NCBI GenBank assembly: GCA_951813395.1
Contig: OX638356.1
Span: forward strand, 537,340-601,339
Origin: Longimicrobiales bacterium
GTDB lineage: Bacteria > Gemmatimonadota > Gemmatimonadetes > Longimicrobiales > Gaopeijiaceae
Length of the DNA: 64,000 bases
Direction: 5' to 3'
This document shows, one piece after another, positions 1 through 64,000 of the stretch. Numbering within the stretch: position 1 is the stretch's first letter; each line of letters begins with the position of its first letter. The notes below the pieces were generated by a model that had not been told where the DNA came from, did no database searches, and saw only the letters and a program-made list of their open reading frames with translations. The translations under genes were made by a program, and so were the position numbers.

Positions 1-815
1 GCCACGTCCCGGAAGCCGTCGGTTGCGCCACGCCACTCCAGCTCATCCACGTCGTCGAAAAGGGCCGCGCTATCGCGTAACGTCGCGAGGTCACGAAACA
101 GGAAGGCCGCTGCGCGATTCACCCTGAGCGACTCGGCCAGCCGTTTTGCGCCCCGCACCTTGACGTCCCAGCGAAGGGGATGCCCCGGGATGTCCTCCAG
201 GTGGCCGTAGCGGGCCAGGATCGTCGCCGTGGACTTGGCCCCCCACCCGGGAACGCCCGGGAAGCCGTCGGCGCTGTCTCCCACGAGCGCGAGGTAGTCG
301 GGAATGCTGGCCGGGGCAACGCCGAACCTGGCGACCACGCCGCGCTCGTCGCGCACTTCGTCCTTCCGCCGGTCCCACTGCACCACGCGGTCGCCGACCA
401 CGCACTGGGACAGATCCTTGTCGGGAGTGCAGATGATCACCCGTTTCACGCGGGGGTCCCGACGGGCCCGGGCCGCACCCGACGCAAGCCCGTCGTCCGC
501 CTCCAGTTCCTCCATCGGCCACACGGGCACGCCCATCGCCGTGAGCGCCTCTTCCAGGGGGTGGAACTGGGCCAGCAGCGCGGGATCGATCCCCTCGCCC
601 GTCTTGTAGCCGGGCCAGAGATCATTGCGGAACGACTCGATCACGTGATCCGTCGCGACCGCCATGTGGGTGGCTCCCCGTTCCAGCATGCCGAGCAGCG
701 ATGCGATCACTCCGCGCATGCCACCCACCTCGCGGCCCGCCGCGTCTGTCGCGGATGGGGCGCCGAAGTGGTGGCGGAAGAGTTCGTAGGTGCCGTCTAC
801 GAGGTGGATGTTCAA
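1..815 (-). CDS. 5'-3' exonuclease domain protein (3' end cut by window edge)
   Basis: Encodes at least 271 residues of a stand-alone 5'-3' exonuclease like the N-terminal domain of DNA polymerase I, which removes 5' flaps and RNA primers. The translation opens NIHLVDGTYELFRHHFGAP, the usual start of this family, which places the start at TTG 815; no good ribosome site precedes it. Visible signatures are the acidic strand VIICTPDKDLSQ and the helix-3-turn-helix DNA-binding motif with GDSADGFPGVPGWG. The stop lies beyond base 1. It is divergent from the S9 peptidase with 88 bp between the starts. Family call firm; start moderately so. Confidence 0.88.
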   Translation of the reverse strand, partial: MNIHLVDGTYELFRHHFGAPSATDAAGREVGGMRGVIASLLGMLERGATHMAVATDHVIESFRNDLWPGYKTGEGIDPALLAQFHPLEEALTAMGVPVWPMEELEADDGLASGAARARRDPRVKRVIICTPDKDLSQCVVGDRVVQWDRRKDEVRDERGVVARFGVAPASIPDYLALVGDSADGFPGVPGWGAKSTATILARYGHLEDIPGHPLRWDVKVRGAKRLAESLRVNRAAAFLFRDLATLRDSAALFDDVDELEWRGATDGFRDV

Positions 816-903
816 GGGCGGGACGCGTACTATGACGGGGCTGAACAATGCAAGGTGCCCACAGTCGCCTCCCGTCGTACCGAGCGCAACAAGGAGCTGC
901 TCC

Positions 904-2976
904 ATGACTGCCGTCCCCAGTCGCCGACACCTATCCGTAGTCGCCATCGCGATCTTCGCCATCCCGTTCCCGGCGACCGCCCAGGAGACCCACGCCGCCG
1001 ACCTGCTGACGGTCGGACACTACCTGGACATGGAGCGCGTGGGCGATCCGCAGATTTCGCCGGACGGAAACCGGATCGTCTTCACCAGGTCGTGGGTGAA
1101 CAAGATGGAAGACCGCTTCGAGTCCGAAATCCGGATCATGGACGCCGACGGGGCCCGCCAGCGCCGCCTGCTGGAGGGTTCGAGTCCCCGGTGGTCTCCG
1201 GATGGCACGCGGGTGGCGTACCTCGCGCCGGGCGAGCCTTCCGGGCAGCAGATCTGGGTGCGCTGGATGGACGCGGAGGGTCCGCCCACGCAGGTCACGC
1301 GCGAAACCGAGGCCCCGAGCAACTTCCAGTGGTCGCCCGATGGGGAATACATCTACTTCCAGCGCTTCGTGGCGCACCCGAATCCCTGGCCGATCGACCT
1401 GCCGGCGCCGCCGGAGGGTGCGAACTGGACGGCGCCACCCCGGGTCATCGACCGGATCCACTACCGCTACGACCGGGTCGGATTCCTGGACGAGGGCTTC
1501 ACGCATCTGTTCCGCGTTCCGAGCGGCGGCGGCACCGCCCGCCAGCTGACCAGCGGGGAATGGAACGCCGGCGCCACCTTCGCGCCGGGCGTGGGCAACG
1601 TCGGGTACAACCTGACTCCCGACGGCGGCACCCTTCTCTTCGACGGCCTCATGGAGGATGCCGACAACCGCTATCGCGAGTCGCACATCTACGCACTGGA
1701 CCACGCGACGGGCGACATCCGCCAACTGACCTCCGAGCGCGGGCCGTGGGCGCGTCCGCTGGTGTCGCCCGACGGACGGCACATCGCGTACACGGGCTTC
1801 CCCTGGACCTCCCAGACCTACAAGACCACCGAGCTGTATGTGATGGACGCCGACGGCGGCAACGCGCGCCTCATCACGCGCGACCTCGACAGGGACATCG
1901 GCTCCTTGCACTGGTCCGAGGACTCGGGCGGCGTGTACTTCACCGCCGGCGACCGCGGCACGATGAACGTCCACTTCGCGACCACGGACGGCGAGGTCAC
2001 CCAGGTCACCGAGGGCAACCACATGCTGTCGCTCTCGTCGGCCACGGCGGCTGGCCGGGCGGTCGGCACCCTCACCTCGCCGCACGAGCCCGGCGACGTC
2101 GTCACCTACGACCTCACCCGCGCCGGCGAAATCCGTCAGCTTACCGAGGTCAACGCCGAGGTTCTCGCCGGCATGCGCCTGGGGGACGTCGAGGAGGTCT
2201 GGTACGAGTCGACCGGCGGCACCCAGGTGCAGGGCTGGATCGTCAAGCCGCCCGATTTCGATCCCGATGGGAGCTACCCGCTCATCCTGCACATTCACGG
2301 TGGCCCGCACGGCATGTACAACGTCGGGTTCAGCTATCCGTACCAGAACTTCGCGGCCAACGGCTACGTCACGCTGTATACCAACCCCCGCGGCAGCACC
2401 GGATACGGGACCGACTTCGGCAACGCCATCGACAACGGCTATCCTTCCGTCGACTACGACGACCTGATGGCCGGCGTCGACGAGCTCGTCGATCGCGGCT
2501 ACATCAACGAAGACCAGATGTACGTCACGGGCTGTAGCGGCGGCGGCGTGCTCTCCAGCTGGGTGATCGGGCACACGACGCGCTTCGCGGCGGCGGGCGT
2601 GCGCTGCCCGGTGACCAACTGGATCAGCTTCGCGGGCACCGCCGATATCACGGTCTGGGGCTACTACCGCTACCACGGCTATCCGTGGGACAATCCCGAC
2701 AAGTACCTGGAGCACTCACCGCTGATGTACGTCGACAACGTCACGACCCCCACGATCGTCATTACCGGCGAATTGGACCTGCGGACCCCGATGGCGCAGT
2801 CGGAGGAATACTACCAGGCGCTCAAGCAGCTGGGCGTGCCTACGAAGCTGCTACGCTTCCAGGAAGAGTACCACGGGACCGGCTCCAAGCCGTCCAACTT
2901 CATGCGCACCCAGCTCTACCTGATGAAGTGGTTCGAGGAGTACGGGGGCCAGCCGAAGATGACGACGGACGGATAG
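904..2976 (+). CDS. Secreted S9-family prolyl oligopeptidase-like peptidase
   Basis: 690 aa. A signal peptide (cleavage near the Ala-Gln at 25-26) is followed by a WD40/TolB-like beta-propeller with repeated SPDG motifs (about 40-420) and a C-terminal alpha/beta hydrolase domain. The triad is readable: Ser545 in GCSGGG, Asp625 in GELDLRTP and His657 in EEYHGT. The propeller normally limits access to short peptides, so a periplasmic or secreted oligopeptidase or dipeptidyl peptidase is likely. The ATG at 904 was preferred over one at 790 because AAGGAG sits about 9 bases upstream and the signal peptide begins there. GCSGGG is a less common form of the GxSxGG elbow. Confidence 0.9.
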   Translation: MTAVPSRRHLSVVAIAIFAIPFPATAQETHAADLLTVGHYLDMERVGDPQISPDGNRIVFTRSWVNKMEDRFESEIRIMDADGARQRRLLEGSSPRWSPDGTRVAYLAPGEPSGQQIWVRWMDAEGPPTQVTRETEAPSNFQWSPDGEYIYFQRFVAHPNPWPIDLPAPPEGANWTAPPRVIDRIHYRYDRVGFLDEGFTHLFRVPSGGGTARQLTSGEWNAGATFAPGVGNVGYNLTPDGGTLLFDGLMEDADNRYRESHIYALDHATGDIRQLTSERGPWARPLVSPDGRHIAYTGFPWTSQTYKTTELYVMDADGGNARLITRDLDRDIGSLHWSEDSGGVYFTAGDRGTMNVHFATTDGEVTQVTEGNHMLSLSSATAAGRAVGTLTSPHEPGDVVTYDLTRAGEIRQLTEVNAEVLAGMRLGDVEEVWYESTGGTQVQGWIVKPPDFDPDGSYPLILHIHGGPHGMYNVGFSYPYQNFAANGYVTLYTNPRGSTGYGTDFGNAIDNGYPSVDYDDLMAGVDELVDRGYINEDQMYVTGCSGGGVLSSWVIGHTTRFAAAGVRCPVTNWISFAGTADITVWGYYRYHGYPWDNPDKYLEHSPLMYVDNVTTPTIVITGELDLRTPMAQSEEYYQALKQLGVPTKLLRFQEEYHGTGSKPSNFMRTQLYLMKWFEEYGGQPKMTTDG

Positions 2977-3001
2977 GGCGCGGGCGACCGCCCACGGCGG
3001 G

Positions 3002-3520
3002 TCAGCCGGGCGTTTGCCGCTGCAGCAGACTCTTCAGCGTCCCGGTCTGTTCTTCGCTCAACAGCGCCGAGAATTCCTTGTGCAGGACTTCGAAGGCGGG
3101 ACCGAGCTGATCGGCCAGGCTGCGCATCTCCTGCATCGGCTGTCTCGCTTGCGCGTTGCCTCCGCCCGCGCCGCGCCGGGCGCCGCCACCACCGCCACCC
3201 CGCCGCGCGGCTCCCATGCGGTCACGCATCTGTGCCCGCACCCGGTCGTATCGGGCCAGGGCGCTCTCGTTGGCTTCCCGGAAGTCCGCGACCAGGACGG
3301 TCGCTCCGTCCATCTGTTCGTCGCTCAGCGCAAGGCGCTCGCTGAAACCTTCGAAGCGCTGGTCCAGGGCCTCCCACAGCCGCACCCCGGGATTGTTCGC
3401 GAATCCGCCCATTGCACCGCCGGGGCGCTGCGCGTTGACGGAACCGGGCAGGGCGGCCGCGGCCGCCACGACGACGATACCCAGTGCGAAAAGGGACTTG
3501 AGAGGTCTTGTACATGTCAT
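3002..3520 (-). CDS. Spy/LTxxQ-like periplasmic protein
   Basis: 172 aa, exported: MTCTRPLKSLFALGIVVVAA leads to a cleavage site near VNAQ. The mature part is helical and charged, with LALSDEQMDG in the N-half and LLSEEQTGTLKSLL near the C-terminus, resembling the LTxxQ motifs of Spy/CpxP-type periplasmic proteins. A Gly/Arg-rich linker (GGGGGGARRGAGGG) splits the two halves. Start chosen at 3520 because AGGAG lies 8 bases upstream. It lies just downstream of the DUF5916 gene on the same strand, so co-transcription is likely. Exact role (chaperone or metal/stress response) not shown. Confidence 0.6.
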   Translation of the reverse strand: MTCTRPLKSLFALGIVVVAAAAALPGSVNAQRPGGAMGGFANNPGVRLWEALDQRFEGFSERLALSDEQMDGATVLVADFREANESALARYDRVRAQMRDRMGAARRGGGGGGARRGAGGGNAQARQPMQEMRSLADQLGPAFEVLHKEFSALLSEEQTGTLKSLLQRQTPG

Positions 3521-3619
3521 GGAAGGGTATCTCCTGGCTGACTGTGTGAACGTGCTCGGTGGGGCCGCGGGCACCGCCCATCGCCCCGTCCCTCAAGGAC
3601 AGGCCGGCATCGCAAAGCG

Positions 3620-5842
3620 TTAGAACGCGATGAGCTTCGTCACCTTGAGCGTGACCGCCCGGTCGATCACGTTGGCCTGCCCCGGCTCGGGACTTCGGTT
3701 GCGCAGCTCCGAGTACACGACGAAGACATCGCTCAGGGGAGCGTGGATCAGGTTGAAGCGGACGTTGGTCTGCAGCTGGTCGACGGCCTCGTTGTACTGT
3801 ACGAATGCGCTCAGGAACGTCCTCGTATCGTGCGCGTACCGGAGGCGCCCGGCGAAGAGGTTGGCGTCGAAGGTTCGGCCCGCGAGCGTCAGACGATTGC
3901 GCTGCGCCGAGCCCTCCACGAACAGGTGCGCGCTGGGCCGCAGCGTGACGCCCCCGGTCACCGACGATCGCTCTCCGTCGAAAAACCCTCCCCGCGTGAC
4001 CGCCAGGGAGCCCCCCAGCTTGCGGCCGAGGTTGGACCGGTAACTGGCGGTGAACGCGCCGAAGTCGTACTCGCCCGCTGGCACGGCGACGCCGGCGATG
4101 CGCGTGGCGGCGGCAAACCGCTCGTACGACGCCGAGTATTCCATCGTAAGCAGACCGCTGTCGAGGAAGGCGACCCCAAGGCCGGGTTTGATCTCCCGGC
4201 TCTCCAGCGTCCAGCCCAGGTCGGAGAAAAGGTTGACGTCCACGTAGGGATTGAGCTCGCGCACGTGCGGGATGGCCGGCTGCGGATGCGCGCCGAGCGT
4301 CGCGAAGCCCTGTCGGACGCCTCGGCGAGCGACGAAGCCGACCCCGGGGTTGAAGTCGTCGCCGACCGTCTTGACGAGCACCGACGCCGCCCAGAGCGGG
4401 TCCCGCCATGCCACCTCCAGCGCTCCGGTCATCCTGTCGCCGCCGGCGTCCGGCTCGTCGGTCGCGGCCAGGTACGAGTTGAGCAGCATCCGCCCACCGG
4501 CCAGCCGCAGGTTGGCGTCGGCGCCGAAGGTCCGGTTGTAGGCGTCGGCCACGCCGCTGCCCGTGCCCTCGCGGTTCACGAACATGAAGCCGATGTCGCT
4601 GCTGGTCAGGACATTCTTCCTGAGGCGCACCACCGAGAAGTTCTCGCCCAGGTGCGAAGGCCCGTCCCGCGTCTGCATGTTGAGCACGCCGACCGCATAG
4701 CCCCCCAGGCGGCCCGTCATGCGGGCCCCCGCCGCGATCGGGACCGGCGTACGGTTGGCCGACAACCCGATTCGCCGACTGTGGAACAGCTTGAAGTTCT
4801 GCGGGCCGGATCCCGTGCGGAAGTTGCGGACGCGGGCGTCCTGGAAACTGAAGATTCCGTCGTTTTCCAGGAAAAAGTCCCGCTTCTCGGGAAAGAAGAG
4901 CGAGAATCGCGTGAGGTTGATCTGCTGTTCGTCCACCTCGACCTGCGAGAAGTCGGTCAGCGCGGTGACGTCCAGCGTGAGCTGGGGTGTAATCCCCCAC
5001 TTCAGGTCCAATCCTCCTTCCAGCTTCTCGGTCGAGGCGTCGTTGTCGAGTCCGTCGCGCCGAACCCCGTTGACGAACGGCTTGATCCACAGGTTCCGCC
5101 CCTGCCGCAGCCCCTCGAGCGAGGTCAGCTTGCCTGCCCGGGACATCTTGTAGACCCGGAACTGGCGGGTGAGCGGCGCCCAGCTGGAGTCTTCGGAGAT
5201 CCGCCTGATTCGGCGCGAGAAGTTGATCCCCCAGTCCTGCGGCTCGTCCGTCTCGCGGAATCGCAGCGTCGTCATCGGCACCGCGATCTCCGCCACCCAT
5301 CCGTACTCGGTGATCCTCGTCGCCACCTCGACCTCGCCCTCCCAGGCCCTGTTCACCGACTGCTGATCGTTGAAGGCCTGCGCATCGAAGAGCGCTCCGG
5401 CCGGGTTCACGGCAAAGAGGAACGCGTTCTGTCGATCCAGGTAGGTGTCGAGAGCGAAGCCGAAGATGTCCGAATCCTGGGTCGCAAAGTCCTGCTCCAT
5501 GCCAGCGGATACCAGTGCCTCGGGACGGCTGTCGTACATCGTCGCGCCGACGTAGAAGCGCTCCTGGTCGTATAGCACGCGGACGACGGTGCGCTCCGAC
5601 GACGGGACGCCCTGTACGGGAACGGACTGGTAGAAGACGCCCCTGGTGGAATCGGCCAGCCCCCACGCCGCCTCGTCCAGAATGCCGTCCAGCTCGATTG
5701 GCGAAGTGGCGCGTCTGGCCTCCAGCGATGGCCGCGGTGACGTGTCGGGGTCAATGCGGTCGACCGGTGCGACCTGGGATGCAAGCGGGTGCGGCGCGGC
5801 CACCAGGAGCGCCACAGCCAGGACGCGAAGAGGGATTGCCAA
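3620..5842 (-). CDS. DUF5916 outer-membrane protein with CBM9-like N-domain
   Basis: 740 aa. After a signal peptide ending near LASQ, residues about 45-230 form a CBM9-like sandwich (PIELDGILDEAAWGLAD, FYVGATMYDSRPEAL, WVAEIAVPMTTLRF), followed by a long beta-strand-rich region typical of DUF5916, predicted as an outer-membrane barrel (KLFHSRRIGLS, later alternating aromatic strands to a C-terminal KLIAF). Members of this family are common in Gemmatimonadota and Acidobacteriota; ligand and function are unproven, with a carbohydrate-related role a guess from the CBM9 fold. A TTGACA -35-like site lies about 80 bases upstream. Confidence 0.82.
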   Translation of the reverse strand: MAIPLRVLAVALLVAAPHPLASQVAPVDRIDPDTSPRPSLEARRATSPIELDGILDEAAWGLADSTRGVFYQSVPVQGVPSSERTVVRVLYDQERFYVGATMYDSRPEALVSAGMEQDFATQDSDIFGFALDTYLDRQNAFLFAVNPAGALFDAQAFNDQQSVNRAWEGEVEVATRITEYGWVAEIAVPMTTLRFRETDEPQDWGINFSRRIRRISEDSSWAPLTRQFRVYKMSRAGKLTSLEGLRQGRNLWIKPFVNGVRRDGLDNDASTEKLEGGLDLKWGITPQLTLDVTALTDFSQVEVDEQQINLTRFSLFFPEKRDFFLENDGIFSFQDARVRNFRTGSGPQNFKLFHSRRIGLSANRTPVPIAAGARMTGRLGGYAVGVLNMQTRDGPSHLGENFSVVRLRKNVLTSSDIGFMFVNREGTGSGVADAYNRTFGADANLRLAGGRMLLNSYLAATDEPDAGGDRMTGALEVAWRDPLWAASVLVKTVGDDFNPGVGFVARRGVRQGFATLGAHPQPAIPHVRELNPYVDVNLFSDLGWTLESREIKPGLGVAFLDSGLLTMEYSASYERFAAATRIAGVAVPAGEYDFGAFTASYRSNLGRKLGGSLAVTRGGFFDGERSSVTGGVTLRPSAHLFVEGSAQRNRLTLAGRTFDANLFAGRLRYAHDTRTFLSAFVQYNEAVDQLQTNVRFNLIHAPLSDVFVVYSELRNRSPEPGQANVIDRAVTLKVTKLIAF

Positions 5843-5894
5843 CGGCAGCTAAAGCAAACTCGACGTGTCGACTCCGAACTCGTTCATGGCTTCG

Positions 5895-5924
5895 AACATC
5901 CCGGTTTTCCTGCCCTGGTGTCAA
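5895..5924 (-). promoter_or_regulatory. Possible promoter for the DUF5916 gene
   Basis: On the minus strand a perfect -35 TTGACA (5924-5919) is followed after 18 bases by GATGTT (5900-5895), a poor -10 (3 of 6). It would give a leader of about 45 bases before the start at 5842. Weak because of the -10. Confidence 0.25.
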
Positions 5925-6082
5925 GCTGGACCCGGCCTTCTCATGAGTGTCCATTCTCACAGCTCCGGCGAGGCAGGAGCATGGCTGTATGGGACTATGG
6001 TTCCCTGACGGACCGGAACTCCGGGTCAAGTCGGCGTGTATCATACCCGCGAGGTTCCCGCGAACCATCAATCAGGATGTCC

Positions 6083-7144
6083 ATGCGCCGCACTTCGATC
6101 GGGTTCCTGTCCAGGACAGCCCGGAGGCAAGCCCTTCTTCTCGCCGTGGCCGGCTCCGCGACCGTACTCCGCGTGAGCGCCCAGGAAGTCGGCGAACGCG
6201 GGACGGTCACAGTGACCGGGACCGTCGTGAGCGAGGCGACCGGCGAGCCCATTGCCGGAGTCATCGTCCTTGCGGAGAGGTTGGGCCTCACCCTCACGAG
6301 CGATGCCCAGGGACGGTTTGTCTTCGCTGAAGTGCCCCGTGGGGTGTACGAAGTCGATCTGATTCACAAGGACCATGAGCGATTGCAAGGCGATCTCAGG
6401 ATTGACCAGCCAGGGACGTTTCTTCTCGCGATGGTCCCGACGGCCGGTCCGGACGCAGGCTTGATGACGGGGGTCGTGGGCGTTGTCACGGATCAGGTGA
6501 GTGGGGACCCGATTTCCGAGGTTGTGGTGAACGTGCCGCGTGCCGGCCGCACGGCCCGAACGGGCGCACAGGGGCGCTTCAGTCTGGGGGATCTGCCCCC
6601 GGGGCGGCATGAGATCCGGTTCTCGCATCTCGGATACGCCGTGCGGTCGGAATCGATCGATGTCCAGGTGGGTCGGGTCACCAGAGTTCAGGTGGTTCTC
6701 GACGTCAACGCCATCGCGTTGAGCCCCATTGAGGTCACGGTGGACAGACGAGACGAAGTGTTGGACGACCGGGGGTTCTATCAGCGGGAGGAAGACGGCT
6801 GGGGCTACTTCGTGGACAGGGAGGACCTGGAGACCGCGATCGAACTGACGGATGCGCTGGATCGGTTTCCGGGGGTGAGGGTCGTTTCCAACCCCGCCAG
6901 CCCCCTTCAGAGGCACCTCCGACTCCGCAACTTCGGCAGTGAGTGTGTCCCGACGATATACATCGACGGCGTCAGGATGACGGGTCTTGCGGGCTACTCC
7001 ATCAACGACATAATCGATCCGACGGTGATTGCCGGAGTTGAGATGTATCGCGGTGTGGCCGGCAGGCCGGCACAGTACTGGGGTTCCTCCTGTGGCGTCG
7101 TCCTCGTCTGGCTCCGACAGGGGAAAAGCAGGCGGGGCGGATAA
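6083..7144 (+). CDS. Carboxypeptidase-regulatory-like protein with TonB plug but no barrel
   Basis: 353 aa. Signal peptide (RRQALLLAVAGSATVLRVSA), then two carboxypeptidase D regulatory-like beta-sandwiches (about 35-115 and 130-210; TVVSEATGEPIAGVIV and GVVTDQVSGDPISEVVV), then a TonB plug-like region (about 240-345) with LRLRNFGSECVPTIYIDG and a terminal GSSCGVVLVWLR. The protein stops where the 22-strand barrel of a TonB receptor would begin. The stop is clean and no barrel frame follows, so this looks like an intended short form rather than a recent truncation. AGGA 5 bases ahead favours ATG 6083; ATG 6077 is an alternative. Possibly a partner or decoy of a SusC-type receptor (inference). 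Confidence 0.72.
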   Translation: MRRTSIGFLSRTARRQALLLAVAGSATVLRVSAQEVGERGTVTVTGTVVSEATGEPIAGVIVLAERLGLTLTSDAQGRFVFAEVPRGVYEVDLIHKDHERLQGDLRIDQPGTFLLAMVPTAGPDAGLMTGVVGVVTDQVSGDPISEVVVNVPRAGRTARTGAQGRFSLGDLPPGRHEIRFSHLGYAVRSESIDVQVGRVTRVQVVLDVNAIALSPIEVTVDRRDEVLDDRGFYQREEDGWGYFVDREDLETAIELTDALDRFPGVRVVSNPASPLQRHLRLRNFGSECVPTIYIDGVRMTGLAGYSINDIIDPTVIAGVEMYRGVAGRPAQYWGSSCGVVLVWLRQGKSRRGG

Positions 7145-7280
7145 CAGCCCGCCATCGGCACCGAACAGTCTGGCGCCGACAGGCTTGTAGCCCCACCTTG
7201 TGAAGTTCAGCGCGTCTCGTGTTCCGGGAGAATCGCGCGAGGCAACGACGAGCCTTCGGATGACGAGGAGCGAGCGAGCA

Positions 7281-7727
7281 ATGCGTGTCACGGTCGGATT
7301 GGGAATCGCGGTGATGGTCCTGGGTTGCGGCGGAGGTACGGGAGACAGTCAGGAAGCCGACGCCGGGATGGCCGATGAAGCCGCGGTGCCCGCGCGGGTG
7401 ACGATCACCGAGCCGGCCGATGGCGCCGAGGTGGACGCCGGGCCGGTGGTTTTCGTCATGGAGACCGAGGGCCTGGAGATCGTGGCCGCCGGCGTCATGG
7501 ATGCCGGTACGGGGCACCATCACCTGGTGGTCGACGGCGACGTGGATTGGGCGCTGCCGATCCCGAACGATCCCGGTGTGCACTACCACATGGGACTGGC
7601 CCAGACCGAGTTCACGATCGAGGACATGACACCGGGCGAGCACCGGGTCATCGCGGTGGTCGCCGACGGCGTGCACATCCCCCTCGATCCCCCCGTGGCC
7701 GACACCATCACGATCGTCGTTCGGTAG
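7281..7727 (+). CDS. DUF4399 lipoprotein
   Basis: 148 aa. Lipoprotein signal MRVTVGLGIAVMVLGC with lipobox VLGC, then one compact domain with the DUF4399 features: VTITEPADGAEV near the start, GTGHHHLVVDG, and a closing stretch on inheritance of the dose-like phrase TPGEHRVIAVVADG. The HHH cluster could bind metal. Domain length matches the family (about 100 aa). A GAGGAG about 11 bases upstream fits ATG 7281. First of four same-strand genes of exported proteins running to 11.8 kb. Function unknown. Confidence 0.78.
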   Translation: MRVTVGLGIAVMVLGCGGGTGDSQEADAGMADEAAVPARVTITEPADGAEVDAGPVVFVMETEGLEIVAAGVMDAGTGHHHLVVDGDVDWALPIPNDPGVHYHMGLAQTEFTIEDMTPGEHRVIAVVADGVHIPLDPPVADTITIVVR

Positions 7728-7801
7728 CACCCGTGGCAGGAGTCCCCGCTTTATCGGAAGGGCGACGCGGGGCTGCGCGACCGAACGGAAGACCGCTTGG
7801 G

Positions 7802-9172
7802 GTGCGCATCGCGCGGGCTTTGGCATGGTTGCCGGTGGGCATGGTCGTCGCGGTGTCCGGGTGCACCAATCTCGCCGACCGCGGTCTCGCCGCGCGTGTG
7901 GACGACTGGACGCTGAGCGAGGAGCGCCTGGCCGAACTGATCGTGCTGGCCCAGCCATTTCCGCTGGACTCCGCCGCCGTCCACGAGCTGGCCGTTCACT
8001 GGATGGCCGGAGCGGCCCTGTCGCTTCGCGCAGCGGCGGGGGACTCCCTGGAGGGCTCCGAGGCGCTTGCCGAGTCGACGTGGCTGGAGCAGCGGGAAGC
8101 GATGCTTACGCGAGACCGTGCAGAGCGGCTCGGCGGTGCCATCGGTCTGGATGAAGCGGCCGCGGAGCGCACTTTCCGCGAGGGAACGCTGCGGCTGATC
8201 GCGCACGTCCTGAGGCGAGTGGGTCCGGAGACTTCGTCCAGCGAACGACTGCTCCAGCAACGGACCGCCGAGCGATTGCTCTCCACGCTGGTCGAGGGCG
8301 GCTCCTGGGACCAGCTGGTGGCCGAGAGCGAGGACGCCGCGTCGCGCCAGGCGGGTGGGCTCATGGGCCTGTTCGGTCCGGGCGAGCTGCCCGTTACGCT
8401 CGACCGAACCGCGTTCCGGCTGGAACCCGGGCAGGTGTCCGGCGTGACGCAGAGTAGCGAAGGCTACCATATCCTTTACCGTCCGCGGTTCGAGGAGGTG
8501 GGGTCGCTGTACGCGAGCCGCCTGTACCAGCGGCGCCTGATCGAGACGGACATGACGGCCGCGGAGAGCGACCGGGCCACGCGCGGCTTTGTAGTGGCGC
8601 CCGGCGCCGTGACTGTGGTGGGGGTCATGGCGAACGACCCCTCGGAGTGGCTGGCGTCGCAGCAACCGCTCGCGACCTGGGGCGCGGGACCGGAAGACGT
8701 GGAAGGAGCAGCCGCGGGATCGCTTACGGCAGGAACCGTCGCTCGCTACATGTTCTTCCTGCCGCCGGAGTCACTCGCCGAGCTGACCGACGCCGATCCG
8801 GAGGCGCGTACGCGATTCGTGCGCGATCTGGGCACGCGCGAACTGCGACTGGCCGACGCGACCGCACGCGGTCTTGCGCTGGATCCGGCGGTGGCCGAGA
8901 ACTACGCACGGCTCCACGCGGACGAGATGGAATACTGGACTCGCGCCCTCGAACTGGACGGGGCCGACGCCCCGTCGCGCGACGCGCTGGCCCGGCACAT
9001 GGAGTCGGTGGTCTCTCGCCGCGAGGAGGTGCGGTCCCTCCCGCCGCTGCTGGAGGCGTGGTTGCTGGGCCGGACCGAATCGCGCATACGCGGGCGGGGC
9101 GTCCTGGCCGCGATCGTGCTGGCCGGCGGAATGCTCACGGAAGCGGGCGGCACGACCGGCAACGATCCGTGA
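7802..9172 (+). CDS. PpiC/SurA-like peptidyl-prolyl isomerase lipoprotein
   Basis: 456 aa. GTG start gives a lipoprotein signal ending in lipobox VSGC. An N-terminal SurA-like helical region (about 35-130) is followed by a parvulin domain (about 135-230) showing SWDQLVAESEDAASRQAGG, GLFGPGELP, and GQVSGVTQSSEGYHIL, which is the rotamase signature. A long helical C-region follows. It would fold outer-membrane or secreted proteins in the periplasm. Its TGA overlaps the GTG of the cytochrome gene (GTGA), so the two are translationally coupled. Upstream GTG 7733 is possible but would place residues before a good signal peptide. Confidence 0.8.
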   Translation: MRIARALAWLPVGMVVAVSGCTNLADRGLAARVDDWTLSEERLAELIVLAQPFPLDSAAVHELAVHWMAGAALSLRAAAGDSLEGSEALAESTWLEQREAMLTRDRAERLGGAIGLDEAAAERTFREGTLRLIAHVLRRVGPETSSSERLLQQRTAERLLSTLVEGGSWDQLVAESEDAASRQAGGLMGLFGPGELPVTLDRTAFRLEPGQVSGVTQSSEGYHILYRPRFEEVGSLYASRLYQRRLIETDMTAAESDRATRGFVVAPGAVTVVGVMANDPSEWLASQQPLATWGAGPEDVEGAAAGSLTAGTVARYMFFLPPESLAELTDADPEARTRFVRDLGTRELRLADATARGLALDPAVAENYARLHADEMEYWTRALELDGADAPSRDALARHMESVVSRREEVRSLPPLLEAWLLGRTESRIRGRGVLAAIVLAGGMLTEAGGTTGNDP

Positions 9173-10353
9173 GGGGCCGGGGCTTGCGCGTCGCTGCGAC
9201 AATTTCCTGCGTCGCGCTGGGGGCGTGCGGGGACGAAGTGGCCGACCCGGCGGCCGCGCCGGGCGAATCCGTTGCGGGATTGAGCACCGGTGAGCGCGGC
9301 CGCTTCCTTGTCGGCCGCGCGCTGTTCGAGCGCCTCGCTACCGCCGACGAGGGACTCGGCCCCCTGTACAACGCCGAACGGTGCAGCGACTGCCACGACC
9401 AGCCCGTCGTGGGAGGCGGCGGCACACAGCGGTTCCGGGTCCTCAAGGCGACGCGCTTCACGGACGGCCGCTGCGACCTGCTCCGCGCCGAGGGCGGCGA
9501 CAACATCCAGCGCCGCGCGACCGACCTCCTCGTCGCGCACGGGATGCGCCCCGAGGTCGTCCCCCCCACGGCCACCGACACCGCGCTCATGACCGCTCCG
9601 CCGCTGTTCGGCCTCGGCCTCGTCGAGGCGGTCCCCGACACGGTCCTCGCGGAGCGCGCCGACCCGGACGACCGGGACGGCGACGGCATCTCGGGGCGCC
9701 TGCCGCGGCTTCCCGACGGCCGCACGGCACGATTCGGACGCAAGGGCGACGCCTCGACGCTGGAAGACTTCGTCGACACGGCGCTGCGCTTCGAACTGGG
9801 CTTCACCACCGCGCTCCACCCCGCCGAAGAGGCGCGTAACGGCGTCCCCGTTCCGGCCGCCGCCGATCCCATGCCCGACCCCGAGATCGACGCCCCCACG
9901 ATGAGCCAGCTGACCGATTACGTGCGGTTCCTCGCGCCGCCGGCCCCGGAGGCCGACCTGCCCGCCGCCGACCGGGACACGGTATCGCGCGGCGGCGCGC
10001 TCTTCCGGCAGATCGGCTGCGCCTCATGCCACCGCGAAGAGCTCCGCACCGGTTCTGCCGCACCGCCGATGCTCGCGGACCGGACCATCCGGCCCTACTC
10101 GGACCTGCTTCTGCACGATCTTGGCCCGGCCCTGGCGGACGTCTGCGGCGCGGACGCCTCTCCCTCCGAACTGCGCACGGCCCCGCTCTGGGGACTGCGT
10201 TACCGCACCCGCTATCTGCACGACGGCAGGGCAGCGGACATCGCTTCGGCCATCTCTGCCCACGGAGGCGAAGCGGCGGCGGCCCGCGATGCGTTCCTGT
10301 CGCTACCGGACGACGCGCGCCAAGCTGTCGTCCGTTTCCTGAACTCGCTCTGA
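9169..10353 (+). CDS. Di-haem DUF1111 c-type cytochrome (thiol oxidoreductase-like)
   Basis: 394 aa lipoprotein (signal ends LGAC). Two CXXCH haem sites are present: CSDCH at 72-76 and CASCH at 284-288. Between them are family signatures GLGLVEAVP, DRDGDGISGR and AEEARNGVPVP, and after them YSDLLLHDLGPALAD and TRYLHDGRA. This is the di-haem oxidoreductase family related to bacterial di-haem peroxidases and sits in the periplasm. GTG start overlaps the upstream stop. A paralogue with the same motif order lies on the opposite strand at 21059-22267. Confidence 0.88.
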   Translation: MRGRGLRVAATISCVALGACGDEVADPAAAPGESVAGLSTGERGRFLVGRALFERLATADEGLGPLYNAERCSDCHDQPVVGGGGTQRFRVLKATRFTDGRCDLLRAEGGDNIQRRATDLLVAHGMRPEVVPPTATDTALMTAPPLFGLGLVEAVPDTVLAERADPDDRDGDGISGRLPRLPDGRTARFGRKGDASTLEDFVDTALRFELGFTTALHPAEEARNGVPVPAAADPMPDPEIDAPTMSQLTDYVRFLAPPAPEADLPAADRDTVSRGGALFRQIGCASCHREELRTGSAAPPMLADRTIRPYSDLLLHDLGPALADVCGADASPSELRTAPLWGLRYRTRYLHDGRAADIASAISAHGGEAAAARDAFLSLPDDARQAVVRFLNSL

Positions 10354-10361
10354 GGAATGTA

Positions 10362-11810
10362 ATGCGTAGTTTACATTATGTAATCTTTAGTTTACTTTTT
10401 CTGACTCCGCAGCCCGCCTCCGGCCTCCAGTTGGCCACGGAAACGAGCCAGGCCATCGACGAGGTGTTCGCGCAATACGACCGCACAAGCGGCCCGGGGT
10501 GCGCGGTCGGCGTGGCCGAGGCGGGGCACCTTGTCTTCGCCCGCGGGTACGGGATCGGGCAGATGGACCACCGGGTCCCGCTCGGAGGCGAGTCGGTCTT
10601 CTACCTGGCGTCGGTGTCCAAGCAGTTCGCGGCCGCCGCGGTCGTCATCGCCGAGCATGACGGCCACCTGTCGCTCGACGATCCGGTCAGCGCCCACATC
10701 CCCGAGTTCCCCACGTATGCGCAGGGCGCCGTCACCGTCCGCCATCTCGTCCATCACACCAGCGGCGTGCGCGACTACCTCACCCTGATGAGCCTCGCGG
10801 GCACGCCGTACGAGAACATCCTGACCGACGAAGCCATGCTGGGTCTGATCACGCGCCAGCGGGAGCTCAACTTCGTGCCGGGAACCGAGCACCTGTACAG
10901 CAACTCCGGCTACGTGCTCCTGGCCGAGATCGTAAAGCGCGCGACGGGGCGGTCGCTGCGGCAGTACGCCGACGAAAAGATCTTCCGCCCGCTCGGCATG
11001 TCCCGCACCCACTTCCACGACGACCGCGCCCAGGTCGTGCCCGGCCGCGTCTTCAGCTACGACCCGAGCCCGGACGGGGGCTGGCGCACCAGCTACCTGA
11101 TCGACTTCGACAAGGTCGGGGACGGGGGGCTGTACTCGTCGGTGGCCGATCTGGCGAAATGGGACCGCGCCTTCTACGAGGACGTGCTGGGCGTGCCCGG
11201 GTTCGCCGAGCGCATGTACCGCCGCGGCGTCCTGGCCGGAGGCGACACGATCGCGTATGCGCGGGGGCTCAGCGTCGGCGAGCGGCGCGGCCTTGCGCGC
11301 ATCTCGCATGGCGGTGGCTTCATGGCCTTCCGGACCATGATCGCCAGGTACCCGGAGCAGCGCACGACCGTGATCACCCTGTGCAACGTCGGCACCGCGC
11401 AGCCCGGAGCGCTCAGCACCGCCATGGAGGACATCCTCCTGGCGGACGCGTTCACCGTAGCGCCGGAAGAACCCGCCGCGCCGCCCACCCCCGCGAGTGG
11501 CCCGCCGGGCGCCGCCGCCCAACCGCCCTTCGCCGTGTCCGAAGCGGCCGTCCGCGCGCTCGGCGGCACGTACCACTCACCCGAACTGGACACCACCTGG
11601 CGCCTCGAGGCCGACGGCACCCGGCTCCTGCTCCATCACCCGCGCGGCGATACGGAGACGCTTACGGCCCGGCGCGAAGACGTGTTCGGCTCCGGCGGCA
11701 TCGAGTTCGCCTTCGAGCACGAGGGTGACCGGGGGATGGCCTTCCTGCTCTCGGCGGGCAGGGTGCGCAACCTGCGCTTCGAGCGCACCGGCCCGGCCCC
11801 GAAACCTTGA
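10362..11810 (+). CDS. Exported serine hydrolase, beta-lactamase/class C penicillin-binding fold
   Basis: 482 aa. Signal peptide MRSLHYVIFSLLFLTPQPA, then a class C beta-lactamase-type domain (about 25-350): nucleophile in SVSK (Ser84, Lys87), YSN (Tyr179, Asn181) and HGG (His316). A Pro/Ala-rich linker (about 370-390) leads to a lipocalin-like C-domain often found in esterases and D-peptidases of this group. Activity could be a D-Ala-D-Ala peptidase, esterase or amidase; resistance is not implied. GAGGA precedes ATG 10362 by 6 bases. The first 35 bases are strikingly AT-rich compared with the rest. Confidence 0.85.
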   Translation: MRSLHYVIFSLLFLTPQPASGLQLATETSQAIDEVFAQYDRTSGPGCAVGVAEAGHLVFARGYGIGQMDHRVPLGGESVFYLASVSKQFAAAAVVIAEHDGHLSLDDPVSAHIPEFPTYAQGAVTVRHLVHHTSGVRDYLTLMSLAGTPYENILTDEAMLGLITRQRELNFVPGTEHLYSNSGYVLLAEIVKRATGRSLRQYADEKIFRPLGMSRTHFHDDRAQVVPGRVFSYDPSPDGGWRTSYLIDFDKVGDGGLYSSVADLAKWDRAFYEDVLGVPGFAERMYRRGVLAGGDTIAYARGLSVGERRGLARISHGGGFMAFRTMIARYPEQRTTVITLCNVGTAQPGALSTAMEDILLADAFTVAPEEPAAPPTPASGPPGAAAQPPFAVSEAAVRALGGTYHSPELDTTWRLEADGTRLLLHHPRGDTETLTARREDVFGSGGIEFAFEHEGDRGMAFLLSAGRVRNLRFERTGPAPKP

Positions 11811-11886
11811 CCGCATCGGACGGGATTCTAGTTTGTTGTGCGGCGCGCGGTCGCGCCAAATGTTTCTGGCTACCTGACGGAGCCCG

Positions 11887-12861
11887 ATGGTCCACCTGAG
11901 CGACGTCACCAAATACTACGGCAAGAAGCGGGCGCTGGGCCCTGTTTCGTTCGAGATCGAGCAGGGCGACACGGTCGGCTTCCTCGGGCTCAACGGCGTG
12001 GGCAAGACAACGCTGCTCAAGATCCTCGCCTGCGGACTCCGGCCTTCCTCGGGGACGGTCACGATCGACGGTCTGGACATCCTCGACGACCCCCACGAGG
12101 TGCGAAAGCGCGTGGGATACCTGCCCGAGCTTCCTCCCGTGTACGGCGACATGACGGTGGGCGACTACCTGCACTTCGCGGGCCGGATCCGGGGCCTGAC
12201 GCCCGAGGCCGTCGCCCGGCGCGTCCCCGAGGTCGAGGAGTACGCGCGCATCACTGAAGTGCACGACGTGCCGACCCGGAACCTCTCGCAGGGCTACCGG
12301 CAGCGGGTCGGCGTGGCCCAGGCGATCATCCACGACCCCGACCTCCTCATCCTGGACGAGCCCACACACGATCTCGATCCGGTCCAGATCATGGAAATGC
12401 GGGGCATGATCCGCGCCCTGAAGGACTCCCACACGATCCTCATTTCCAGCCACATCCTCCCCGAGATCAGCCAGACGTGCGACCGCCTCCTGATTCTCAA
12501 CGCCGGCGAGATCGTGGCGTCGGGCAGCGAGGCCGAGCTGGGGGACACGCTGCTGCGCTCCCGCGGCATGGTCGTGACGGTGCGCCCGGCCGGGGATGCC
12601 GCCGCGACGGGCGCACTCGAGGCGGTGGAACGCGTGATCCGCGCGGTGCCGGGCGTGACCGGGGTGGGCCTCCCGGACCGGCCGGCGCGGGCCATGGCCG
12701 CAACCGGTGCCGTGACCGTCCGTGTGGACGGCGAGGCCGATCTGCGCGCTCCCGTGTGCCGGACCCTGGTCGAGGCGGGTCATGACGTGATCGGGCTCTC
12801 GCTGGCCGAACGCGAGCTGGAGCGAGTCTTCGTCGAACTCGTGGGTGGGGCGGAGGCGTGA
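11887..12861 (+). CDS. ABC transporter ATP-binding protein (GldA-like)
   Basis: 324 aa. All nucleotide-binding motifs are present: Walker A GLNGVGKTT (Lys40), signature LSQGYRQR (from Leu133), Walker B LLILDEPT (Asp157, Glu158) and H-loop SSHILPE. A C-terminal domain of about 90 aa follows, as in GldA/CcmA-type ATPases of ABC-2 exporters. Its four-gene set (ATPase, permease, GldG-like, DUF4340) is the conserved gldA-gldF-gldG arrangement best known from gliding Bacteroidota; in other phyla the set is widespread without gliding. Overlaps the permease gene by bases at its stop. Substrate unknown. Confidence 0.9.
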   Translation: MVHLSDVTKYYGKKRALGPVSFEIEQGDTVGFLGLNGVGKTTLLKILACGLRPSSGTVTIDGLDILDDPHEVRKRVGYLPELPPVYGDMTVGDYLHFAGRIRGLTPEAVARRVPEVEEYARITEVHDVPTRNLSQGYRQRVGVAQAIIHDPDLLILDEPTHDLDPVQIMEMRGMIRALKDSHTILISSHILPEISQTCDRLLILNAGEIVASGSEAELGDTLLRSRGMVVTVRPAGDAAATGALEAVERVIRAVPGVTGVGLPDRPARAMAATGAVTVRVDGEADLRAPVCRTLVEAGHDVIGLSLAERELERVFVELVGGAEA

Positions 12862-12863
12862 GC

Positions 12864-13595
12864 ATGGGCGCCACGGGCATCATCTTCCGGCGCGAGTTCG
12901 GGGCCTACGTGCGCTCGCCGATGGGGTACATCGTGGCGGCGGTCGTGCTGCTCCTCGACGGCATCCTCTTCTACGCCCGCGCCCTTGGCCCGCGAGCCGG
13001 TGAAAGCCTCTCGGGCGAGGTCCTCATGCGGTTCTTCTACAACGCCAGCGGTCTGACGGCGGTCGCAGCGGTCGCCCTCTCGATCCGCCTCATCGCCGAG
13101 GAGCGCGCGGCCGGCACGCAACTCCTGCTGAACACATCGCCGGTGCGGGACTGGGAGATCGTGCTCGGGAAGTTCCTGTCCGCGCTGGCCTTCCTGTCGG
13201 CCATCACGGTGGCGACGCTGTACATGCCGCTCCTGATCCTCGTGAACGGCAAGATCGCCATCGGCCACATCGTGGTCGGCTACCTGGGCCTGACGTTGCT
13301 CGGCGCGGCGGTCCTCTCGATCGGCCTGTTCGCCACGGCCCTTACGCGGCACCAGCTGGTCGCCGCGGCTTCGGCGTCGGTGATCACCGGCACGCTGTTC
13401 CTGCTGTGGCCGCTTTCCCAGATGGTCGGCCCTCCGCTGTCCCGGGTCTTCGCGGCCCTGGCGATCCACGGCCGCCACTGGGCGGGCTTCCAGGCGGGGC
13501 TCTTCCACCTGCGCGACGTGGTCTACTACGTGGCGCTCACGTACTTCTTCCTGTACGCGGCCACGAAGGTGATGGAGGCGAAGCGATGGGAATGA
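12864..13595 (+). CDS. ABC-2 type permease (GldF-like)
   Basis: 243 aa with six hydrophobic helices, starting after the cytoplasmic lead IIFRREFGAYVRSPMGY and including SALAFLSAITVATLYMPLLI. The conserved EERAAGTQLLLNTSP loop after helix 2 is diagnostic of ABC-2 permeases of the GldF type. It forms the membrane pore for the ATPase upstream. The ATG at 12864 has GGAGG 7 bases ahead; a GTG at 12858 overlapping the previous stop is the alternative but lies too near that site. Confidence 0.88.
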   Translation: MGATGIIFRREFGAYVRSPMGYIVAAVVLLLDGILFYARALGPRAGESLSGEVLMRFFYNASGLTAVAAVALSIRLIAEERAAGTQLLLNTSPVRDWEIVLGKFLSALAFLSAITVATLYMPLLILVNGKIAIGHIVVGYLGLTLLGAAVLSIGLFATALTRHQLVAAASASVITGTLFLLWPLSQMVGPPLSRVFAALAIHGRHWAGFQAGLFHLRDVVYYVALTYFFLYAATKVMEAKRWE

Positions 13596-13602
13596 GCGCC
13601 CG

Positions 13603-15534
13603 ATGAAGCGGTCCTGGCTCACCTGGTTCCAGCTCGCGGGGCTGGTCGCCGTCTTCGCGGGCGTCCGGATCTTCGACGCGATCGTGTGGCTGCGGCTGCC
13701 GCTGATCGTCGCCGGCGGCCTGGTCGTGGCGCTGGTCGCGGTGCTTCGCTTCACCGCGTGGCGTGGCGGGAAGGGCGACCGGCGGGCGATCGACGCCGTG
13801 TTCGCGTTCGGGGCCATGGGCTGCGTGATCGCGGTGCTGGGGTTCGTGCCGGGCTCCGACGACGGACTGGAGTTCCTGGGACTCGACTTCGAGGGCATCC
13901 GCGAACGGCTGCGCTTCAAGAGGTTCTTCCAGATGGCGTCGCCGATCCTGCTTGCGTGCTCGCTGCTGCCCGTGCTGGCGGCGGAGTGGGCGCTGGCCAG
14001 GGGGGGTTCCGCGGGCGCGCTTCGAGTCGACGCCAGGCGCGTCAGGGAAACCGCGGGGAACGCGCTGAGCCTCGCACTCGGGGGCGCGGCCCTCGTGCTG
14101 ATCGGGTACGTCACCTCGGCCCTCAACCGGACCGCCGACTTCTCATACTTCAAAACCGCCAGCCCGGGCGAGTCCGTCCAGGAAATCGTCCGGAACATGG
14201 ACGGGACGCTGGAAGCCGCGGTGTTCTTCCCCGAGGTGAACGCGGTCAAGGACGAGGTCCTCAACTACCTGCGCGAACTTGCGCGCGCGACGGGCAACGT
14301 GGTGGTCGAGGAATACGACCGCTACGCCGATCCCGAGGCGGCGGCCGCGTACGAGGTGCGCAACGACGGCGTGGTCGTGCTGCGCGTGGACGGGCGATCC
14401 GAGCGGCTCTCGTTCCAGTTGCTGCTGAGCGAGGCCCGCGGGCGGCTGCGGATTCTTGACAGTCATGTGCAGCAGATGCTCCTGCAGCTGACGCGCGAGC
14501 GGCGCTTCGCGTACCTGACCACGGGCCACGGCGAGCTGAACGACCCGCTGGCGAGCGAGGAGGAGCCGGAACAGCCCGACATCACCGAGTCCTGGCGTCC
14601 GGGGCAGGAGTCACGCTTCGACGAGGGTCCGCCGCTCGGGGCGCTGCGTGAGCTGCTCGAGTTCCTCAACTACGAGGTCCGGGACATCGGGGTGCGGAGG
14701 GGGCTGGGCGACCGCGTGCCCGACGATGCGGCGATGGTCATGATCATCGGGCCGCAGCGGGCGTTCCTCGAAGCCGAGCGGCACTCGATCCGCGAGTACC
14801 TGGACCGGGGCGGGTCGCTGCTGGTCGCGCTGGAGCCGGATTCCGACTTCCGGCTGGAGGAGTTTCGCGACCAGCTCGGCGTTGACCACGACCCCGCCGT
14901 GACGCTCAACGACGACCGTCACTTGCGCGTCACGGGCGCGGTCGGCGATCGGCGCAACATCGTGACGAACCGTTTCTCGGCCCATGCGTCGGTGACCAGC
15001 GCCAGCCGCCGGGGCGTGACCCAGGGGATCGCGCTGTTCGGACCCGGGCGCATCAGCGTAGCCGAGGACGTGGAGGGCCTGCGCACCAGCCTGATCGTCA
15101 GCACGGATCCGGCCAGCTACCAGGACAGGAACGGCAACTTCCGTTTCGACGAGGGGGCGGAGGTGAAGGAGAGCTTCGGTGTCGCGGCGGCCATCGAGCG
15201 GGAAGCGGCGGCCGAGCCTGCGGAGGACGCCGAGCGCGCCGCCGTGTCGCACATGCGCGCGCTGGTCTACGGGGACGCGGAGATCTTCTCGGACGAGGTT
15301 CTGGTCGCGTCGCAGCTGAACGCTTTCCTGGTGGCGGACGGCATCCGCTGGCTGGGCCGGGAGGAGCTGTTTTCCGGCGAGGTCGTGTCGGAGGAAGACG
15401 TGCCGATCCTCCATACCCGCTCCGAGAACGTGGTCTGGTTCTACGCGATCATTTTCGCCGCGCCGGCGCTGGTGCTGGCCCTCGGCATGGCCGCGCTGTA
15501 CGGGCGCCGTGCGAAGGGAGAGACTCCGGGATGA
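13603..15534 (+). CDS. GldG-family ABC-type auxiliary transport protein
   Basis: 643 aa. N-terminal membrane part with about four helices (1-190), a large extracytoplasmic domain with the GldG/ABC_transp_aux pattern (about 195-590; FYFPEV-like AAVFFPEVNAVKDEVLNYLREL, VVVEEYDRYADPEAAAAYEV, RRFAYLTTGHGE, and an IGPQRAFLEAERHSIREYLD segment), and a closing helix (VVWFYAIIFAAPALVLALGM) near the C-terminus. Likely the periplasmic-facing partner of the ABC exporter. Start 7 bases after the permease stop; the stop overlaps the DUF4340 start (ATGA). Confidence 0.87.
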   Translation: MKRSWLTWFQLAGLVAVFAGVRIFDAIVWLRLPLIVAGGLVVALVAVLRFTAWRGGKGDRRAIDAVFAFGAMGCVIAVLGFVPGSDDGLEFLGLDFEGIRERLRFKRFFQMASPILLACSLLPVLAAEWALARGGSAGALRVDARRVRETAGNALSLALGGAALVLIGYVTSALNRTADFSYFKTASPGESVQEIVRNMDGTLEAAVFFPEVNAVKDEVLNYLRELARATGNVVVEEYDRYADPEAAAAYEVRNDGVVVLRVDGRSERLSFQLLLSEARGRLRILDSHVQQMLLQLTRERRFAYLTTGHGELNDPLASEEEPEQPDITESWRPGQESRFDEGPPLGALRELLEFLNYEVRDIGVRRGLGDRVPDDAAMVMIIGPQRAFLEAERHSIREYLDRGGSLLVALEPDSDFRLEEFRDQLGVDHDPAVTLNDDRHLRVTGAVGDRRNIVTNRFSAHASVTSASRRGVTQGIALFGPGRISVAEDVEGLRTSLIVSTDPASYQDRNGNFRFDEGAEVKESFGVAAAIEREAAAEPAEDAERAAVSHMRALVYGDAEIFSDEVLVASQLNAFLVADGIRWLGREELFSGEVVSEEDVPILHTRSENVVWFYAIIFAAPALVLALGMAALYGRRAKGETPG

Positions 15535-16472
15535 AGGAGCTGAGGATCCACGCCGGCCTCTTTGTCGCCGCGGCGGTCGCGGCGTTCCTGACCTGGAACC
15601 GCGACACGGTGAGCGAGGCCGACCGGGGCCTGTTTCTGGCGTGGGACCGCGACACCACGGATGTCGCGTCCGTGCGTTACCAGTCGCCGGTGATGGATCT
15701 GCTGATCGAGCGGCGAACGGACGCCGACGGCGACTTCCTCTGGGCAACCGAGTCGGGAGCGCGACATCCGGACGCGCTCGAATACCCGGTGGGAGCCCCG
15801 GGGCATACGCTCGTCGGACGCATCGCCAGCCTCAGGGTGGTCCGAGACCTGGGGGAACTCTCGTCCGAGCGGATGGCGCGGTACGGGCTGACCGACGCGG
15901 AAGTGCGGATCACCGTGCGGTTCGCCGACGAACTGCGGGAGCTGGTCGTGGGCGACTCGGTCTTCGGCGGCGGCGACCGGTACGCGGCCGAACGCGCCAC
16001 CGGAGTCGGGTACGTGATTCCCCGGGACATCGTCAACCCCATGCGGATCGGCGAGGGAGCGATCCGCGAGCGCTGGCTGCATCACTTCCAGGACGCGGAC
16101 GTGGCGACGGTACGGGTGCTGGCGGGCGCGGGCGGAGAAACGCGGACGATGACCCGCGGTGAGTCCGGCGAATGGACCGGGCCGGGAAGCACCGAGCCCG
16201 ACGCGGGCTTTGCCAACCTGATGGACAGGGTGGGCCAGCTCGCGATCGCCGGATACGGTGTGGATCCGTCGTCGCTCGGAAATCCGGTCCCCCTGCTGAG
16301 GGTGGACTACATGGACGCGGAGGGATCCCCTCTGGGCTTCGTGGAACTGGTGCGCGACCTGGCTGCCGAGCGCGACCCCTATTACATACGCAGTGAACGA
16401 ACCCGGGTCGTGGCCGAGGCGGTGACGACCCTCGCCGAGCGCGTCGAGCAGGGTCTGGGCGAGGCGTTCTGA
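15531..16472 (+). CDS. DUF4340 protein, last gene of the ABC operon
   Basis: 313 aa. One N-terminal hydrophobic helix (ELRIHAGLFVAAAVAAFLTW), then the DUF4340 beta-rich domain (TLVGRIASLRVVRDLGELSS, RYGLTDAEVRITVRF, GDSVFGGGDRYA). DUF4340 proteins nearly always follow GldG-like genes, as here; they are membrane-anchored and face the periplasm. ATG overlaps the GldG stop by the shared ATGA. Role unknown beyond its association with the exporter. Confidence 0.87.
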   Translation: MKELRIHAGLFVAAAVAAFLTWNRDTVSEADRGLFLAWDRDTTDVASVRYQSPVMDLLIERRTDADGDFLWATESGARHPDALEYPVGAPGHTLVGRIASLRVVRDLGELSSERMARYGLTDAEVRITVRFADELRELVVGDSVFGGGDRYAAERATGVGYVIPRDIVNPMRIGEGAIRERWLHHFQDADVATVRVLAGAGGETRTMTRGESGEWTGPGSTEPDAGFANLMDRVGQLAIAGYGVDPSSLGNPVPLLRVDYMDAEGSPLGFVELVRDLAAERDPYYIRSERTRVVAEAVTTLAERVEQGLGEAF

Positions 16473-16527
16473 CAGCGCGCGCACATTGCGGGCGTAGCGC
16501 GGGCGGGACGCCGCCGGGACATCAAGC

Positions 16528-16557
16528 TTGCGGCTGGACACCCGTACACCCTAGTAT
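16528..16557 (+). promoter_or_regulatory. Possible promoter of the SusC/SusD operon
   Basis: TTGCGG (16528-16533) and TAGTAT (16552-16557) are 18 bases apart, matching 3 and 4 of 6 consensus positions. A leader of roughly 105 bases would follow, containing a short CTCC/GGAG hairpin near 16576 and the strong AAAGGAG ribosome site just before 16671. Weak call. Confidence 0.3.
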
Positions 16558-16670
16558 GACAGGTGCGTCTGGATGCTCCTGCGGGAGCCTCCAGGGCAAC
16601 TTGACGGGTCGCGGCACGGTGCCGTCTGCCACGTCGACAAAGTCCCCCACCTCCAAAAAGGAGAGGCGAC

Positions 16671-19658
16671 ATGAACTTCCGTTACCACCCAACCCAGGGA
16701 GCGAGACCACTCTCCCTCCTGGCCGTGGTGGCCGCGATGGGGTTCCTCCTGCCGGCCCAGGTGGCCGCGCAGAATGGTTCCGTCACCGGTCAGGTCACCG
16801 CGGCGACCACGGGGCAGCCGATCAACGGCGCCCAGGTCACGATCATGGATTCGTCGCTCGGCGTGTTGAGCAACATCAGCGGCCGTTTCCTGGTCAACAA
16901 CGTACCCGCCGGCACGCACACCGTGCAGGTGGTGTATGTCGGCTACGGCACGGCCACGCAGGAGGTGGTCGTACCGCCCGGCGGGGCCGCCACCGCGGAC
17001 TTCGCGCTGGAAGTCTCGGCCGTGGCCATGGACGAGCTCATCGTCACCGGAACCGCGGGCGCCGTTGAGCGGCGCAAGCTGGGAACGTCCGCGGCTTCGC
17101 TGAACGTGACGGATGTCGCCGAGGTGACACCCTTGAGCGACTTCAGCCAGACGCTCGAAGGCCGCATCCCCGGTGTGCGTTCCATCGGCACGGTCGGTGG
17201 CGTGGGCGCCGGCCGTGAGCTCAGGATCCGCGGCACCGACTCGTTCAGCCTCAGCCAGCGGCCCGTCATCTACATCGACGGTGTTCGCGTCGACTCCCGG
17301 CAGCGGGAGTGGGGCAGCGGAGTGCCGGGCACGGGCTTCAGCACGACCTGCTGCGCCTTCAGCGGCGGCGCGGGCGAGGACCGTCTTTCCGACCTGAACC
17401 CCGATGAGATCGATCGCGTCGAGGTTCTCAAGGGACCGGCTGCTTCTACGCTGTACGGCTCGGAAGCATCGGGCGGCGTGATCCAGATCTTCACCAAGCG
17501 GGGCCGGAGCAACAGTCCCGCCAACTTCGCCCTCACGGTCAACGCCGGGTTCAACCGGCACCGCGAGAACTTCCCCACCTCGTTGCGGAGTAATTTCCAG
17601 GGACCCGACGGAACGTATGCCTGGGATCCCAACGAGACCCTCATCGAGAACGGGCTGATCAACTCCTACGACCTGACGGTCGATGGCGGCGGCGAAGCGG
17701 TCACCTACTTCGTCTCCGGCGGCTTCTCCTTCGAAGAGGGCTCCGTCAAGCCCAACGACCAGAAGAGGGCGAACCTGCGGGTCAACCTGAACTGGACGGC
17801 CGGCGAGAACCTCACGATCGCGGTGAACTCCGGGTACGTCAGGAACCGGATCTACTCGCTCCAGTCCGGCAACAACTGGCTCGGGATCTACACGAACGCC
17901 CTTCTCACCAACCCCCTGAACGCCACGGCCGAAGAGCCCTACGGCGGCGGTCTCGACGTGAACGTGGCGGACGCCCAGGCCATCAACACCTATTCGGACG
18001 CGGACCGGTGGACGGGCGGGGTCACGCTGAACTACAACCCGAGCCCGGACTTCACCCACAGGGCCACCATCGGTCTGGATGCGGTGAACGACCAGAAGAC
18101 GCGCTACATGCCCTTCGGCCGCAACTACACCTACATCGGCAGGCAGGGCGAGCGGAACATCGGATACCGCAACGCCCGGCAGTTCACCGCCGAGTACGTG
18201 GGCAACCTGAACTACACCCTGCCGGATTGGGCGGGTGGCCTGGCCGGCAACCTTGCCTTCGGCAGCCAGGGATACTGGGACATAACGTCCTTTTCGATGT
18301 CGACCGGCAGAGGCTTTGCCGGCGAGGGCGTGACGACGGTGAGCGGCGCGGCGCTGACCCTGGGCGCCGAGGCGTTCGAGGAGGATGTCAACCTCGGCGC
18401 GTTCCTTCAGAATCGCTTCGACTTCAACAACCTCTTCATCACCGCGGCCGTGCGCATGGACGGGAACAGCGCGTTCGGCGAGAACTACGGCTTCCAGGTC
18501 TATCCGAAGGCCGACGTGGCCTACAACCTGAGTGACGACATGCTTCCCGGCCTGATCAGCAGCGCAAAGGTGCGCGGCGCGGTCGGAATGGCCGGCAAGG
18601 CGCCCGGGGCGTTCGACCAGTTCCAGACCTACGTGCCCAACACGGTGCTGGACGATCTGGCCGGTGTCCGGCCCAACAACCCCGGAAACGACGTCATCGA
18701 ACCCGAGGTGAAGATCGAGTACGAGGGCGGTCTCGAGCTGGGGCTTTGGAACGACCGGATCGGCGTTGACGCGACGTACTGGCACGCGACCACGCAGAAT
18801 GCCCTCCTGGGCATCCCGCTGCCGCCGAGCGAGGGCTTCTCCTCCAGCAAGCGTCAGAACGCCGGATCGATCCTGAACAAGGGCATCGAGGTGGCGATGA
18901 ACACCACCGTCCTGGACCGCAGCAGCTTCCGCTGGTCCACCGGGGTCAACTTCGAATGGATCCACAACGAGATCCTGGACCTCGGCGACGCGTCGTTCCC
19001 GGATTCTCTGCCGGTATACGGGGCGGACGGCAGCCTGCTTCGCTGGGATCAGTACATGAGGCTGGGCGGTTATTGGGTCGGTCTCCCCATTTTCGAGCGG
19101 ACGACCCGAGTCATCACCGGGTGGGACCCCGCAACGCGCAGGCATTCGCGGTCGGCCTACAACACGTATGTCGGCAACGAGCAACCGAGCACGCTGGCGT
19201 CGTTCAGCAACGATTTCGCGATCGGCCAGTCGTTGCGCGTCGCCGTCCAGTTCCGGGGCGAGTGGGGCGCGATCATGAGCAATTCCGACCGTGGGTATGG
19301 TGTCCGCCAATTGGCATACGACGAGTATCTCGAACTCCTGGCTTCCGACGGCTCCGCAACGCCTGCCAGCGATTCTCTCCTGGATCGCTTCCGGCTGGTG
19401 TACCCGGTCGACAAGCGGGACCACATCCGGTTGCAGGAAGTGTCGATAAACTATGCTCTGCCCGAGGGGTTGATGAGTGCCATCGGCCTGGGCCGTTCGT
19501 CCATCACGTTGGCGGGCTACAACCTCCACTGGTGGGATGACTGTCACTGCCCCGATCCGAACCAGCAGTATAGGGGTGGAGACGACTTCAGCACCTCGCC
19601 CTTCCTCGGGATACCGCAACCCAGAAGGTTCCTTGTCTCCTTCAGAACCCGTTTCTAG
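16671..19658 (+). CDS. SusC/RagA-type TonB-linked outer-membrane receptor
   Basis: 995 aa. Signal peptide ending near VAAQ, a carboxypeptidase-D-like domain (about 36-115; SVTGQVTAATTGQPINGAQV), TonB box-like DELIVTGTAG, plug domain (about 130-270) with VIYIDGVRVD and VEVLKGPAASTLYGSEASGG, then a long barrel ending FLVSFRTRF with a C-terminal aromatic, as barrel assembly requires. SusC receptors import oligosaccharides or peptides with TonB energy through a SusD lid. SusD follows 15 bases after the stop. AAAGGAG 7 bases before the ATG is one of the strongest ribosome sites in the window. A CC pair (FSTTCCAFSG) sits in the plug. Substrate cannot be read from the sequence. Confidence 0.93.
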   Translation: MNFRYHPTQGARPLSLLAVVAAMGFLLPAQVAAQNGSVTGQVTAATTGQPINGAQVTIMDSSLGVLSNISGRFLVNNVPAGTHTVQVVYVGYGTATQEVVVPPGGAATADFALEVSAVAMDELIVTGTAGAVERRKLGTSAASLNVTDVAEVTPLSDFSQTLEGRIPGVRSIGTVGGVGAGRELRIRGTDSFSLSQRPVIYIDGVRVDSRQREWGSGVPGTGFSTTCCAFSGGAGEDRLSDLNPDEIDRVEVLKGPAASTLYGSEASGGVIQIFTKRGRSNSPANFALTVNAGFNRHRENFPTSLRSNFQGPDGTYAWDPNETLIENGLINSYDLTVDGGGEAVTYFVSGGFSFEEGSVKPNDQKRANLRVNLNWTAGENLTIAVNSGYVRNRIYSLQSGNNWLGIYTNALLTNPLNATAEEPYGGGLDVNVADAQAINTYSDADRWTGGVTLNYNPSPDFTHRATIGLDAVNDQKTRYMPFGRNYTYIGRQGERNIGYRNARQFTAEYVGNLNYTLPDWAGGLAGNLAFGSQGYWDITSFSMSTGRGFAGEGVTTVSGAALTLGAEAFEEDVNLGAFLQNRFDFNNLFITAAVRMDGNSAFGENYGFQVYPKADVAYNLSDDMLPGLISSAKVRGAVGMAGKAPGAFDQFQTYVPNTVLDDLAGVRPNNPGNDVIEPEVKIEYEGGLELGLWNDRIGVDATYWHATTQNALLGIPLPPSEGFSSSKRQNAGSILNKGIEVAMNTTVLDRSSFRWSTGVNFEWIHNEILDLGDASFPDSLPVYGADGSLLRWDQYMRLGGYWVGLPIFERTTRVITGWDPATRRHSRSAYNTYVGNEQPSTLASFSNDFAIGQSLRVAVQFRGEWGAIMSNSDRGYGVRQLAYDEYLELLASDGSATPASDSLLDRFRLVYPVDKRDHIRLQEVSINYALPEGLMSAIGLGRSSITLAGYNLHWWDDCHCPDPNQQYRGGDDFSTSPFLGIPQPRRFLVSFRTRF

Positions 19659-19673
19659 GGGGGGAGGCCGACA

Positions 19674-20972
19674 ATGAATTTGTCAAGAATGAAGGGTGGG
19701 ATCGCGGTTGTCGCCGCGGTTCTGGCTCTCGGAGCGTGTGACGAACTCCTGACGGTTGCGGACCCTGGACGTTACACCGCTGCAGACCTGGACGAGGCGC
19801 TTCCGGCCGTTGCGAACGGTGTGGAGGGGGCGGTCCACGAGATCTTCGACAGCTGGGTCACTGACCAGGCGCTCTTGGCCGATGTCTACCAGCATACGGG
19901 GACCTGGAGTGGCTATGACGATCCCGATCACGGCCGCACCAATTACAACAACAACGCAACGCGCTTTGAGCAGGACTCGTGGCTGAGGGCGCAGTGGTTC
20001 GCGGCCGACGCCGAGCGGCGCTTCAAGGAAGTCCTGGGCGACGCGGAAGCGGCGAGCAGCCCGTTGACCGCGCAGGTCCGGCTCGGAGGGGGACTCGCGA
20101 CAATGCTCCTTGGCATGACCGCCTGCGAGTCAGTGGGGACGCCGACTGGTGAGCTGATGACCGACATGCAGATGTTGGCGCTGGCAGAACAGAGGCTCGG
20201 CGACGCCTTGACTACGTCTCAGTCGGCGGGTCGTCCGGAATACGCGATGGCTGCGCAGGCTGCCAGGGCTCAGACCCGCATGTTGCAGGGTGACTGGTCC
20301 GGAGCGGTCGCGGACGCCTCGGCGATTCCGGCAGGGTTTGTGTACCACGCCGTCTTCAACGTACAGAGCACCAACTCGGTCGTCCAGCTCACCACCAAGA
20401 ACAACAACGAGGCCGCCGGTCTCATGTACAAGTGGTGGCCGATGATCGAGAAGAGCGATGAGCCGGGGTTCATGAGGGATCCCTTGAGCGGGATGCCCGA
20501 CAAGCGCATTCCCGTATACTTCGACGGTGAAATCGCGACCGACAACGAGACTCCGCACTACAGCCAGTGGAAGTACGTTCAGGACACGGACGACATTCCC
20601 ATGCTGCACTCGGATGGCATGCGGTTGATCGTCGCCGAGGCGATGGCCCGGAACGGTGACTTTGCCGGCGCCACGGGTGTCCTGAACGAGTTGCGGGCGG
20701 CGGTGGGTCTCCCAGGGCATGATGTGCCCACCGATCCCGAGACGATGGCCTCGATCGTCCTTTGGGAGCGCTTTGCGGAGCACTTCATGGAGGGTCAGCG
20801 TTTGGTAGACCTTCACCGGGGTGGTCTCATGCGACAGGTGTTTGACGAGCTCAACGACCCCGACCGTCTGGGTGCCGGCCGACCCACGAAGTGGCCGATG
20901 ACCAATCAAGAGGCGCTCTACAACCCGAACATGAACGACGATCTGACCCAGAGGTGTCTGCCGACGGCGTGA
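19674..20972 (+). CDS. SusD/RagB-like substrate-binding lipoprotein
   Basis: 432 aa. Lipoprotein signal with lipobox LGAC, then an all-helical TPR-like SusD fold: SWLRAQWFAADAERRF, the central LLGMTACES, GMRLIVAEAMARNGD and the C-terminal WERFAEHFMEGQRLVDLHR that marks this family. It would sit on the cell surface over the SusC channel. GGGGAGG precedes the ATG. At 432 aa it is shorter than typical Bacteroidota SusD (about 550), as is usual for Gemmatimonadota versions. Followed by a terminator. Confidence 0.88.
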   Translation: MNLSRMKGGIAVVAAVLALGACDELLTVADPGRYTAADLDEALPAVANGVEGAVHEIFDSWVTDQALLADVYQHTGTWSGYDDPDHGRTNYNNNATRFEQDSWLRAQWFAADAERRFKEVLGDAEAASSPLTAQVRLGGGLATMLLGMTACESVGTPTGELMTDMQMLALAEQRLGDALTTSQSAGRPEYAMAAQAARAQTRMLQGDWSGAVADASAIPAGFVYHAVFNVQSTNSVVQLTTKNNNEAAGLMYKWWPMIEKSDEPGFMRDPLSGMPDKRIPVYFDGEIATDNETPHYSQWKYVQDTDDIPMLHSDGMRLIVAEAMARNGDFAGATGVLNELRAAVGLPGHDVPTDPETMASIVLWERFAEHFMEGQRLVDLHRGGLMRQVFDELNDPDRLGAGRPTKWPMTNQEALYNPNMNDDLTQRCLPTA

Positions 20973-21013
20973 TTGCCATGTTGATGCACTGAACTCGGGG
21001 GATTCCCGGGTTC

Positions 21014-21053
21014 GAATGGGCGCGGCTCCCGTGATCGGGGGTCGCGCCCATTC
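21014..21053. terminator. Bidirectional intrinsic terminator
   Basis: A perfect 11-bp stem (GAATGGGCGCG paired with CGCGCCCATTC) extended inward by CTCCCG/CGGGGG pairs, between the convergent SusD and cytochrome genes. T-rich bases follow on the plus strand (TTCTTC). The symmetric stem would stop transcription from both sides. Confidence 0.75.
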
Positions 21054-21058
21054 TTCGG

Positions 21059-22267
21059 CTACAGTGACCGCAGGAACGCCAGGACCTGACTGCGGGCCTG
21101 ATCGGTCAGCCGCCGAAAGACATCCCTCGCGGCGGCCGCTTCTCCGCCATGAAGCAGAATCGCATCCGAGAGGCGCTGCGCCCGGCCGTTGTGCAGGAAC
21201 TCGGAGCGGTGACCCAGCCCGACGAGCCGCGCGGTCTTCCACTCCGATGGCAGCGTGCCCGGGGAGCAGATGTCGGCCAGTTCGGGTCCCATGTCGTGGA
21301 GCAGCAGATCGGAGTAGAGGCGGAATCGCTTGCGGTCGAGTGCGGCCGTTTCGCTGGCCGAGGTCGTGAAAGAGGGCGTGTGGCACGCGTCGCAACCCAT
21401 GAACTCGAAGATCTTCTCACCCTCTTCGATATCGGCGCGGGCTCCCGGGTCTTCGGGCCTGATCGCTTGCGGCGGGGCCAGAAAACGAAGGTAGTCGACG
21501 AGTAGTCCCAACTCCTCTGCACCGACCTCGGGATCGGCAGCGACGTCGATGCCCTCCGGCAGAGGGACTCCGTTGTGGGCCTCCTCCACCGGGTTGGCCG
21601 GGGTCGTAATCCCCATCTCGAGGCGGATTGCCTCCTCGATGAAGCCATCCAGGGTGGTGTGCTGCGCGCGGCGGCCAAAGCGGCCTGCGCGCCCGGTTGC
21701 GTCCAGGTTCGGACGGCCGGAGATGCCGTCGCCGTCGGCATCGTCGGGATCGGCGTTCCGCATGATGTCGGCTTCCGGGATATGCTCGACGAGCCCCAGG
21801 CCATACACGGCCGGCGCCCGGATCTCGGTGATGGCCGTGGCACCCGGGGGTATCCGCTCCGCTTCGAAGCCCATCGCTCTAGCCGACTCGATGACGACGG
21901 TCTGGAGCAGGTCGCCCCCGTGCTCCGGGAGGGTGCTGCAGCCTTCGACGGGGTCGAATCGGCTCACCTTGGTGACCGGTTCCGCGCCATGGCCGCCGCT
22001 GGTGGGCAGGTCGTGGCAGGAGCCGCACCGGTCCTGGTTGAAGAGGGGTCCCAGGCCCTCTTCGGGGGTGAATGGCCGGTTGAAGAGAGCCTGACCGGTG
22101 GCGAAAGCCGACTGTTCGGATTCGCTCAGGCCCGGAAGCGGGAGACCTGGTTCGGTCTCGGTGTACGGTGACTGCCCCGGCTCGCCACAGCCCAGCAACA
22201 GGACCGCGAGGCCGGACGCGCCTTTTCCGGCGACCTGCGGCAGGAGCTTCCGCGCCTTGGTCGTCAA
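21059..22267 (-). CDS. Di-haem DUF1111 c-type cytochrome, second copy
   Basis: 402 aa lipoprotein (signal ends LLLGC). Haem sites CGSCH (81-85) and CDACH (292-296), with GLGLVEHIP, DADGDGISGR, VEEAHNGVPLP, YSDLLLHDMGPELAD and SEFLHNGRA, the same motif order as the gene at 9169-10353. Start is TTG 22267, whose last two bases begin the stop of the upstream lipoprotein gene (TTGA overlap), so the two are translated together. Periplasmic electron transfer or peroxidase-like role by family. Confidence 0.86.
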   Translation of the reverse strand: MTTKARKLLPQVAGKGASGLAVLLLGCGEPGQSPYTETEPGLPLPGLSESEQSAFATGQALFNRPFTPEEGLGPLFNQDRCGSCHDLPTSGGHGAEPVTKVSRFDPVEGCSTLPEHGGDLLQTVVIESARAMGFEAERIPPGATAITEIRAPAVYGLGLVEHIPEADIMRNADPDDADGDGISGRPNLDATGRAGRFGRRAQHTTLDGFIEEAIRLEMGITTPANPVEEAHNGVPLPEGIDVAADPEVGAEELGLLVDYLRFLAPPQAIRPEDPGARADIEEGEKIFEFMGCDACHTPSFTTSASETAALDRKRFRLYSDLLLHDMGPELADICSPGTLPSEWKTARLVGLGHRSEFLHNGRAQRLSDAILLHGGEAAAARDVFRRLTDQARSQVLAFLRSL

Positions 22268-22767
22268 CCCCCGCCCAGGGTGGCGATGTTGTACTTGTAC
22301 ACGAACCTGAGCGTCTCCCGGTCCCCGTCGGAGTCCTCGGGGACAAGCAGGCGCGAGTCGTTGTACCACTCCTCGTCGTCCAGGTACACCGTCATGGAAA
22401 GGGTCGCCGGCTCCCGTTCGATCGGGTACGTCTCCGCGAAGAATTGAAGCCGCGAGTTGAATGGATAGGACTGGGAGAAGGGCAAAGAAACCATGGTTGT
22501 GTCCGCGGCCACGAGATGAATCAACGTGTTGCAGCCGCCGTCCGGACATTCGGGATCCTCCACTTCGACGAACCACTGGGACGTGACGAGAACGACCTCG
22601 CTCACATCCGAACTGCTGATCTCAAGATGTGCGACGTCGGGCTCGCGATCGAGCGTCAGGGCGTCGCACGCCCCGAGCAGCATGACTGAACCCGCGAGAG
22701 CGGGCCAGAAGCGAGTCGGGCGCCGGAGCGCCCTGGATTTCCGCGATTGCATGATTCTGTCCTTCAT
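22264..22767 (-). CDS. Small lipoprotein coupled to the DUF1111 cytochrome
   Basis: 167 aa. Basic N-region, hydrophobic stretch and lipobox LLGAC (about 29-33), then a beta-rich domain with paired cysteines in DPECPDGGCNT. Not recognised. Composition (VYLDDEEWYNDSRLLVPEDSD) suggests a small extracytoplasmic sandwich. Its stop overlaps the TTG of the cytochrome gene, implying a shared job such as assembly or electron delivery (inference). Start at 22767 chosen by the lipoprotein signal; ATG 22752 is possible. Confidence 0.65.
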   Translation of the reverse strand: MKDRIMQSRKSRALRRPTRFWPALAGSVMLLGACDALTLDREPDVAHLEISSSDVSEVVLVTSQWFVEVEDPECPDGGCNTLIHLVAADTTMVSLPFSQSYPFNSRLQFFAETYPIEREPATLSMTVYLDDEEWYNDSRLLVPEDSDGDRETLRFVYKYNIATLGGG

Positions 22768-23031
22768 TGCATCCGTCCCCTGTTTCTTGCTCTGGATCCC
22801 CGAACTCTGGATCCCCAACTCTGGAACCCTGCTTGCTTCATGATGTTCCCGCCGGTCGGGATGGTGCAAGTGGACGGGTCGGATGTCCGCGTCGGCGGCG
22901 GCCATTCGTGGCCCGTCCCATTCCACCATGTAGGTGCCCCGGCACCGGCCCCAACTTGGTCGCTCGACGTCGAAGTACCGGTACGTTCCGGTCCCCCGGC
23001 GTTTTCCGGCACCCCGAAACCACGCACGCGG

Positions 23032-24192
23032 ATGACCCCCGGACCACGGCAGCGAGTGACCTGGCGCCACGACGCGGGATACAAGCTCTTCCTATCGAGC
23101 CCCCTGGTGGTCGAGGAGATCCTCCGCGACCGTTTTCCGACGTGGGCCCGCGCGCTCGACTTTTCGACACTCGAGAAGCTCTCGCCAGAGTTCGTTGGCG
23201 ACGACCTGGTGCAGCGGCACGCCGACATCCTGTGGAAGATCCGTTTCGGCCAGGAACCCTGGCCCTACCTCCTTTTCCAGGCGGAAGCGCAGTCCTCGCC
23301 TAACCGACTCATGGCGATGCGTACTGCGGAGTACCGGCTGCGTGCCTTCCAGGAGATGGTCAGGGGGGGACACGTCGGCCCCAATGGGGAACTGCCTCCG
23401 GGTCTGGAGTTGGTGCTCTACAACGGCTCCGCTCGTTGGAAGGCGCCCTGTGACCTCGCCAGCCTCATCGCGCCCGGCCTGCCCGCGTCCGTGACTGCCG
23501 GCACCACTCCCGAGGCGCGGCAGGCATTTGGCCTCCACACCGAAGAACACTATCATCTAATCGAGTTGCGGGGTATCGATCCGGCTGACCTCCCGCCGGA
23601 CAGGTGGTTGACCTGGCTGGTCCGGGTCGAGCGGGCGCGGTGGTCGGGGCGGTTGCCGGACGCGGTGGCACTGGGCGAAGCGATTCGTAGGTCGGGAGAC
23701 GAGTACATCCGGCAGACCTTCAGGAATCTCTACGCGGCGTTGGGGTGGCTCGTGGGGATGCCCGAGCAGGTACTGGAGAGCGCGGAGTTTTTCGGGGAGG
23801 AAGGAATGATCAGGACCGAAGAGACGTTGATGGCGGAGAGCGTGCGGCAGATGAAGGAAGAATGGCGGCGCGCGGCCATTGAGGAGGGTTGGCGAGAGGG
23901 TGAGCAGAAGGGCTTGGAGAAGGGCTTGGAGAAGGGCTTGCAGAGGGGCTTGCAGAGGGGCTTGCAGAGGGGCTTGCAGAGGGGCCTGCAGAGGGGCCTG
24001 CAAAAGGGTATTCGACGGCAACGGGCTCTGGTCCTGGGCCAGGCGAGGCTCAAGTTCGGCTCGGAGACTGCGGCCGAACTCCAGTCGGTTCTCGAAAGCC
24101 TCTCAGAATCGAAACGCATCGAGAAGGTGGCCGAGGCGATCATCGAATGTTCGGTGGCCGGGGAGTTCATCCGCCGCGCCCGGAGGGCGTAG
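23032..24192 (+). CDS. Rpn family PD-(D/E)XK nuclease/putative transposase
   Basis: 386 aa. The N-terminal half is an Rpn/YhgA-like nuclease domain: HDAGYKLFLSSPLVVEEIL, then catalytic residues Asp65 (RHADILWK), Glu85 and Gln87 (FQAEAQSS), and LYNG. Rpn proteins are DNA endonucleases that stimulate RecA-independent recombination. The C-terminal half has a charged helix interrupted by eight Gly-Leu-x-x repeats (294-325) coded by a 12-bp tandem repeat, then a DUF4351-like tail (GQARLKFGSETAAELQSVLE). No clear ribosome site before ATG 23032. Not flanked by inverted repeats, so not itself shown to be mobile. Confidence 0.83.
   Translation: MTPGPRQRVTWRHDAGYKLFLSSPLVVEEILRDRFPTWARALDFSTLEKLSPEFVGDDLVQRHADILWKIRFGQEPWPYLLFQAEAQSSPNRLMAMRTAEYRLRAFQEMVRGGHVGPNGELPPGLELVLYNGSARWKAPCDLASLIAPGLPASVTAGTTPEARQAFGLHTEEHYHLIELRGIDPADLPPDRWLTWLVRVERARWSGRLPDAVALGEAIRRSGDEYIRQTFRNLYAALGWLVGMPEQVLESAEFFGEEGMIRTEETLMAESVRQMKEEWRRAAIEEGWREGEQKGLEKGLEKGLQRGLQRGLQRGLQRGLQRGLQKGIRRQRALVLGQARLKFGSETAAELQSVLESLSESKRIEKVAEAIIECSVAGEFIRRARRA
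23911..24006 (+). repeat. 12-bp tandem repeat within the Rpn gene, 8 units
   Basis: Eight consecutive 12-bp units: two of GGCTTGGAGAAG, four of GGCTTGCAGAGG, then GGCCTGCAGAGG and GGCCTGCAAAAG. Each encodes Gly-Leu-(Glu/Gln)-(Lys/Arg). Units are whole codons, so copy-number change would keep the frame. Confidence 0.95.
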
Positions 24193-24198
24193 TGCCAG

Positions 24199-25614
24199 CT
24201 ACCGGAAGTTTCCGAAGTCGACCACCGCCTCCTTCGCCCCGCCGCCCCAGTCGACCGTGACCGACCCGGACATCTCCGCGGGCACGATTCCCAGCACGTA
24301 GTCGACCAGCGCCGACACCCGCGCGAACGCAGTGGGCTGGTAGCAGACGTTCGTGCCGAAGCTGACGACCCCCACCTGGATCCATCGCTTGCGGAACGGC
24401 ACCATCAGCGGCCCTCCCGAGTCTCCGTTGCAGGTGGATTCGCTCGAGCCCAGCTTGCCGGCGCAGATCGTCACGTCCAGGATGTTGGAGTCGAGATGCG
24501 TCATGCATTCGTCGTTGGAAATGATCTCGGCCTCCAGCTTCTTGAGCACGACCGACGAAAGCCCGCCGTCCGAGGTCAGTCCCCAGCCGATCACGGTGCC
24601 GATCGTGCCGGGAGCCGACATCTCGATCCGGTCGGGCGTGAGCAGTTCGATGCGAGAGTACATGTACCCGTCGGCGAGCTCCAGCAGGGCGATGTCGCTG
24701 GAAATGGCCGAGGGCGTATAGGCGGGGTGAACGAGAATGCGCGTCACGTCGAGGACTTCGCCGTCGGTGGTCTTGTCGTGGGCGCCGGCGAGCACCTTCA
24801 CGGTGGCCGGGGCGATGCCGCCGTCGACACAGTGCGCGGCGGTCAGCACCCATTGCCGGGAGATGAACGTGCCGCCGCAGAACTGAAAGCCGCCGGGCGT
24901 CACGAGGGCAACCTGAAACGGGAATTCTCCGGGTTCCGCCTCTCTTCCGCCTATGATCGCGGCGACGCCGGGGTCCAGGGGTGCACCCGCCAGTCCCGGG
25001 GCCGTGTTCGTCCATCCCATCGTGAGTTCCTGTGTGACCGTGTAGGCCAGCCGGTGATCGAGCCCCTCGAACCGGTACTCGCCGTCGTCGTTGGTGAGGG
25101 CCGTCACCTCGGTGGAGTCGCGCAGGCCGTCGCCGTTCTCGTCCAGGAAGACGACGAAGGAAGGGATGGTCTCTTCCTCCTCGTCACGGAGTCCGTCGGC
25201 GTCGGCGTCGTGCCACACCACGCCGGAGATCACGTTCTCGCCCGTGCCCGGCGGGCTGTTGACGGTGATCGGGGTGCCGGACTGCGTGTGGGCCGCGCCC
25301 CGATCGTCGACGACGGTGAGCTGCGGCGTGTAGGACCCGGCGTCCGGGTACGTGTGGGTGGTGGTGCGGCCTTCGCCGGTCGTGCCGTCGCCGAATACCC
25401 AGGAGTAACTGACGATCGTGCCGTCGGGATCGCTGGAACCGCTGCCGTCGAAGCGAACTTCGAGCGGCGCCGAGCCTTCCGAGACATCGGCAGTGAAGGC
25501 CGCCGTCGGGCGCAGGTTCGGGGTGCCCGTGGGTTGCGTGGGTGCGGGCTCGCCGCAGCCGGTGAACAGCAGGGCAACAAGAGCCGCCGCGGCCGGAAGA
25601 GACTTGGGGTCCAT
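24199..25614 (-). CDS. Trypsin-like S1 protease lipoprotein with PKD and SdrD-like domains
   Basis: 471 aa. Lipoprotein signal (lipobox FTGC), PKD domain (about 37-117; VRFDGSGSSDPDG, SWVFGDGTT), SdrD B-like Cna domain (about 127-195; DADADGLRDEEEE, LDENGDGLRD, acidic loops that likely bind calcium), then an S1 protease domain from IIGG at 220. The triad is complete: His261 in LTAAHC, Asp307 in SSDIALLEL, and Ser in CNGDSGGPL. IIGG implies activation by cleavage. Cysteine pairs match trypsin folds. AGGAAG precedes ATG 25614. A surface-anchored secreted protease; specificity not certain, though GDSGGP context and no obvious Asp at the S1 base were not resolved. Confidence 0.9.
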   Translation of the reverse strand: MDPKSLPAAAALVALLFTGCGEPAPTQPTGTPNLRPTAAFTADVSEGSAPLEVRFDGSGSSDPDGTIVSYSWVFGDGTTGEGRTTTHTYPDAGSYTPQLTVVDDRGAAHTQSGTPITVNSPPGTGENVISGVVWHDADADGLRDEEEETIPSFVVFLDENGDGLRDSTEVTALTNDDGEYRFEGLDHRLAYTVTQELTMGWTNTAPGLAGAPLDPGVAAIIGGREAEPGEFPFQVALVTPGGFQFCGGTFISRQWVLTAAHCVDGGIAPATVKVLAGAHDKTTDGEVLDVTRILVHPAYTPSAISSDIALLELADGYMYSRIELLTPDRIEMSAPGTIGTVIGWGLTSDGGLSSVVLKKLEAEIISNDECMTHLDSNILDVTICAGKLGSSESTCNGDSGGPLMVPFRKRWIQVGVVSFGTNVCYQPTAFARVSALVDYVLGIVPAEMSGSVTVDWGGGAKEAVVDFGNFR

Positions 25615-25691
25615 CGTGGGGCTTCCTGGAAGTACTGTTGGCAGGCAGGTCAAAGCTATGCTACCCGCACCTGGGTCGGAAGGTGCCCGGA

Positions 25692-25720
25692 TGGACGGGT
25701 CGGGGCGGCCACCCTATAAT
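25692..25720 (+). promoter_or_regulatory. Sigma-70-type promoter of the cyclophilin gene
   Basis: -35 TGGACG (25692-25697), 17-bp spacer, perfect -10 TATAAT (25715-25720), 44 bases before ATG 25764. The best housekeeping promoter match seen in the window. Confidence 0.7.
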
Positions 25721-25763
25721 CTGCGGCATCCTTTTTTCACCCCTGGACCGGACGGACCTGCCA

Positions 25764-26474
25764 ATGAGATCGAACCCGATATCCAAGCGCGCCTTTCGTT
25801 TCTCCGCCCTTCTCCCGGCGGCCATGCTCCCGCTTGCCGGCTGTGCCGGCGACGGCTCGGAAACCGAAACCGCGGCGGCTGCCAATCCCCTGCTGACCCC
25901 GGCTGACCTGACCGAGACCGCGCCCGAGACGTTCCAGGCAAGATTCGAGACCACCAAGGGCGAATTCGTGATCGAAGTCACGCGGGCCTGGGCTCCGAAC
26001 GGCGCAGACCGCTTCTACAACCTGGTCAAGAACGGGTTCTTCGAGGACGTCCGCTTCTTTCGCGTGATGGAGAACTTCATGGCGCAGTTCGGCATGCACG
26101 GGGACCCGCAGGTGCAGGCAAGCTGGACGATGGCGACGATTCCCGACGACCCGGTCATGACTTCGAACACCCGGGGCACGCTGACCTTCGCGATGCGCGG
26201 CGAGGGCACGCGCACGCGCACCACGCAGCTCTTCATCAACTTCATCGACAACTCGCGTCTGGACGAGATGGGTTTCGCCCCCATCGGTACCGTCGTCGAG
26301 GGCATGGATGTTGTGGACCAGATCTACGCGGGGTACGGGGAGAGCGCCTCGCGCGGCGGCAACGGGCCCCTGGCGCAGAACATCGCCGCCCGGGGCAACG
26401 AGTACCTGGAAGAGAGCTTCCCGGAGCTCGACCACATCGTTTCGGCTGCCCTGGTGGATCCGGACGCGGGTTAG
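25764..26474 (+). CDS. Periplasmic cyclophilin-type peptidyl-prolyl isomerase (lipoprotein)
   Basis: 236 aa. Lipoprotein signal with lipobox LAGC (about 24-27), short linker, then a cyclophilin domain (about 55-200): FETTKGEFVIEVTRAWAPN, FYNLVKNGFFEDVRFFRVMENFMAQFG, RGTLTFAMRG, TQLFINFIDNSRLD and PIGTVVEGMDVVDQI. FRVMENFMAQFG carries the catalytic Arg of the FHRVIxxFMxQxG motif. Has its own promoter (TATAAT at 25715). Folds exported proteins, alongside the PpiC-type enzyme at 7.8 kb. Confidence 0.92.
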   Translation: MRSNPISKRAFRFSALLPAAMLPLAGCAGDGSETETAAAANPLLTPADLTETAPETFQARFETTKGEFVIEVTRAWAPNGADRFYNLVKNGFFEDVRFFRVMENFMAQFGMHGDPQVQASWTMATIPDDPVMTSNTRGTLTFAMRGEGTRTRTTQLFINFIDNSRLDEMGFAPIGTVVEGMDVVDQIYAGYGESASRGGNGPLAQNIAARGNEYLEESFPELDHIVSAALVDPDAG

Positions 26475-26500
26475 GCGATGGGCGGGGGATCGTTCACGGG

Positions 26501-27187
26501 CTAATACGGAACCCCGATCGCCTTGCACAGCCACCGCTGGAACGGCGCACCGTCCCGGCACAGCGCCGTGAACGTGTCGAGGAAGTCATCCGCGGTCAGC
26601 GCGTCGGCGCTCAGCTGCGACACCCCGATGAAGTCCTTGCGCCGAAGGTCCACGATCATCGGGTGGTCGATTGAATAGCCCTTCGGGGCCCGCACCAGCG
26701 AATCGCCGGAGAGTTCGAAGCTGCGGGTGAACGCCGGGTCTGTCGAGGCCCGAATCCACCCATCCGGGTCCTCGTCGATGGATTCGCGGATCCTGCGCAG
26801 CGCCGCGCCGGCCGGCCGCCAGATGCCGCAGCCCATGAAGCAGGACTCCGGCGCGATGTGGAGGTAGAAGCCCGGCGCGTGTGCGTCCTTGCTGGCCTCG
26901 TGTCGAAAGTGGATGCCCGTGTGCGTCTTGTAGGGCGTCTTGTCCTTCGAGAAGCGCGTGTCGCGGTAGATCCGGAAGAGCGAACCGCCGTGCGCGCGCG
27001 GGTCGGCCCGAAAACGCGAGCTGATCTCGTGCAGGCGGGGCGCGAAGTCGTTGACGAAGCGGAGCGCCGGGTCCCGCACCTCCGCCTCGTAGCGCGGCTT
27101 GTTGGCGTGAAACCACTCGCGGTTGTTGTTTGCCGCCAGTTGGCTCAGAAACGAGAAGGTCCGAGAGGTGAAATAGGCCCTGGCCAT
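26501..27187 (-). CDS. DUF2461 family protein
   Basis: 228 aa. Matches the DUF2461/TIGR02453 pattern from end to end: TFSFLSQLAANNNREWFHANKPRYE, GSLFRIYRDTRFSKDKTPYK, HIAPESCFMGCGIWRP, and PKGYSIDHPMIVDLRRKDF. No enzymatic role is established for the family. Start at 27187 begins MARAYFTSRTFSFL, the usual N-terminus. Divergent from the SRPBCC gene, 126 bp apart. Intact. Confidence 0.9.
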   Translation of the reverse strand: MARAYFTSRTFSFLSQLAANNNREWFHANKPRYEAEVRDPALRFVNDFAPRLHEISSRFRADPRAHGGSLFRIYRDTRFSKDKTPYKTHTGIHFRHEASKDAHAPGFYLHIAPESCFMGCGIWRPAGAALRRIRESIDEDPDGWIRASTDPAFTRSFELSGDSLVRAPKGYSIDHPMIVDLRRKDFIGVSQLSADALTADDFLDTFTALCRDGAPFQRWLCKAIGVPY

Positions 27188-27313
27188 GGGTGGCCCCCGG
27201 TGTGCGTGGGAAGTATCATCAACGGCGCTGTTATCTACCCCTGCGGCCACGTCCGACGCAAGCGTGCCGGGCAGGCGCCGCGGTGCCCGTGGACCCGTGG
27301 AGGAGCTGCTCAC

Positions 27314-27760
27314 ATGACTCAAACCCGCGTAAGCCGGACCATCAATGCGCCCGTGGACACGGTCTTCGAGACCGTCTCCGACATCTCCAACTACACGAAA
27401 GCGGTCCCGGAGATCATGCGGGTCGAGTTCCTGACCGAGCAGAAAACGGGCGTCGGGACCCGCTTCCGCGAAACGCGCCGGATGGGGAAGAGAGAAGCCA
27501 CGACGGAACTCGAAGTCACCGAATTCGTGAGGAATGAACGGGTGCGCATGGTCTCCGACGCCGGTGGCACGGTGTGGGACTCGGTGTTCACGGTGACGCC
27601 CGAGGGCGACGGCGGGGGGACGAGGCTCGATCTGGTCATGGAGGCGAGACCGTACCGGTTCATTTCGCGGCTGTTCGTACCGCTGATGAAGGGCGCGGTC
27701 GCCAAGGCGGTGGCCGGCGACATGGACGCCCTGAAGGCCTGGCTCGAGGAGAGCGGGTAG
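27314..27760 (+). CDS. SRPBCC (START-like) family protein
   Basis: 148 aa. Whole-length polyketide-cyclase/START-like fold: TRVSRTINAPVDTVFETVSD at the start, then FRETRRMGKREATTELEVTEF and a C-terminal helix (SRLFVPLMKGAVAKAVAGDMDALKAWLEE). Such proteins bind hydrophobic ligands; the ligand is unknown. GGAG 10 bases ahead of ATG 27314. Six bases separate its stop from the glycosylase gene. Confidence 0.88.
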   Translation: MTQTRVSRTINAPVDTVFETVSDISNYTKAVPEIMRVEFLTEQKTGVGTRFRETRRMGKREATTELEVTEFVRNERVRMVSDAGGTVWDSVFTVTPEGDGGGTRLDLVMEARPYRFISRLFVPLMKGAVAKAVAGDMDALKAWLEESG

Positions 27761-27766
27761 GGGCAG

Positions 27767-28486
27767 GTGGGGCGCGCGGGCCAGCTGCGGGTGCTCAGCG
27801 ACGAGCTGGTGGGGTGCCGCCGGTGTCCGCGCCTCGTGGCTTGGCGGGAGAAGGTCTCGCGGGAGAAGCGGGCGGCGTACCGTGATGACGACTACTGGGG
27901 GAAACCGGTTCCCGGGTTCGGCGACCCGAAGGCGTCGGTGATGGTGGTCGGGCTCGCCCCGGCGGCGCACGGGGCCAACCGGACCGGGCGCATGTTCACC
28001 GGCGACCGCGCGGGGGACTGGCTGTATCGCGCGATGCACAAGGCCGGATTCGCCAACCAGGCGCTGAGCCGGGAGCGGGCCGACGGACTCGCGCTCACGG
28101 GGGCGTACGTGACGGCCGGTGTGCGGTGCGCGCCGCCTGGCAACCGGCCCACGACCCGGGAACGGGACCGCTGCGCCGGGTTTCTGCACCGCGAAGTCGA
28201 TATCCTGTGGGGCCGGCTTCACACCTTTGTGGCCCTGGGCGGCTTCGCCTACGCCGTCGTCCTGAAGACGCTGGCCGCGAGGGGTGTGGAGATACCCCGT
28301 CCGCGCCCGCGCTTCTCACACGGGGTCGAGGTGGACCTGGGTGCCGTGACCGTGCTGGCGTCCTATCATCCCAGTCAGCAGAATACGTTCACCGGGACGC
28401 TGACGGAGCCCATGTTCGACACAGTGTGGACGCGGGCGGCGGAGCGTGTGGCGGCTGCCACAAGGAGGGATCATGAAGCGACGTGA
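27767..28486 (+). CDS. udgB: Type-5 uracil-DNA glycosylase (UdgB)
   Basis: 239 aa. Excises uracil and other deaminated bases from DNA. Family signs: N-terminal iron-sulfur cysteines CRRC with two more in VRCAPPGNRP...RDRC, motif 1 GLAPAAHGANRTGRMFTGD (with Ala where family 1 has catalytic Asp, as type 5 has), and HPSQQNT near the C-terminus. Length fits the family. GTG start 27767. Its last 14 bases overlap the start of the M19-like gene in another frame. Confidence 0.92.
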   Translation: MGRAGQLRVLSDELVGCRRCPRLVAWREKVSREKRAAYRDDDYWGKPVPGFGDPKASVMVVGLAPAAHGANRTGRMFTGDRAGDWLYRAMHKAGFANQALSRERADGLALTGAYVTAGVRCAPPGNRPTTRERDRCAGFLHREVDILWGRLHTFVALGGFAYAVVLKTLAARGVEIPRPRPRFSHGVEVDLGAVTVLASYHPSQQNTFTGTLTEPMFDTVWTRAAERVAAATRRDHEAT

Positions 28487-29588
28487 CTTCATGAAGGGAT
28501 TGGCCATGGCGGGAGCGGCGTCGGGCTTTGCGGGCGCCGCCGCGCAGGCCTCACCGGGCCGTGCCACCCGCCGGAGCCCCTCCGCGCCGGCCAGTCCGCT
28601 CACCCAGGACGACATCGTGGTGGAGGGGCTCTTCGCGGGCGCCATGCGGCTGTCCCACCTGCGCGGCATGCAGGAGGGCGGCGTACACTGCGGGGTGGCG
28701 GGAGGTCCTTCCAACATGGCGAGCTTCGCGGCGCTGCTCCGCTTCTTCGACGAATACGCGGACGAAGTCGTCCTGGCCAAATCGGTCGCCGAGATCCGGG
28801 CGGCCCACGCGCGCGGAGTCATCTCCAACGTCTTCTGCTGGCAGTCGGCCACGGTGCTTGGCGACTCGTTCAATTCACCGATCGGCTCGTCGGCTACGGC
28901 GCTGCGCGCCTTCTACGAGGTAGGCCTCCGCCAGGTCGGAATTTGCTACAACGTCGCGAACGCGTTCGGGTCCGGCTGTCTGGAGCCCGAGGGGCCGCTG
29001 ACGCGGGCCGGCCAGCGGCTGGTAGAGGAGATGCACTCGCTGGGAATCATCCTGGACGTGGGCGGCCACACCGGCGAGCAGACGACGCTCGACGCCATCG
29101 CGATCTCGGACGGCGTGCCGGTTGTCTGCAGCCATACGAACGTCGCCGCCATCGCCGACAACTACCGCTGCATCAGCGACCGGGTCATCGAAGCGATCGC
29201 GGGCACGGGGGGCGTGATCGGGCTCACGGCGGTCAACGACTTCCACGTGCGGGGACGGGGCGACACCGGGGTCACGCCACACGTGGGCATCGAAGAGCAT
29301 GTCGACCAGTACGACTACATCAGGAACCGCGTGGGCGTGGACCACGTCGGCCTGGGCACCGATTTCGTGGACGGGATGGCGATTCCCTACGGCGGCGGGA
29401 TCAACGCCGAGATCATTACTCCCGACATGGTCAGCGAACCGTGGCGATTCGTCCGCGGCTTCGAGAGCATCGCCGAGCTGCCGAACCTGATCGACGGACT
29501 GCGACGGCGGGGATGGACGGACGAAGAAGTCCGCAAGGCAATGGGAGCCAACTGGCTCCGGGTTTACCAGCAGGTCTGGGGAGGTTGA
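28473..29588 (+). CDS. Tat-exported M19 membrane dipeptidase-like protein
   Basis: 371 aa. Tat-type signal (MKRRDFMKGLAMAGAA). Peptidase M19 renal-dipeptidase fold: GGHTG (His199), SHTN (His221), NYRCISD and HVGLGTDF (Asp297). The family's N-terminal metal motif HxD is not seen: the corresponding segment reads VVEGLFAGAMRLS, and the bridging Glu region reads FCWQSA. So the site may bind one metal or none, and dipeptidase activity is uncertain. AAGGAGG 7 bases before ATG 28473. Three bases before the CocE gene. Confidence 0.82.
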   Translation: MKRRDFMKGLAMAGAASGFAGAAAQASPGRATRRSPSAPASPLTQDDIVVEGLFAGAMRLSHLRGMQEGGVHCGVAGGPSNMASFAALLRFFDEYADEVVLAKSVAEIRAAHARGVISNVFCWQSATVLGDSFNSPIGSSATALRAFYEVGLRQVGICYNVANAFGSGCLEPEGPLTRAGQRLVEEMHSLGIILDVGGHTGEQTTLDAIAISDGVPVVCSHTNVAAIADNYRCISDRVIEAIAGTGGVIGLTAVNDFHVRGRGDTGVTPHVGIEEHVDQYDYIRNRVGVDHVGLGTDFVDGMAIPYGGGINAEIITPDMVSEPWRFVRGFESIAELPNLIDGLRRRGWTDEEVRKAMGANWLRVYQQVWGG

Positions 29589-29590
29589 AC

Positions 29591-31504
29591 ATGCGTATCC
29601 GAACGATTCCCCGAGTGTTCGCGGCAATCGTTCCCGGGGTGACGGCCATGGTCGCGATCGCGGCCTGCGACCCCGGTGCGGATTCCTCCGGCGATGCAGG
29701 CGCCGGGGCGGGCGCCGGTGAGGGAGAAGCCGGGCCGGCTTCCACGGCAGTGGGCGAAGCCATGGCCGAAATCGTCTCCGCCGAAGTGCTCCAGGACGAG
29801 GGTCTGGAAGGGATCCACAGGGAGATCGGCTACGCTCCCATGCCCGACGGCGTGCGGCTCGCGTACATCGCCTACCGCCAGGCCGGGGAGGGACAATACC
29901 CCGTGATCCTCGACTACGACGCCTACGAGAGTGGCGGCACCGGCATCGCGGTGGGTAGCTGGTTCCACACGGCGGTCCGGGCGGGCTACGCGGTCGTGGG
30001 CGCGAATGTGCGCGGGAGCGGTTGTTCGGAAGGCGACACCTTCAGCCTGTTCCACCCGCAACAGGGGCCCGATGGGGCCGCGCTCGTCGAGTGGCTGGGC
30101 ACGCGTCCCTGGAGCGACGGCAACGTGGGCATGTACGGCGTGTCGTACCCGGGCCACACGCAGTTCTTCGTCGCGGCCCAGCGGCCGTCGCATCTGAAAG
30201 CGCTGGCGGCGGGCGGGCTGACGGCGTCGATCTACCGGGAGGCCTTCCGGCCGGGCGGCATCTTCAACGTCGGGTTTTCGGCGTGGTGGGGCGAAATGGC
30301 GCAGCCCTGGATCGAGGACATCGGCGTGGCGCTGCGAACCGGTGCGGGGGATACCCACTGCGAGGCCGTTCAGGCTGCCCAGCCGCGGAACAACGCTTTC
30401 CCGGAAGCCATGGAGCACGAGTTCCACAACCAGTACTGGAACGAGCGGTCGCCCGAGAGCTACGCGGACCAGGTCGAGGTCCCGATGATGATCATTCAGG
30501 GCTACCAGGACCAGCAGACCGCGATGGGCGGGCCGCGGCTCTACGAGCAGCTGAAGGGTCCCCGAAAGCTGATCCTGCAGAACGGCGGCCACGGTGTCGG
30601 TGGCAATTCGCTCGCCCAGGAGCAGGTGCTGCGCTGGATGGACCGCTGGCTGAAGGGCGTGGAGAACGGGATCGACGAGGAGCCCGACGTCACGGTGCTC
30701 TTCGAGACGGGCGTTGTCGACGGGGAACTCCGTCCCAACTGGGTGGAAACCTTTTCCGACTGGCCGGTTCCCGGGACCGAGCGCCGCGCGTTCAATCTCG
30801 GCTCGGACGGCGTGCTGACTCCGGAAGCGCTGGCCGAGGGACAAACGGGCCCGCTCACCTACGTCTATCCCATGGGAACCGAGCTGGTGGGGAACAACGA
30901 CATGTTCGGGATCCCGCCGGCGCCGCTCGGCTCGCTGATCTACCGCTCGGCGCCGTTGGAGGAAGATTTGCCGATTCTGGGTTCGGTGCGCCTGGTTCTG
31001 CACGCCAGCGCGGAGGCGGAGGATACGGACTTCATGGTGGTGCTCCACGATGTCGGACCCGATGGCGAGACGCTGTACCTGCAGCGCGCCTTCCTGCGAG
31101 CGTCCCATCGAGCCATTGACGAGGCCCAGTCGTCCGAACACTGGACGCACCACCCGCACGACCGCTCCGAACCGTTGGTACCGGGCGAGGTCTACGAACT
31201 GGTCATCTCGTTCCCGGAGGTCGGCCACGTCTTCCGCGCCGGACACGCCGTTGAACTCGCGATCCTGGCGCCGAGCGTCACGCCTTCGACCGACTGGGGC
31301 CCGATGCCGATTGGCCTGCCGGGCATCAACACCGTGCATCACTCGGCGGAATACCCGTCCCGCCTCGAGTTGCCGGTCGTGGCAAGCATCTCGGCCACCG
31401 GGCCACCCCCGCAGTGCGGGTCGCTCGAGTACCAGCCATGCCGCCCCAGGGTCGAACCCAACTTCACCGCGGCCGGCATGCCGCGGGGTCTCCTGCGCCG
31501 GTGA
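29591..31504 (+). CDS. CocE/NonD family hydrolase (X-Pro dipeptidyl-peptidase-like), lipoprotein
   Basis: 637 aa. Lipoprotein signal ending near AIAAC and an acidic Gly/Ala linker (about 30-50). Then an alpha/beta hydrolase with nucleophile Ser185 in GVSYPG, a helical cap, and a C-terminal jelly-roll domain (about 395-600; DTDFMVVLHDVGPDG, HRAIDEAQ, YELVISFPEVGHVFRAGH), the three-domain plan of cocaine esterase and X-prolyl dipeptidases. Likely hydrolyses peptide or ester bonds in the periplasm. Two bases after the M19-like gene; the pair reads as a peptide-handling unit. Confidence 0.9.
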   Translation: MRIRTIPRVFAAIVPGVTAMVAIAACDPGADSSGDAGAGAGAGEGEAGPASTAVGEAMAEIVSAEVLQDEGLEGIHREIGYAPMPDGVRLAYIAYRQAGEGQYPVILDYDAYESGGTGIAVGSWFHTAVRAGYAVVGANVRGSGCSEGDTFSLFHPQQGPDGAALVEWLGTRPWSDGNVGMYGVSYPGHTQFFVAAQRPSHLKALAAGGLTASIYREAFRPGGIFNVGFSAWWGEMAQPWIEDIGVALRTGAGDTHCEAVQAAQPRNNAFPEAMEHEFHNQYWNERSPESYADQVEVPMMIIQGYQDQQTAMGGPRLYEQLKGPRKLILQNGGHGVGGNSLAQEQVLRWMDRWLKGVENGIDEEPDVTVLFETGVVDGELRPNWVETFSDWPVPGTERRAFNLGSDGVLTPEALAEGQTGPLTYVYPMGTELVGNNDMFGIPPAPLGSLIYRSAPLEEDLPILGSVRLVLHASAEAEDTDFMVVLHDVGPDGETLYLQRAFLRASHRAIDEAQSSEHWTHHPHDRSEPLVPGEVYELVISFPEVGHVFRAGHAVELAILAPSVTPSTDWGPMPIGLPGINTVHHSAEYPSRLELPVVASISATGPPPQCGSLEYQPCRPRVEPNFTAAGMPRGLLRR

Positions 31505-31505
31505 C

Positions 31506-32108
31506 TTGAAGCCCGACGACGATTCGCTGCCCCTGCTGTGGCGGCTGCACCGGCGGGTGTTCGTCGACCCTGAGGTGCGCGCCGTGTTGGACGCGGGCTT
31601 CACGCAGCTTACTGCGGAGTTGGAGGCCCGGGTCGAGCCGCCGCATGCAACCTGTACGGTTCCCGTCGAGCTGTTCAAGCACCCGCAGGTCCGGCTGTGC
31701 CGCCTCTTCCTGCTGCGCCGCGGCGCGAGGATGGCGGTGCCCGAGCGGCACACAAACAGCGTCCAGCGTCTCGTGTCCTACCGTGGACGGGGCCGGATTC
31801 ATCAGGGGATTCCGGGTGGCCCGGCGGTCAGCCTTCGTCCCCGGGCGATCAGGAGTCCGGACGAGGGCGCCGCCGAGCGGCGAGCGGACCTGACAGCTGA
31901 CGGGCTCGACCGTCCGGCGCGTGCCGGGGGCGGCGGTTTGGCGGGTGCTACCGGCGAAACGCACCTTGGCCTGTTCTGGGACATCGTTCCCGCGGGCGTC
32001 TGGCACTATCCGGAGGCGGATGGCGGGGAGGACTGGGCGACCGTGACGTTTCACAGCGCCGCGGAAGACGAGATCGTGGATGAGGCAGCGCCGTTGAGGC
32101 GCGTCTGA
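31506..32108 (+). CDS. Hypothetical cupin-like protein
   Basis: 200 aa from TTG 31506, one base after the CocE stop. Acidic start (KPDDDSLPLLWRLHRRVFVDP), a helix (VLDAGFTQLTAELEARVEP), then a basic beta-rich stretch (CRLFLLRRGARMAVPERHTNS) and a closing pair of segments, LFWDIVPAGVWHYPEAD and WATVTFHSAAEDEIVDEA, resembling the two histidine-bearing parts of a cupin barrel. A low-complexity Arg/Ala/Gly middle (about 105-145) is unusual and could mark a degrading gene. No firm family. Confidence 0.5.
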   Translation: MKPDDDSLPLLWRLHRRVFVDPEVRAVLDAGFTQLTAELEARVEPPHATCTVPVELFKHPQVRLCRLFLLRRGARMAVPERHTNSVQRLVSYRGRGRIHQGIPGGPAVSLRPRAIRSPDEGAAERRADLTADGLDRPARAGGGGLAGATGETHLGLFWDIVPAGVWHYPEADGGEDWATVTFHSAAEDEIVDEAAPLRRV

Positions 32109-32203
32109 TTCCAGAGGACTGGAGTAGCAGGGAAAACCGCGGGGCCCCTTGCTCATGCTCCACCGGGTCCCTTGGCTGAGCGGGCCACCGGCCGCCCAAT
32201 CGA

Positions 32204-32240
32204 GCATGCCGGTGTCCCGGGATTTGCCGCGGAAACGTGG
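32204..32240 (+). repeat. Dispersed 37-bp repeat, copy 1
   Basis: Starts GCATGCCGGTGTCCC and ends TTTGCCGCGGAAACGTGG. 35 of 37 bases equal copy 2. On the minus strand it can be read RFRGKSRDTGM. Confidence 0.85.
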
Positions 32241-32326
32241 GGGGTGCGAGGCTGGCGGTTGCGGGCGAATCCGCAGCGGGCGGGCCGGCGGCGGGCGGGC
32301 GGGAGGCGGGCGGCGCGCCCATAGAA

Positions 32327-32363
32327 GCATGCCGGTGTCCCGCGTTTTGCCGCGGAAACGTGG
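32327..32363 (+). repeat. Dispersed 37-bp repeat, copy 2
   Basis: Same ends as copy 1, with CGCGTT in place of CGGGAT in the middle. 87 bases after copy 1, same direction. On the minus strand it reads RFRGKTRDTGM. Confidence 0.85.
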
Positions 32364-32717
32364 TGAGCGCTCCAGGGCGCGGCCGGTCCCCCACATGTGC
32401 CCGCCGGCCCGTTCTTCAGCCGATGCCTGTCCCAAAACGCGGGAACGCAGTCCCATCCAGCTATGGACGGGTTCTGAAAACGCGGTCTCGGCAATGTCCG
32501 GGACCTCTGCCACAATGGCCGCCAGGGGCCGCAGGGTGCCCCAGGCGGGCCGATCGGCGATGTGGGACCCATTCGAAAGCCGTCCCGAGCCGAGTTTTCG
32601 CGTCCTGGGCCATTACAGAGGGCCGAAAAACGGTAGTTAACTTACTGGTGCGCGGAACGAAGCACGACTCCCGCTGCACCTAACCCTTTGCCGGACTGCT
32701 ACTTGAGGAGAATTGAA

Positions 32718-33983
32718 ATGACCATCGCCCAACTTGGCGAGCGCATCGTCGAACTCGCCGCACGGATCAACATCGCCACCTACGAGATGCTCACCCTCAT
32801 CGCCGAGTTCGACCGCCGCGAGGGGTGGGCCGATGCGTTCAACTCGTGCGCCGAGTGGCTCGCCTGGAGCACCGGACGCACGATCGGCACCTGCCGCGAG
32901 AACGTGCGCGTCGCCCACGCGCTACAGGATCTGCCCAAGACCTCGGCCGAGATGGAGGCCGGGCGGCTGTCCTACACCAAGGTGCGGGCGATCACCCGGG
33001 TGGCCACGAAGGCAACGGAAGGTGAACTGCTCGAACTGGCCGACAAGGGCTCGGCCGCCGAGCTCGAGCGGATGGTGCGGGGATGGCGGCACCTGTCGCG
33101 CGACGGCGAGTTGACGGCCGAAGAGGTGCGGCACCAGCGCAGGGCGTTCTCGGTCGTGATCGACGCCGACGGGACGTACGTGGTGCGCGGAAGGCTCGAG
33201 CCCGAGGCGGGGGCCGTGCTGATGCGGGCGATCGAGGCCGCAACGGACGCGCTGTACCGGGGCGAGGACCCCGGGGCGCGGCCGACGAGCCGCCAGCGCA
33301 GGGCCGATGCGGCGGGACTGGTGGCCGAGCGGGCGCTGGCGGCGGGGCTGAAGGCGGCGCACAGCGGGACGCGGGCCGAGCGGTACCAGGTGACGGTGCA
33401 TGCCGAGATGGCCACGCTGGAGGAGCACGGCGAGGGTGGCCGGTCGGAGGTCGACGGGGTGCGGGTGAGCGCGGAGACGTCGCGGCGCATGGCGTGCGAT
33501 GCGTCGCTGGTGCAAATGCTGCACCGGGAGGGGCAGGTAGTCAGCGTGGGGCGGAAGACGCGGACGATCCCGCCGCACATCCGCCGGGCGCTCGAAGAGC
33601 GGGACCGGGGCTGCCGGTATCCGGGCTGCGGGGGCCGGTTCACGGAGGCGCATCATGTCAGGCACTGGGCCGACGGCGGGGAGACGAGTCTGGCGAACAC
33701 CGTACTCCTCTGCCGGCGGCACCACCGGCTGGTGCACGAAGGGCGGGTGCGGATGGCGCTCGACGCGAAGGGCCAGGCGGTGTTCTTCACGCGCGGCGGC
33801 AAGATGCTGGGGAGCGTCCCGCCGCCGGTGAACGAGCCGAAGCTGACGCCCGCCCTGCCCCCCGCCCCACCGCTTCGGCCCGGGCAGATGTACAACGGCG
33901 CGGCGCGGCTCGCGGACGGCGCGGTTCCCTGGGAAGTCGAGGCCGCGGCACGGGAGGCCATCGAGGCGGGCGCCGGCGGGTGA
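32718..33983 (+). CDS. DUF222/13E12-type HNH endonuclease
   Basis: 421 aa. N-terminal DUF222 helical region (about 1-270; AFNSCAEWLAWSTGRTIGTCRENVRVA, RLSYTKVRAITRVA, DGTYVVRGRLEPEAGAVL) and a C-terminal HNH domain (about 295-345): CRYPGC, EAHHVRHWADGGETSLAN, LLCRRHHRLVHEG, with all zinc cysteines and the His-Asn-His residues. The 13E12 class is often multicopy and associated with mobile DNA; targets unknown. TGAGGAG about 9 bases before ATG 32718 fixes the start. Lies between the dispersed repeats and the IS110 element. Confidence 0.9.
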   Translation: MTIAQLGERIVELAARINIATYEMLTLIAEFDRREGWADAFNSCAEWLAWSTGRTIGTCRENVRVAHALQDLPKTSAEMEAGRLSYTKVRAITRVATKATEGELLELADKGSAAELERMVRGWRHLSRDGELTAEEVRHQRRAFSVVIDADGTYVVRGRLEPEAGAVLMRAIEAATDALYRGEDPGARPTSRQRRADAAGLVAERALAAGLKAAHSGTRAERYQVTVHAEMATLEEHGEGGRSEVDGVRVSAETSRRMACDASLVQMLHREGQVVSVGRKTRTIPPHIRRALEERDRGCRYPGCGGRFTEAHHVRHWADGGETSLANTVLLCRRHHRLVHEGRVRMALDAKGQAVFFTRGGKMLGSVPPPVNEPKLTPALPPAPPLRPGQMYNGAARLADGAVPWEVEAAAREAIEAGAGG

Positions 33984-34002
33984 CGACGCGCCCGCAGCCG
34001 CG

Positions 34003-35385
34003 TTTCCTATGAAACCTATCGGTCTTGGATCAAGTGTAACCCATGATACAGGAACGGGTTGTGGTATTGGCGACCTCTGAGAGCAGATTCACGCCGCGGC
34101 TGCAGCTTCCACCGTGTATCCGAGCTTGTGGAGTTGGCGCATGTGATAGCGGCGGCGGCGCTCCTTGTCGCGCCGGAGGAAGAAATCGTCGCCCAGATCT
34201 TCGTGCGACGCACCCGTCGAGAGCATGTGCCAGAGTGCCACCAGAATGGCGTGTTGCACGACCGAGATGGCCTTTCGGGGGCCGCCTCGAGCCTTATGGC
34301 GATGGTAGAGCGCCGAGTAATAGCTGCCCCGGGTCCGTGCCGCCGACCACGCCACCTGTCCAAGCGTCGCGCGCAGCCAGGCATTGCCCTTGCCGGTGGA
34401 CACGGACTTGCGCTTTCCGGCGCTCTCGTGGTTGCCCGGACAGACCCGGGCCCAGGAAGCCAGGTGCCCGGCTGTCGGGAAGCACGTCATGTCCGGCCCG
34501 ATCTCGGCCAGAATCGTCTGGGCGGCACGCTGCGCGATACCCGGCATGCTCTCGATGATGTCAACAGCCCGTGAAAAAGGGCGCGTACGCTCCTCGATGC
34601 GGGCGTCGAGTTCGTCGATGTGCTGCGACAGCTCGTCGATCAGCCGGAGATGCCGGCCCAGCATGAAGCGGTAGTGTTCCGTCATCCGGCCGGCGGTAGC
34701 TTCGGCCAGCTCCTTGCGCTTCTTCTTCAGCGACCCCTGTGCCAGCCGGGCGAGCGCTTCCGGGGCTTCGACGCCTGCCGCCAGAGCATCCAGGATCCCC
34801 CGCCCCGTCTTCCCCATGATGTCCGTCACGACCGAGCCCAGCTTGATGTTGGCCATCTCGAGCGTCTTCGCCACCCGGTTGATCTGGCGGCTCCGCTCGC
34901 CGATCAGCGACTTTCGCAGACGGGTCAGGTCTCGGAGATCGCGGATCTCCGGCGGCGGAACGAAGCTCCCTCTGAGCAGGCCGCACTCCAGCAGCCGCGC
35001 GACCCACTCGCAATCACGGACATCCGTCTTCCTCCCCGGAACGTGCTTGATGTGGCGGGCGTTGACGAGCAACAGCTCGAAGTCGTCCTCAAGCACGACG
35101 TAGACCGGCCTCCAGTACACGCCCGTCGACTCCATCGCCACATGGGTCACGCCGTTGCCCCGAAGCCACTCCCGGAGCGCCTCCAGTCCCGCCAGCGTCG
35201 TCGCGAACGTGCGGACAGCCTTGTGCCGGCCGGCCACCTCCCTGCCCGGCGTACGAACGCACGCCACCACGGTCTTCTTGTGCACGTCGAGGCCCGCGCA
35301 CCGTTCGATCATGACATCCATTCCCGCCTCCTTTCACGGGCTCCAGTGGATCGGGGAGGGCGTTCATGGTTGTCGAATTTCCTAT
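34003..35385 (-). mobile_element. IS110-family insertion sequence (ends approximate)
   Basis: One transposase gene with short non-coding ends. The 8-base TTTCCTAT appears as a direct repeat at 34003-34010 and 35378-35385, a fair candidate for the duplicated core at the junctions; the enclosed length of about 1.38 kb is normal for IS110. IS110 elements lack long inverted repeats, so ends cannot be fixed by eye; the 5' end may lie further out, towards 35520, if a full bridge RNA is present. Confidence 0.6.
34089..35321 (-). CDS. IS110-family transposase (DEDD recombinase)
   Basis: 410 aa, full length. N-terminal RuvC-like DEDD domain: Asp12 (GLDVHKK), Glu64 (AMESTGVYW), Asp100 and Asp103 (GRKTDVRDCEW). 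A coiled middle (about 145-260), then the C-terminal Transposase_20 domain with SMPGIAQRAAQTILAEIG and the catalytic Ser300 in CPGNHESAGK. All catalytic residues are intact, so it could be active. IS110 enzymes are guided by a bridge RNA from the element's non-coding end. GGAGG precedes ATG 35321; ATG 35312 is also possible. Confidence 0.96.
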   Translation of the reverse strand: MDVMIERCAGLDVHKKTVVACVRTPGREVAGRHKAVRTFATTLAGLEALREWLRGNGVTHVAMESTGVYWRPVYVVLEDDFELLLVNARHIKHVPGRKTDVRDCEWVARLLECGLLRGSFVPPPEIRDLRDLTRLRKSLIGERSRQINRVAKTLEMANIKLGSVVTDIMGKTGRGILDALAAGVEAPEALARLAQGSLKKKRKELAEATAGRMTEHYRFMLGRHLRLIDELSQHIDELDARIEERTRPFSRAVDIIESMPGIAQRAAQTILAEIGPDMTCFPTAGHLASWARVCPGNHESAGKRKSVSTGKGNAWLRATLGQVAWSAARTRGSYYSALYHRHKARGGPRKAISVVQHAILVALWHMLSTGASHEDLGDDFFLRRDKERRRRYHMRQLHKLGYTVEAAAAA

Positions 35386-35550
35386 ACGCGATTGCGGCCG
35401 CTCGGGCCGGTCAGCACTACGGGGTCCCTCGGAACGCCCAGGTCAGGTTCCGCGTCGGGCTCTCAATGCACCAGAAACGCTTACGACCTCTGTCCCCAGA
35501 CTCCAGCTTAGTTTCCAGACTATGGGGTGGCCAGAAGAGCCATGGAGGTT

Positions 35551-35579
35551 CCGCGGCAAAAGCAGGGACACGCGCATGT
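35551..35579 (-). repeat. Dispersed repeat, copy 3 (inverted, diverged)
   Basis: On the minus strand reads CATGCGCGTGTCCCTGC then TTTTGCCGCGG, close to copies 1 and 2 at 32.2-32.4 kb. Read on the plus strand it encodes RFRGKSRDTRM. Opposite in orientation to the other two and on the far side of the HNH/IS110 block. Confidence 0.7.
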
Positions 35580-35596
35580 CTCGATGGGACAGGGCC

Positions 35597-35657
35597 ACAA
35601 TGGGACAGCCGGGACAATGGGACAGCCGGGACAATGGGACAGCCGGGACAATGGGAC
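35597..35657 (+). repeat. 17-bp tandem repeat, 3.6 units
   Basis: Three identical units of ACAATGGGACAGCCGGG and a 10-base partial fourth, immediately downstream of repeat copy 3. Without spacers, so not a CRISPR. Perfect identity suggests recent expansion. Confidence 0.95.
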
Positions 35658-35817
35658 GATGGCGGGGGCGTCGCCCGAAGTCCCCGGCCCCGAGCGTGGG
35701 CTTCCGAACACCCAACCGCAGTGGACGACATGGGTCGCGGGGGTCATGTTCACAGCGAGACGTGACTCACCCTACCTGCTGCCAGGGCACAGCTGTGGTC
35801 TTCGACGAGGAGAAGGA

Positions 35818-36699
35818 ATGATTCTCCCAGGTCGAGGAGCCCCCCAGGCGCGGCACGTTCCACCGCACGCCCCCTTCTGGCCCAGGAAGCCAATGCGGTT
35901 CCTCGTGGTCGGCGACATCATGTGCGACACATACTTGTTCGGACATGTCTCCGGGATCTCTCCCGAGGCCCCCGTACCCGTTTTGACAGGCAACAAAAGG
36001 CGGCGTTGCCTGGGTGGCGCGGCCAACGTGGCGGCCAACCTGCGCGCCCTGGATTGCGAGGTGCATCTGGTCGGGGCCATCGGGGACGATGTCGCCGGGC
36101 GGTACGTGCGGGAGCAGCTGCGGGCGCTGGGCGTGGCCGAATTGCTGCTGGAAGACGCCGGGCGTCCAACCACCGAAAAGACTCGCATCATGGCCGGCCA
36201 TCGACAGCTTGTTCGTCTGGATCGCGAAAGCCGCCGGCCACTGCCGACCCGGTACCGCGATGCCACGGTGCTGACGCCCAACCTGGCTGAGGTCAGGCAC
36301 GCGACGCGTGATGGTCCGGAGTCATCCCTGGCCAGTGCCGCCGAATGGTTGCTGCGTCAGAGCGAAGCGCAAGCCCTGCTGGTGACACCTGGCGAAGCCG
36401 GAATGAGCCTGTTTCAGCCGGCGGCAGCCCCGCAGCACCTGCCGGCCCACACCCGCGACGTCTTCGACGTGACCGGGGCAGGGGATACCGTCATCGCCAC
36501 GTTAGCGGCTGCGGCCGTCGGCGGTCTCTCCCATGCCGAGGCTGCATGGCTTGCCAACGCGGCCGCGGGTATTGTTGTTGGCAAGGCCGGCACGGCGGTG
36601 GTATACCGGGATGAACTCGAAGACCAATTGCAGGCGCAGGGGCGAGACATGGCTGAGCAACCCGCAAAGGCCCGCGACGGGTCGGGTCCGATAACATGA
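35818..36699 (+). CDS. Heptose-kinase (HldE/RfaE) domain protein lacking its middle
   Basis: 293 aa. Closely resembles the N-terminal kinase half of HldE (D-glycero-beta-D-manno-heptose 7-phosphate kinase of LPS core synthesis): VVGDIMCDTYLFGHVSGISPEAPVPV, LGGAANVAANL, and at the end DVFDVTGAGDTVIATL with NAAAGIVVGKAGTAVV. After HRQLVRLDRESRRPLP it jumps directly to RYRDATVLTPNLAEV, so about 55 residues present in E. coli HldE, including DYAKG and DPKG, are missing in frame. The C-terminal nucleotidyltransferase is also absent. GAGGAG sets ATG 35818; 35893 starts at the conserved core. Probably inactive or re-purposed. Confidence 0.78.
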   Translation: MILPGRGAPQARHVPPHAPFWPRKPMRFLVVGDIMCDTYLFGHVSGISPEAPVPVLTGNKRRRCLGGAANVAANLRALDCEVHLVGAIGDDVAGRYVREQLRALGVAELLLEDAGRPTTEKTRIMAGHRQLVRLDRESRRPLPTRYRDATVLTPNLAEVRHATRDGPESSLASAAEWLLRQSEAQALLVTPGEAGMSLFQPAAAPQHLPAHTRDVFDVTGAGDTVIATLAAAAVGGLSHAEAAWLANAAAGIVVGKAGTAVVYRDELEDQLQAQGRDMAEQPAKARDGSGPIT

Positions 36700-36708
36700 C
36701 CACGCATG

Positions 36709-36722
36709 ACGTAACGTCAGGG
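36709..36722 (+). promoter_or_regulatory. Palindrome upstream of the sialidase-fold gene
   Basis: TGACGTAACGTCA, a 13-base odd palindrome centred on A, then GGG. It lies about 75 bases before the gene at 36798 and just after the kinase stop. The longer 19-base form with CCC/GGG arms occurs inside the symporter gene at 55156-55174. Operator-like but unproven. Confidence 0.3.
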
Positions 36723-36742
36723 TTAACGGAAACAAACATTTG

Positions 36743-36791
36743 GCGCAGGCGCGGTGGTGCGCAGGCGCAGTGGTGACGCAGGCGCGGGGGT
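36743..36791 (+). repeat. 16-bp imperfect tandem repeat, 3 units
   Basis: GCGCAGGCGCGGTGGT, then GCGCAGGCGCAGTGGT, then GACGCAGGCGCGGGGGT, directly in front of the ATG at 36798. They occupy the whole proposed leader including its ribosome site. Confidence 0.8.
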
Positions 36792-36797
36792 GGTGAA

Positions 36798-39700
36798 ATG
36801 GTGACCCTGCGGGCCCGGGCATTGCTGCCGGCCATGCTCGTCCTGTGCGAGTTGGCGACCGCGGCTCCAGCCTCGCCGCAATCCGCCACGCGCCCCGCCC
36901 TCGATCCGTCCGACCCGGCGCACTGGCGCGTGCCCCCCGCCGAACTCCAGGCGTTGCGCTTCCGCGAGCTCGGCCCCTTCCGCGGCGGCCGCATCACAAC
37001 GGTCACCGGCGTCCGCTCCAGGCCGCACACCTTCTACTTCGGCGCCACCGGTGGCGGCGTCTGGAAGACGGAGAGCGCCGGGCAGGCGTGGACGAACATC
37101 TCGGATCACGGCATCCCGATCGGGTCGATCGGCGCGGTGGCGGTGGCGCCCTCCGACCCGGACATCCTCTACGTCGGCACCGGCTCGGACGCCATCCGCG
37201 GCAACGTCTCGACCGGGCGCGGCGTGTACCGCTCGGACGACGACGGCGCGACCTGGCGCTATCTGGGCCTGCGCGAAGCCGGCCAGATCGGGCGCATCCG
37301 CATCCACCCCGACGACCCCGACATCGCCTGGCTCGCCGCGACCGGGCACCCGTTCGGCCCGAACCCGGAGCGGGGCGTCTACCGCACCCGGGACGGCGGC
37401 GAGTCCTGGGAGAACGTCCTCTTCGTCTCGGATTCGACCGGTGCGATCGAGCTGCTGATGAACGAGCACGACCCGGACGAACTCTTCGCCGCGATGTGGC
37501 GCGCCGAGCGCAAGCCCTGGACGATGATATCGGGCGCGCGCGAAGGCGGCATCTACCGCAGCCGCGACGGGGGGGACAGCTGGGAGAAGCTCGGCGGCGG
37601 CCTCCCGTCCGGGCTCATCGGCAAGATCGGGATCGCTCAGAGCCGCTCCGACCCCGGTAGACTCTACGCGATCATCGAGGCCGAGCCGGGGTCCGGCATC
37701 TATCGCACGCTCGACGGGGGCGACAGCTGGACGCTGGTCAATGACGAGCCGCGACTGCTGGGCCGCCCCTGGTACTTCCATAACATCTTCGCCGATCCGA
37801 CCGACCCGGACGTCGTGTACGTGGCCGGCGGGAGCTTCCACCGGTCCACGGACGGCGCACAGAGCTTCCAGACCATCCGGATGCCGCATTCGGACCACCA
37901 CGACCTGTGGATTTCGCCCGACAACCCGGCGGTCATGGTGCAGGGGAACGACGGCGGTGCGGTGGTGACCGTGGACGGGGGGCGGACCTGGTCGAGCCAG
38001 CTGAACCAGCCGACGGCCGAGATGTATTCGGTGACCGTGGACGACCAATTCCCCTACCGCGTGTACGGATCGCAGCAGGACAATTCGACGCTGTCGCTGC
38101 CGAGCGCGGCGACCGGCACGGGCATCAGCCTGCAACACTGGGAGTCGCACGGGGGTTGCGAGACGGGTCCGGTGACGGTTCATCCGACCGATCCGGCCAT
38201 TGTCGTGTCAGGGTGCTTCGGCGGTCGGCTCGCGCGCTACAACCGCCGCACCGAGCAGTTCCGGCAGATCCGGCCGTACCCCGAGCGGCAGGACGGAGCG
38301 CCGGAGCGGGAACTGCGCTACCGGATCCAGTGGAACGCACCGGTTCTCTTCTCGCGCCACGACGCGGACGTGCTGTACCACGGCTCGCAGTACGTGGCGG
38401 TGAGCCGCGACCAGGGCGGGAGCTGGGCGGTCATTTCGCCCGACCTGACCGGCAACGACACCACGAAGTTCGGCCAGGCGGGCGGTCCGATCACGGCCGA
38501 TGTGACGGGCGTCGAAATCTATTCGTCGCTGCTTCAGATCGCCGAGTCGCCGCACGACGCCGGGGTGCTCTGGACGGGTTCGAACGACGGGCGGGTGCAC
38601 CTCACGCGCGATGGCGGCGCCACCTGGACCGATGTCACGCCGCCCGAAATGCCCCAGCCGGCCACCGTGAACCGGATCGACGTCTCGGCGCACGCGCCGG
38701 GCGCCGCGTACATGGCCGTCTATCGCTATCGGCTGGACGACTTCCGGCCGTTCATCTACGGGACGCGGGACTTCGGCGCCACCTGGACCCTCCTGACCGA
38801 CGGCGCCGACGGGTTGCCGTCCGACCATCCGACGCGCGTCGTGCGCGAGGACCCCGAACGCGCCGGGCTGCTGTACGCGGGCACCGAGTTCGGCCTCTTC
38901 GCAACGTTCGACGCGGGGGCGAACTGGCAGCCGCTGCAGCTCAATCTGCCCCCGTCGCCCGTGACCGACCTTGTGGTGCACCGGGGGGATCTGGTGGTTG
39001 CTACGCAGGGCCGGGGCTTCTGGATCCTCGACGACATCACGCCGCTCCGCCATGTGGCCGTCGGCGAGCCTGCGGGAGACCTGATCCTCTACCCGGTGCG
39101 CCCCGCGTACCGTACCGCGGCCCAGGCGCGGGACGGGCACTACGTGCGCGACCACGTCTACGGCGCCATGATCCCGCGCTACATGAAGGCGATGAACCCG
39201 CCCGAGGGGGCGACGTTCTGGTTCAGCCGGGCTGCCGGGGCGGAGGGGGCGGTTGCGGTGCGCATCCTCGAGCGGGACGGAGACCTGGTGCGCGCTTTCG
39301 AGGACGTCGCGGCCGGCGCGGGCCTGAACCGCTTCAACTGGAACCTGGACTACCCGGCGGGATCGGCGGCGGTGGCGGCGCGCGCGGTGCCGGGACGCTA
39401 CACGGTGCGGGTCGAGGCGCCGGAGGGCGATGTGGGCGCCGACTTCGAGGTCCGCATGGACCCGCGCCTGGAGGAAGAGATCACGGTGGCGGACCTGCAG
39501 GCGCAGTTCGACTACCTGATCCGCGCGCGGGACCGCCTCGATGAGCTGGACGCGGCGCTCGGGGGGCTTCGGCAGGTGCGGGGCGACGCCGAGAGGGCCG
39601 GCGGCGGGCCCGGGGCGGGTGAGGTGATCCGGGGAGCGGCGGAGCGGGCCTCGTCGGCGTTGACCGCGGTGGAGGAGGTGCTGGTGCAGCCGCGGGGGGC

Positions 39701-39968
39701 CGGGTTCGCGAACCCGTCACGGATTCGCAGCCACCTGCGGTTTGTGATGACGGCGGCGAGCGCCCAGCGGGGCGAGGACCTGGACGCGCGTCCCACTGCA
39801 CAGCTGTTTGAGCGCCTGGGGGACCTGGAGGCGGAGCTCGAGGGCGCGCTTATGCGGCTGCGGGCCGTGTATGCGGAAGAAGTCGGGGAGCTGAACGCCG
39901 AACTGGAGTCGGCGGGGCTGACCCCGATCCGGATTCCGGCGGTTCCCGGGCGGCGGGCGGTCAGTTGA
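36798..39968 (+). CDS. Secreted sialidase-fold/VPS10-like beta-propeller protein
   Basis: 1056 aa. Signal peptide ending near TAAPASPQS, then two propeller-like repeats of BNR/Asp-box type: RSDDDGATWRYL, RTRDGGESWENV, RSRDGGDSWEKL, RTLDGGDSWTLV, LTRDGGATWTDV and others from about 70 to 740. The C-terminal third (about 760-1056) holds a FnIII-like section (GRYTVRVEAPEGDVG) and a helical tail. Annotated in many genomes as WD40/YVTN, glycosyl hydrolase or VPS10; no catalytic residues were identified, so binding rather than hydrolysis is likelier. TTGA overlap links it to the thioesterase gene. Start ATG 36798. Confidence 0.82.
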   Translation: MVTLRARALLPAMLVLCELATAAPASPQSATRPALDPSDPAHWRVPPAELQALRFRELGPFRGGRITTVTGVRSRPHTFYFGATGGGVWKTESAGQAWTNISDHGIPIGSIGAVAVAPSDPDILYVGTGSDAIRGNVSTGRGVYRSDDDGATWRYLGLREAGQIGRIRIHPDDPDIAWLAATGHPFGPNPERGVYRTRDGGESWENVLFVSDSTGAIELLMNEHDPDELFAAMWRAERKPWTMISGAREGGIYRSRDGGDSWEKLGGGLPSGLIGKIGIAQSRSDPGRLYAIIEAEPGSGIYRTLDGGDSWTLVNDEPRLLGRPWYFHNIFADPTDPDVVYVAGGSFHRSTDGAQSFQTIRMPHSDHHDLWISPDNPAVMVQGNDGGAVVTVDGGRTWSSQLNQPTAEMYSVTVDDQFPYRVYGSQQDNSTLSLPSAATGTGISLQHWESHGGCETGPVTVHPTDPAIVVSGCFGGRLARYNRRTEQFRQIRPYPERQDGAPERELRYRIQWNAPVLFSRHDADVLYHGSQYVAVSRDQGGSWAVISPDLTGNDTTKFGQAGGPITADVTGVEIYSSLLQIAESPHDAGVLWTGSNDGRVHLTRDGGATWTDVTPPEMPQPATVNRIDVSAHAPGAAYMAVYRYRLDDFRPFIYGTRDFGATWTLLTDGADGLPSDHPTRVVREDPERAGLLYAGTEFGLFATFDAGANWQPLQLNLPPSPVTDLVVHRGDLVVATQGRGFWILDDITPLRHVAVGEPAGDLILYPVRPAYRTAAQARDGHYVRDHVYGAMIPRYMKAMNPPEGATFWFSRAAGAEGAVAVRILERDGDLVRAFEDVAAGAGLNRFNWNLDYPAGSAAVAARAVPGRYTVRVEAPEGDVGADFEVRMDPRLEEEITVADLQAQFDYLIRARDRLDELDAALGGLRQVRGDAERAGGGPGAGEVIRGAAERASSALTAVEEVLVQPRGAGFANPSRIRSHLRFVMTAASAQRGEDLDARPTAQLFERLGDLEAELEGALMRLRAVYAEEVGELNAELESAGLTPIRIPAVPGRRAVS

Positions 39969-40411
39969 GCGGCGACCGGGCTCCCCGCCCTCCCGGCGCC
40001 GCCAACAGGTGCTTCGTCTGCGGTCCGGACAACCCGATCGGCCTGCACCTCACCTTCCGGCTCGAAGACGGCGCGTGCGTCTCCGAATTCACCCCGGGCG
40101 AGGACCACCAGGGCTACCCGGGCGTGATCCACGGCGGGATGATCTACAGCGCGCTGGACGACGTCATGGCCAACTGGCTGTACCTGCGCGGCGCCCGCGC
40201 CTACACCGCCCGCTGCGAGATCCGCTACCGCAAGCCGGCGCGCGAGGGCGAGGAGCTGCTGCTGGAGGGGCGCCAGGCGTCGCGCAGGCGGAGGCTCGTC
40301 GAGATGGAGGGAACGGCGACGCGGGCGTCGGATGGCGAGGTGATTGCCAGCGCGACGGCGACCTTCGTGGTGATCGACGAGAAGGAGTTTGCGGGGGTGG
40401 GGTCGGAGTAG
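39965..40411 (+). CDS. PaaI-type hotdog thioesterase
   Basis: 148 aa. Hotdog fold with the family hallmark GVIHGGMIYSALDDVMANW (about 55-75) and ARCEIRYRKPAREGEELLLEG. An N-terminal CFVCGPDNPIGLHL motif is typical of this subclass. Hydrolyses acyl-CoA thioesters, substrate unknown. TTG at 39965 overlaps the stop of the previous gene (TTGA), indicating coupling. Confidence 0.86.
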   Translation: MSGDRAPRPPGAANRCFVCGPDNPIGLHLTFRLEDGACVSEFTPGEDHQGYPGVIHGGMIYSALDDVMANWLYLRGARAYTARCEIRYRKPAREGEELLLEGRQASRRRRLVEMEGTATRASDGEVIASATATFVVIDEKEFAGVGSE

Positions 40412-40418
40412 CGGGCGG

Positions 40419-41450
40419 TCAGCGCGCCGGGGCGTCAGCCGGTCCGCAGAGGGGCGGCATTCCGGGGCCGTCCGGGGCTGCCATCACATTCAGCGTGCGC
40501 TGGGTCGCCGTACCGAAGAAGCCCGTCCCGTCTCCGAAAACGGAGGGGATGCGTATGATCCCCGAAGGGTTGAAGTTTCCGCCGCGGGCCCAGTTCACCC
40601 AGTTCCGGTCGGTGGCGGCGAAAGCGACCTCTCCCCGGGCTCCGCCGGGGAGACCGTCGTCGAGGATGCGAAGGAGATCGGCGTCGGCCTGCTCACCCAG
40701 GTCGAACAGCCCGTATTCTCCGGGAAAGAGGATGTCGGTGTCCTTCGCTCCGATCGCGAACCCCGTGAGATACAGTGAGTCGGGCACTTCGATGTCGCGC
40801 CCGGCCAGAGCCTCCGGCAACCCCTCGATCCAGGTGTCGGAGATATACGACCACGTACCCGCCGCCTCCGACCAGTGGAAGCGGTAATTGGTGTCGGGCT
40901 CGATGCGGCAGTGCCCATTCTCGTGGGTGAGCCCGATGAACTCGAAGGCGCCGGGCACCTGGCTGACCCCGGTCAGGGTGCCACCTTCCGGAAGGACGAC
41001 TTCGAGTTCGAGGACCTCCCCCGGGGAGAAGGGGGACGGGGCAACGCTGGTGAGGTAGCACGAGCCGACATCCGGTTCGGGATTCTCTTCTTCTTCCTCG
41101 TCCTCCCACGGAGCCAGGCAAACACCTCCGCTATCTGCCGCCTCGAGATGCACGACCGCCGACGCCCCCGAAACGCGGACAATGGCTCCCTGCACTTCGT
41201 CGGGGCGCTCTCCGCTCAGCGTACGGTGCAGGTAGGCGTACACGCCAAGGGACGTGCCGCCGTCGCCGTGCTGGTTGATGGTCAACTGCGCTTCTGCGAT
41301 CACCACGTCCTCCGACTCGGTGACCGTAACCTCGGTCAGCGCGCATCCTCCGAGAACCGGGGCCAACGCCAGGACGACCATCATCGCCAGGCCGGCGTTC
41401 GGCCGGCACGCCTGCGGGTGTCCGCGCGCCACTTTCGGTGAATCCGTCAT
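40419..41450 (-). CDS. Lipoprotein partner of a TonB receptor
   Basis: 343 aa. Lipoprotein signal with lipobox LGGC (about 33-36), then a beta-rich domain (VIAEAQLTINQHGDGG, GVYAYLHRTLSG, GAIVRVSG). An acidic run WEDEEEEENPEP (about 115-126) precedes a cysteine. Its ATG overlaps the stop of the receptor gene (ATGA). The arrangement, receptor then lipoprotein, resembles the TonB receptor-DUF4249 pairs of Bacteroidota, and the opening strand pattern is compatible, but no family match was firm. Confidence 0.68.
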   Translation of the reverse strand: MTDSPKVARGHPQACRPNAGLAMMVVLALAPVLGGCALTEVTVTESEDVVIAEAQLTINQHGDGGTSLGVYAYLHRTLSGERPDEVQGAIVRVSGASAVVHLEAADSGGVCLAPWEDEEEEENPEPDVGSCYLTSVAPSPFSPGEVLELEVVLPEGGTLTGVSQVPGAFEFIGLTHENGHCRIEPDTNYRFHWSEAAGTWSYISDTWIEGLPEALAGRDIEVPDSLYLTGFAIGAKDTDILFPGEYGLFDLGEQADADLLRILDDGLPGGARGEVAFAATDRNWVNWARGGNFNPSGIIRIPSVFGDGTGFFGTATQRTLNVMAAPDGPGMPPLCGPADAPAR

Positions 41451-43792
41451 CAGAACGAGACCTCGACGCCGAAGGTGGGAAGGAAGGGGATCATCGACAC
41501 GCCCTCTCGCCTGGGGGGCGAGGACTGGTAGTCGAAGAAGTAGAACAGCACGTTCTTCTGGTTGTAGACGTTGATGATGCTCAGGTAGGGTGTGATCGTG
41601 CCCCAGCTCTTCGTGGCGGTCTTCCGCAACGAGAGATCGAGCCGGTGCCGCGCGGGATAGCGCGCGCCGTTGCGCGGCCCGAGCACCACCGCGTTCCCGT
41701 CCTCGACTCCAAGAACCCCCGCCACGAACTGTGTCCGGTATATCTGATAGGTGCCGAGGGGTTTCGTGTACGGCAGGCCGCTCCCGAAGTTCGCCCTCAC
41801 TCCCATGTCCAGTCCCCACCAGCCGAGGGCCCGGCGCAGCGAAAGGTCGACCTCGAAGCGGCGGTCGAAGACCGGCGGATAGGTGATCCATGGCTGGGGC
41901 TGGACCCCGACGCGCGTGTCCGGGAAGGACCGGACCGTCTTCAGGAACGAGATTGAGATCCAGCCGGTGGTGTTGCCCCGGTCCCGCTTTACAAAGAGAT
42001 CCACGCCGTAGGCGTTGCCGTTGCCAGCCACCAGCGCATCGGTGTCGTCGTTGGGATCCTCGGCCGAATTGAGGGCCGCCACCCCGTCGAAGTTGCGGTA
42101 GTAGCCCTCCAGCGAGGCGAACCACTGGTCATCGTCGCCAAAGAAGCTCTCGGCCCCCAGCTGTACCTGGTCCGAGACGACGCGGGGGGCCTCGGCGCCC
42201 GCCAGGATCCAGGTGTCGAGCCCGAAGGGAAACTCTTCGTCCCGCGTGGAGTGGATGAACTGGCTGTACCGGCCCGCCGCCAGGCGCACCGCCGAGTTCC
42301 TGTCCCGCAGGAAGCGTCTCACGGCGAAGCGGGGCGAGAGCGTCGCTTCGGTCGTCCCGGCGTTCGGCTGCCAGTAGTCGAGGCGTACGCCGCCCTCCAC
42401 CAGCCAGTTCGGGCTGGGGTTCCAGTGAGCCTGGCTGTAGCCGGCGACCTCGAGGCCGCTGCCCTGCTGGTCCAGGAAGGTCGACCCTCCCCCCAGCAGC
42501 CCGTTCCTGTAGGCAACGCGTTTCACCGACACGCCCGACTTCCAGCTCGTGGCCCACGCTGGACGCTGCTCCATGTCGGCCCTGAACGTCGCCTCTTCGA
42601 CCCCGGTCTGGAACTCGGTGTCGACCTCCGGAAACGTCAGGTCGGATCCGAAACGCGAGAATGAGGCGCGTACGGCCATCGACGCGCCTCCGCCAAGGGA
42701 ATGCGTCCACGAACCCCCGATCGCGTCGTTTCCCCACCACCAGCGGATGGGGATGGGCGAGTCGGCGATCTGCGAGAGGTCGATGATGTCCCGGCCGCTG
42801 TACCCGACGAAGCGAAGCCGGCTTCCGCCTTCCGTCCAGGCCTCGAAGACGCCCTGCAGGTCCGTCAGGTGGTATGGGAAGTCCGCCCAGGGCTTGATGA
42901 GCACGTCCACGTAGGATCGGCGGGCCGAGGCGCGCCAGCGGGTTGCGGTGAACCCGAGCTTCTCGGCAGCACTCTCAGGAAGGGCCCCCTTTACCGCCAC
43001 ACGGGTCGCCAGAAGGCTGATGCCCGCGTCGACCCCGAATAGTCCGTCGCCCGGGTCGCTGGTAATCGTCAGCACCGAAGATACGCGCCCGCCGTATTCT
43101 GCCGGATAGCCCCCGGACTGCAGTTCGACGCGATCCACCATGTCCGCGTTGAAGACGGAGAAGATGTTGCCCAGGTGAAACGGATTGAAGATCGGAACTT
43201 CGTCGAGGAGAATGAGATTCTGGTCGGCGGAACCGCCCCGGACATTGTAGGATCCGGAGAAATCCGACACGGTCGTCACACCCGGGAGCACCTCGACGGC
43301 GCGCAGCGGGTCCGACTCGATCAATACGGGGATCGACTTCAGGTCCCCTGCGTCGATCTCCTGGACCGTGATCCCTGCCGACTCCTCGAAACGTGTCTTG
43401 GCGCGGCTGCGCTCGGCCTCGACCGTCACGCCTTCGAGGGCTACAGGCTGACTCTCCATGGTCACTTCAACCTCGGTGGCGGCGGCATTCAGGCTCACCT
43501 GCTCCTGGTGTTCCCGCATGCCGATCCGGGTCACCGTGAGCACGTAGCTGCCCGGCTCCAGATCGCGGAAGGAGAAGTAGCCGAGTTCGTTCGAAAGGGT
43601 GTAGACCGCCAGCGTCGAGTCCGACGTCGGGTGCAGCGCCGCAAGGGCGCCTGCGATCGGGAGACCATCGTCGGTGCGGACCCGGCCGCTCAGCTGATTG
43701 GCCTGAGCCGCGGCGGCCGACGGAACGGAAAGGAGCAGGAGCGTGGCTCCGAGAACGGCGAGGCGCCGTGGTGGCAGGAGTTGGCGTTTCAT
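41450..43792 (-). CDS. TonB-dependent outer-membrane receptor
   Basis: 780 aa. Signal peptide ending AAAAQ, carboxypeptidase-like domain (about 33-115; LSGRVRTDDGLPIAGALAAL), TonB box-like VTVEAERSR, plug domain (about 125-235; SYNVRGGSADQNLILLDEVPIFNPFHLG, VELQSGGYPAEYGGRVSSVL), then a barrel ending PTFGVEVSF with the terminal aromatic. The FNPFHLGN plug sequence is shared by the group of receptors paired with a small lipoprotein. Substrate not known. GGAG 4 bases before ATG 43792. Divergent from the S9 peptidase with 96 bp between. Confidence 0.93.
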   Translation of the reverse strand: MKRQLLPPRRLAVLGATLLLLSVPSAAAAQANQLSGRVRTDDGLPIAGALAALHPTSDSTLAVYTLSNELGYFSFRDLEPGSYVLTVTRIGMREHQEQVSLNAAATEVEVTMESQPVALEGVTVEAERSRAKTRFEESAGITVQEIDAGDLKSIPVLIESDPLRAVEVLPGVTTVSDFSGSYNVRGGSADQNLILLDEVPIFNPFHLGNIFSVFNADMVDRVELQSGGYPAEYGGRVSSVLTITSDPGDGLFGVDAGISLLATRVAVKGALPESAAEKLGFTATRWRASARRSYVDVLIKPWADFPYHLTDLQGVFEAWTEGGSRLRFVGYSGRDIIDLSQIADSPIPIRWWWGNDAIGGSWTHSLGGGASMAVRASFSRFGSDLTFPEVDTEFQTGVEEATFRADMEQRPAWATSWKSGVSVKRVAYRNGLLGGGSTFLDQQGSGLEVAGYSQAHWNPSPNWLVEGGVRLDYWQPNAGTTEATLSPRFAVRRFLRDRNSAVRLAAGRYSQFIHSTRDEEFPFGLDTWILAGAEAPRVVSDQVQLGAESFFGDDDQWFASLEGYYRNFDGVAALNSAEDPNDDTDALVAGNGNAYGVDLFVKRDRGNTTGWISISFLKTVRSFPDTRVGVQPQPWITYPPVFDRRFEVDLSLRRALGWWGLDMGVRANFGSGLPYTKPLGTYQIYRTQFVAGVLGVEDGNAVVLGPRNGARYPARHRLDLSLRKTATKSWGTITPYLSIINVYNQKNVLFYFFDYQSSPPRREGVSMIPFLPTFGVEVSF

Positions 43793-43888
43793 GGGGCTCC
43801 GGTATGAGGTCCTGCAGTGCGACGATACCTCCGGGCTCCTAAGATAAGGCAACTCGAACGGAACCCGGCCGACCAAAGGGGTTGAGCA

Positions 43889-46345
43889 ATGAACATCCGA
43901 GCCTTCACCGCGCCCACCCTTCTGCTCGCCGTCCTGGTTGCTCAGCCATCTTCCCTGGCCGCGCAGGACACCTACCGCACGCCGCCGCCGGACGTGGTCG
44001 ACATCCTTGAAGCGGCCCCCTTCCCCCAGGCGGTGATCAGCCCGTCCGGCGACTGGATGATTCTCGCCCACCGCGAGAGCATGCCCGGGATCGAGGATCT
44101 GGCCGCGCCCATGCTGCGGCTGGCGGGGCGCAGGATCAGCCCGGTCACCAACGGGATGCACGCCGCGCCGCCCTTCGTACGGTTCTCGGTCGTGGACCTG
44201 GATGGCGGTGACACGCAAGCCGTGACCGGCGCCGAGGATGGTCTGGGGCCACCGTTCTGGTCGCCGTCCGGCGACAGCTTCGCCTTCACGCGAACCGACT
44301 CCGACGGCGTCGCCCTCTGGCTGGCCGACCCCGCAACCGGCACGGCCCGCGCACTAACCGGCCCGTCGCTGAACGGCGCCCGGGGCGAACCCTGCTCCTG
44401 GATGCCCGACGGAGGCTCGCTGCTCTGCCACTTCGTCCCCGAAAACCGGGGTGCGCCGCCCGAGCCGGCGGCGATCCCGATCGGCCCCGTCATCCAGGAA
44501 TCGGGGGGTGACGCAACGCCGTCCTGGACTTTTCAGGACCTGTTGGAGGATGCCCACGACGAGGCATTGTACGACTACTACCTCACGTCGCAGCCCGCCG
44601 TCGTGGACGTCGCCACCGGAGACGCGCGGCCGGTTGGCGCCGCGGCGGTGTACGAGTCCCTCGAGCCCTCGCCGAGTGGCGAGTACTTCCTCTCGGTCCG
44701 CACGGTGCGCCCCTACTCGTACCTGGTGCCGGATTCGCGCTTCACCAGGGAGATCGGGGTCCTGGGCAGCGACGGCCAGCCCATCCGCACCCTGGCAACC
44801 CTGCCCGTGGACGAGGGCGGTCCCGAACACCTGGGCTTTCGGCGCGCCGGCTTCCGCCAGTTCTCATGGCGGGCCGGGAGGCCCGCGGTCCTGGCCTATA
44901 TCGAGGCCCTCGACGGTGGCGATCCCGGGCGGGACGTGCCTCACCGCGATCGTGTACTGACCCTCGCGGCGCCCTTCGAGGCGGAGGGCGCGGAACTGAT
45001 CCGCACAGAGCACCGGCTGGGCTCGGGAGCCTTCGGGTTCGGCTACCCGGTCCTGTGGGGCGACGACGGCGAGACGGCCCTGGTCTACGAATTCGACTGG
45101 CCGACGCGGCGGAGCCGTGCATGGATCGTGCAGGCTTCGTCCACCGGCACCGAGCCTGTGCTCCTCTGGGACCGCAGCACCGACGACTGGTACGGGAATC
45201 CCGGCGACCCGGTCATGGCGCTGGACGCCGCAGGCAAGCCCGTTGTTCGCATGGACGGGACAAGCATCTTCCTGGCGGGACCCGGCGGATCGCCCGAGGG
45301 GGACCGGCCCTTCCTGGACCGGCTCAACCTGGCGACCGCCGAGTTGCTGCGCCTCTTCCACTCGGGGCCGGACAGCTACGAGACCGTGGTGGGGCTGGCG
45401 GACGCAGCCGCCGGCCGGATCGTCATCCGGCGCGAGACGAGCGAAGAGCCGCCCAACTATCATCTTGTCGCGACGGGCGATGGCGAGCGCACCGCGCTCA
45501 CGTCATTCCCCAATCCGCAGCCCCAGCTGGCGGGAATCACCAAGAGCAAGGTCTACTACGAGCGCGACGACGGCATCCCCCTTTCGGGCGAGCTGTACCT
45601 TCCCGCCGGCTACGAGCCCGGCGAGCGCCTTCCGGTTCTGGTGTGGGCGTACCCGCGCGAGTTCGCGGACGAGGACGGAGCGGGACAGGTCCGCGGATCC
45701 GCCCACCGCTTCACGACCATCTCCGGCGCTTCGCACCTCCTGCTGCTGACGCAGGGGTACGCCGTGCTCAACGACGCCGCGATGCCGATCGTCGGGGGCT
45801 TCACCGCGAACGACACGTACGTGGAGCAACTGGTGGCGAACGGCAGGGCCGCGGTGGACAAGCTCGTCGAGATGGGTGTGGGCGACCGCGACCGGGTCGG
45901 GATCGCCGGTCACAGCTACGGGGCCTTCATGACCGCCAACATGCTGGCTCACTCCGACGACTTCGCCGCCGGGATCGCGCGCAGCGGTGCCTTCAACCGG
46001 AGCCTTACGCCCTTCGGCTTCCAGTACGAGCGCCGCACCTTCTGGGAGGCTCCCGAGGTCTATTTCGGCATGTCGGCCTTCATGCACGCGGAAAAGATCA
46101 ACGAGCCGCTGCTCCTGACGCACGGCGTGATCGACAACAACTCCGGGACCTTTCCCGTGCAGTCGGAGCGGATGTACCACGCCGTCAAGGGCCTGGGCGG
46201 CACGGTTCGCCTGGTGATGCTTCCGCACGAGAGCCACGGCTACCGGGCGCGGGAGTCGGTGCTGCACACGGTGTGGGAGATGTTCGACTGGATGCGCCGT
46301 CACGTGATGGAGCGGGAGCGGCGGTTGATTCCGGACGGGGGCTGA
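43889..46345 (+). CDS. Secreted S9 peptidase (glutamyl endopeptidase-like)
   Basis: 818 aa. Signal peptide (cleaved near SLAAQ), a long beta-propeller (about 40-560), and an alpha/beta hydrolase domain with all catalytic residues: Ser676 in GHSYGAFM, Asp749 in HGVIDNNSG and His783 in HESHGY. The ordering and the HSYGAFMT motif match the S9D group, which cleaves after Glu. A likely periplasmic endopeptidase. GGGG-rich leader with weak ribosome site; ATG 43889 fits the signal peptide. Confidence 0.9.
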   Translation: MNIRAFTAPTLLLAVLVAQPSSLAAQDTYRTPPPDVVDILEAAPFPQAVISPSGDWMILAHRESMPGIEDLAAPMLRLAGRRISPVTNGMHAAPPFVRFSVVDLDGGDTQAVTGAEDGLGPPFWSPSGDSFAFTRTDSDGVALWLADPATGTARALTGPSLNGARGEPCSWMPDGGSLLCHFVPENRGAPPEPAAIPIGPVIQESGGDATPSWTFQDLLEDAHDEALYDYYLTSQPAVVDVATGDARPVGAAAVYESLEPSPSGEYFLSVRTVRPYSYLVPDSRFTREIGVLGSDGQPIRTLATLPVDEGGPEHLGFRRAGFRQFSWRAGRPAVLAYIEALDGGDPGRDVPHRDRVLTLAAPFEAEGAELIRTEHRLGSGAFGFGYPVLWGDDGETALVYEFDWPTRRSRAWIVQASSTGTEPVLLWDRSTDDWYGNPGDPVMALDAAGKPVVRMDGTSIFLAGPGGSPEGDRPFLDRLNLATAELLRLFHSGPDSYETVVGLADAAAGRIVIRRETSEEPPNYHLVATGDGERTALTSFPNPQPQLAGITKSKVYYERDDGIPLSGELYLPAGYEPGERLPVLVWAYPREFADEDGAGQVRGSAHRFTTISGASHLLLLTQGYAVLNDAAMPIVGGFTANDTYVEQLVANGRAAVDKLVEMGVGDRDRVGIAGHSYGAFMTANMLAHSDDFAAGIARSGAFNRSLTPFGFQYERRTFWEAPEVYFGMSAFMHAEKINEPLLLTHGVIDNNSGTFPVQSERMYHAVKGLGGTVRLVMLPHESHGYRARESVLHTVWEMFDWMRRHVMERERRLIPDGG

Positions 46346-46355
46346 CCTTTCCGAC

Positions 46356-47621
46356 CTACACCACGCGTCTCGGGAGCCGCGGATTCATGCTCTGGATGAT
46401 GCGCAGGAAGCCGAGATCTGTTCGCTCAGCGACGGTGTGGGGCAGCACGGCCGGGTGATCCGGCCCGATCAGCGTGGCCACATCGCCGACCTCGACGGTC
46501 TTCTCCGGACCGATGTCGAGGATTGTGTGGGCGGAGTTGACGCCGCCGGCGACCGGGTACAGGCGTCCGTTGATCAGCACTTCGCAGGTCCCGTTCGCTT
46601 CCGATGGGTACCCGTCCGTGCGGCCGATGGGCAGCAGGGCCACCCAGGTGGCCCGGTCGGGCATGAAGGTGCGGTTGAAGCCCGCGCTGTCTCCCGGCTC
46701 GAGGCGCTCCACGCGCACGACCCGCGTTTTCAGGCTGAACACGGGCCTGAGGTCGGCCAAGTCGCTTGCCTCCTGGCCGCCGGGGGGATTCCCGAACAGG
46801 GCATTGCCGGGCCGCACCATGTCGTAATGCGCCTCCGGCAGGTGGAACAGTTCGAAGGTGGGGGCGGCATGTAGCGTGCCAAGGGGCAGGTTCCTCTCCC
46901 GCGCCCAGCCGAGGAGTTCCTCGAAGCGGGCGTGCTGCTCCCGGTCGAAATCGAGGTCGTGGGTGAACATCGTGTAGGTGCCGTTCACGTCGACGGCCTC
47001 GCTTTGGACGAGTTCCTCGATCCAGCGCCGGGCGCGCGTGTAGGGCATCCCCTCGCGGTTCATCCCCGTGTCGATGAAGAGCTGGACGGGAACGGGCCGG
47101 CCGAGCCGTCCGGACACGCTCCTCAGCCGCCCCGGCGCGTCGTCCAGCCAGACCGACGGGAGCACATCATGCCTCGCCATCTCCTCGATCTCGTCCTCGG
47201 ATCCCTCGGCCATGACCACGATCGGCTTGGTGACGCCCTCCGCGCGCATGGCCAGCGCCTCCTCGACGCGCACGGCGGCGAGGCCGCCCACCTCGGACAT
47301 GCTGGCAAGAAGCGGCCCGACGGCGCGGTCGCCCAGCCCATACGCGTTGTTCTTGACGACGGCGAGGATCGGACGCCCGCCCGCCAGCCGCGCGGCCTCG
47401 CGGACGTTGTGGGCCCAGGCTGTGCGGTCGAGTTCGATCCATGGGTCGAAGCGGGTGGGGGAGTAGGTGCGGTCGATTGCGGCGCCGACGCCGGTGGCAG
47501 CACGGACGTCTGCACCACTCGACCGCGGCGAGGAAGCACAGGCGGATGCTGTCGTGAGGCCCAGGGCCGTTCCGGACACCTGGAGAAAGCGGCGGCGGGG
47601 AAGTCGGGGCGCGCGATCCAT
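46356..47621 (-). CDS. Exported alanine-racemase-like PLP protein with altered active site
   Basis: 421 aa. Tat-like/lipoprotein signal (RRRFLQVSGTALGLTTASAC), then the fold-III alanine racemase barrel (about 70-300) and C-terminal beta domain. The PLP lysine is kept (Lys90 in VVKNNAYGLG) as are HAAPT and MVRPGNALFG. The catalytic Tyr in the canonical GYADG motif is replaced: here it reads GRTDG with Arg334. In known racemases this Tyr abstracts the alpha proton from the L-substrate. The protein may act on one hand only, or as a different PLP enzyme. Periplasmic broad-specificity racemases (BsrV type) are the nearest precedent. Start by signal sequence. Confidence 0.82.
   Translation of the reverse strand: MDRAPRLPRRRFLQVSGTALGLTTASACASSPRSSGADVRAATGVGAAIDRTYSPTRFDPWIELDRTAWAHNVREAARLAGGRPILAVVKNNAYGLGDRAVGPLLASMSEVGGLAAVRVEEALAMRAEGVTKPIVVMAEGSEDEIEEMARHDVLPSVWLDDAPGRLRSVSGRLGRPVPVQLFIDTGMNREGMPYTRARRWIEELVQSEAVDVNGTYTMFTHDLDFDREQHARFEELLGWARERNLPLGTLHAAPTFELFHLPEAHYDMVRPGNALFGNPPGGQEASDLADLRPVFSLKTRVVRVERLEPGDSAGFNRTFMPDRATWVALLPIGRTDGYPSEANGTCEVLINGRLYPVAGGVNSAHTILDIGPEKTVEVGDVATLIGPDHPAVLPHTVAERTDLGFLRIIQSMNPRLPRRVV
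47170..47209. repeat. Racemase-internal segment duplicated at 49069-49108
   Basis: 40 bases within the racemase gene (coding EGSEDEIEEMARHD on the minus strand) recur exactly at 49069-49108 on the same plus-strand orientation, in a non-coding stretch 1.9 kb away. Confidence 0.9.
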
Positions 47622-47712
47622 GGGTCCTCCGGGCGTGACGGGCGGTGTGCGGAATGGGGCGAATCTACCGGCCCGTCCGGTGGTGGGCCAGAGATCTGGT
47701 GTCGAGGTGACA

Positions 47713-47742
47713 TCGAACAACGAAAAGATTAGTTTTTATAAT
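47713..47742 (+). promoter_or_regulatory. Promoter before the frameshifted propeller gene
   Basis: TCGAAC (47713-47718; weak -35), 18 bases, then a perfect TATAAT (47737-47742) in a locally AT-rich stretch, 57 bases before ATG 47800. Confidence 0.5.
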
Positions 47743-47799
47743 CGAAGGTCCCTGGATGCCTCACGCTCGACGGAGCGTCAACGGAAGCGACCATAACGG

Positions 47800-49028
47800 A
47801 TGAAAGCACGGACCCCGATACTGATCACGACTGCCCTGGGAAGCGTTCTCGCGTGTGGCGACTCCGCGCCTGGGCCCGCCACCATTGGTGCGCCGGGAAC
47901 TCTGGAAGGTCCGGACGTCATGCTGTCCTACGTGACCGAGGACGTCTACACCATCGGCGCGTACATGGGGGAGGACTGGGAGAGCTTCGGCCTGCTTGGA
48001 GATGTCGGCTTCGATGGAGCGGGCAACGCACATATTCTCGATATGCGCGCGGACCGGATCGTGGTGGTGGACCCGGACGGGGCCTTTGTACGCTTCGTGG
48101 GAGGTCCGGGCGAAGGACCCGGGGAGCTGTATGGTCCCTCGTCGCTGCATGTCGATAGAGACGGCGGATATGTCGTCGGCACCGTTCGCGGCATCGAGCT
48201 TTTCAATCCCCGAGGAGACCACCTGCGCAGAATGCCTGTTGATTTCGGTTCCGGCGGGCCCGGCCTCAACGCGAAGGGATTGCCCGACGGAAGTCTGGTG
48301 TCGACCGTCTTTCGGTTCGATTTGGAGAGGTATCGCGAAGGACTGGAACAGCTGGATCCCCCCGGCCGACCCATCGAGGTCTTCCCGATCGAGCACGGGG
48401 AACCCGAAGTCCTCTACACCGCCTGGGAGCTGCCCGATCCGGAGGACGTAGGGAGGAATGCCAGACGCTCCCTTCGGACGGAATCTCCCGGCTTTCAGCG
48501 GGTCGGGCCTTCGAGCCGGACCTTCACTTCGACGTGATTTCCGACGGGCGCCTGGCGGTGGTCGACTCGATCGGCTACCGGATCAAGCTGGTCTCGCGCG
48601 ACGGCAGCGTGCTGGGCACGGTGGAGCGCCCGATCGCGCCGCTCGCGGTCACCGAAGCGATGAGGGAAGCCGCGCGGGACCGCTATCGCGCCCGCGAAGT
48701 GCCGAGCAACGTCGGCATCTTCCGTATCGAGCGCGAGAGTGTGGACGAAATGAGGTTCGCGGAAGAGATCCCCGTCATCGCCAACATGGCCGTGGACTGG
48801 GAGGACCGGATCTGGGTGGAGCGAACCGGCGCCGATGGAGGCGAGCCGGGCCCCATCGACATCGTGACGCCGGAAGGCGGCTACGTTGGGACGCTGCCCG
48901 CCGACGGAGTCACGATCCCGAGCGCCTTTGGACCCGACGGGCTCATGGCCTATCTCGAAGCCGACGAGGTCGGCATACCGATCGTGCGCGTGATCCGGCT
49001 GGTTTCGCTGCAACCGGAGGGCACCTAA
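47800..49028 (+). pseudogene. Six-bladed beta-propeller lipoprotein broken by a frameshift
   Basis: Lipoprotein signal (SVLAC) and 6-bladed beta-propeller repeats (FGLLGDVGFDGAGNAHILDM, RFVGGPGEGPGELYGPSSL). The first frame stops at 48537. The remainder continues one frame away: SRLSAGRAFEPDLHFDVISDG through VRVIRLVSLQPEG ending 49028, and this is clearly the missing C-terminal half. The switch lies between about 48440 and 48500, consistent with loss of one base. Similar in domain plan to the intact protein at 61990-63198. Either a true pseudogene or a base-call error. Confidence 0.8.
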
Positions 49029-49044
49029 CGCGCCCCCGCTCCCC

Positions 49045-49108
49045 CAGGCAGGCGGACCGTCGGGGTCGTGCCTCGCCATCTCCTCGATCTCGTCCTCGGA
49101 TCCCTCGG
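49045..49108. repeat. Mosaic scar of two neighbouring genes
   Basis: Bases 49045-49066 equal 50795-50816 (3' end of the DUF4440 lipoprotein gene) exactly, and 49069-49108 equal 47170-47209 (inside the racemase gene) exactly, with two bases between. Both copies keep the plus-strand orientation of their source. On the minus strand the join reads EEMARHD then PDGPPA. Confidence 0.88.
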
Positions 49109-49140
49109 GTCGATGGATTGGTGGGCGAGAGTGAGGCGTG

Positions 49141-49184
49141 ATAATATTTTGCAGTTTGAACATGTTGTGATGATATTCTACATC
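49141..49184 (+). promoter_or_regulatory. AT-rich promoter-like region before the Fic gene
   Basis: An AT-rich island in a GC-rich genome. TTGAAC (49156-49161) and TACATC (49179-49184) are 17 bases apart (4 and 3 of 6 matches). The region also contains GATGATATT and TAATATTTT stretches. A promoter is likely; the exact hexamers are not. Confidence 0.4.
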
Positions 49185-49221
49185 TCGTGAAGATCATCCC
49201 AGGACGAAAGGAGTCCGTGAT

Positions 49222-50781
49222 TTGGCAAGCCCGGTCATGAGTTTTCGAGGACGGATCCTCCCCGAACCGGGAACGCCTGCCGGCTACGCCGCGCTCATCG
49301 CCGAGTACGACCTTCCGGTTCCGCCGCCGTCGCGCCTGGCGGCCATCGCGACGCGCCATCATCCCGTTTCCACGCGGGAGTGGCACATGTTCGCACCGAG
49401 TTTCTCCCCCGAGAAGAGCCTTCGAGGCCAACTCGAGTTTGCTGTAAAGTGGGAGGGCGCAAGCCTCGCTGTACTGCGGGCTCTCTTCAGACGTGTCGAG
49501 CCGGCGGAGGTGGTCCGTATGGTGCGCGACAAACCTACAGGAGCGTACACCCGTCGGATCTGGTTCCTGTACGAATGGCTGATGGAGGCGCGACTGGACC
49601 TGCCCGACGCCGGCAAGGTGACGGCCATCCCGGTGTTGAATCCCAAGCTGCAGTTCGCCCCGGAGAGTGGCCCACTGTCGCGACGCCACCGGGTCCGAAA
49701 CAACCTCCCGGGTACGAGGGACTTCTGCCCGATGGTTCGCCGGACGCCCGAACTCGACGGCTACGTGAAGAGGCAACTCGATGTGGAGGCTCGAAGGGTA
49801 ATCGGCCGGACGCCCCCTGACATCGTTCGCCGCGCCGCGGCGTTTCTCCTTCTCGAAGACAGCAAGGCTTCCTTTCAGATCGAAGGAGAGCGTCCACCGC
49901 ACAACCGACAGCTACGCTGGGCCCAGGCGATCTCTGAAGCAGGGCAACGCGGCCTGACTGTCGACGAACTCGCGCGCCTCCAAGAGATGGTGATCGGCGA
50001 CGCGAGGTTTGTCCGACTGGGCCTGCGAACCGAGGGCGGGTGGATTGGCGAACGTGACCGGGCGACCATGGATCCCATTCCGTCGCATGTCAGCGCACGT
50101 CCGGAAGATCTGCCCGACCTCATGCAGGGGCTCGTGGAATACGCTGGCAAGGCTGCGGCGACGCCCGTGGATCCCGTCGTGTCGGCGGCCGCCCTGTCGT
50201 TCGGGTTCGTCTACATACATCCGTTCGAGGACGGGAATGGACGCCTTCACCGCTGGCTGATCCATCATGTGCTGGCCCAGGCGGGCTACAATCCCCCGAA
50301 TCTGGTGTTCCCCGTGAGTGTGCCGATGCTGAGGCGGATCGCGGAATACAGTGAAATCCTCTCAGCCTATTCCTTGCAGGTACTCCCCCTGGTCCAATGG
50401 CGCGTGACGAGGCGGCTCAACGTCGAGGTATTGAACGACACTGGCGACTACTACCGCTTCTTCGACGCTACGGTGCACGCCGAGTTCCTCTACCAGTGTG
50501 TCGAAGAGACGGTGACCCGGGATCTCCCGCGGGAGGTGGCATACCTGGAAGGATACGACGAGTTTTCGCGACGTGTCCAGGAGGAAACCGCGAACATGCC
50601 GGAGAGGACCATCAACCTCCTGGCGCAGTTCCTCCGGCAGAATGAAGGGACGCTGTCCAATAGGGCACGCACCCGCGAGTTCGCGCGCCTGTCACCGGAT
50701 GAAGTGAAGCGGGTGGAGGAGCTGTACAGCCGTTGCTTTCCTACCGACGCGGAGGCCCGACAAAGCCCCGCCCGTCCCTGA
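49222..50781 (+). CDS. Fic-domain protein with internal inhibitory motif
   Basis: 519 aa. Fic proteins transfer AMP or similar groups to protein hydroxyls. The active site is complete: HPFEDGNGRLHR from His333. The self-inhibitory motif (S/T)xxxE(G/N) lies N-terminal to it as SFQIEG (Ser217, Glu221, Gly222), placing it in class II, where the inhibitory helix is in the same protein. N-terminal region (about 1-180) is an uncharacterised extension; a winged-helix-like tail (about 470-510) follows the Fic core. TTG 49222 is chosen because AAAGGAG lies 8-9 bases upstream; ATG 49237 is too far. No antitoxin gene adjoins, as expected for class II. Confidence 0.92.
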   Translation: MASPVMSFRGRILPEPGTPAGYAALIAEYDLPVPPPSRLAAIATRHHPVSTREWHMFAPSFSPEKSLRGQLEFAVKWEGASLAVLRALFRRVEPAEVVRMVRDKPTGAYTRRIWFLYEWLMEARLDLPDAGKVTAIPVLNPKLQFAPESGPLSRRHRVRNNLPGTRDFCPMVRRTPELDGYVKRQLDVEARRVIGRTPPDIVRRAAAFLLLEDSKASFQIEGERPPHNRQLRWAQAISEAGQRGLTVDELARLQEMVIGDARFVRLGLRTEGGWIGERDRATMDPIPSHVSARPEDLPDLMQGLVEYAGKAAATPVDPVVSAAALSFGFVYIHPFEDGNGRLHRWLIHHVLAQAGYNPPNLVFPVSVPMLRRIAEYSEILSAYSLQVLPLVQWRVTRRLNVEVLNDTGDYYRFFDATVHAEFLYQCVEETVTRDLPREVAYLEGYDEFSRRVQEETANMPERTINLLAQFLRQNEGTLSNRARTREFARLSPDEVKRVEELYSRCFPTDAEARQSPARP

Positions 50782-50793
50782 CGACAACCGGCG

Positions 50794-51369
50794 TCAGGCA
50801 GGCGGACCGTCGGGGTGCAGCTCGCACTCGGGCGGCTGAAGCCTGGTCCACGACAGGGCGACGATGGTCCATGACTCGTCGTCGTTCCGGGTTAGCAGGA
50901 GCGCATCGGCCCCGCAGTGGCTCAAGTCGTCCCCGACATAGAAGTCGTACGGTGTCCAGACCATGGCCAGGTCGCCGCTGACGCGCACCTCCGGATCCCA
51001 CATGCGCTCGGTCAGGACTGTCTCGCTTCCTTCCAGCCGCGCAATCAGCTCGTCGCGCGTCGAGGTGGAGCTCGATCGCGTGCCATCGGCCGCCCTCTCA
51101 ACGGAGTGCATCAGCACGTCCGGATGCATGATCTCGCGGAGGATCTCCCCGTCGCCCGCCGCCAACGCGTCGAAGATGCCCTGCACGGCCGCCAGGATGG
51201 CCTCGCGCTCGGCGGAGGTGGGCATGTGGGAGTCCTGCGCGGCAGGGGATGCGCTGGTCTCTGCGGCAGATGGGGCGTCAGGGGTGTTCGCGGTCTCGTT
51301 GCTTGTGGCGGGACCACATGCAGCCAGCATCATGGCGGCCAGACAAACGGACTCGGTGATTCGGCTCAT
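50794..51369 (-). CDS. DUF4440/SnoaL-like lipoprotein
   Basis: 191 aa. Lipoprotein signal (lipobox LAAC), Ser/Thr/Ala-rich linker (about 20-50), then an NTF2-like DUF4440 domain: SAEREAILAAVQGIFDALAAGDGEILREIMHPDVLM, and VRVSGDLAMVWTPYDFYV, DESWTIVALSW. Such domains bind small ligands or catalyse simple chemistry; specific role unknown. GAGGA 7 bases before ATG 51369. Last 22 bases are duplicated in the scar at 49045. Confidence 0.83.
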   Translation of the reverse strand: MSRITESVCLAAMMLAACGPATSNETANTPDAPSAAETSASPAAQDSHMPTSAEREAILAAVQGIFDALAAGDGEILREIMHPDVLMHSVERAADGTRSSSTSTRDELIARLEGSETVLTERMWDPEVRVSGDLAMVWTPYDFYVGDDLSHCGADALLLTRNDDESWTIVALSWTRLQPPECELHPDGPPA

Positions 51370-51403
51370 TGTGGTCCTCGCTCCGTAAGGGAAATGAATC
51401 GTG

Positions 51404-51420
51404 TTCATAAGCAATATGAA
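51404..51420 (-). promoter_or_regulatory. Inverted repeat, possible operator
   Basis: Perfect 6-base arms TTCATA and TATGAA separated by 5 bases, 35 bases before the DUF4440 start, in an AT-rich leader. The direct repeat ATGAATC flanks it. May bind a regulator or be part of the promoter. Confidence 0.35.
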
Positions 51421-51455
51421 TCATGCGCAAAACTATGAGCCGGCGGTTCCATTTT

Positions 51456-57602
<6,147 letters not shown>

Positions 57603-57606
<4 letters not shown>

Positions 57607-58265
57607 ACTCCATCACCCCCCCGGCACGGCACGCAACCCAACGGGGCGGAGCCGGTGTCCACGAGTCGGGAAAGGGAGAATCGGGGACGGGCACACCGGC
57701 GCGCGACCGGAGACTCGGCTCGGTGACCGAAGCGCAACTCATACAGCGATTCAAGGACGGGGACCACAGGGTCGCGCGGTCGCTGTGCGACAAGCACGTC
57801 GATCGTGTCTTCCGCATCTGCTACCGGTTCGCGGGCGAGTACGATCTCGCCCAGGATTTCACGCAGGAGACGTTCGTGCGCGCATTCACCAAGATCCACA
57901 CCTTCCGCGGCGAGGCGGCCTTCGGCACCTGGATTTCCACGGTGGCGACCAGCGTCTCGTTGAATGGACTGCGCAAGGTGAAGCGCCTGCGGACCCGGGA
58001 GACCGAACTGAACGATCAACTGCGCGGGGCTTCGCCGGCCTCCCGGCTGGAGCCCGATGTCCGCGCCGACCTGCACAGGGCCATCGACAGGCTGCCGGAT
58101 GGCTATCGCGCCGTCTTCATACTGCACGATGTGGAGGGCTACACGCATGCCGAGATCGGGCAGATTCTCGGCATTCAGACCGGCACGTCGAAGTCGCAGC
58201 TCTTTCGGGCGCGGGCCCGGTTGCGGGAGGAATTGGCCGTGCACGCCGGGGAGTGGGCGTCATGA
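57603..58265 (+). CDS. ECF-type RNA polymerase sigma factor
   Basis: 220 aa. Unstructured N-terminal 40 residues, then sigma region 2 (about 42-125; DLAQDFTQETFVRAFTKIHTFRGEAAFGTWI) and region 4 helix-turn-helix (about 155-212; LPDGYRAVFILHDVEGYTHAEIGQIL). Overlaps both neighbours by 4 bases (ATGA on each side), so aminotransferase, sigma and anti-sigma are made together. Its target promoters cannot be told from here. Confidence 0.93.
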
Positions 58266-59239
58266 GCGACCTCGACCGCTTCGTCGTGTTCGTGCGCCGG
58301 GAGGCCGCGTCGTATCACGCGCCGCCCCGGACGCCTTCCGACACGATGTGGACGAGAGTCAGCGCGCAGATGGATGCCGCCGCGTACAACGAACCGCCGC
58401 CGGCACCCCGGGAGGAAATGTGGGAGCGGATCGAGGCCGCGTGGGGTTCCGGGCAGTCGGTGGGCTCGGCTGCCGCGCCCACACGAGACGGTGGGCGACT
58501 CCCGGCGCGTTGGACAAGGAAGCGTATCGGCGCGGGATGGGCGGCGGGACTGGCGGCGGCCGCCTCGTTGGTGTTGGGGTTGATGCTGGGCCGGAGCTAC
58601 GAAGGCCCCGGGGCCGGGGTTACGAATGGACCGCCTGCCGGTCCCGCCGCCGTCACCACACCGAGCCGGATTGCACCTCCGGCGGTCGTTGGGCAGGAAA
58701 CGGCAACCGTGGATCCTCGTGAATCGACACACGCGGTTGTTGTCGCGGACGCGGCGACCTCCGAGTCGGTCGTCACGCGGGAGCCTGCGCGGGCCGAGGT
58801 GCCCGGACGCGTGGTCCCGAACACCCTGGCGGAAACACCTGTCGCGCAACCCGTCGAGCCCGACGCACGGACCACGACGCCTGCCGCGTTCGCCAGGCTC
58901 GTCCAGCCCGCGGCCGACTATGAGACCACCCGACACCTGGGCCGGGCGGCGATGCTGCTCACGGCATTCCGTATCGATCAGGGCACGCCGACCTCGCAGC
59001 AGGACCTGGCCAGATGGGCCCGGGAACTGCTCGGCGACACCCGCATGTATCTGGACATGGAGGCGTCCCGCTCGCCGGTGGAACGGGCATTGCTCGAGGA
59101 TCTGGAGCTGGTGCTGCTGCAGATTTCGCGGCTGGGTCCGGGCGCGCCCGACTTCGAATGGCAGTTGGCGCTCGAAAGCATGGAGTGGAAAGGCACGCTG
59201 ACCCGGCTGCGTGCCGCGAGCACGACGGGTGAGACGTGA
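58262..59239 (+). CDS. Probable anti-sigma factor, single membrane helix
   Basis: 325 aa. Cytoplasmic N-half with two similar blocks (SDTMWTRVSAQMDAAAYNEPP and REEMWERIEAAWGSG), a transmembrane helix near 88-110 (GWAAGLAAAASLVLGLMLG), then an extracytoplasmic Pro/Thr/Val-rich linker and a helical C-terminal domain (about 225-325). No zinc-finger HxxxCxxC is seen, so it is not the classical zf-HC2 type; assignment is from position and topology. Start overlaps the sigma stop. Confidence 0.72.
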   Translation: MSDLDRFVVFVRREAASYHAPPRTPSDTMWTRVSAQMDAAAYNEPPPAPREEMWERIEAAWGSGQSVGSAAAPTRDGGRLPARWTRKRIGAGWAAGLAAAASLVLGLMLGRSYEGPGAGVTNGPPAGPAAVTTPSRIAPPAVVGQETATVDPRESTHAVVVADAATSESVVTREPARAEVPGRVVPNTLAETPVAQPVEPDARTTTPAAFARLVQPAADYETTRHLGRAAMLLTAFRIDQGTPTSQQDLARWARELLGDTRMYLDMEASRSPVERALLEDLELVLLQISRLGPGAPDFEWQLALESMEWKGTLTRLRAASTTGET

Positions 59240-59293
59240 TCCAGGTGCTCGCAGCAACAGAGCGCGGGTCGCATGGCTGATGGAGGAATACAG

Positions 59294-61993
59294 ATGAAAG
59301 CACGAGTAAGGGACCTGTTCGCCGTCGGTTGGATGCTGGCGGTTCTTGCGGTTGCGGAGGCCGCCCTGATGATGGCCGGACCGGTGTCCGGTTCACTGGC
59401 CAACCGCCTGTCCGCCCAGACGCCGCGGCAGCTGGAAGAGGCGGCGTTTCTCCAGGCCCGGCGCGCGATCAATCGCGAAGACTTCGAAGCGGCAGCCGGG
59501 CTGTTTGCCGAGCTTCGCGACAATTTTGTCCCCGCGCGATACCTTGCCGACTCCTATTACTGGGAGGCGTTCGCGCGCTATCGGCTGGGCGACCTGGACG
59601 AAGCGCGAGCTATTCTGGAGACGTTGTCGGTCTATGCCGAGGCGAAGGATGGCTACTACGACTCCTCGCGGGGTCATGTCCCGCCGGGCCGCCTTTACCA
59701 CGAATGGAGTGATCTCCGGATCCGGATTCTCCGCCAGCTCGGGGAACGCGGCGATCCCCGCGCGGCCGAGGAGGCCTTGCGCCAGGCGGAAGCGGTGCTG
59801 CAGGCCGACACGCCCGCGGTAACGCTGGCGTCGCTGCGTGCGCGACAGGAAGCGGCACAGAGGGAGTATCAGAGAGCGCTGGCCTCGCAACGGACGCGGC
59901 AGGATTCGGCTCAACGCGCGTTTCAGCGGGCATTGACTTCGCAGCGCTCGCGGGTGGATTCGGCACACAGGACCTATCAGAGAGCGTTGGCCCTGGAAAG
60001 GTCGCGGGCGGACTCGGTGCACCGGGCCTATCAGAGAGCCCTGTATGCCCAACGGTCGCGGGCGGATTCGGCACAACGGTCGTTTCAGAGAGCCGCGAGC
60101 AGACAGCGCTCCTGGGCGGATTCGGCGCAGGGTTCGTATCAGCGAGGTCTGGCCAGACAGCGGTCGCGGGCGGATTCGGCACAGCGGTCCTATCGAAGGG
60201 CGCTGGCCGCTCAGCGGAGTCAGGTGGAAACAGCGCAGCGGGCGTATCAAAGAGCGCTGGGCACGCATCGCACGCAGGCGGAACGGGCGCGGCGGGCATA
60301 CGAGAGCGCCATGTCGCAGCGTAGCGCACCGCCGGACTCGGCACAGCGCGAGTACGAGGCGGCGCTGCAGGCGCAGAAGGCCGGGCAGGATTCGGCCACG
60401 GCGGCGTATCTTGCAGTCCTGGAAGCGGGACAGGCAGCGCAGGATGCGGCGGCTGCCGAGTATCGGGCCGCGCTGGAGGCGCAGAGAATGGGGCAGGATT
60501 CCGCGGCGGCGGCACACCGCGCGGCTCTCGCCGTGATGGAGGCGCGGCGGGATTCGGCGGCATCCGTTCTCCGGGCGGCGCTGGCGGCCCAGGAGGCGGC
60601 GAAGGAATCGGCGGCGCGGGCCTACAGGGCGGCCCTGGCCGCGAAAGAGGCCCGAGAGGATTCGGCGGCGTCCGTGTACCGGGCGGCGCTGGCGGCCGAG
60701 GAGGCGGCACGGGAGACGGCCGCGAGAGCCTATCGGGCTGCGATCACCGGCCAGCCGATACCGCCGGACACGGTGCAGGGCACGCCTCGGCAGCCGCGCA
60801 TGCAGCCGGACTCGATGGCGCCGGTGCTCCAGCAGCTTCGGGCGCGATTGTCGCAACTGGACTCGGCGGCGCAGGCGGTTGGGGTGGCGGACCAGGTGTC
60901 CCCGGCGGTTCTGTCGTCGCTGGCGGATTCGGCGGCTGCGGCCACTTATGCGTTGCGAATCGGCCCGGTGCGAATTGACGCGGCACCGGCCGACGTACTG
61001 GGAATCGACGCAGGCCTTGTCGTGCTGCCCCAGGTCGCGACCTATCCGGGGCAGCAGGTTCCTCCGGGCTGTAAGGATACTTCCGTTCAACAGGCGGCCT
61101 TGACGGCGCTCTTGCGCCTGGAAACCGACCGCATGCCGCTCATCCGCAGTGTGCTTGAGCGCCACGATGAATGCTCGCGGAGTCTGCGGCAAGCGGTGGT
61201 AATGTTGCTGGCGTCCCAGGGCGCGGAAGAAGCCGACCGGGAGCTGGCCGAACGGGAGTTGATCAGCATCGCGTCGAATCATCCGGCACCGGATACGCGG
61301 CAGGCGGCTGTACTGGCGCTGGCAAGATTCGACACGCCGACCGCCGTCCTGGCGATGTCCGACCTGCTCGGGCAATCCGACGCCGAAGGTGTGCGGATCG
61401 GGGCCATCTGGGCCCTGCAGCGCAGCGATCAGGAAGGCGCGCGTGAAGCGCTCATGGCGTTCGCCGGCGACAGTTCCCAGGACGTGGATCTGCGGGAGAA
61501 TGTCCTGATGGCGCTCGGCCGGAGAAGCGATGTCTCGACCGAAAGCCTGATCGAGCTCCATGGAACGACCGGGTCCCCGGAGCTCGAAACGCTGCTGCTG
61601 ACGGTACTCGGGCGCCGTGCCGAGACGGGAGAGGAAGCCGTGACGAATTGGCTGTTCGAGCTGGCGATGGACCAGGAACAGAGTGCCGATTCCCGTCAGT
61701 CGGCACTCGAGGCCTGGTCCCGGGGGCCATCGGTCGATCTTGAGCGGGTCGGACGCTTGTACGCGCAGATGGAATCCGACATGAAGGAGCGCATGTTCTA
61801 CGCCCTCTACCGCAGGACCCAGTCCGGTGAGGCGAACGCCGAGGCGGTCGTGGGCAAGATGATCGAACTGGCCCGGGTGGAAACGGATCCCGGGGTACGC
61901 ACGAGGGCGGTCTACTGGATTGGCCGCACGGGATCGGAAAAAGCCATCGAGTTCCTCCTCGAAGTCATGCGTGAGTCTCCGAACCCGTCATGA
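59294..61993 (+). CDS. Membrane-anchored repeat protein: TPR-like, 18-residue repeats, HEAT
   Basis: 899 aa. N-terminal signal/anchor (LFAVGWMLAVLAVAEAALMMAG), TPR-like helices (about 45-150; EEAAFLQARRAINREDFEAAAGLF, ADSYYWEAFARYRLGDLDEARAIL), then 17 tandem 18-residue repeats (179-484) with consensus near QRSRADSAQRAYQRAL, a Pro-rich linker, and HEAT repeats (about 595-899; TRQAAVLALARFDTPTAVLAM, GVRIGAIWALQRSDQEGAREAL). The repeat block should form a long helix rich in Arg, Gln and Ser, later Glu/Ala. GGAGG fixes ATG 59294. Last two genes of the sigma operon overlap (ATGA). Unknown function; plausibly a sensor or scaffold. Confidence 0.85.
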   Translation: MKARVRDLFAVGWMLAVLAVAEAALMMAGPVSGSLANRLSAQTPRQLEEAAFLQARRAINREDFEAAAGLFAELRDNFVPARYLADSYYWEAFARYRLGDLDEARAILETLSVYAEAKDGYYDSSRGHVPPGRLYHEWSDLRIRILRQLGERGDPRAAEEALRQAEAVLQADTPAVTLASLRARQEAAQREYQRALASQRTRQDSAQRAFQRALTSQRSRVDSAHRTYQRALALERSRADSVHRAYQRALYAQRSRADSAQRSFQRAASRQRSWADSAQGSYQRGLARQRSRADSAQRSYRRALAAQRSQVETAQRAYQRALGTHRTQAERARRAYESAMSQRSAPPDSAQREYEAALQAQKAGQDSATAAYLAVLEAGQAAQDAAAAEYRAALEAQRMGQDSAAAAHRAALAVMEARRDSAASVLRAALAAQEAAKESAARAYRAALAAKEAREDSAASVYRAALAAEEAARETAARAYRAAITGQPIPPDTVQGTPRQPRMQPDSMAPVLQQLRARLSQLDSAAQAVGVADQVSPAVLSSLADSAAAATYALRIGPVRIDAAPADVLGIDAGLVVLPQVATYPGQQVPPGCKDTSVQQAALTALLRLETDRMPLIRSVLERHDECSRSLRQAVVMLLASQGAEEADRELAERELISIASNHPAPDTRQAAVLALARFDTPTAVLAMSDLLGQSDAEGVRIGAIWALQRSDQEGAREALMAFAGDSSQDVDLRENVLMALGRRSDVSTESLIELHGTTGSPELETLLLTVLGRRAETGEEAVTNWLFELAMDQEQSADSRQSALEAWSRGPSVDLERVGRLYAQMESDMKERMFYALYRRTQSGEANAEAVVGKMIELARVETDPGVRTRAVYWIGRTGSEKAIEFLLEVMRESPNPS
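59828..60745 (+). repeat. 54-bp tandem repeat, 17 units
   Basis: Seventeen consecutive units of exactly 54 bases (918 bases), each 18 codons. The first eight units are Arg/Gln-rich (AQRSRADSAQRAYQRAL-like); the later eight are Glu/Ala-rich. Length is constant through the whole array although sequence drifts. Confidence 0.92.
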
Positions 61994-63198
61994 ACGGCCC
62001 GGCAACACTCACCCGGCATAGCGCGGACACTCGTCCCGTCGCTGCATGGCTGGCCCTTGTGGTGCTGGCCCTCGCTGCGGTCGCGTGCGCCGAGGGCGAG
62101 CCTCCCGGCGCCCTGCCCGAAGTCCCTGCCTTCGAGGGCTCGATCGATCTCGAGATCGGTGAGATGAACGGGGACGACCCCTACCTGTTCACCAGGATCG
62201 CGGACATCGTGGCCGATGGGCGGGGACGGGTCCTCGTTGCCGACGGGCAGACGAGCGAAATCCGCGTCTTCGAGTCCGACGGCACCTTCGCGTTCCGGTT
62301 CGGCGGTCACGGCGAGGGGCCGGGTGAGTTGTCCGACATCTGTTGCCTGGCCTTCGGGCCCGGCGGTGAACTGTGGGTGCGAGAGGGTGCCCGCTACAGC
62401 GTGTTCACGCTGGATGCGGCGAGCGCCGGGTACCGGAGGGGCGTGAGAAGCCTCCACCCCGGCATGATCGGGGTGCGCGATCCCTTCACCTTTGACGCAG
62501 ACGGCAACCTGGTCAATGTCGGGCCCGTGAGGGGTGAAGGCGGCACGAACCTGACCGCGCAACTCCGCGGCGTGACCGCCCGCCTCCATCTGGACACCGA
62601 TGGCGCCGTCGACACCGTCGTCCTGGCCGATGCCGAGCGCCAGTCCACGGGCCAGGCCACGACCGAATTCGAGCGCGGAGGGTTCACCGGCATCTATTAC
62701 CTCCACCATCCGTTCGGTCCGACCTGGATTCACGCGCACGCCCATGGCGGCGCCTGGGCGGAAGCGATCACCTCGGCGTATTCGATCAACTATCACAGCC
62801 CGGACGGGACCGTTTCGCTGATCGAGGGTCCACCGCTCGAGGGGCCGGTGCTGAGCCCGGAGGAACGCGCCACGGCCCAGTTCAGGATCGAGCGCGAACT
62901 CGACGTGTCCGGCCTCGACGATCATCCGTTCGGGATTCCCGACCGCAAGCCACCGCTCGAAGGGATGTTCTTCGACACCGACGGCCGGCTGTGGGTCGAG
63001 AAGACGGTGGCCGACGGGGACGAAACGCGCGAGGCGGACGTCTGGGCCGGAACCGAGCTCGTCGCCCGCTACCGCTGGCCCCGCCGCATGGAGGAGTTGC
63101 CGTCCCCCTGGGCCACGGAGTCGCTCCTGTACGGGGTCACCACGGACTCGCTCGGCGTGCAGCGGGTGGCAAGAGTGCGGTTCGAGCCGAACAACTGA
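61990..63198 (+). CDS. Six-bladed beta-propeller lipoprotein
   Basis: 402 aa. Lipoprotein signal (lipobox AVAC), then propeller repeats: TRIADIVADGRGRVLVADG, IRVFESDGTFAFRFGGHGEGPGELSDICCLAFG, and MFFDTDGRLWVEKTVADG. This family is abundant in Gemmatimonadota; role probably ligand or surface binding. Start overlaps the HEAT-protein stop (ATGA), so it is the last gene of the sigma operon. Intact relative of the broken gene at 47800. Confidence 0.86.
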   Translation: MNGPATLTRHSADTRPVAAWLALVVLALAAVACAEGEPPGALPEVPAFEGSIDLEIGEMNGDDPYLFTRIADIVADGRGRVLVADGQTSEIRVFESDGTFAFRFGGHGEGPGELSDICCLAFGPGGELWVREGARYSVFTLDAASAGYRRGVRSLHPGMIGVRDPFTFDADGNLVNVGPVRGEGGTNLTAQLRGVTARLHLDTDGAVDTVVLADAERQSTGQATTEFERGGFTGIYYLHHPFGPTWIHAHAHGGAWAEAITSAYSINYHSPDGTVSLIEGPPLEGPVLSPEERATAQFRIERELDVSGLDDHPFGIPDRKPPLEGMFFDTDGRLWVEKTVADGDETREADVWAGTELVARYRWPRRMEELPSPWATESLLYGVTTDSLGVQRVARVRFEPNN

Positions 63199-63229
63199 TC
63201 CTGCGGAGGCGTCGCGCCGCGGTCTAACT

Positions 63230-63697
63230 CTAACCCCCCGTCACATCCGCGGACCAGGTCACCTCGACCGCGCCCTCGAGACTGCGCGCCGTCGGGCACT
63301 TCGCGACGTGCGTGGCCAGCGCGCGGTCCACCTTTTCGCGCGGCGCACCTTCCGGCAGCCGGATCGCGTAGTGCGCGTGGATCTTCGTGAGCACCACCAT
63401 CCGGTCGACGACTTCGTTGACGCCTTCGGCCCGCACGCCGATCGCGTCGTTGGCCATCGGGATCCCGCGCACCTCCAGTGCGCCGTTGAGGGTCCCGAGC
63501 AGTCAGCCGGCGGCCGCCGCGACGAGATAGTCGACCGGCAGGGGGCGGTCGGGTTCGGCGTCGAGGCGGTAGTGGGCCTTGATGGGCCCGTGGACGCCGA
63601 AGTCGACTTCGCTGCCGTCTTCCAGGGTCGCACGGCGGTGGATGCCGTCCACTTTGACAACGCTGGCGCGGGCGGTGTAGAAGGGTTGTTGTTTCAT
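63230..63697 (-). CDS. OsmC-like protein with in-frame TGA, candidate selenoprotein
   Basis: 156 codons in one frame from ATG 63697 to the stop at 63230, interrupted only by TGA at codon 65 (63505-63503). Sequence before it is PVDYLVAAAAG, after it LLGTLNGALEVRGIPMAND: the OsmC/Ohr-type helix in which this very position is the reactive cysteine. The second cysteine is present as Cys134 in AKCPTARSL. Both halves align as one protein without gaps, so frameshift is excluded. A hairpin follows the TGA (see next entry). Selenocysteine is the best reading; a nonsense mutation or base error (TGC to TGA) is the alternative. AGAGG lies upstream of the ATG. Role: reduction of organic hydroperoxides or related thiol chemistry. 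Confidence 0.72.
63458..63497 (-). promoter_or_regulatory. Candidate bacterial SECIS hairpin after the TGA
   Basis: Minus-strand RNA from 6 to 45 nt after the TGA. Outer stem CGGGA/TCCCG, CCC/GGG continuing it past one bulged A, a 6-nt left bulge, and inner stem GCGCAC/GTGCGC (63483-63467) closing a 5-nt loop TGGAG. The loop starts 26 nt after the TGA and has G as its second base, within the published bacterial SECIS limits (loop 16-37 nt downstream, G in the first two loop bases). GC-rich coding RNA often folds by chance, so this supports rather than proves. Confidence 0.55.
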
Positions 63698-63852
63698 GTC
63701 GGAGACCTCTTGCCGGCGATGGACGCCGCCCCACCTGCAAGGTGTGGGGCGAACGGTCGGAAAGGTATCCGGGCCTCCTGGCCGGGGAAACCCGTGTGCG
63801 CCGGTGTCCGCGCCACGCCCGTGGCGTCCCGCCACCTCATCGCGGCACGTCC

Positions 63853-64000
63853 TCAATCCACAATCCGCGCGTACAGTTCCGGGTCGGTCGCGCCCTCCGT
63901 ATTGAACACGAGCACGCGCGAGCGCTCATCCAGCCCGATCGCCCTGCGCCGTTCCTCGTCCCGCGCGACCTCGGCCAGACCCAGCAGCCCCGCCACTCCC
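63853..64000 (-). CDS. C-terminal end of a diaminopropionate ammonia-lyase-like enzyme (partial)
   Basis: Last 48 codons of a gene entering from the right edge, ending LGLAEVARDEERRRAIGLDE then SRVLVFNTEGATDPELYARIV before the stop at 63853. The SRVLxFxTEGATDPxxY ending is that of diaminopropionate ammonia-lyase, a PLP enzyme that splits 2,3-diaminopropionate to pyruvate and ammonia, acting on both isomers. Only the tail is visible; other fold-II PLP enzymes are less likely. 155 bases upstream of the OsmC-like gene on the same strand. Confidence 0.7.
   Translation of the reverse strand, partial: GVAGLLGLAEVARDEERRRAIGLDERSRVLVFNTEGATDPELYARIVD

Follow-up and report, generated by a model that had tools for sequence, protein, structure and literature searches.

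A predicted exported alanine-racemase-like protein of Gemmatimonadota with phenylalanine at the site of the catalytic tyrosine

The window, a 64,000-nucleotide stretch of a 4.09-Mb single-contig, Gemmatimonadota-like genome, carries on its minus strand an intact open reading frame of 421 codons (47621-46356, ATG start at 47621) encoding a 421-residue protein, P0001. A sequence-only reading of the window had placed the gene at 46356-47621 without giving its strand, and the frame is intact at exactly these coordinates. P0001 scores 140.5 bits against PF01168 (Ala_racemase_N; cut-off 24.1) and 78.4 bits against PF00842 (Ala_racemase_C; cut-off 25), the only two families matched up to an E-value of 1; PF14031, the C-terminal domain of D-threonine aldolase, is absent. 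The NCBI equivalog model TIGR00492 (alr) is passed with 184.6 bits (cut-off 168) and would label the protein alanine racemase. Scores fall below the cut-offs of the NCBI models PRK13340 for broad-spectrum racemase (113.9 vs 434) and NF033131 for VanT serine racemase (191.2 vs 460). An AlphaFold2 model of P0001 has a mean pLDDT of 87.8, with residues 1-51 below 50. Solved alanine racemases lead the Foldseek matches (TM 0.79, query-normalised, to 5irp) and are also closest in VIA-align (4luy, Z 41.4, rmsd 2.3 over 363 aligned residues), at 22-29% identity to solved chains in the structure alignments. BsrV is among the structural matches with Z 37.9 and is not the closest of them.

Features are listed below with P0001 residues and the corresponding sites of Geobacillus alanine racemase (Alr). 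Residue counts refer to 84 aligned rows: 26 of the R clade, which includes P0001, 28 of His type, 4 of Tyr type and 26 canonical Alr, the last being E. coli Alr, one Prevotella protein and 24 proteins encoded in Gemmatimonadota genomes. Identical proteins were merged before counting (110 loci gave 85 distinct proteins). Rows dropped were L058 and L059, whose called proteins were too short, L104, a His-type row with N runs, and L118, a wrong short frame; gene calling had overlooked the racemase gene of L136 and L023.

46356..47621, minus strand: alanine-racemase-like gene with predicted export signal (P0001, 421 aa); intact reading frame, PF01168 and PF00842 over cut-off, dN/dS 0.06-0.12
47622..47799, no strand: intergenic region towards a divergent beta-propeller gene; the propeller is also upstream in L009, L010, L012-L016 and L029, not in L008 or L011
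47538..47621, minus strand: predicted Tat-type signal with lipobox-type Cys28 (MDRAPRLPRRRF...TASAC); lipobox and twin-Arg patterns, within the residues (1-51) of pLDDT below 50
47352..47354, minus strand: Lys90, PLP Schiff-base lysine (Lys39; E. coli Lys34), in VVKNNAYGLG; Lys in 84/84 rows
47055..47057, minus strand: Arg189, substrate-carboxylate arginine (Arg136); Arg in 84/84 rows
46968..46970, minus strand: Met218, at the site of His166, which tunes Tyr265; Met in 26/26 R rows, His in 26/26 canonical
46959..46961, minus strand: His221, in the R clade only (26/26); Glu in 28/28 His-type and 4/4 Tyr-type rows, Ser, Gly or Arg in the 26 canonical
46812..46814, minus strand: Arg270, pyridine-nitrogen arginine (Arg219); Arg in 84/84 rows
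46677..46679, minus strand: Phe315, at the site of catalytic Tyr265 (E. coli Tyr255); Phe in 26/26 R rows, Tyr in 28/28 His-type, 4/4 Tyr-type and 26/26 canonical
46620..46622, minus strand: Arg334 in GRTDG, at the inner-entryway Tyr284 (E. coli Tyr274); Arg in 26/26 R rows, His in 28/28 His-type, Tyr in 4/4 Tyr-type and 26/26 canonical
46527..46538, minus strand: Asn362-Ser363-Ala364-His365, in place of Cys/Ser-Met312-Asp313-x; His365 in 58/58 exported-family rows and 0/26 canonical
46404..46406, minus strand: Leu406, at the phosphate/entryway Tyr354; Leu in 26/26 R rows, Tyr in 28/28 His-type, 4/4 Tyr-type and 20/26 canonical

The sequence-only reading had observed that the GYADG motif is GRTDG in P0001, with arginine at residue 334. 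This arginine is not a chance substitution, because it is present in all 26 distinct clade members examined, and it does define a clade (support 100/100 in the tree described below). The same reading took the GYADG tyrosine to be the base for the L-enantiomer, which is wrong. In an alignment including E. coli Alr, residues 334 and 315 line up with E. coli Tyr274 and Tyr255, respectively. Tyr255 (Geobacillus Tyr265) is reported as the racemase base for L-alanine, and Tyr274 is described as lying at the innermost end of the substrate entryway (PMC5025676). Tyr274 is nearly dispensable for racemisation: the Y274F change in E. coli lowers kcat from 55 to 40 per second (1.4-fold) with a 1.7-fold effect on Km, and lets cystathionine, which is larger, into the pocket (PMC5025676). 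At the site of Tyr265, the Geobacillus Y265F change reduces D-Ala racemisation 60,000-fold (cited in PMC5025676). Counting without an alignment gives the same assignment, as the residue 19 positions before the GxxDG site is tyrosine in 26/26 canonical, 28/28 His-type and 4/4 Tyr-type rows and phenylalanine in 26/26 R rows. With phenylalanine at the Tyr265 site, the catalytic tyrosine is therefore missing as had been claimed, though it was lost at residue 315 and was not changed to arginine at 334. A tyrosine supplied from a neighbouring position, which that reading had named as counting against it, is found in the His-type sister clade, where Tyr315 is kept, and not in the R clade.

We rejected residue 334 as the catalytic tyrosine, since E. 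coli numbering gives Tyr274 and not Tyr255. That Arg334 itself makes the enzyme one-sided, as it would if the GYADG tyrosine were the base, is scarcely credible. The arginine is real and clade-defining, but a kcat of 40 vs 55 per second in Y274F and a base at Tyr255 (PMC5025676) argue against such a role, as do His-type relatives that have no tyrosine at 334 and yet retain the real base. The conserved GYADG motif is easily taken for the catalytic site, so racemase calls, and losses, inferred from GYADG should be checked at Tyr265.

Other active-site positions are partly kept. The PLP lysine is intact, as the earlier reading stated, and Lys39, Tyr43, Arg136, His200 and Arg219 are retained in 26/26 R rows, with Ser204 as Ser or Thr. 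To call the fold motifs intact was nonetheless too generous. His166 is replaced by Met218, Asn203 by Pro254, Met312 by Ser363, Asp313 by Ala364 and Tyr354 by Leu406 in the R clade, and all eight scored residues of the substrate entryway are changed. These eight are Tyr265', Tyr284', Tyr354 and Ala169, together with Arg290', Arg309', Ile352 and Asp170 (PMC3146814, PMC3245724); they are described as invariant in five Gram-positive Alr of solved structure (PMC3146814). The inner layer in S. pneumoniae and S. aureus is given as Tyr265', Tyr284', Tyr354 and an alanine, with numbering that varies slightly by species (PMC3146814, PMC3245724). The inner-layer Ala169 is Asp222 in R rows, and the middle layer reads Ser340 for Arg290, Gly360 for Arg309, Gly404 for Ile352 (Ser in one row) and Leu, Ile or Met at residue 223 for Asp170. 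None of the eight is kept in any of the 26 R rows, while His-type rows keep 2 to 4 and Tyr-type rows 3; as a control, canonical rows keep 5 to 8 (all 8 in 15/26, 5 to 7 in the other 11).

Compared with bacterial Alr of E. coli and Geobacillus, P0001 thus has both domains, the fold, the Schiff-base lysine, Arg219, Arg136 and Tyr43 in common. It differs in its predicted export, in Phe at Tyr265, Arg at Tyr284, Leu at Tyr354 and Met at His166, in Ser-Ala-His for Met-Asp-x, and in a host genome that has a separate canonical Alr. Judged by its residues, P0001 lacks a defining feature of an alanine racemase, the catalytic Tyr265, though the annotation models accept it.

The N-terminus of P0001 combines a twin-Arg motif (RRRF) with a lipobox-type TASAC, which bears out the Tat/lipoprotein signal proposed earlier. 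Scored with a PROSITE-type pattern, a lipobox occurs in 26/26 distinct R-clade proteins (P0001 included), 0/29 His-type and 0/4 Tyr-type proteins. A twin-Arg-like motif is present in 25/25 R-clade proteins (P0001 not counted), 28/29 His-type and 3/4 Tyr-type proteins, the fourth Tyr-type protein having N runs across this region. These patterns suggest that P0001 is exported via Tat and probably lipid-anchored. P0001, whose export is predicted from its signal pattern, would in this resemble the broad-spectrum racemases (BsrV, P. putida Alr), which are periplasmic fold-III PLP proteins (PMC6034422, PMC7890096).

A profile search of 395 Gemmatimonadota genomes found the exported family in 50 (best E 1.6e-101 or lower), of which 22 carry the R type, 25 the His type and 3 the Tyr type, with one R-type genome adding a His-type gene; 5 further genomes gave only matches of the strength seen for ordinary Alr (1e-60 to 1e-64). 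In the genus of the window the search covered 23 genomes; the R type is present in 9, of which 7 have a canonical match as well. The R-type gene is the sole PF00842 gene found in G001 and G015, which are drafts of 160 and 240 contigs. R-type and His-type genes occur together in two other genomes, G032 and G034, and the window genome has a separate canonical Alr (L001) with tyrosine at both sites. A contig scan with single-protein patterns returned only close relatives, at 22 loci with 70% identity or more, from metagenome-assembled genomes titled Gemmatimonadetes/Gemmatimonadota, Gemmatimonadales and Candidatus Palauibacter and, at two loci, from one isolate titled Deltaproteobacteria. The Palauibacterales are described from marine sediments, sponges and corals in PMC10469786, the main text of which does not contain the word racemase. 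No relative at 60% identity or more was found in a plasmid collection, either with P0001 (371 records) or with a His-type query (428 records).

A careful tree was built from 70 rows with the trait columns, 315 included, removed; 13 of the 26 R rows were kept and L119 was dropped, and an earlier tree had retained 315. Besides the R clade, the His type (93/84), R plus His (100/98) and the Tyr type (100/100) were recovered. The split between the exported family and canonical Alr is weak (87/28), and E. coli Alr forms a long branch. We place the loss of Tyr265 on the stem of the R clade because His-type, Tyr-type and canonical rows all keep this residue. The His-type sister clade of Gemmatimonadota, at about 40-49% identity, has in common with P0001 the Tat-type signal, His365 and the loss of His166 and Met312-Asp313; it differs in keeping Tyr265 and Tyr354, in having His at 284 and in having no lipobox. 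Its proteins could, from their sequences, still be two-base racemases. The four Tyr-type proteins (L105-L108, family f9) keep both catalytic Tyr265 and Tyr284, have TANH for SMD, and could be ordinary exported racemases. Among the open-licence papers searched, no report of a natural Alr homologue lacking Tyr265 was found. The R clade is, by its predicted signal and residues, a conserved exported variant of the Alr fold without the catalytic tyrosine.

The dN/dS ratio of the racemase-like gene was 0.06-0.12 in 14 comparisons (NG86), a level of purifying selection at which the gene is not a decaying one. When the window genome (family f1) is set against three f7-family genomes, identity amounts to 65-66% for RecA and 70% for ribosomal protein L2, at dS values of 1.0-1.5; canonical Alr, compared with that of one of the f7 genomes, is 43.5% identical. 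The R-type protein is 84-86% identical between the same families with a dS of about 0.6, and the dS of its gene to two genomes within the genus of the window is 0.44-0.47. The R-type gene is thus far closer than the host genomes are, which points to horizontal transfer; it seems to have moved between the two bacterial families.

Flanking genes differ between window-like and Palauibacter-like R-type loci. Near the former lie genes for a beta-propeller, S15 and S9 peptidases, a FabH-like protein, a DUF5117 metalloprotease and a beta-lactamase-like protein; near the latter are an SDF symporter, two M29 proteins, a Tat-type class-V aminotransferase, an amino-acid permease, BKACE, 3HCDH and aconitase X. 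The class-V aminotransferase, convergent and downstream in 8 of 9 Palauibacter-like loci (L018-L024 and L028, not L017), has a twin-Arg N-terminus of its own and is probably a second exported PLP protein. When 20 His- or Tyr-type stretches were compared with 7 (of 23) R-type stretches, three neighbour families were shared: FabH-like (L126 / L010, L013), DUF5117 metalloprotease (L131, L133 / L013) and beta-lactamase-like (L121, L129 / L027). None of the three adjoins the racemase-like gene in all its loci, and several neighbours recur within the Tyr-type stretches. The sequence-only reading had tentatively linked the gene to D-amino-acid use through an adjacent dipeptidase and ammonia-lyase. 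The M19 dipeptidase is at 28473-29588, about 17 kb away, no ammonia-lyase was found among 20 other window proteins and the S9 peptidase scanned, and the variation of neighbours between R-type groups leaves that link unsupported. A function drawn from neighbours was rejected, since the R-type groups differ and their neighbours are largely not in common with relatives.

Several features of the surrounding DNA were recorded. The divergent gene for the 6-bladed beta-propeller (47800-49028) carries a frameshift that breaks it in two in the window, and it forms a single open reading frame in L009, L010 and L012. A perfect 22-nt direct repeat (49045-49066 and 50795-50816) flanks a Fic-domain gene (49237-50781); gene calling in L010 and L012 gave no Fic gene in the interval from the propeller to a SnoaL-like region, and the Fic segment therefore has the look of an insertion. 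Within the racemase-like gene, a 43-nt piece (47167-47209) recurs with 42/43 identity at 49066-49108, between genes beside the Fic gene, and its 40-base core has just two genomic copies within 3 mismatches. The window also holds an IS110-family transposase (34089-35321) and a YhgA-like putative transposase (22840-24192).

The second catalytic residue is lost and the entrance rebuilt, yet the gene is conserved and apparently transferred, and on these grounds the R clade probably carries out a different reaction on amino acids. Our preferred, still tentative, reading is that P0001 is a Tat-exported and probably lipid-anchored PLP enzyme of the Alr fold that is no longer a two-base Lys/Tyr racemase and would act from one side via Lys90. 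The one-sided or new PLP activity suggested by the sequence-only reading survives as a conclusion, with its basis moved from Arg334 to Phe315. Evidence for it includes the tyrosine at 315 in 58/58 non-R rows against Phe315 with Arg334 in 26/26 R rows, the change of all eight entryway residues, the monophyly of the R clade, purifying selection, the separate canonical Alr, the lipobox pattern and the predicted fold. PLP held on Lys90 would receive an amino acid through a wider and more charged entrance. Arg334' from the partner subunit would line the inner gate and possibly grip a distal acidic group. In docked E. coli Y274F, the middle-layer Arg290 could meet a distal carboxylate (PMC5025676). 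Given a charged entrance with Arg334', and Ser340 for Arg290, it is reasonable to guess that the substrate bears an acidic distal group. With no acid/base at the Tyr265 site, proton transfer would be possible from the Lys90 face (D side) only. A lipoprotein signal would keep the enzyme in the periplasm, probably held at the membrane, where scavenged amino acids arrive. Against this reading stand the retention of Arg219 (Arg270 in P0001), which is described as biasing PLP chemistry towards racemisation (PMC3245724), the lack of any conserved neighbour pointing to a pathway, and the two R-type draft genomes in which no other PF00842 gene was found.

Retention of Arg219 and its reported preference (PMC3245724) would also suit an enzyme that is still an amino-acid racemase, with a substrate other than alanine and with His365', His221 or Arg334' replacing Tyr265 as second base. 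Lys39 and Arg136 are kept as well, His365 is present in all exported rows, Tyr265-bearing ones included, and His221 appears exactly where Tyr265 is lost. Residue 334 is, however, an entryway position and not that of the base. Arginine moreover rarely acts as a base, and we consider such a racemase unlikely, if worth serious attention. A non-catalytic lipoprotein of the periplasm, binding PLP or some ligand as carrier, sensor or scavenger, would explain the joint loss of Tyr265, His166, Met312, Asp313 and Tyr354, the restriction of the lipobox to the R clade and the lack of conserved metabolic neighbours. Purifying selection with Lys90 and the Tyr43, Arg219 and Ser204 (Ser or Thr) sites kept in 26/26 R rows argues against it and makes this quite an unlikely explanation. 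An ordinary alanine racemase in which the substitutions are tolerated is what the annotation would say, from the TIGR00492 score, both Pfam domains and the same fold, and it would fit G001 and G015. Nonetheless, the 60,000-fold loss in Geobacillus Y265F (cited in PMC5025676), the change of 8/8 entryway residues and the second, canonical match in 7/9 carriers of the window's genus, the exceptions being the two drafts, leave it improbable.

For the preferred one-sided enzyme, the likeliest chemistry would be retro-aldol cleavage or elimination on a beta-substituted D-amino acid, perhaps as a D-amino-acid lyase, and either His221 or His365' would assist the cleavage. Geobacillus Alr Y265A is an aldolase for D-beta-hydroxy amino acids (PMC6411801, PMC4401734), and on this precedent the best single guess is a D-specific cleavage from one side. 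In the Geobacillus Y265A and Y265F enzymes Tyr265 is removed with Lys39 and Arg219 kept, and the R clade presents a natural Tyr265-to-Phe change; those enzymes differ as laboratory point mutants of an ordinary Alr, in which His166 and the remaining entryway residues are intact. Against a lyase count the loss in the R clade of His166, which serves the engineered aldolase as base, the absence of PF14031 from P0001, and the Phe at 265, which leaves less room than Ala and does not open the pocket as in Y265A. His365 is not lyase-specific, as it is also present in relatives that keep Tyr265.

A fuller evolutionary proposal, which we regard as doubtful, is that a Tat-exported and then lipid-anchored alanine racemase lost Tyr265 and became a D-specific, metal-free periplasmic C-C or C-X lyase whose gene spread between Gemmatimonadota families. 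Surviving relatives form the series Tyr/Tyr, Tyr/His and Phe/Arg at sites 265/284. We know of no such lyase among proteins with an Ala_racemase_C domain. If the proposal is right, a gene annotated as alanine racemase would be a natural experiment in a PLP racemase changing its reaction type, with intermediates in the same phylum. It makes testable whether evolution used the removal of Tyr265 as enzyme design did, a step that Seebeck and Hilvert reportedly made on alanine racemase in the laboratory.

Fold-III D-threonine aldolase and D-serine dehydratase (4v15, 3anu) resemble P0001 in fold type and, by residue counting, in a histidine two residues after the carboxylate-binding residue; they differ in the C-terminal domain PF14031 and, in 4v15, a metal site. 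The backbone NH that binds the substrate carboxylate is that of Met312' in Alr (PMC3245724) and of Asp321 in a modelled complex of D-threonine aldolase, in which His323 lies two further on; by counting, His365 has the same spacing. His365 also lines up with the histidine of the aldolase xxEHG motif (NDEHG) in hhalign, a weak match with a probability of 19.7, and the shared position is a lead only. His221 was rejected as a counterpart of the D-threonine aldolase base, as the Alcaligenes base His193 is six residues after Tyr187 and His221 three after the equivalent residue. The window genome separately encodes a fold-III D-threonine-aldolase-like protein (L003, about 2,498,100-2,499,100), for which 4v15 is the closest solved chain.
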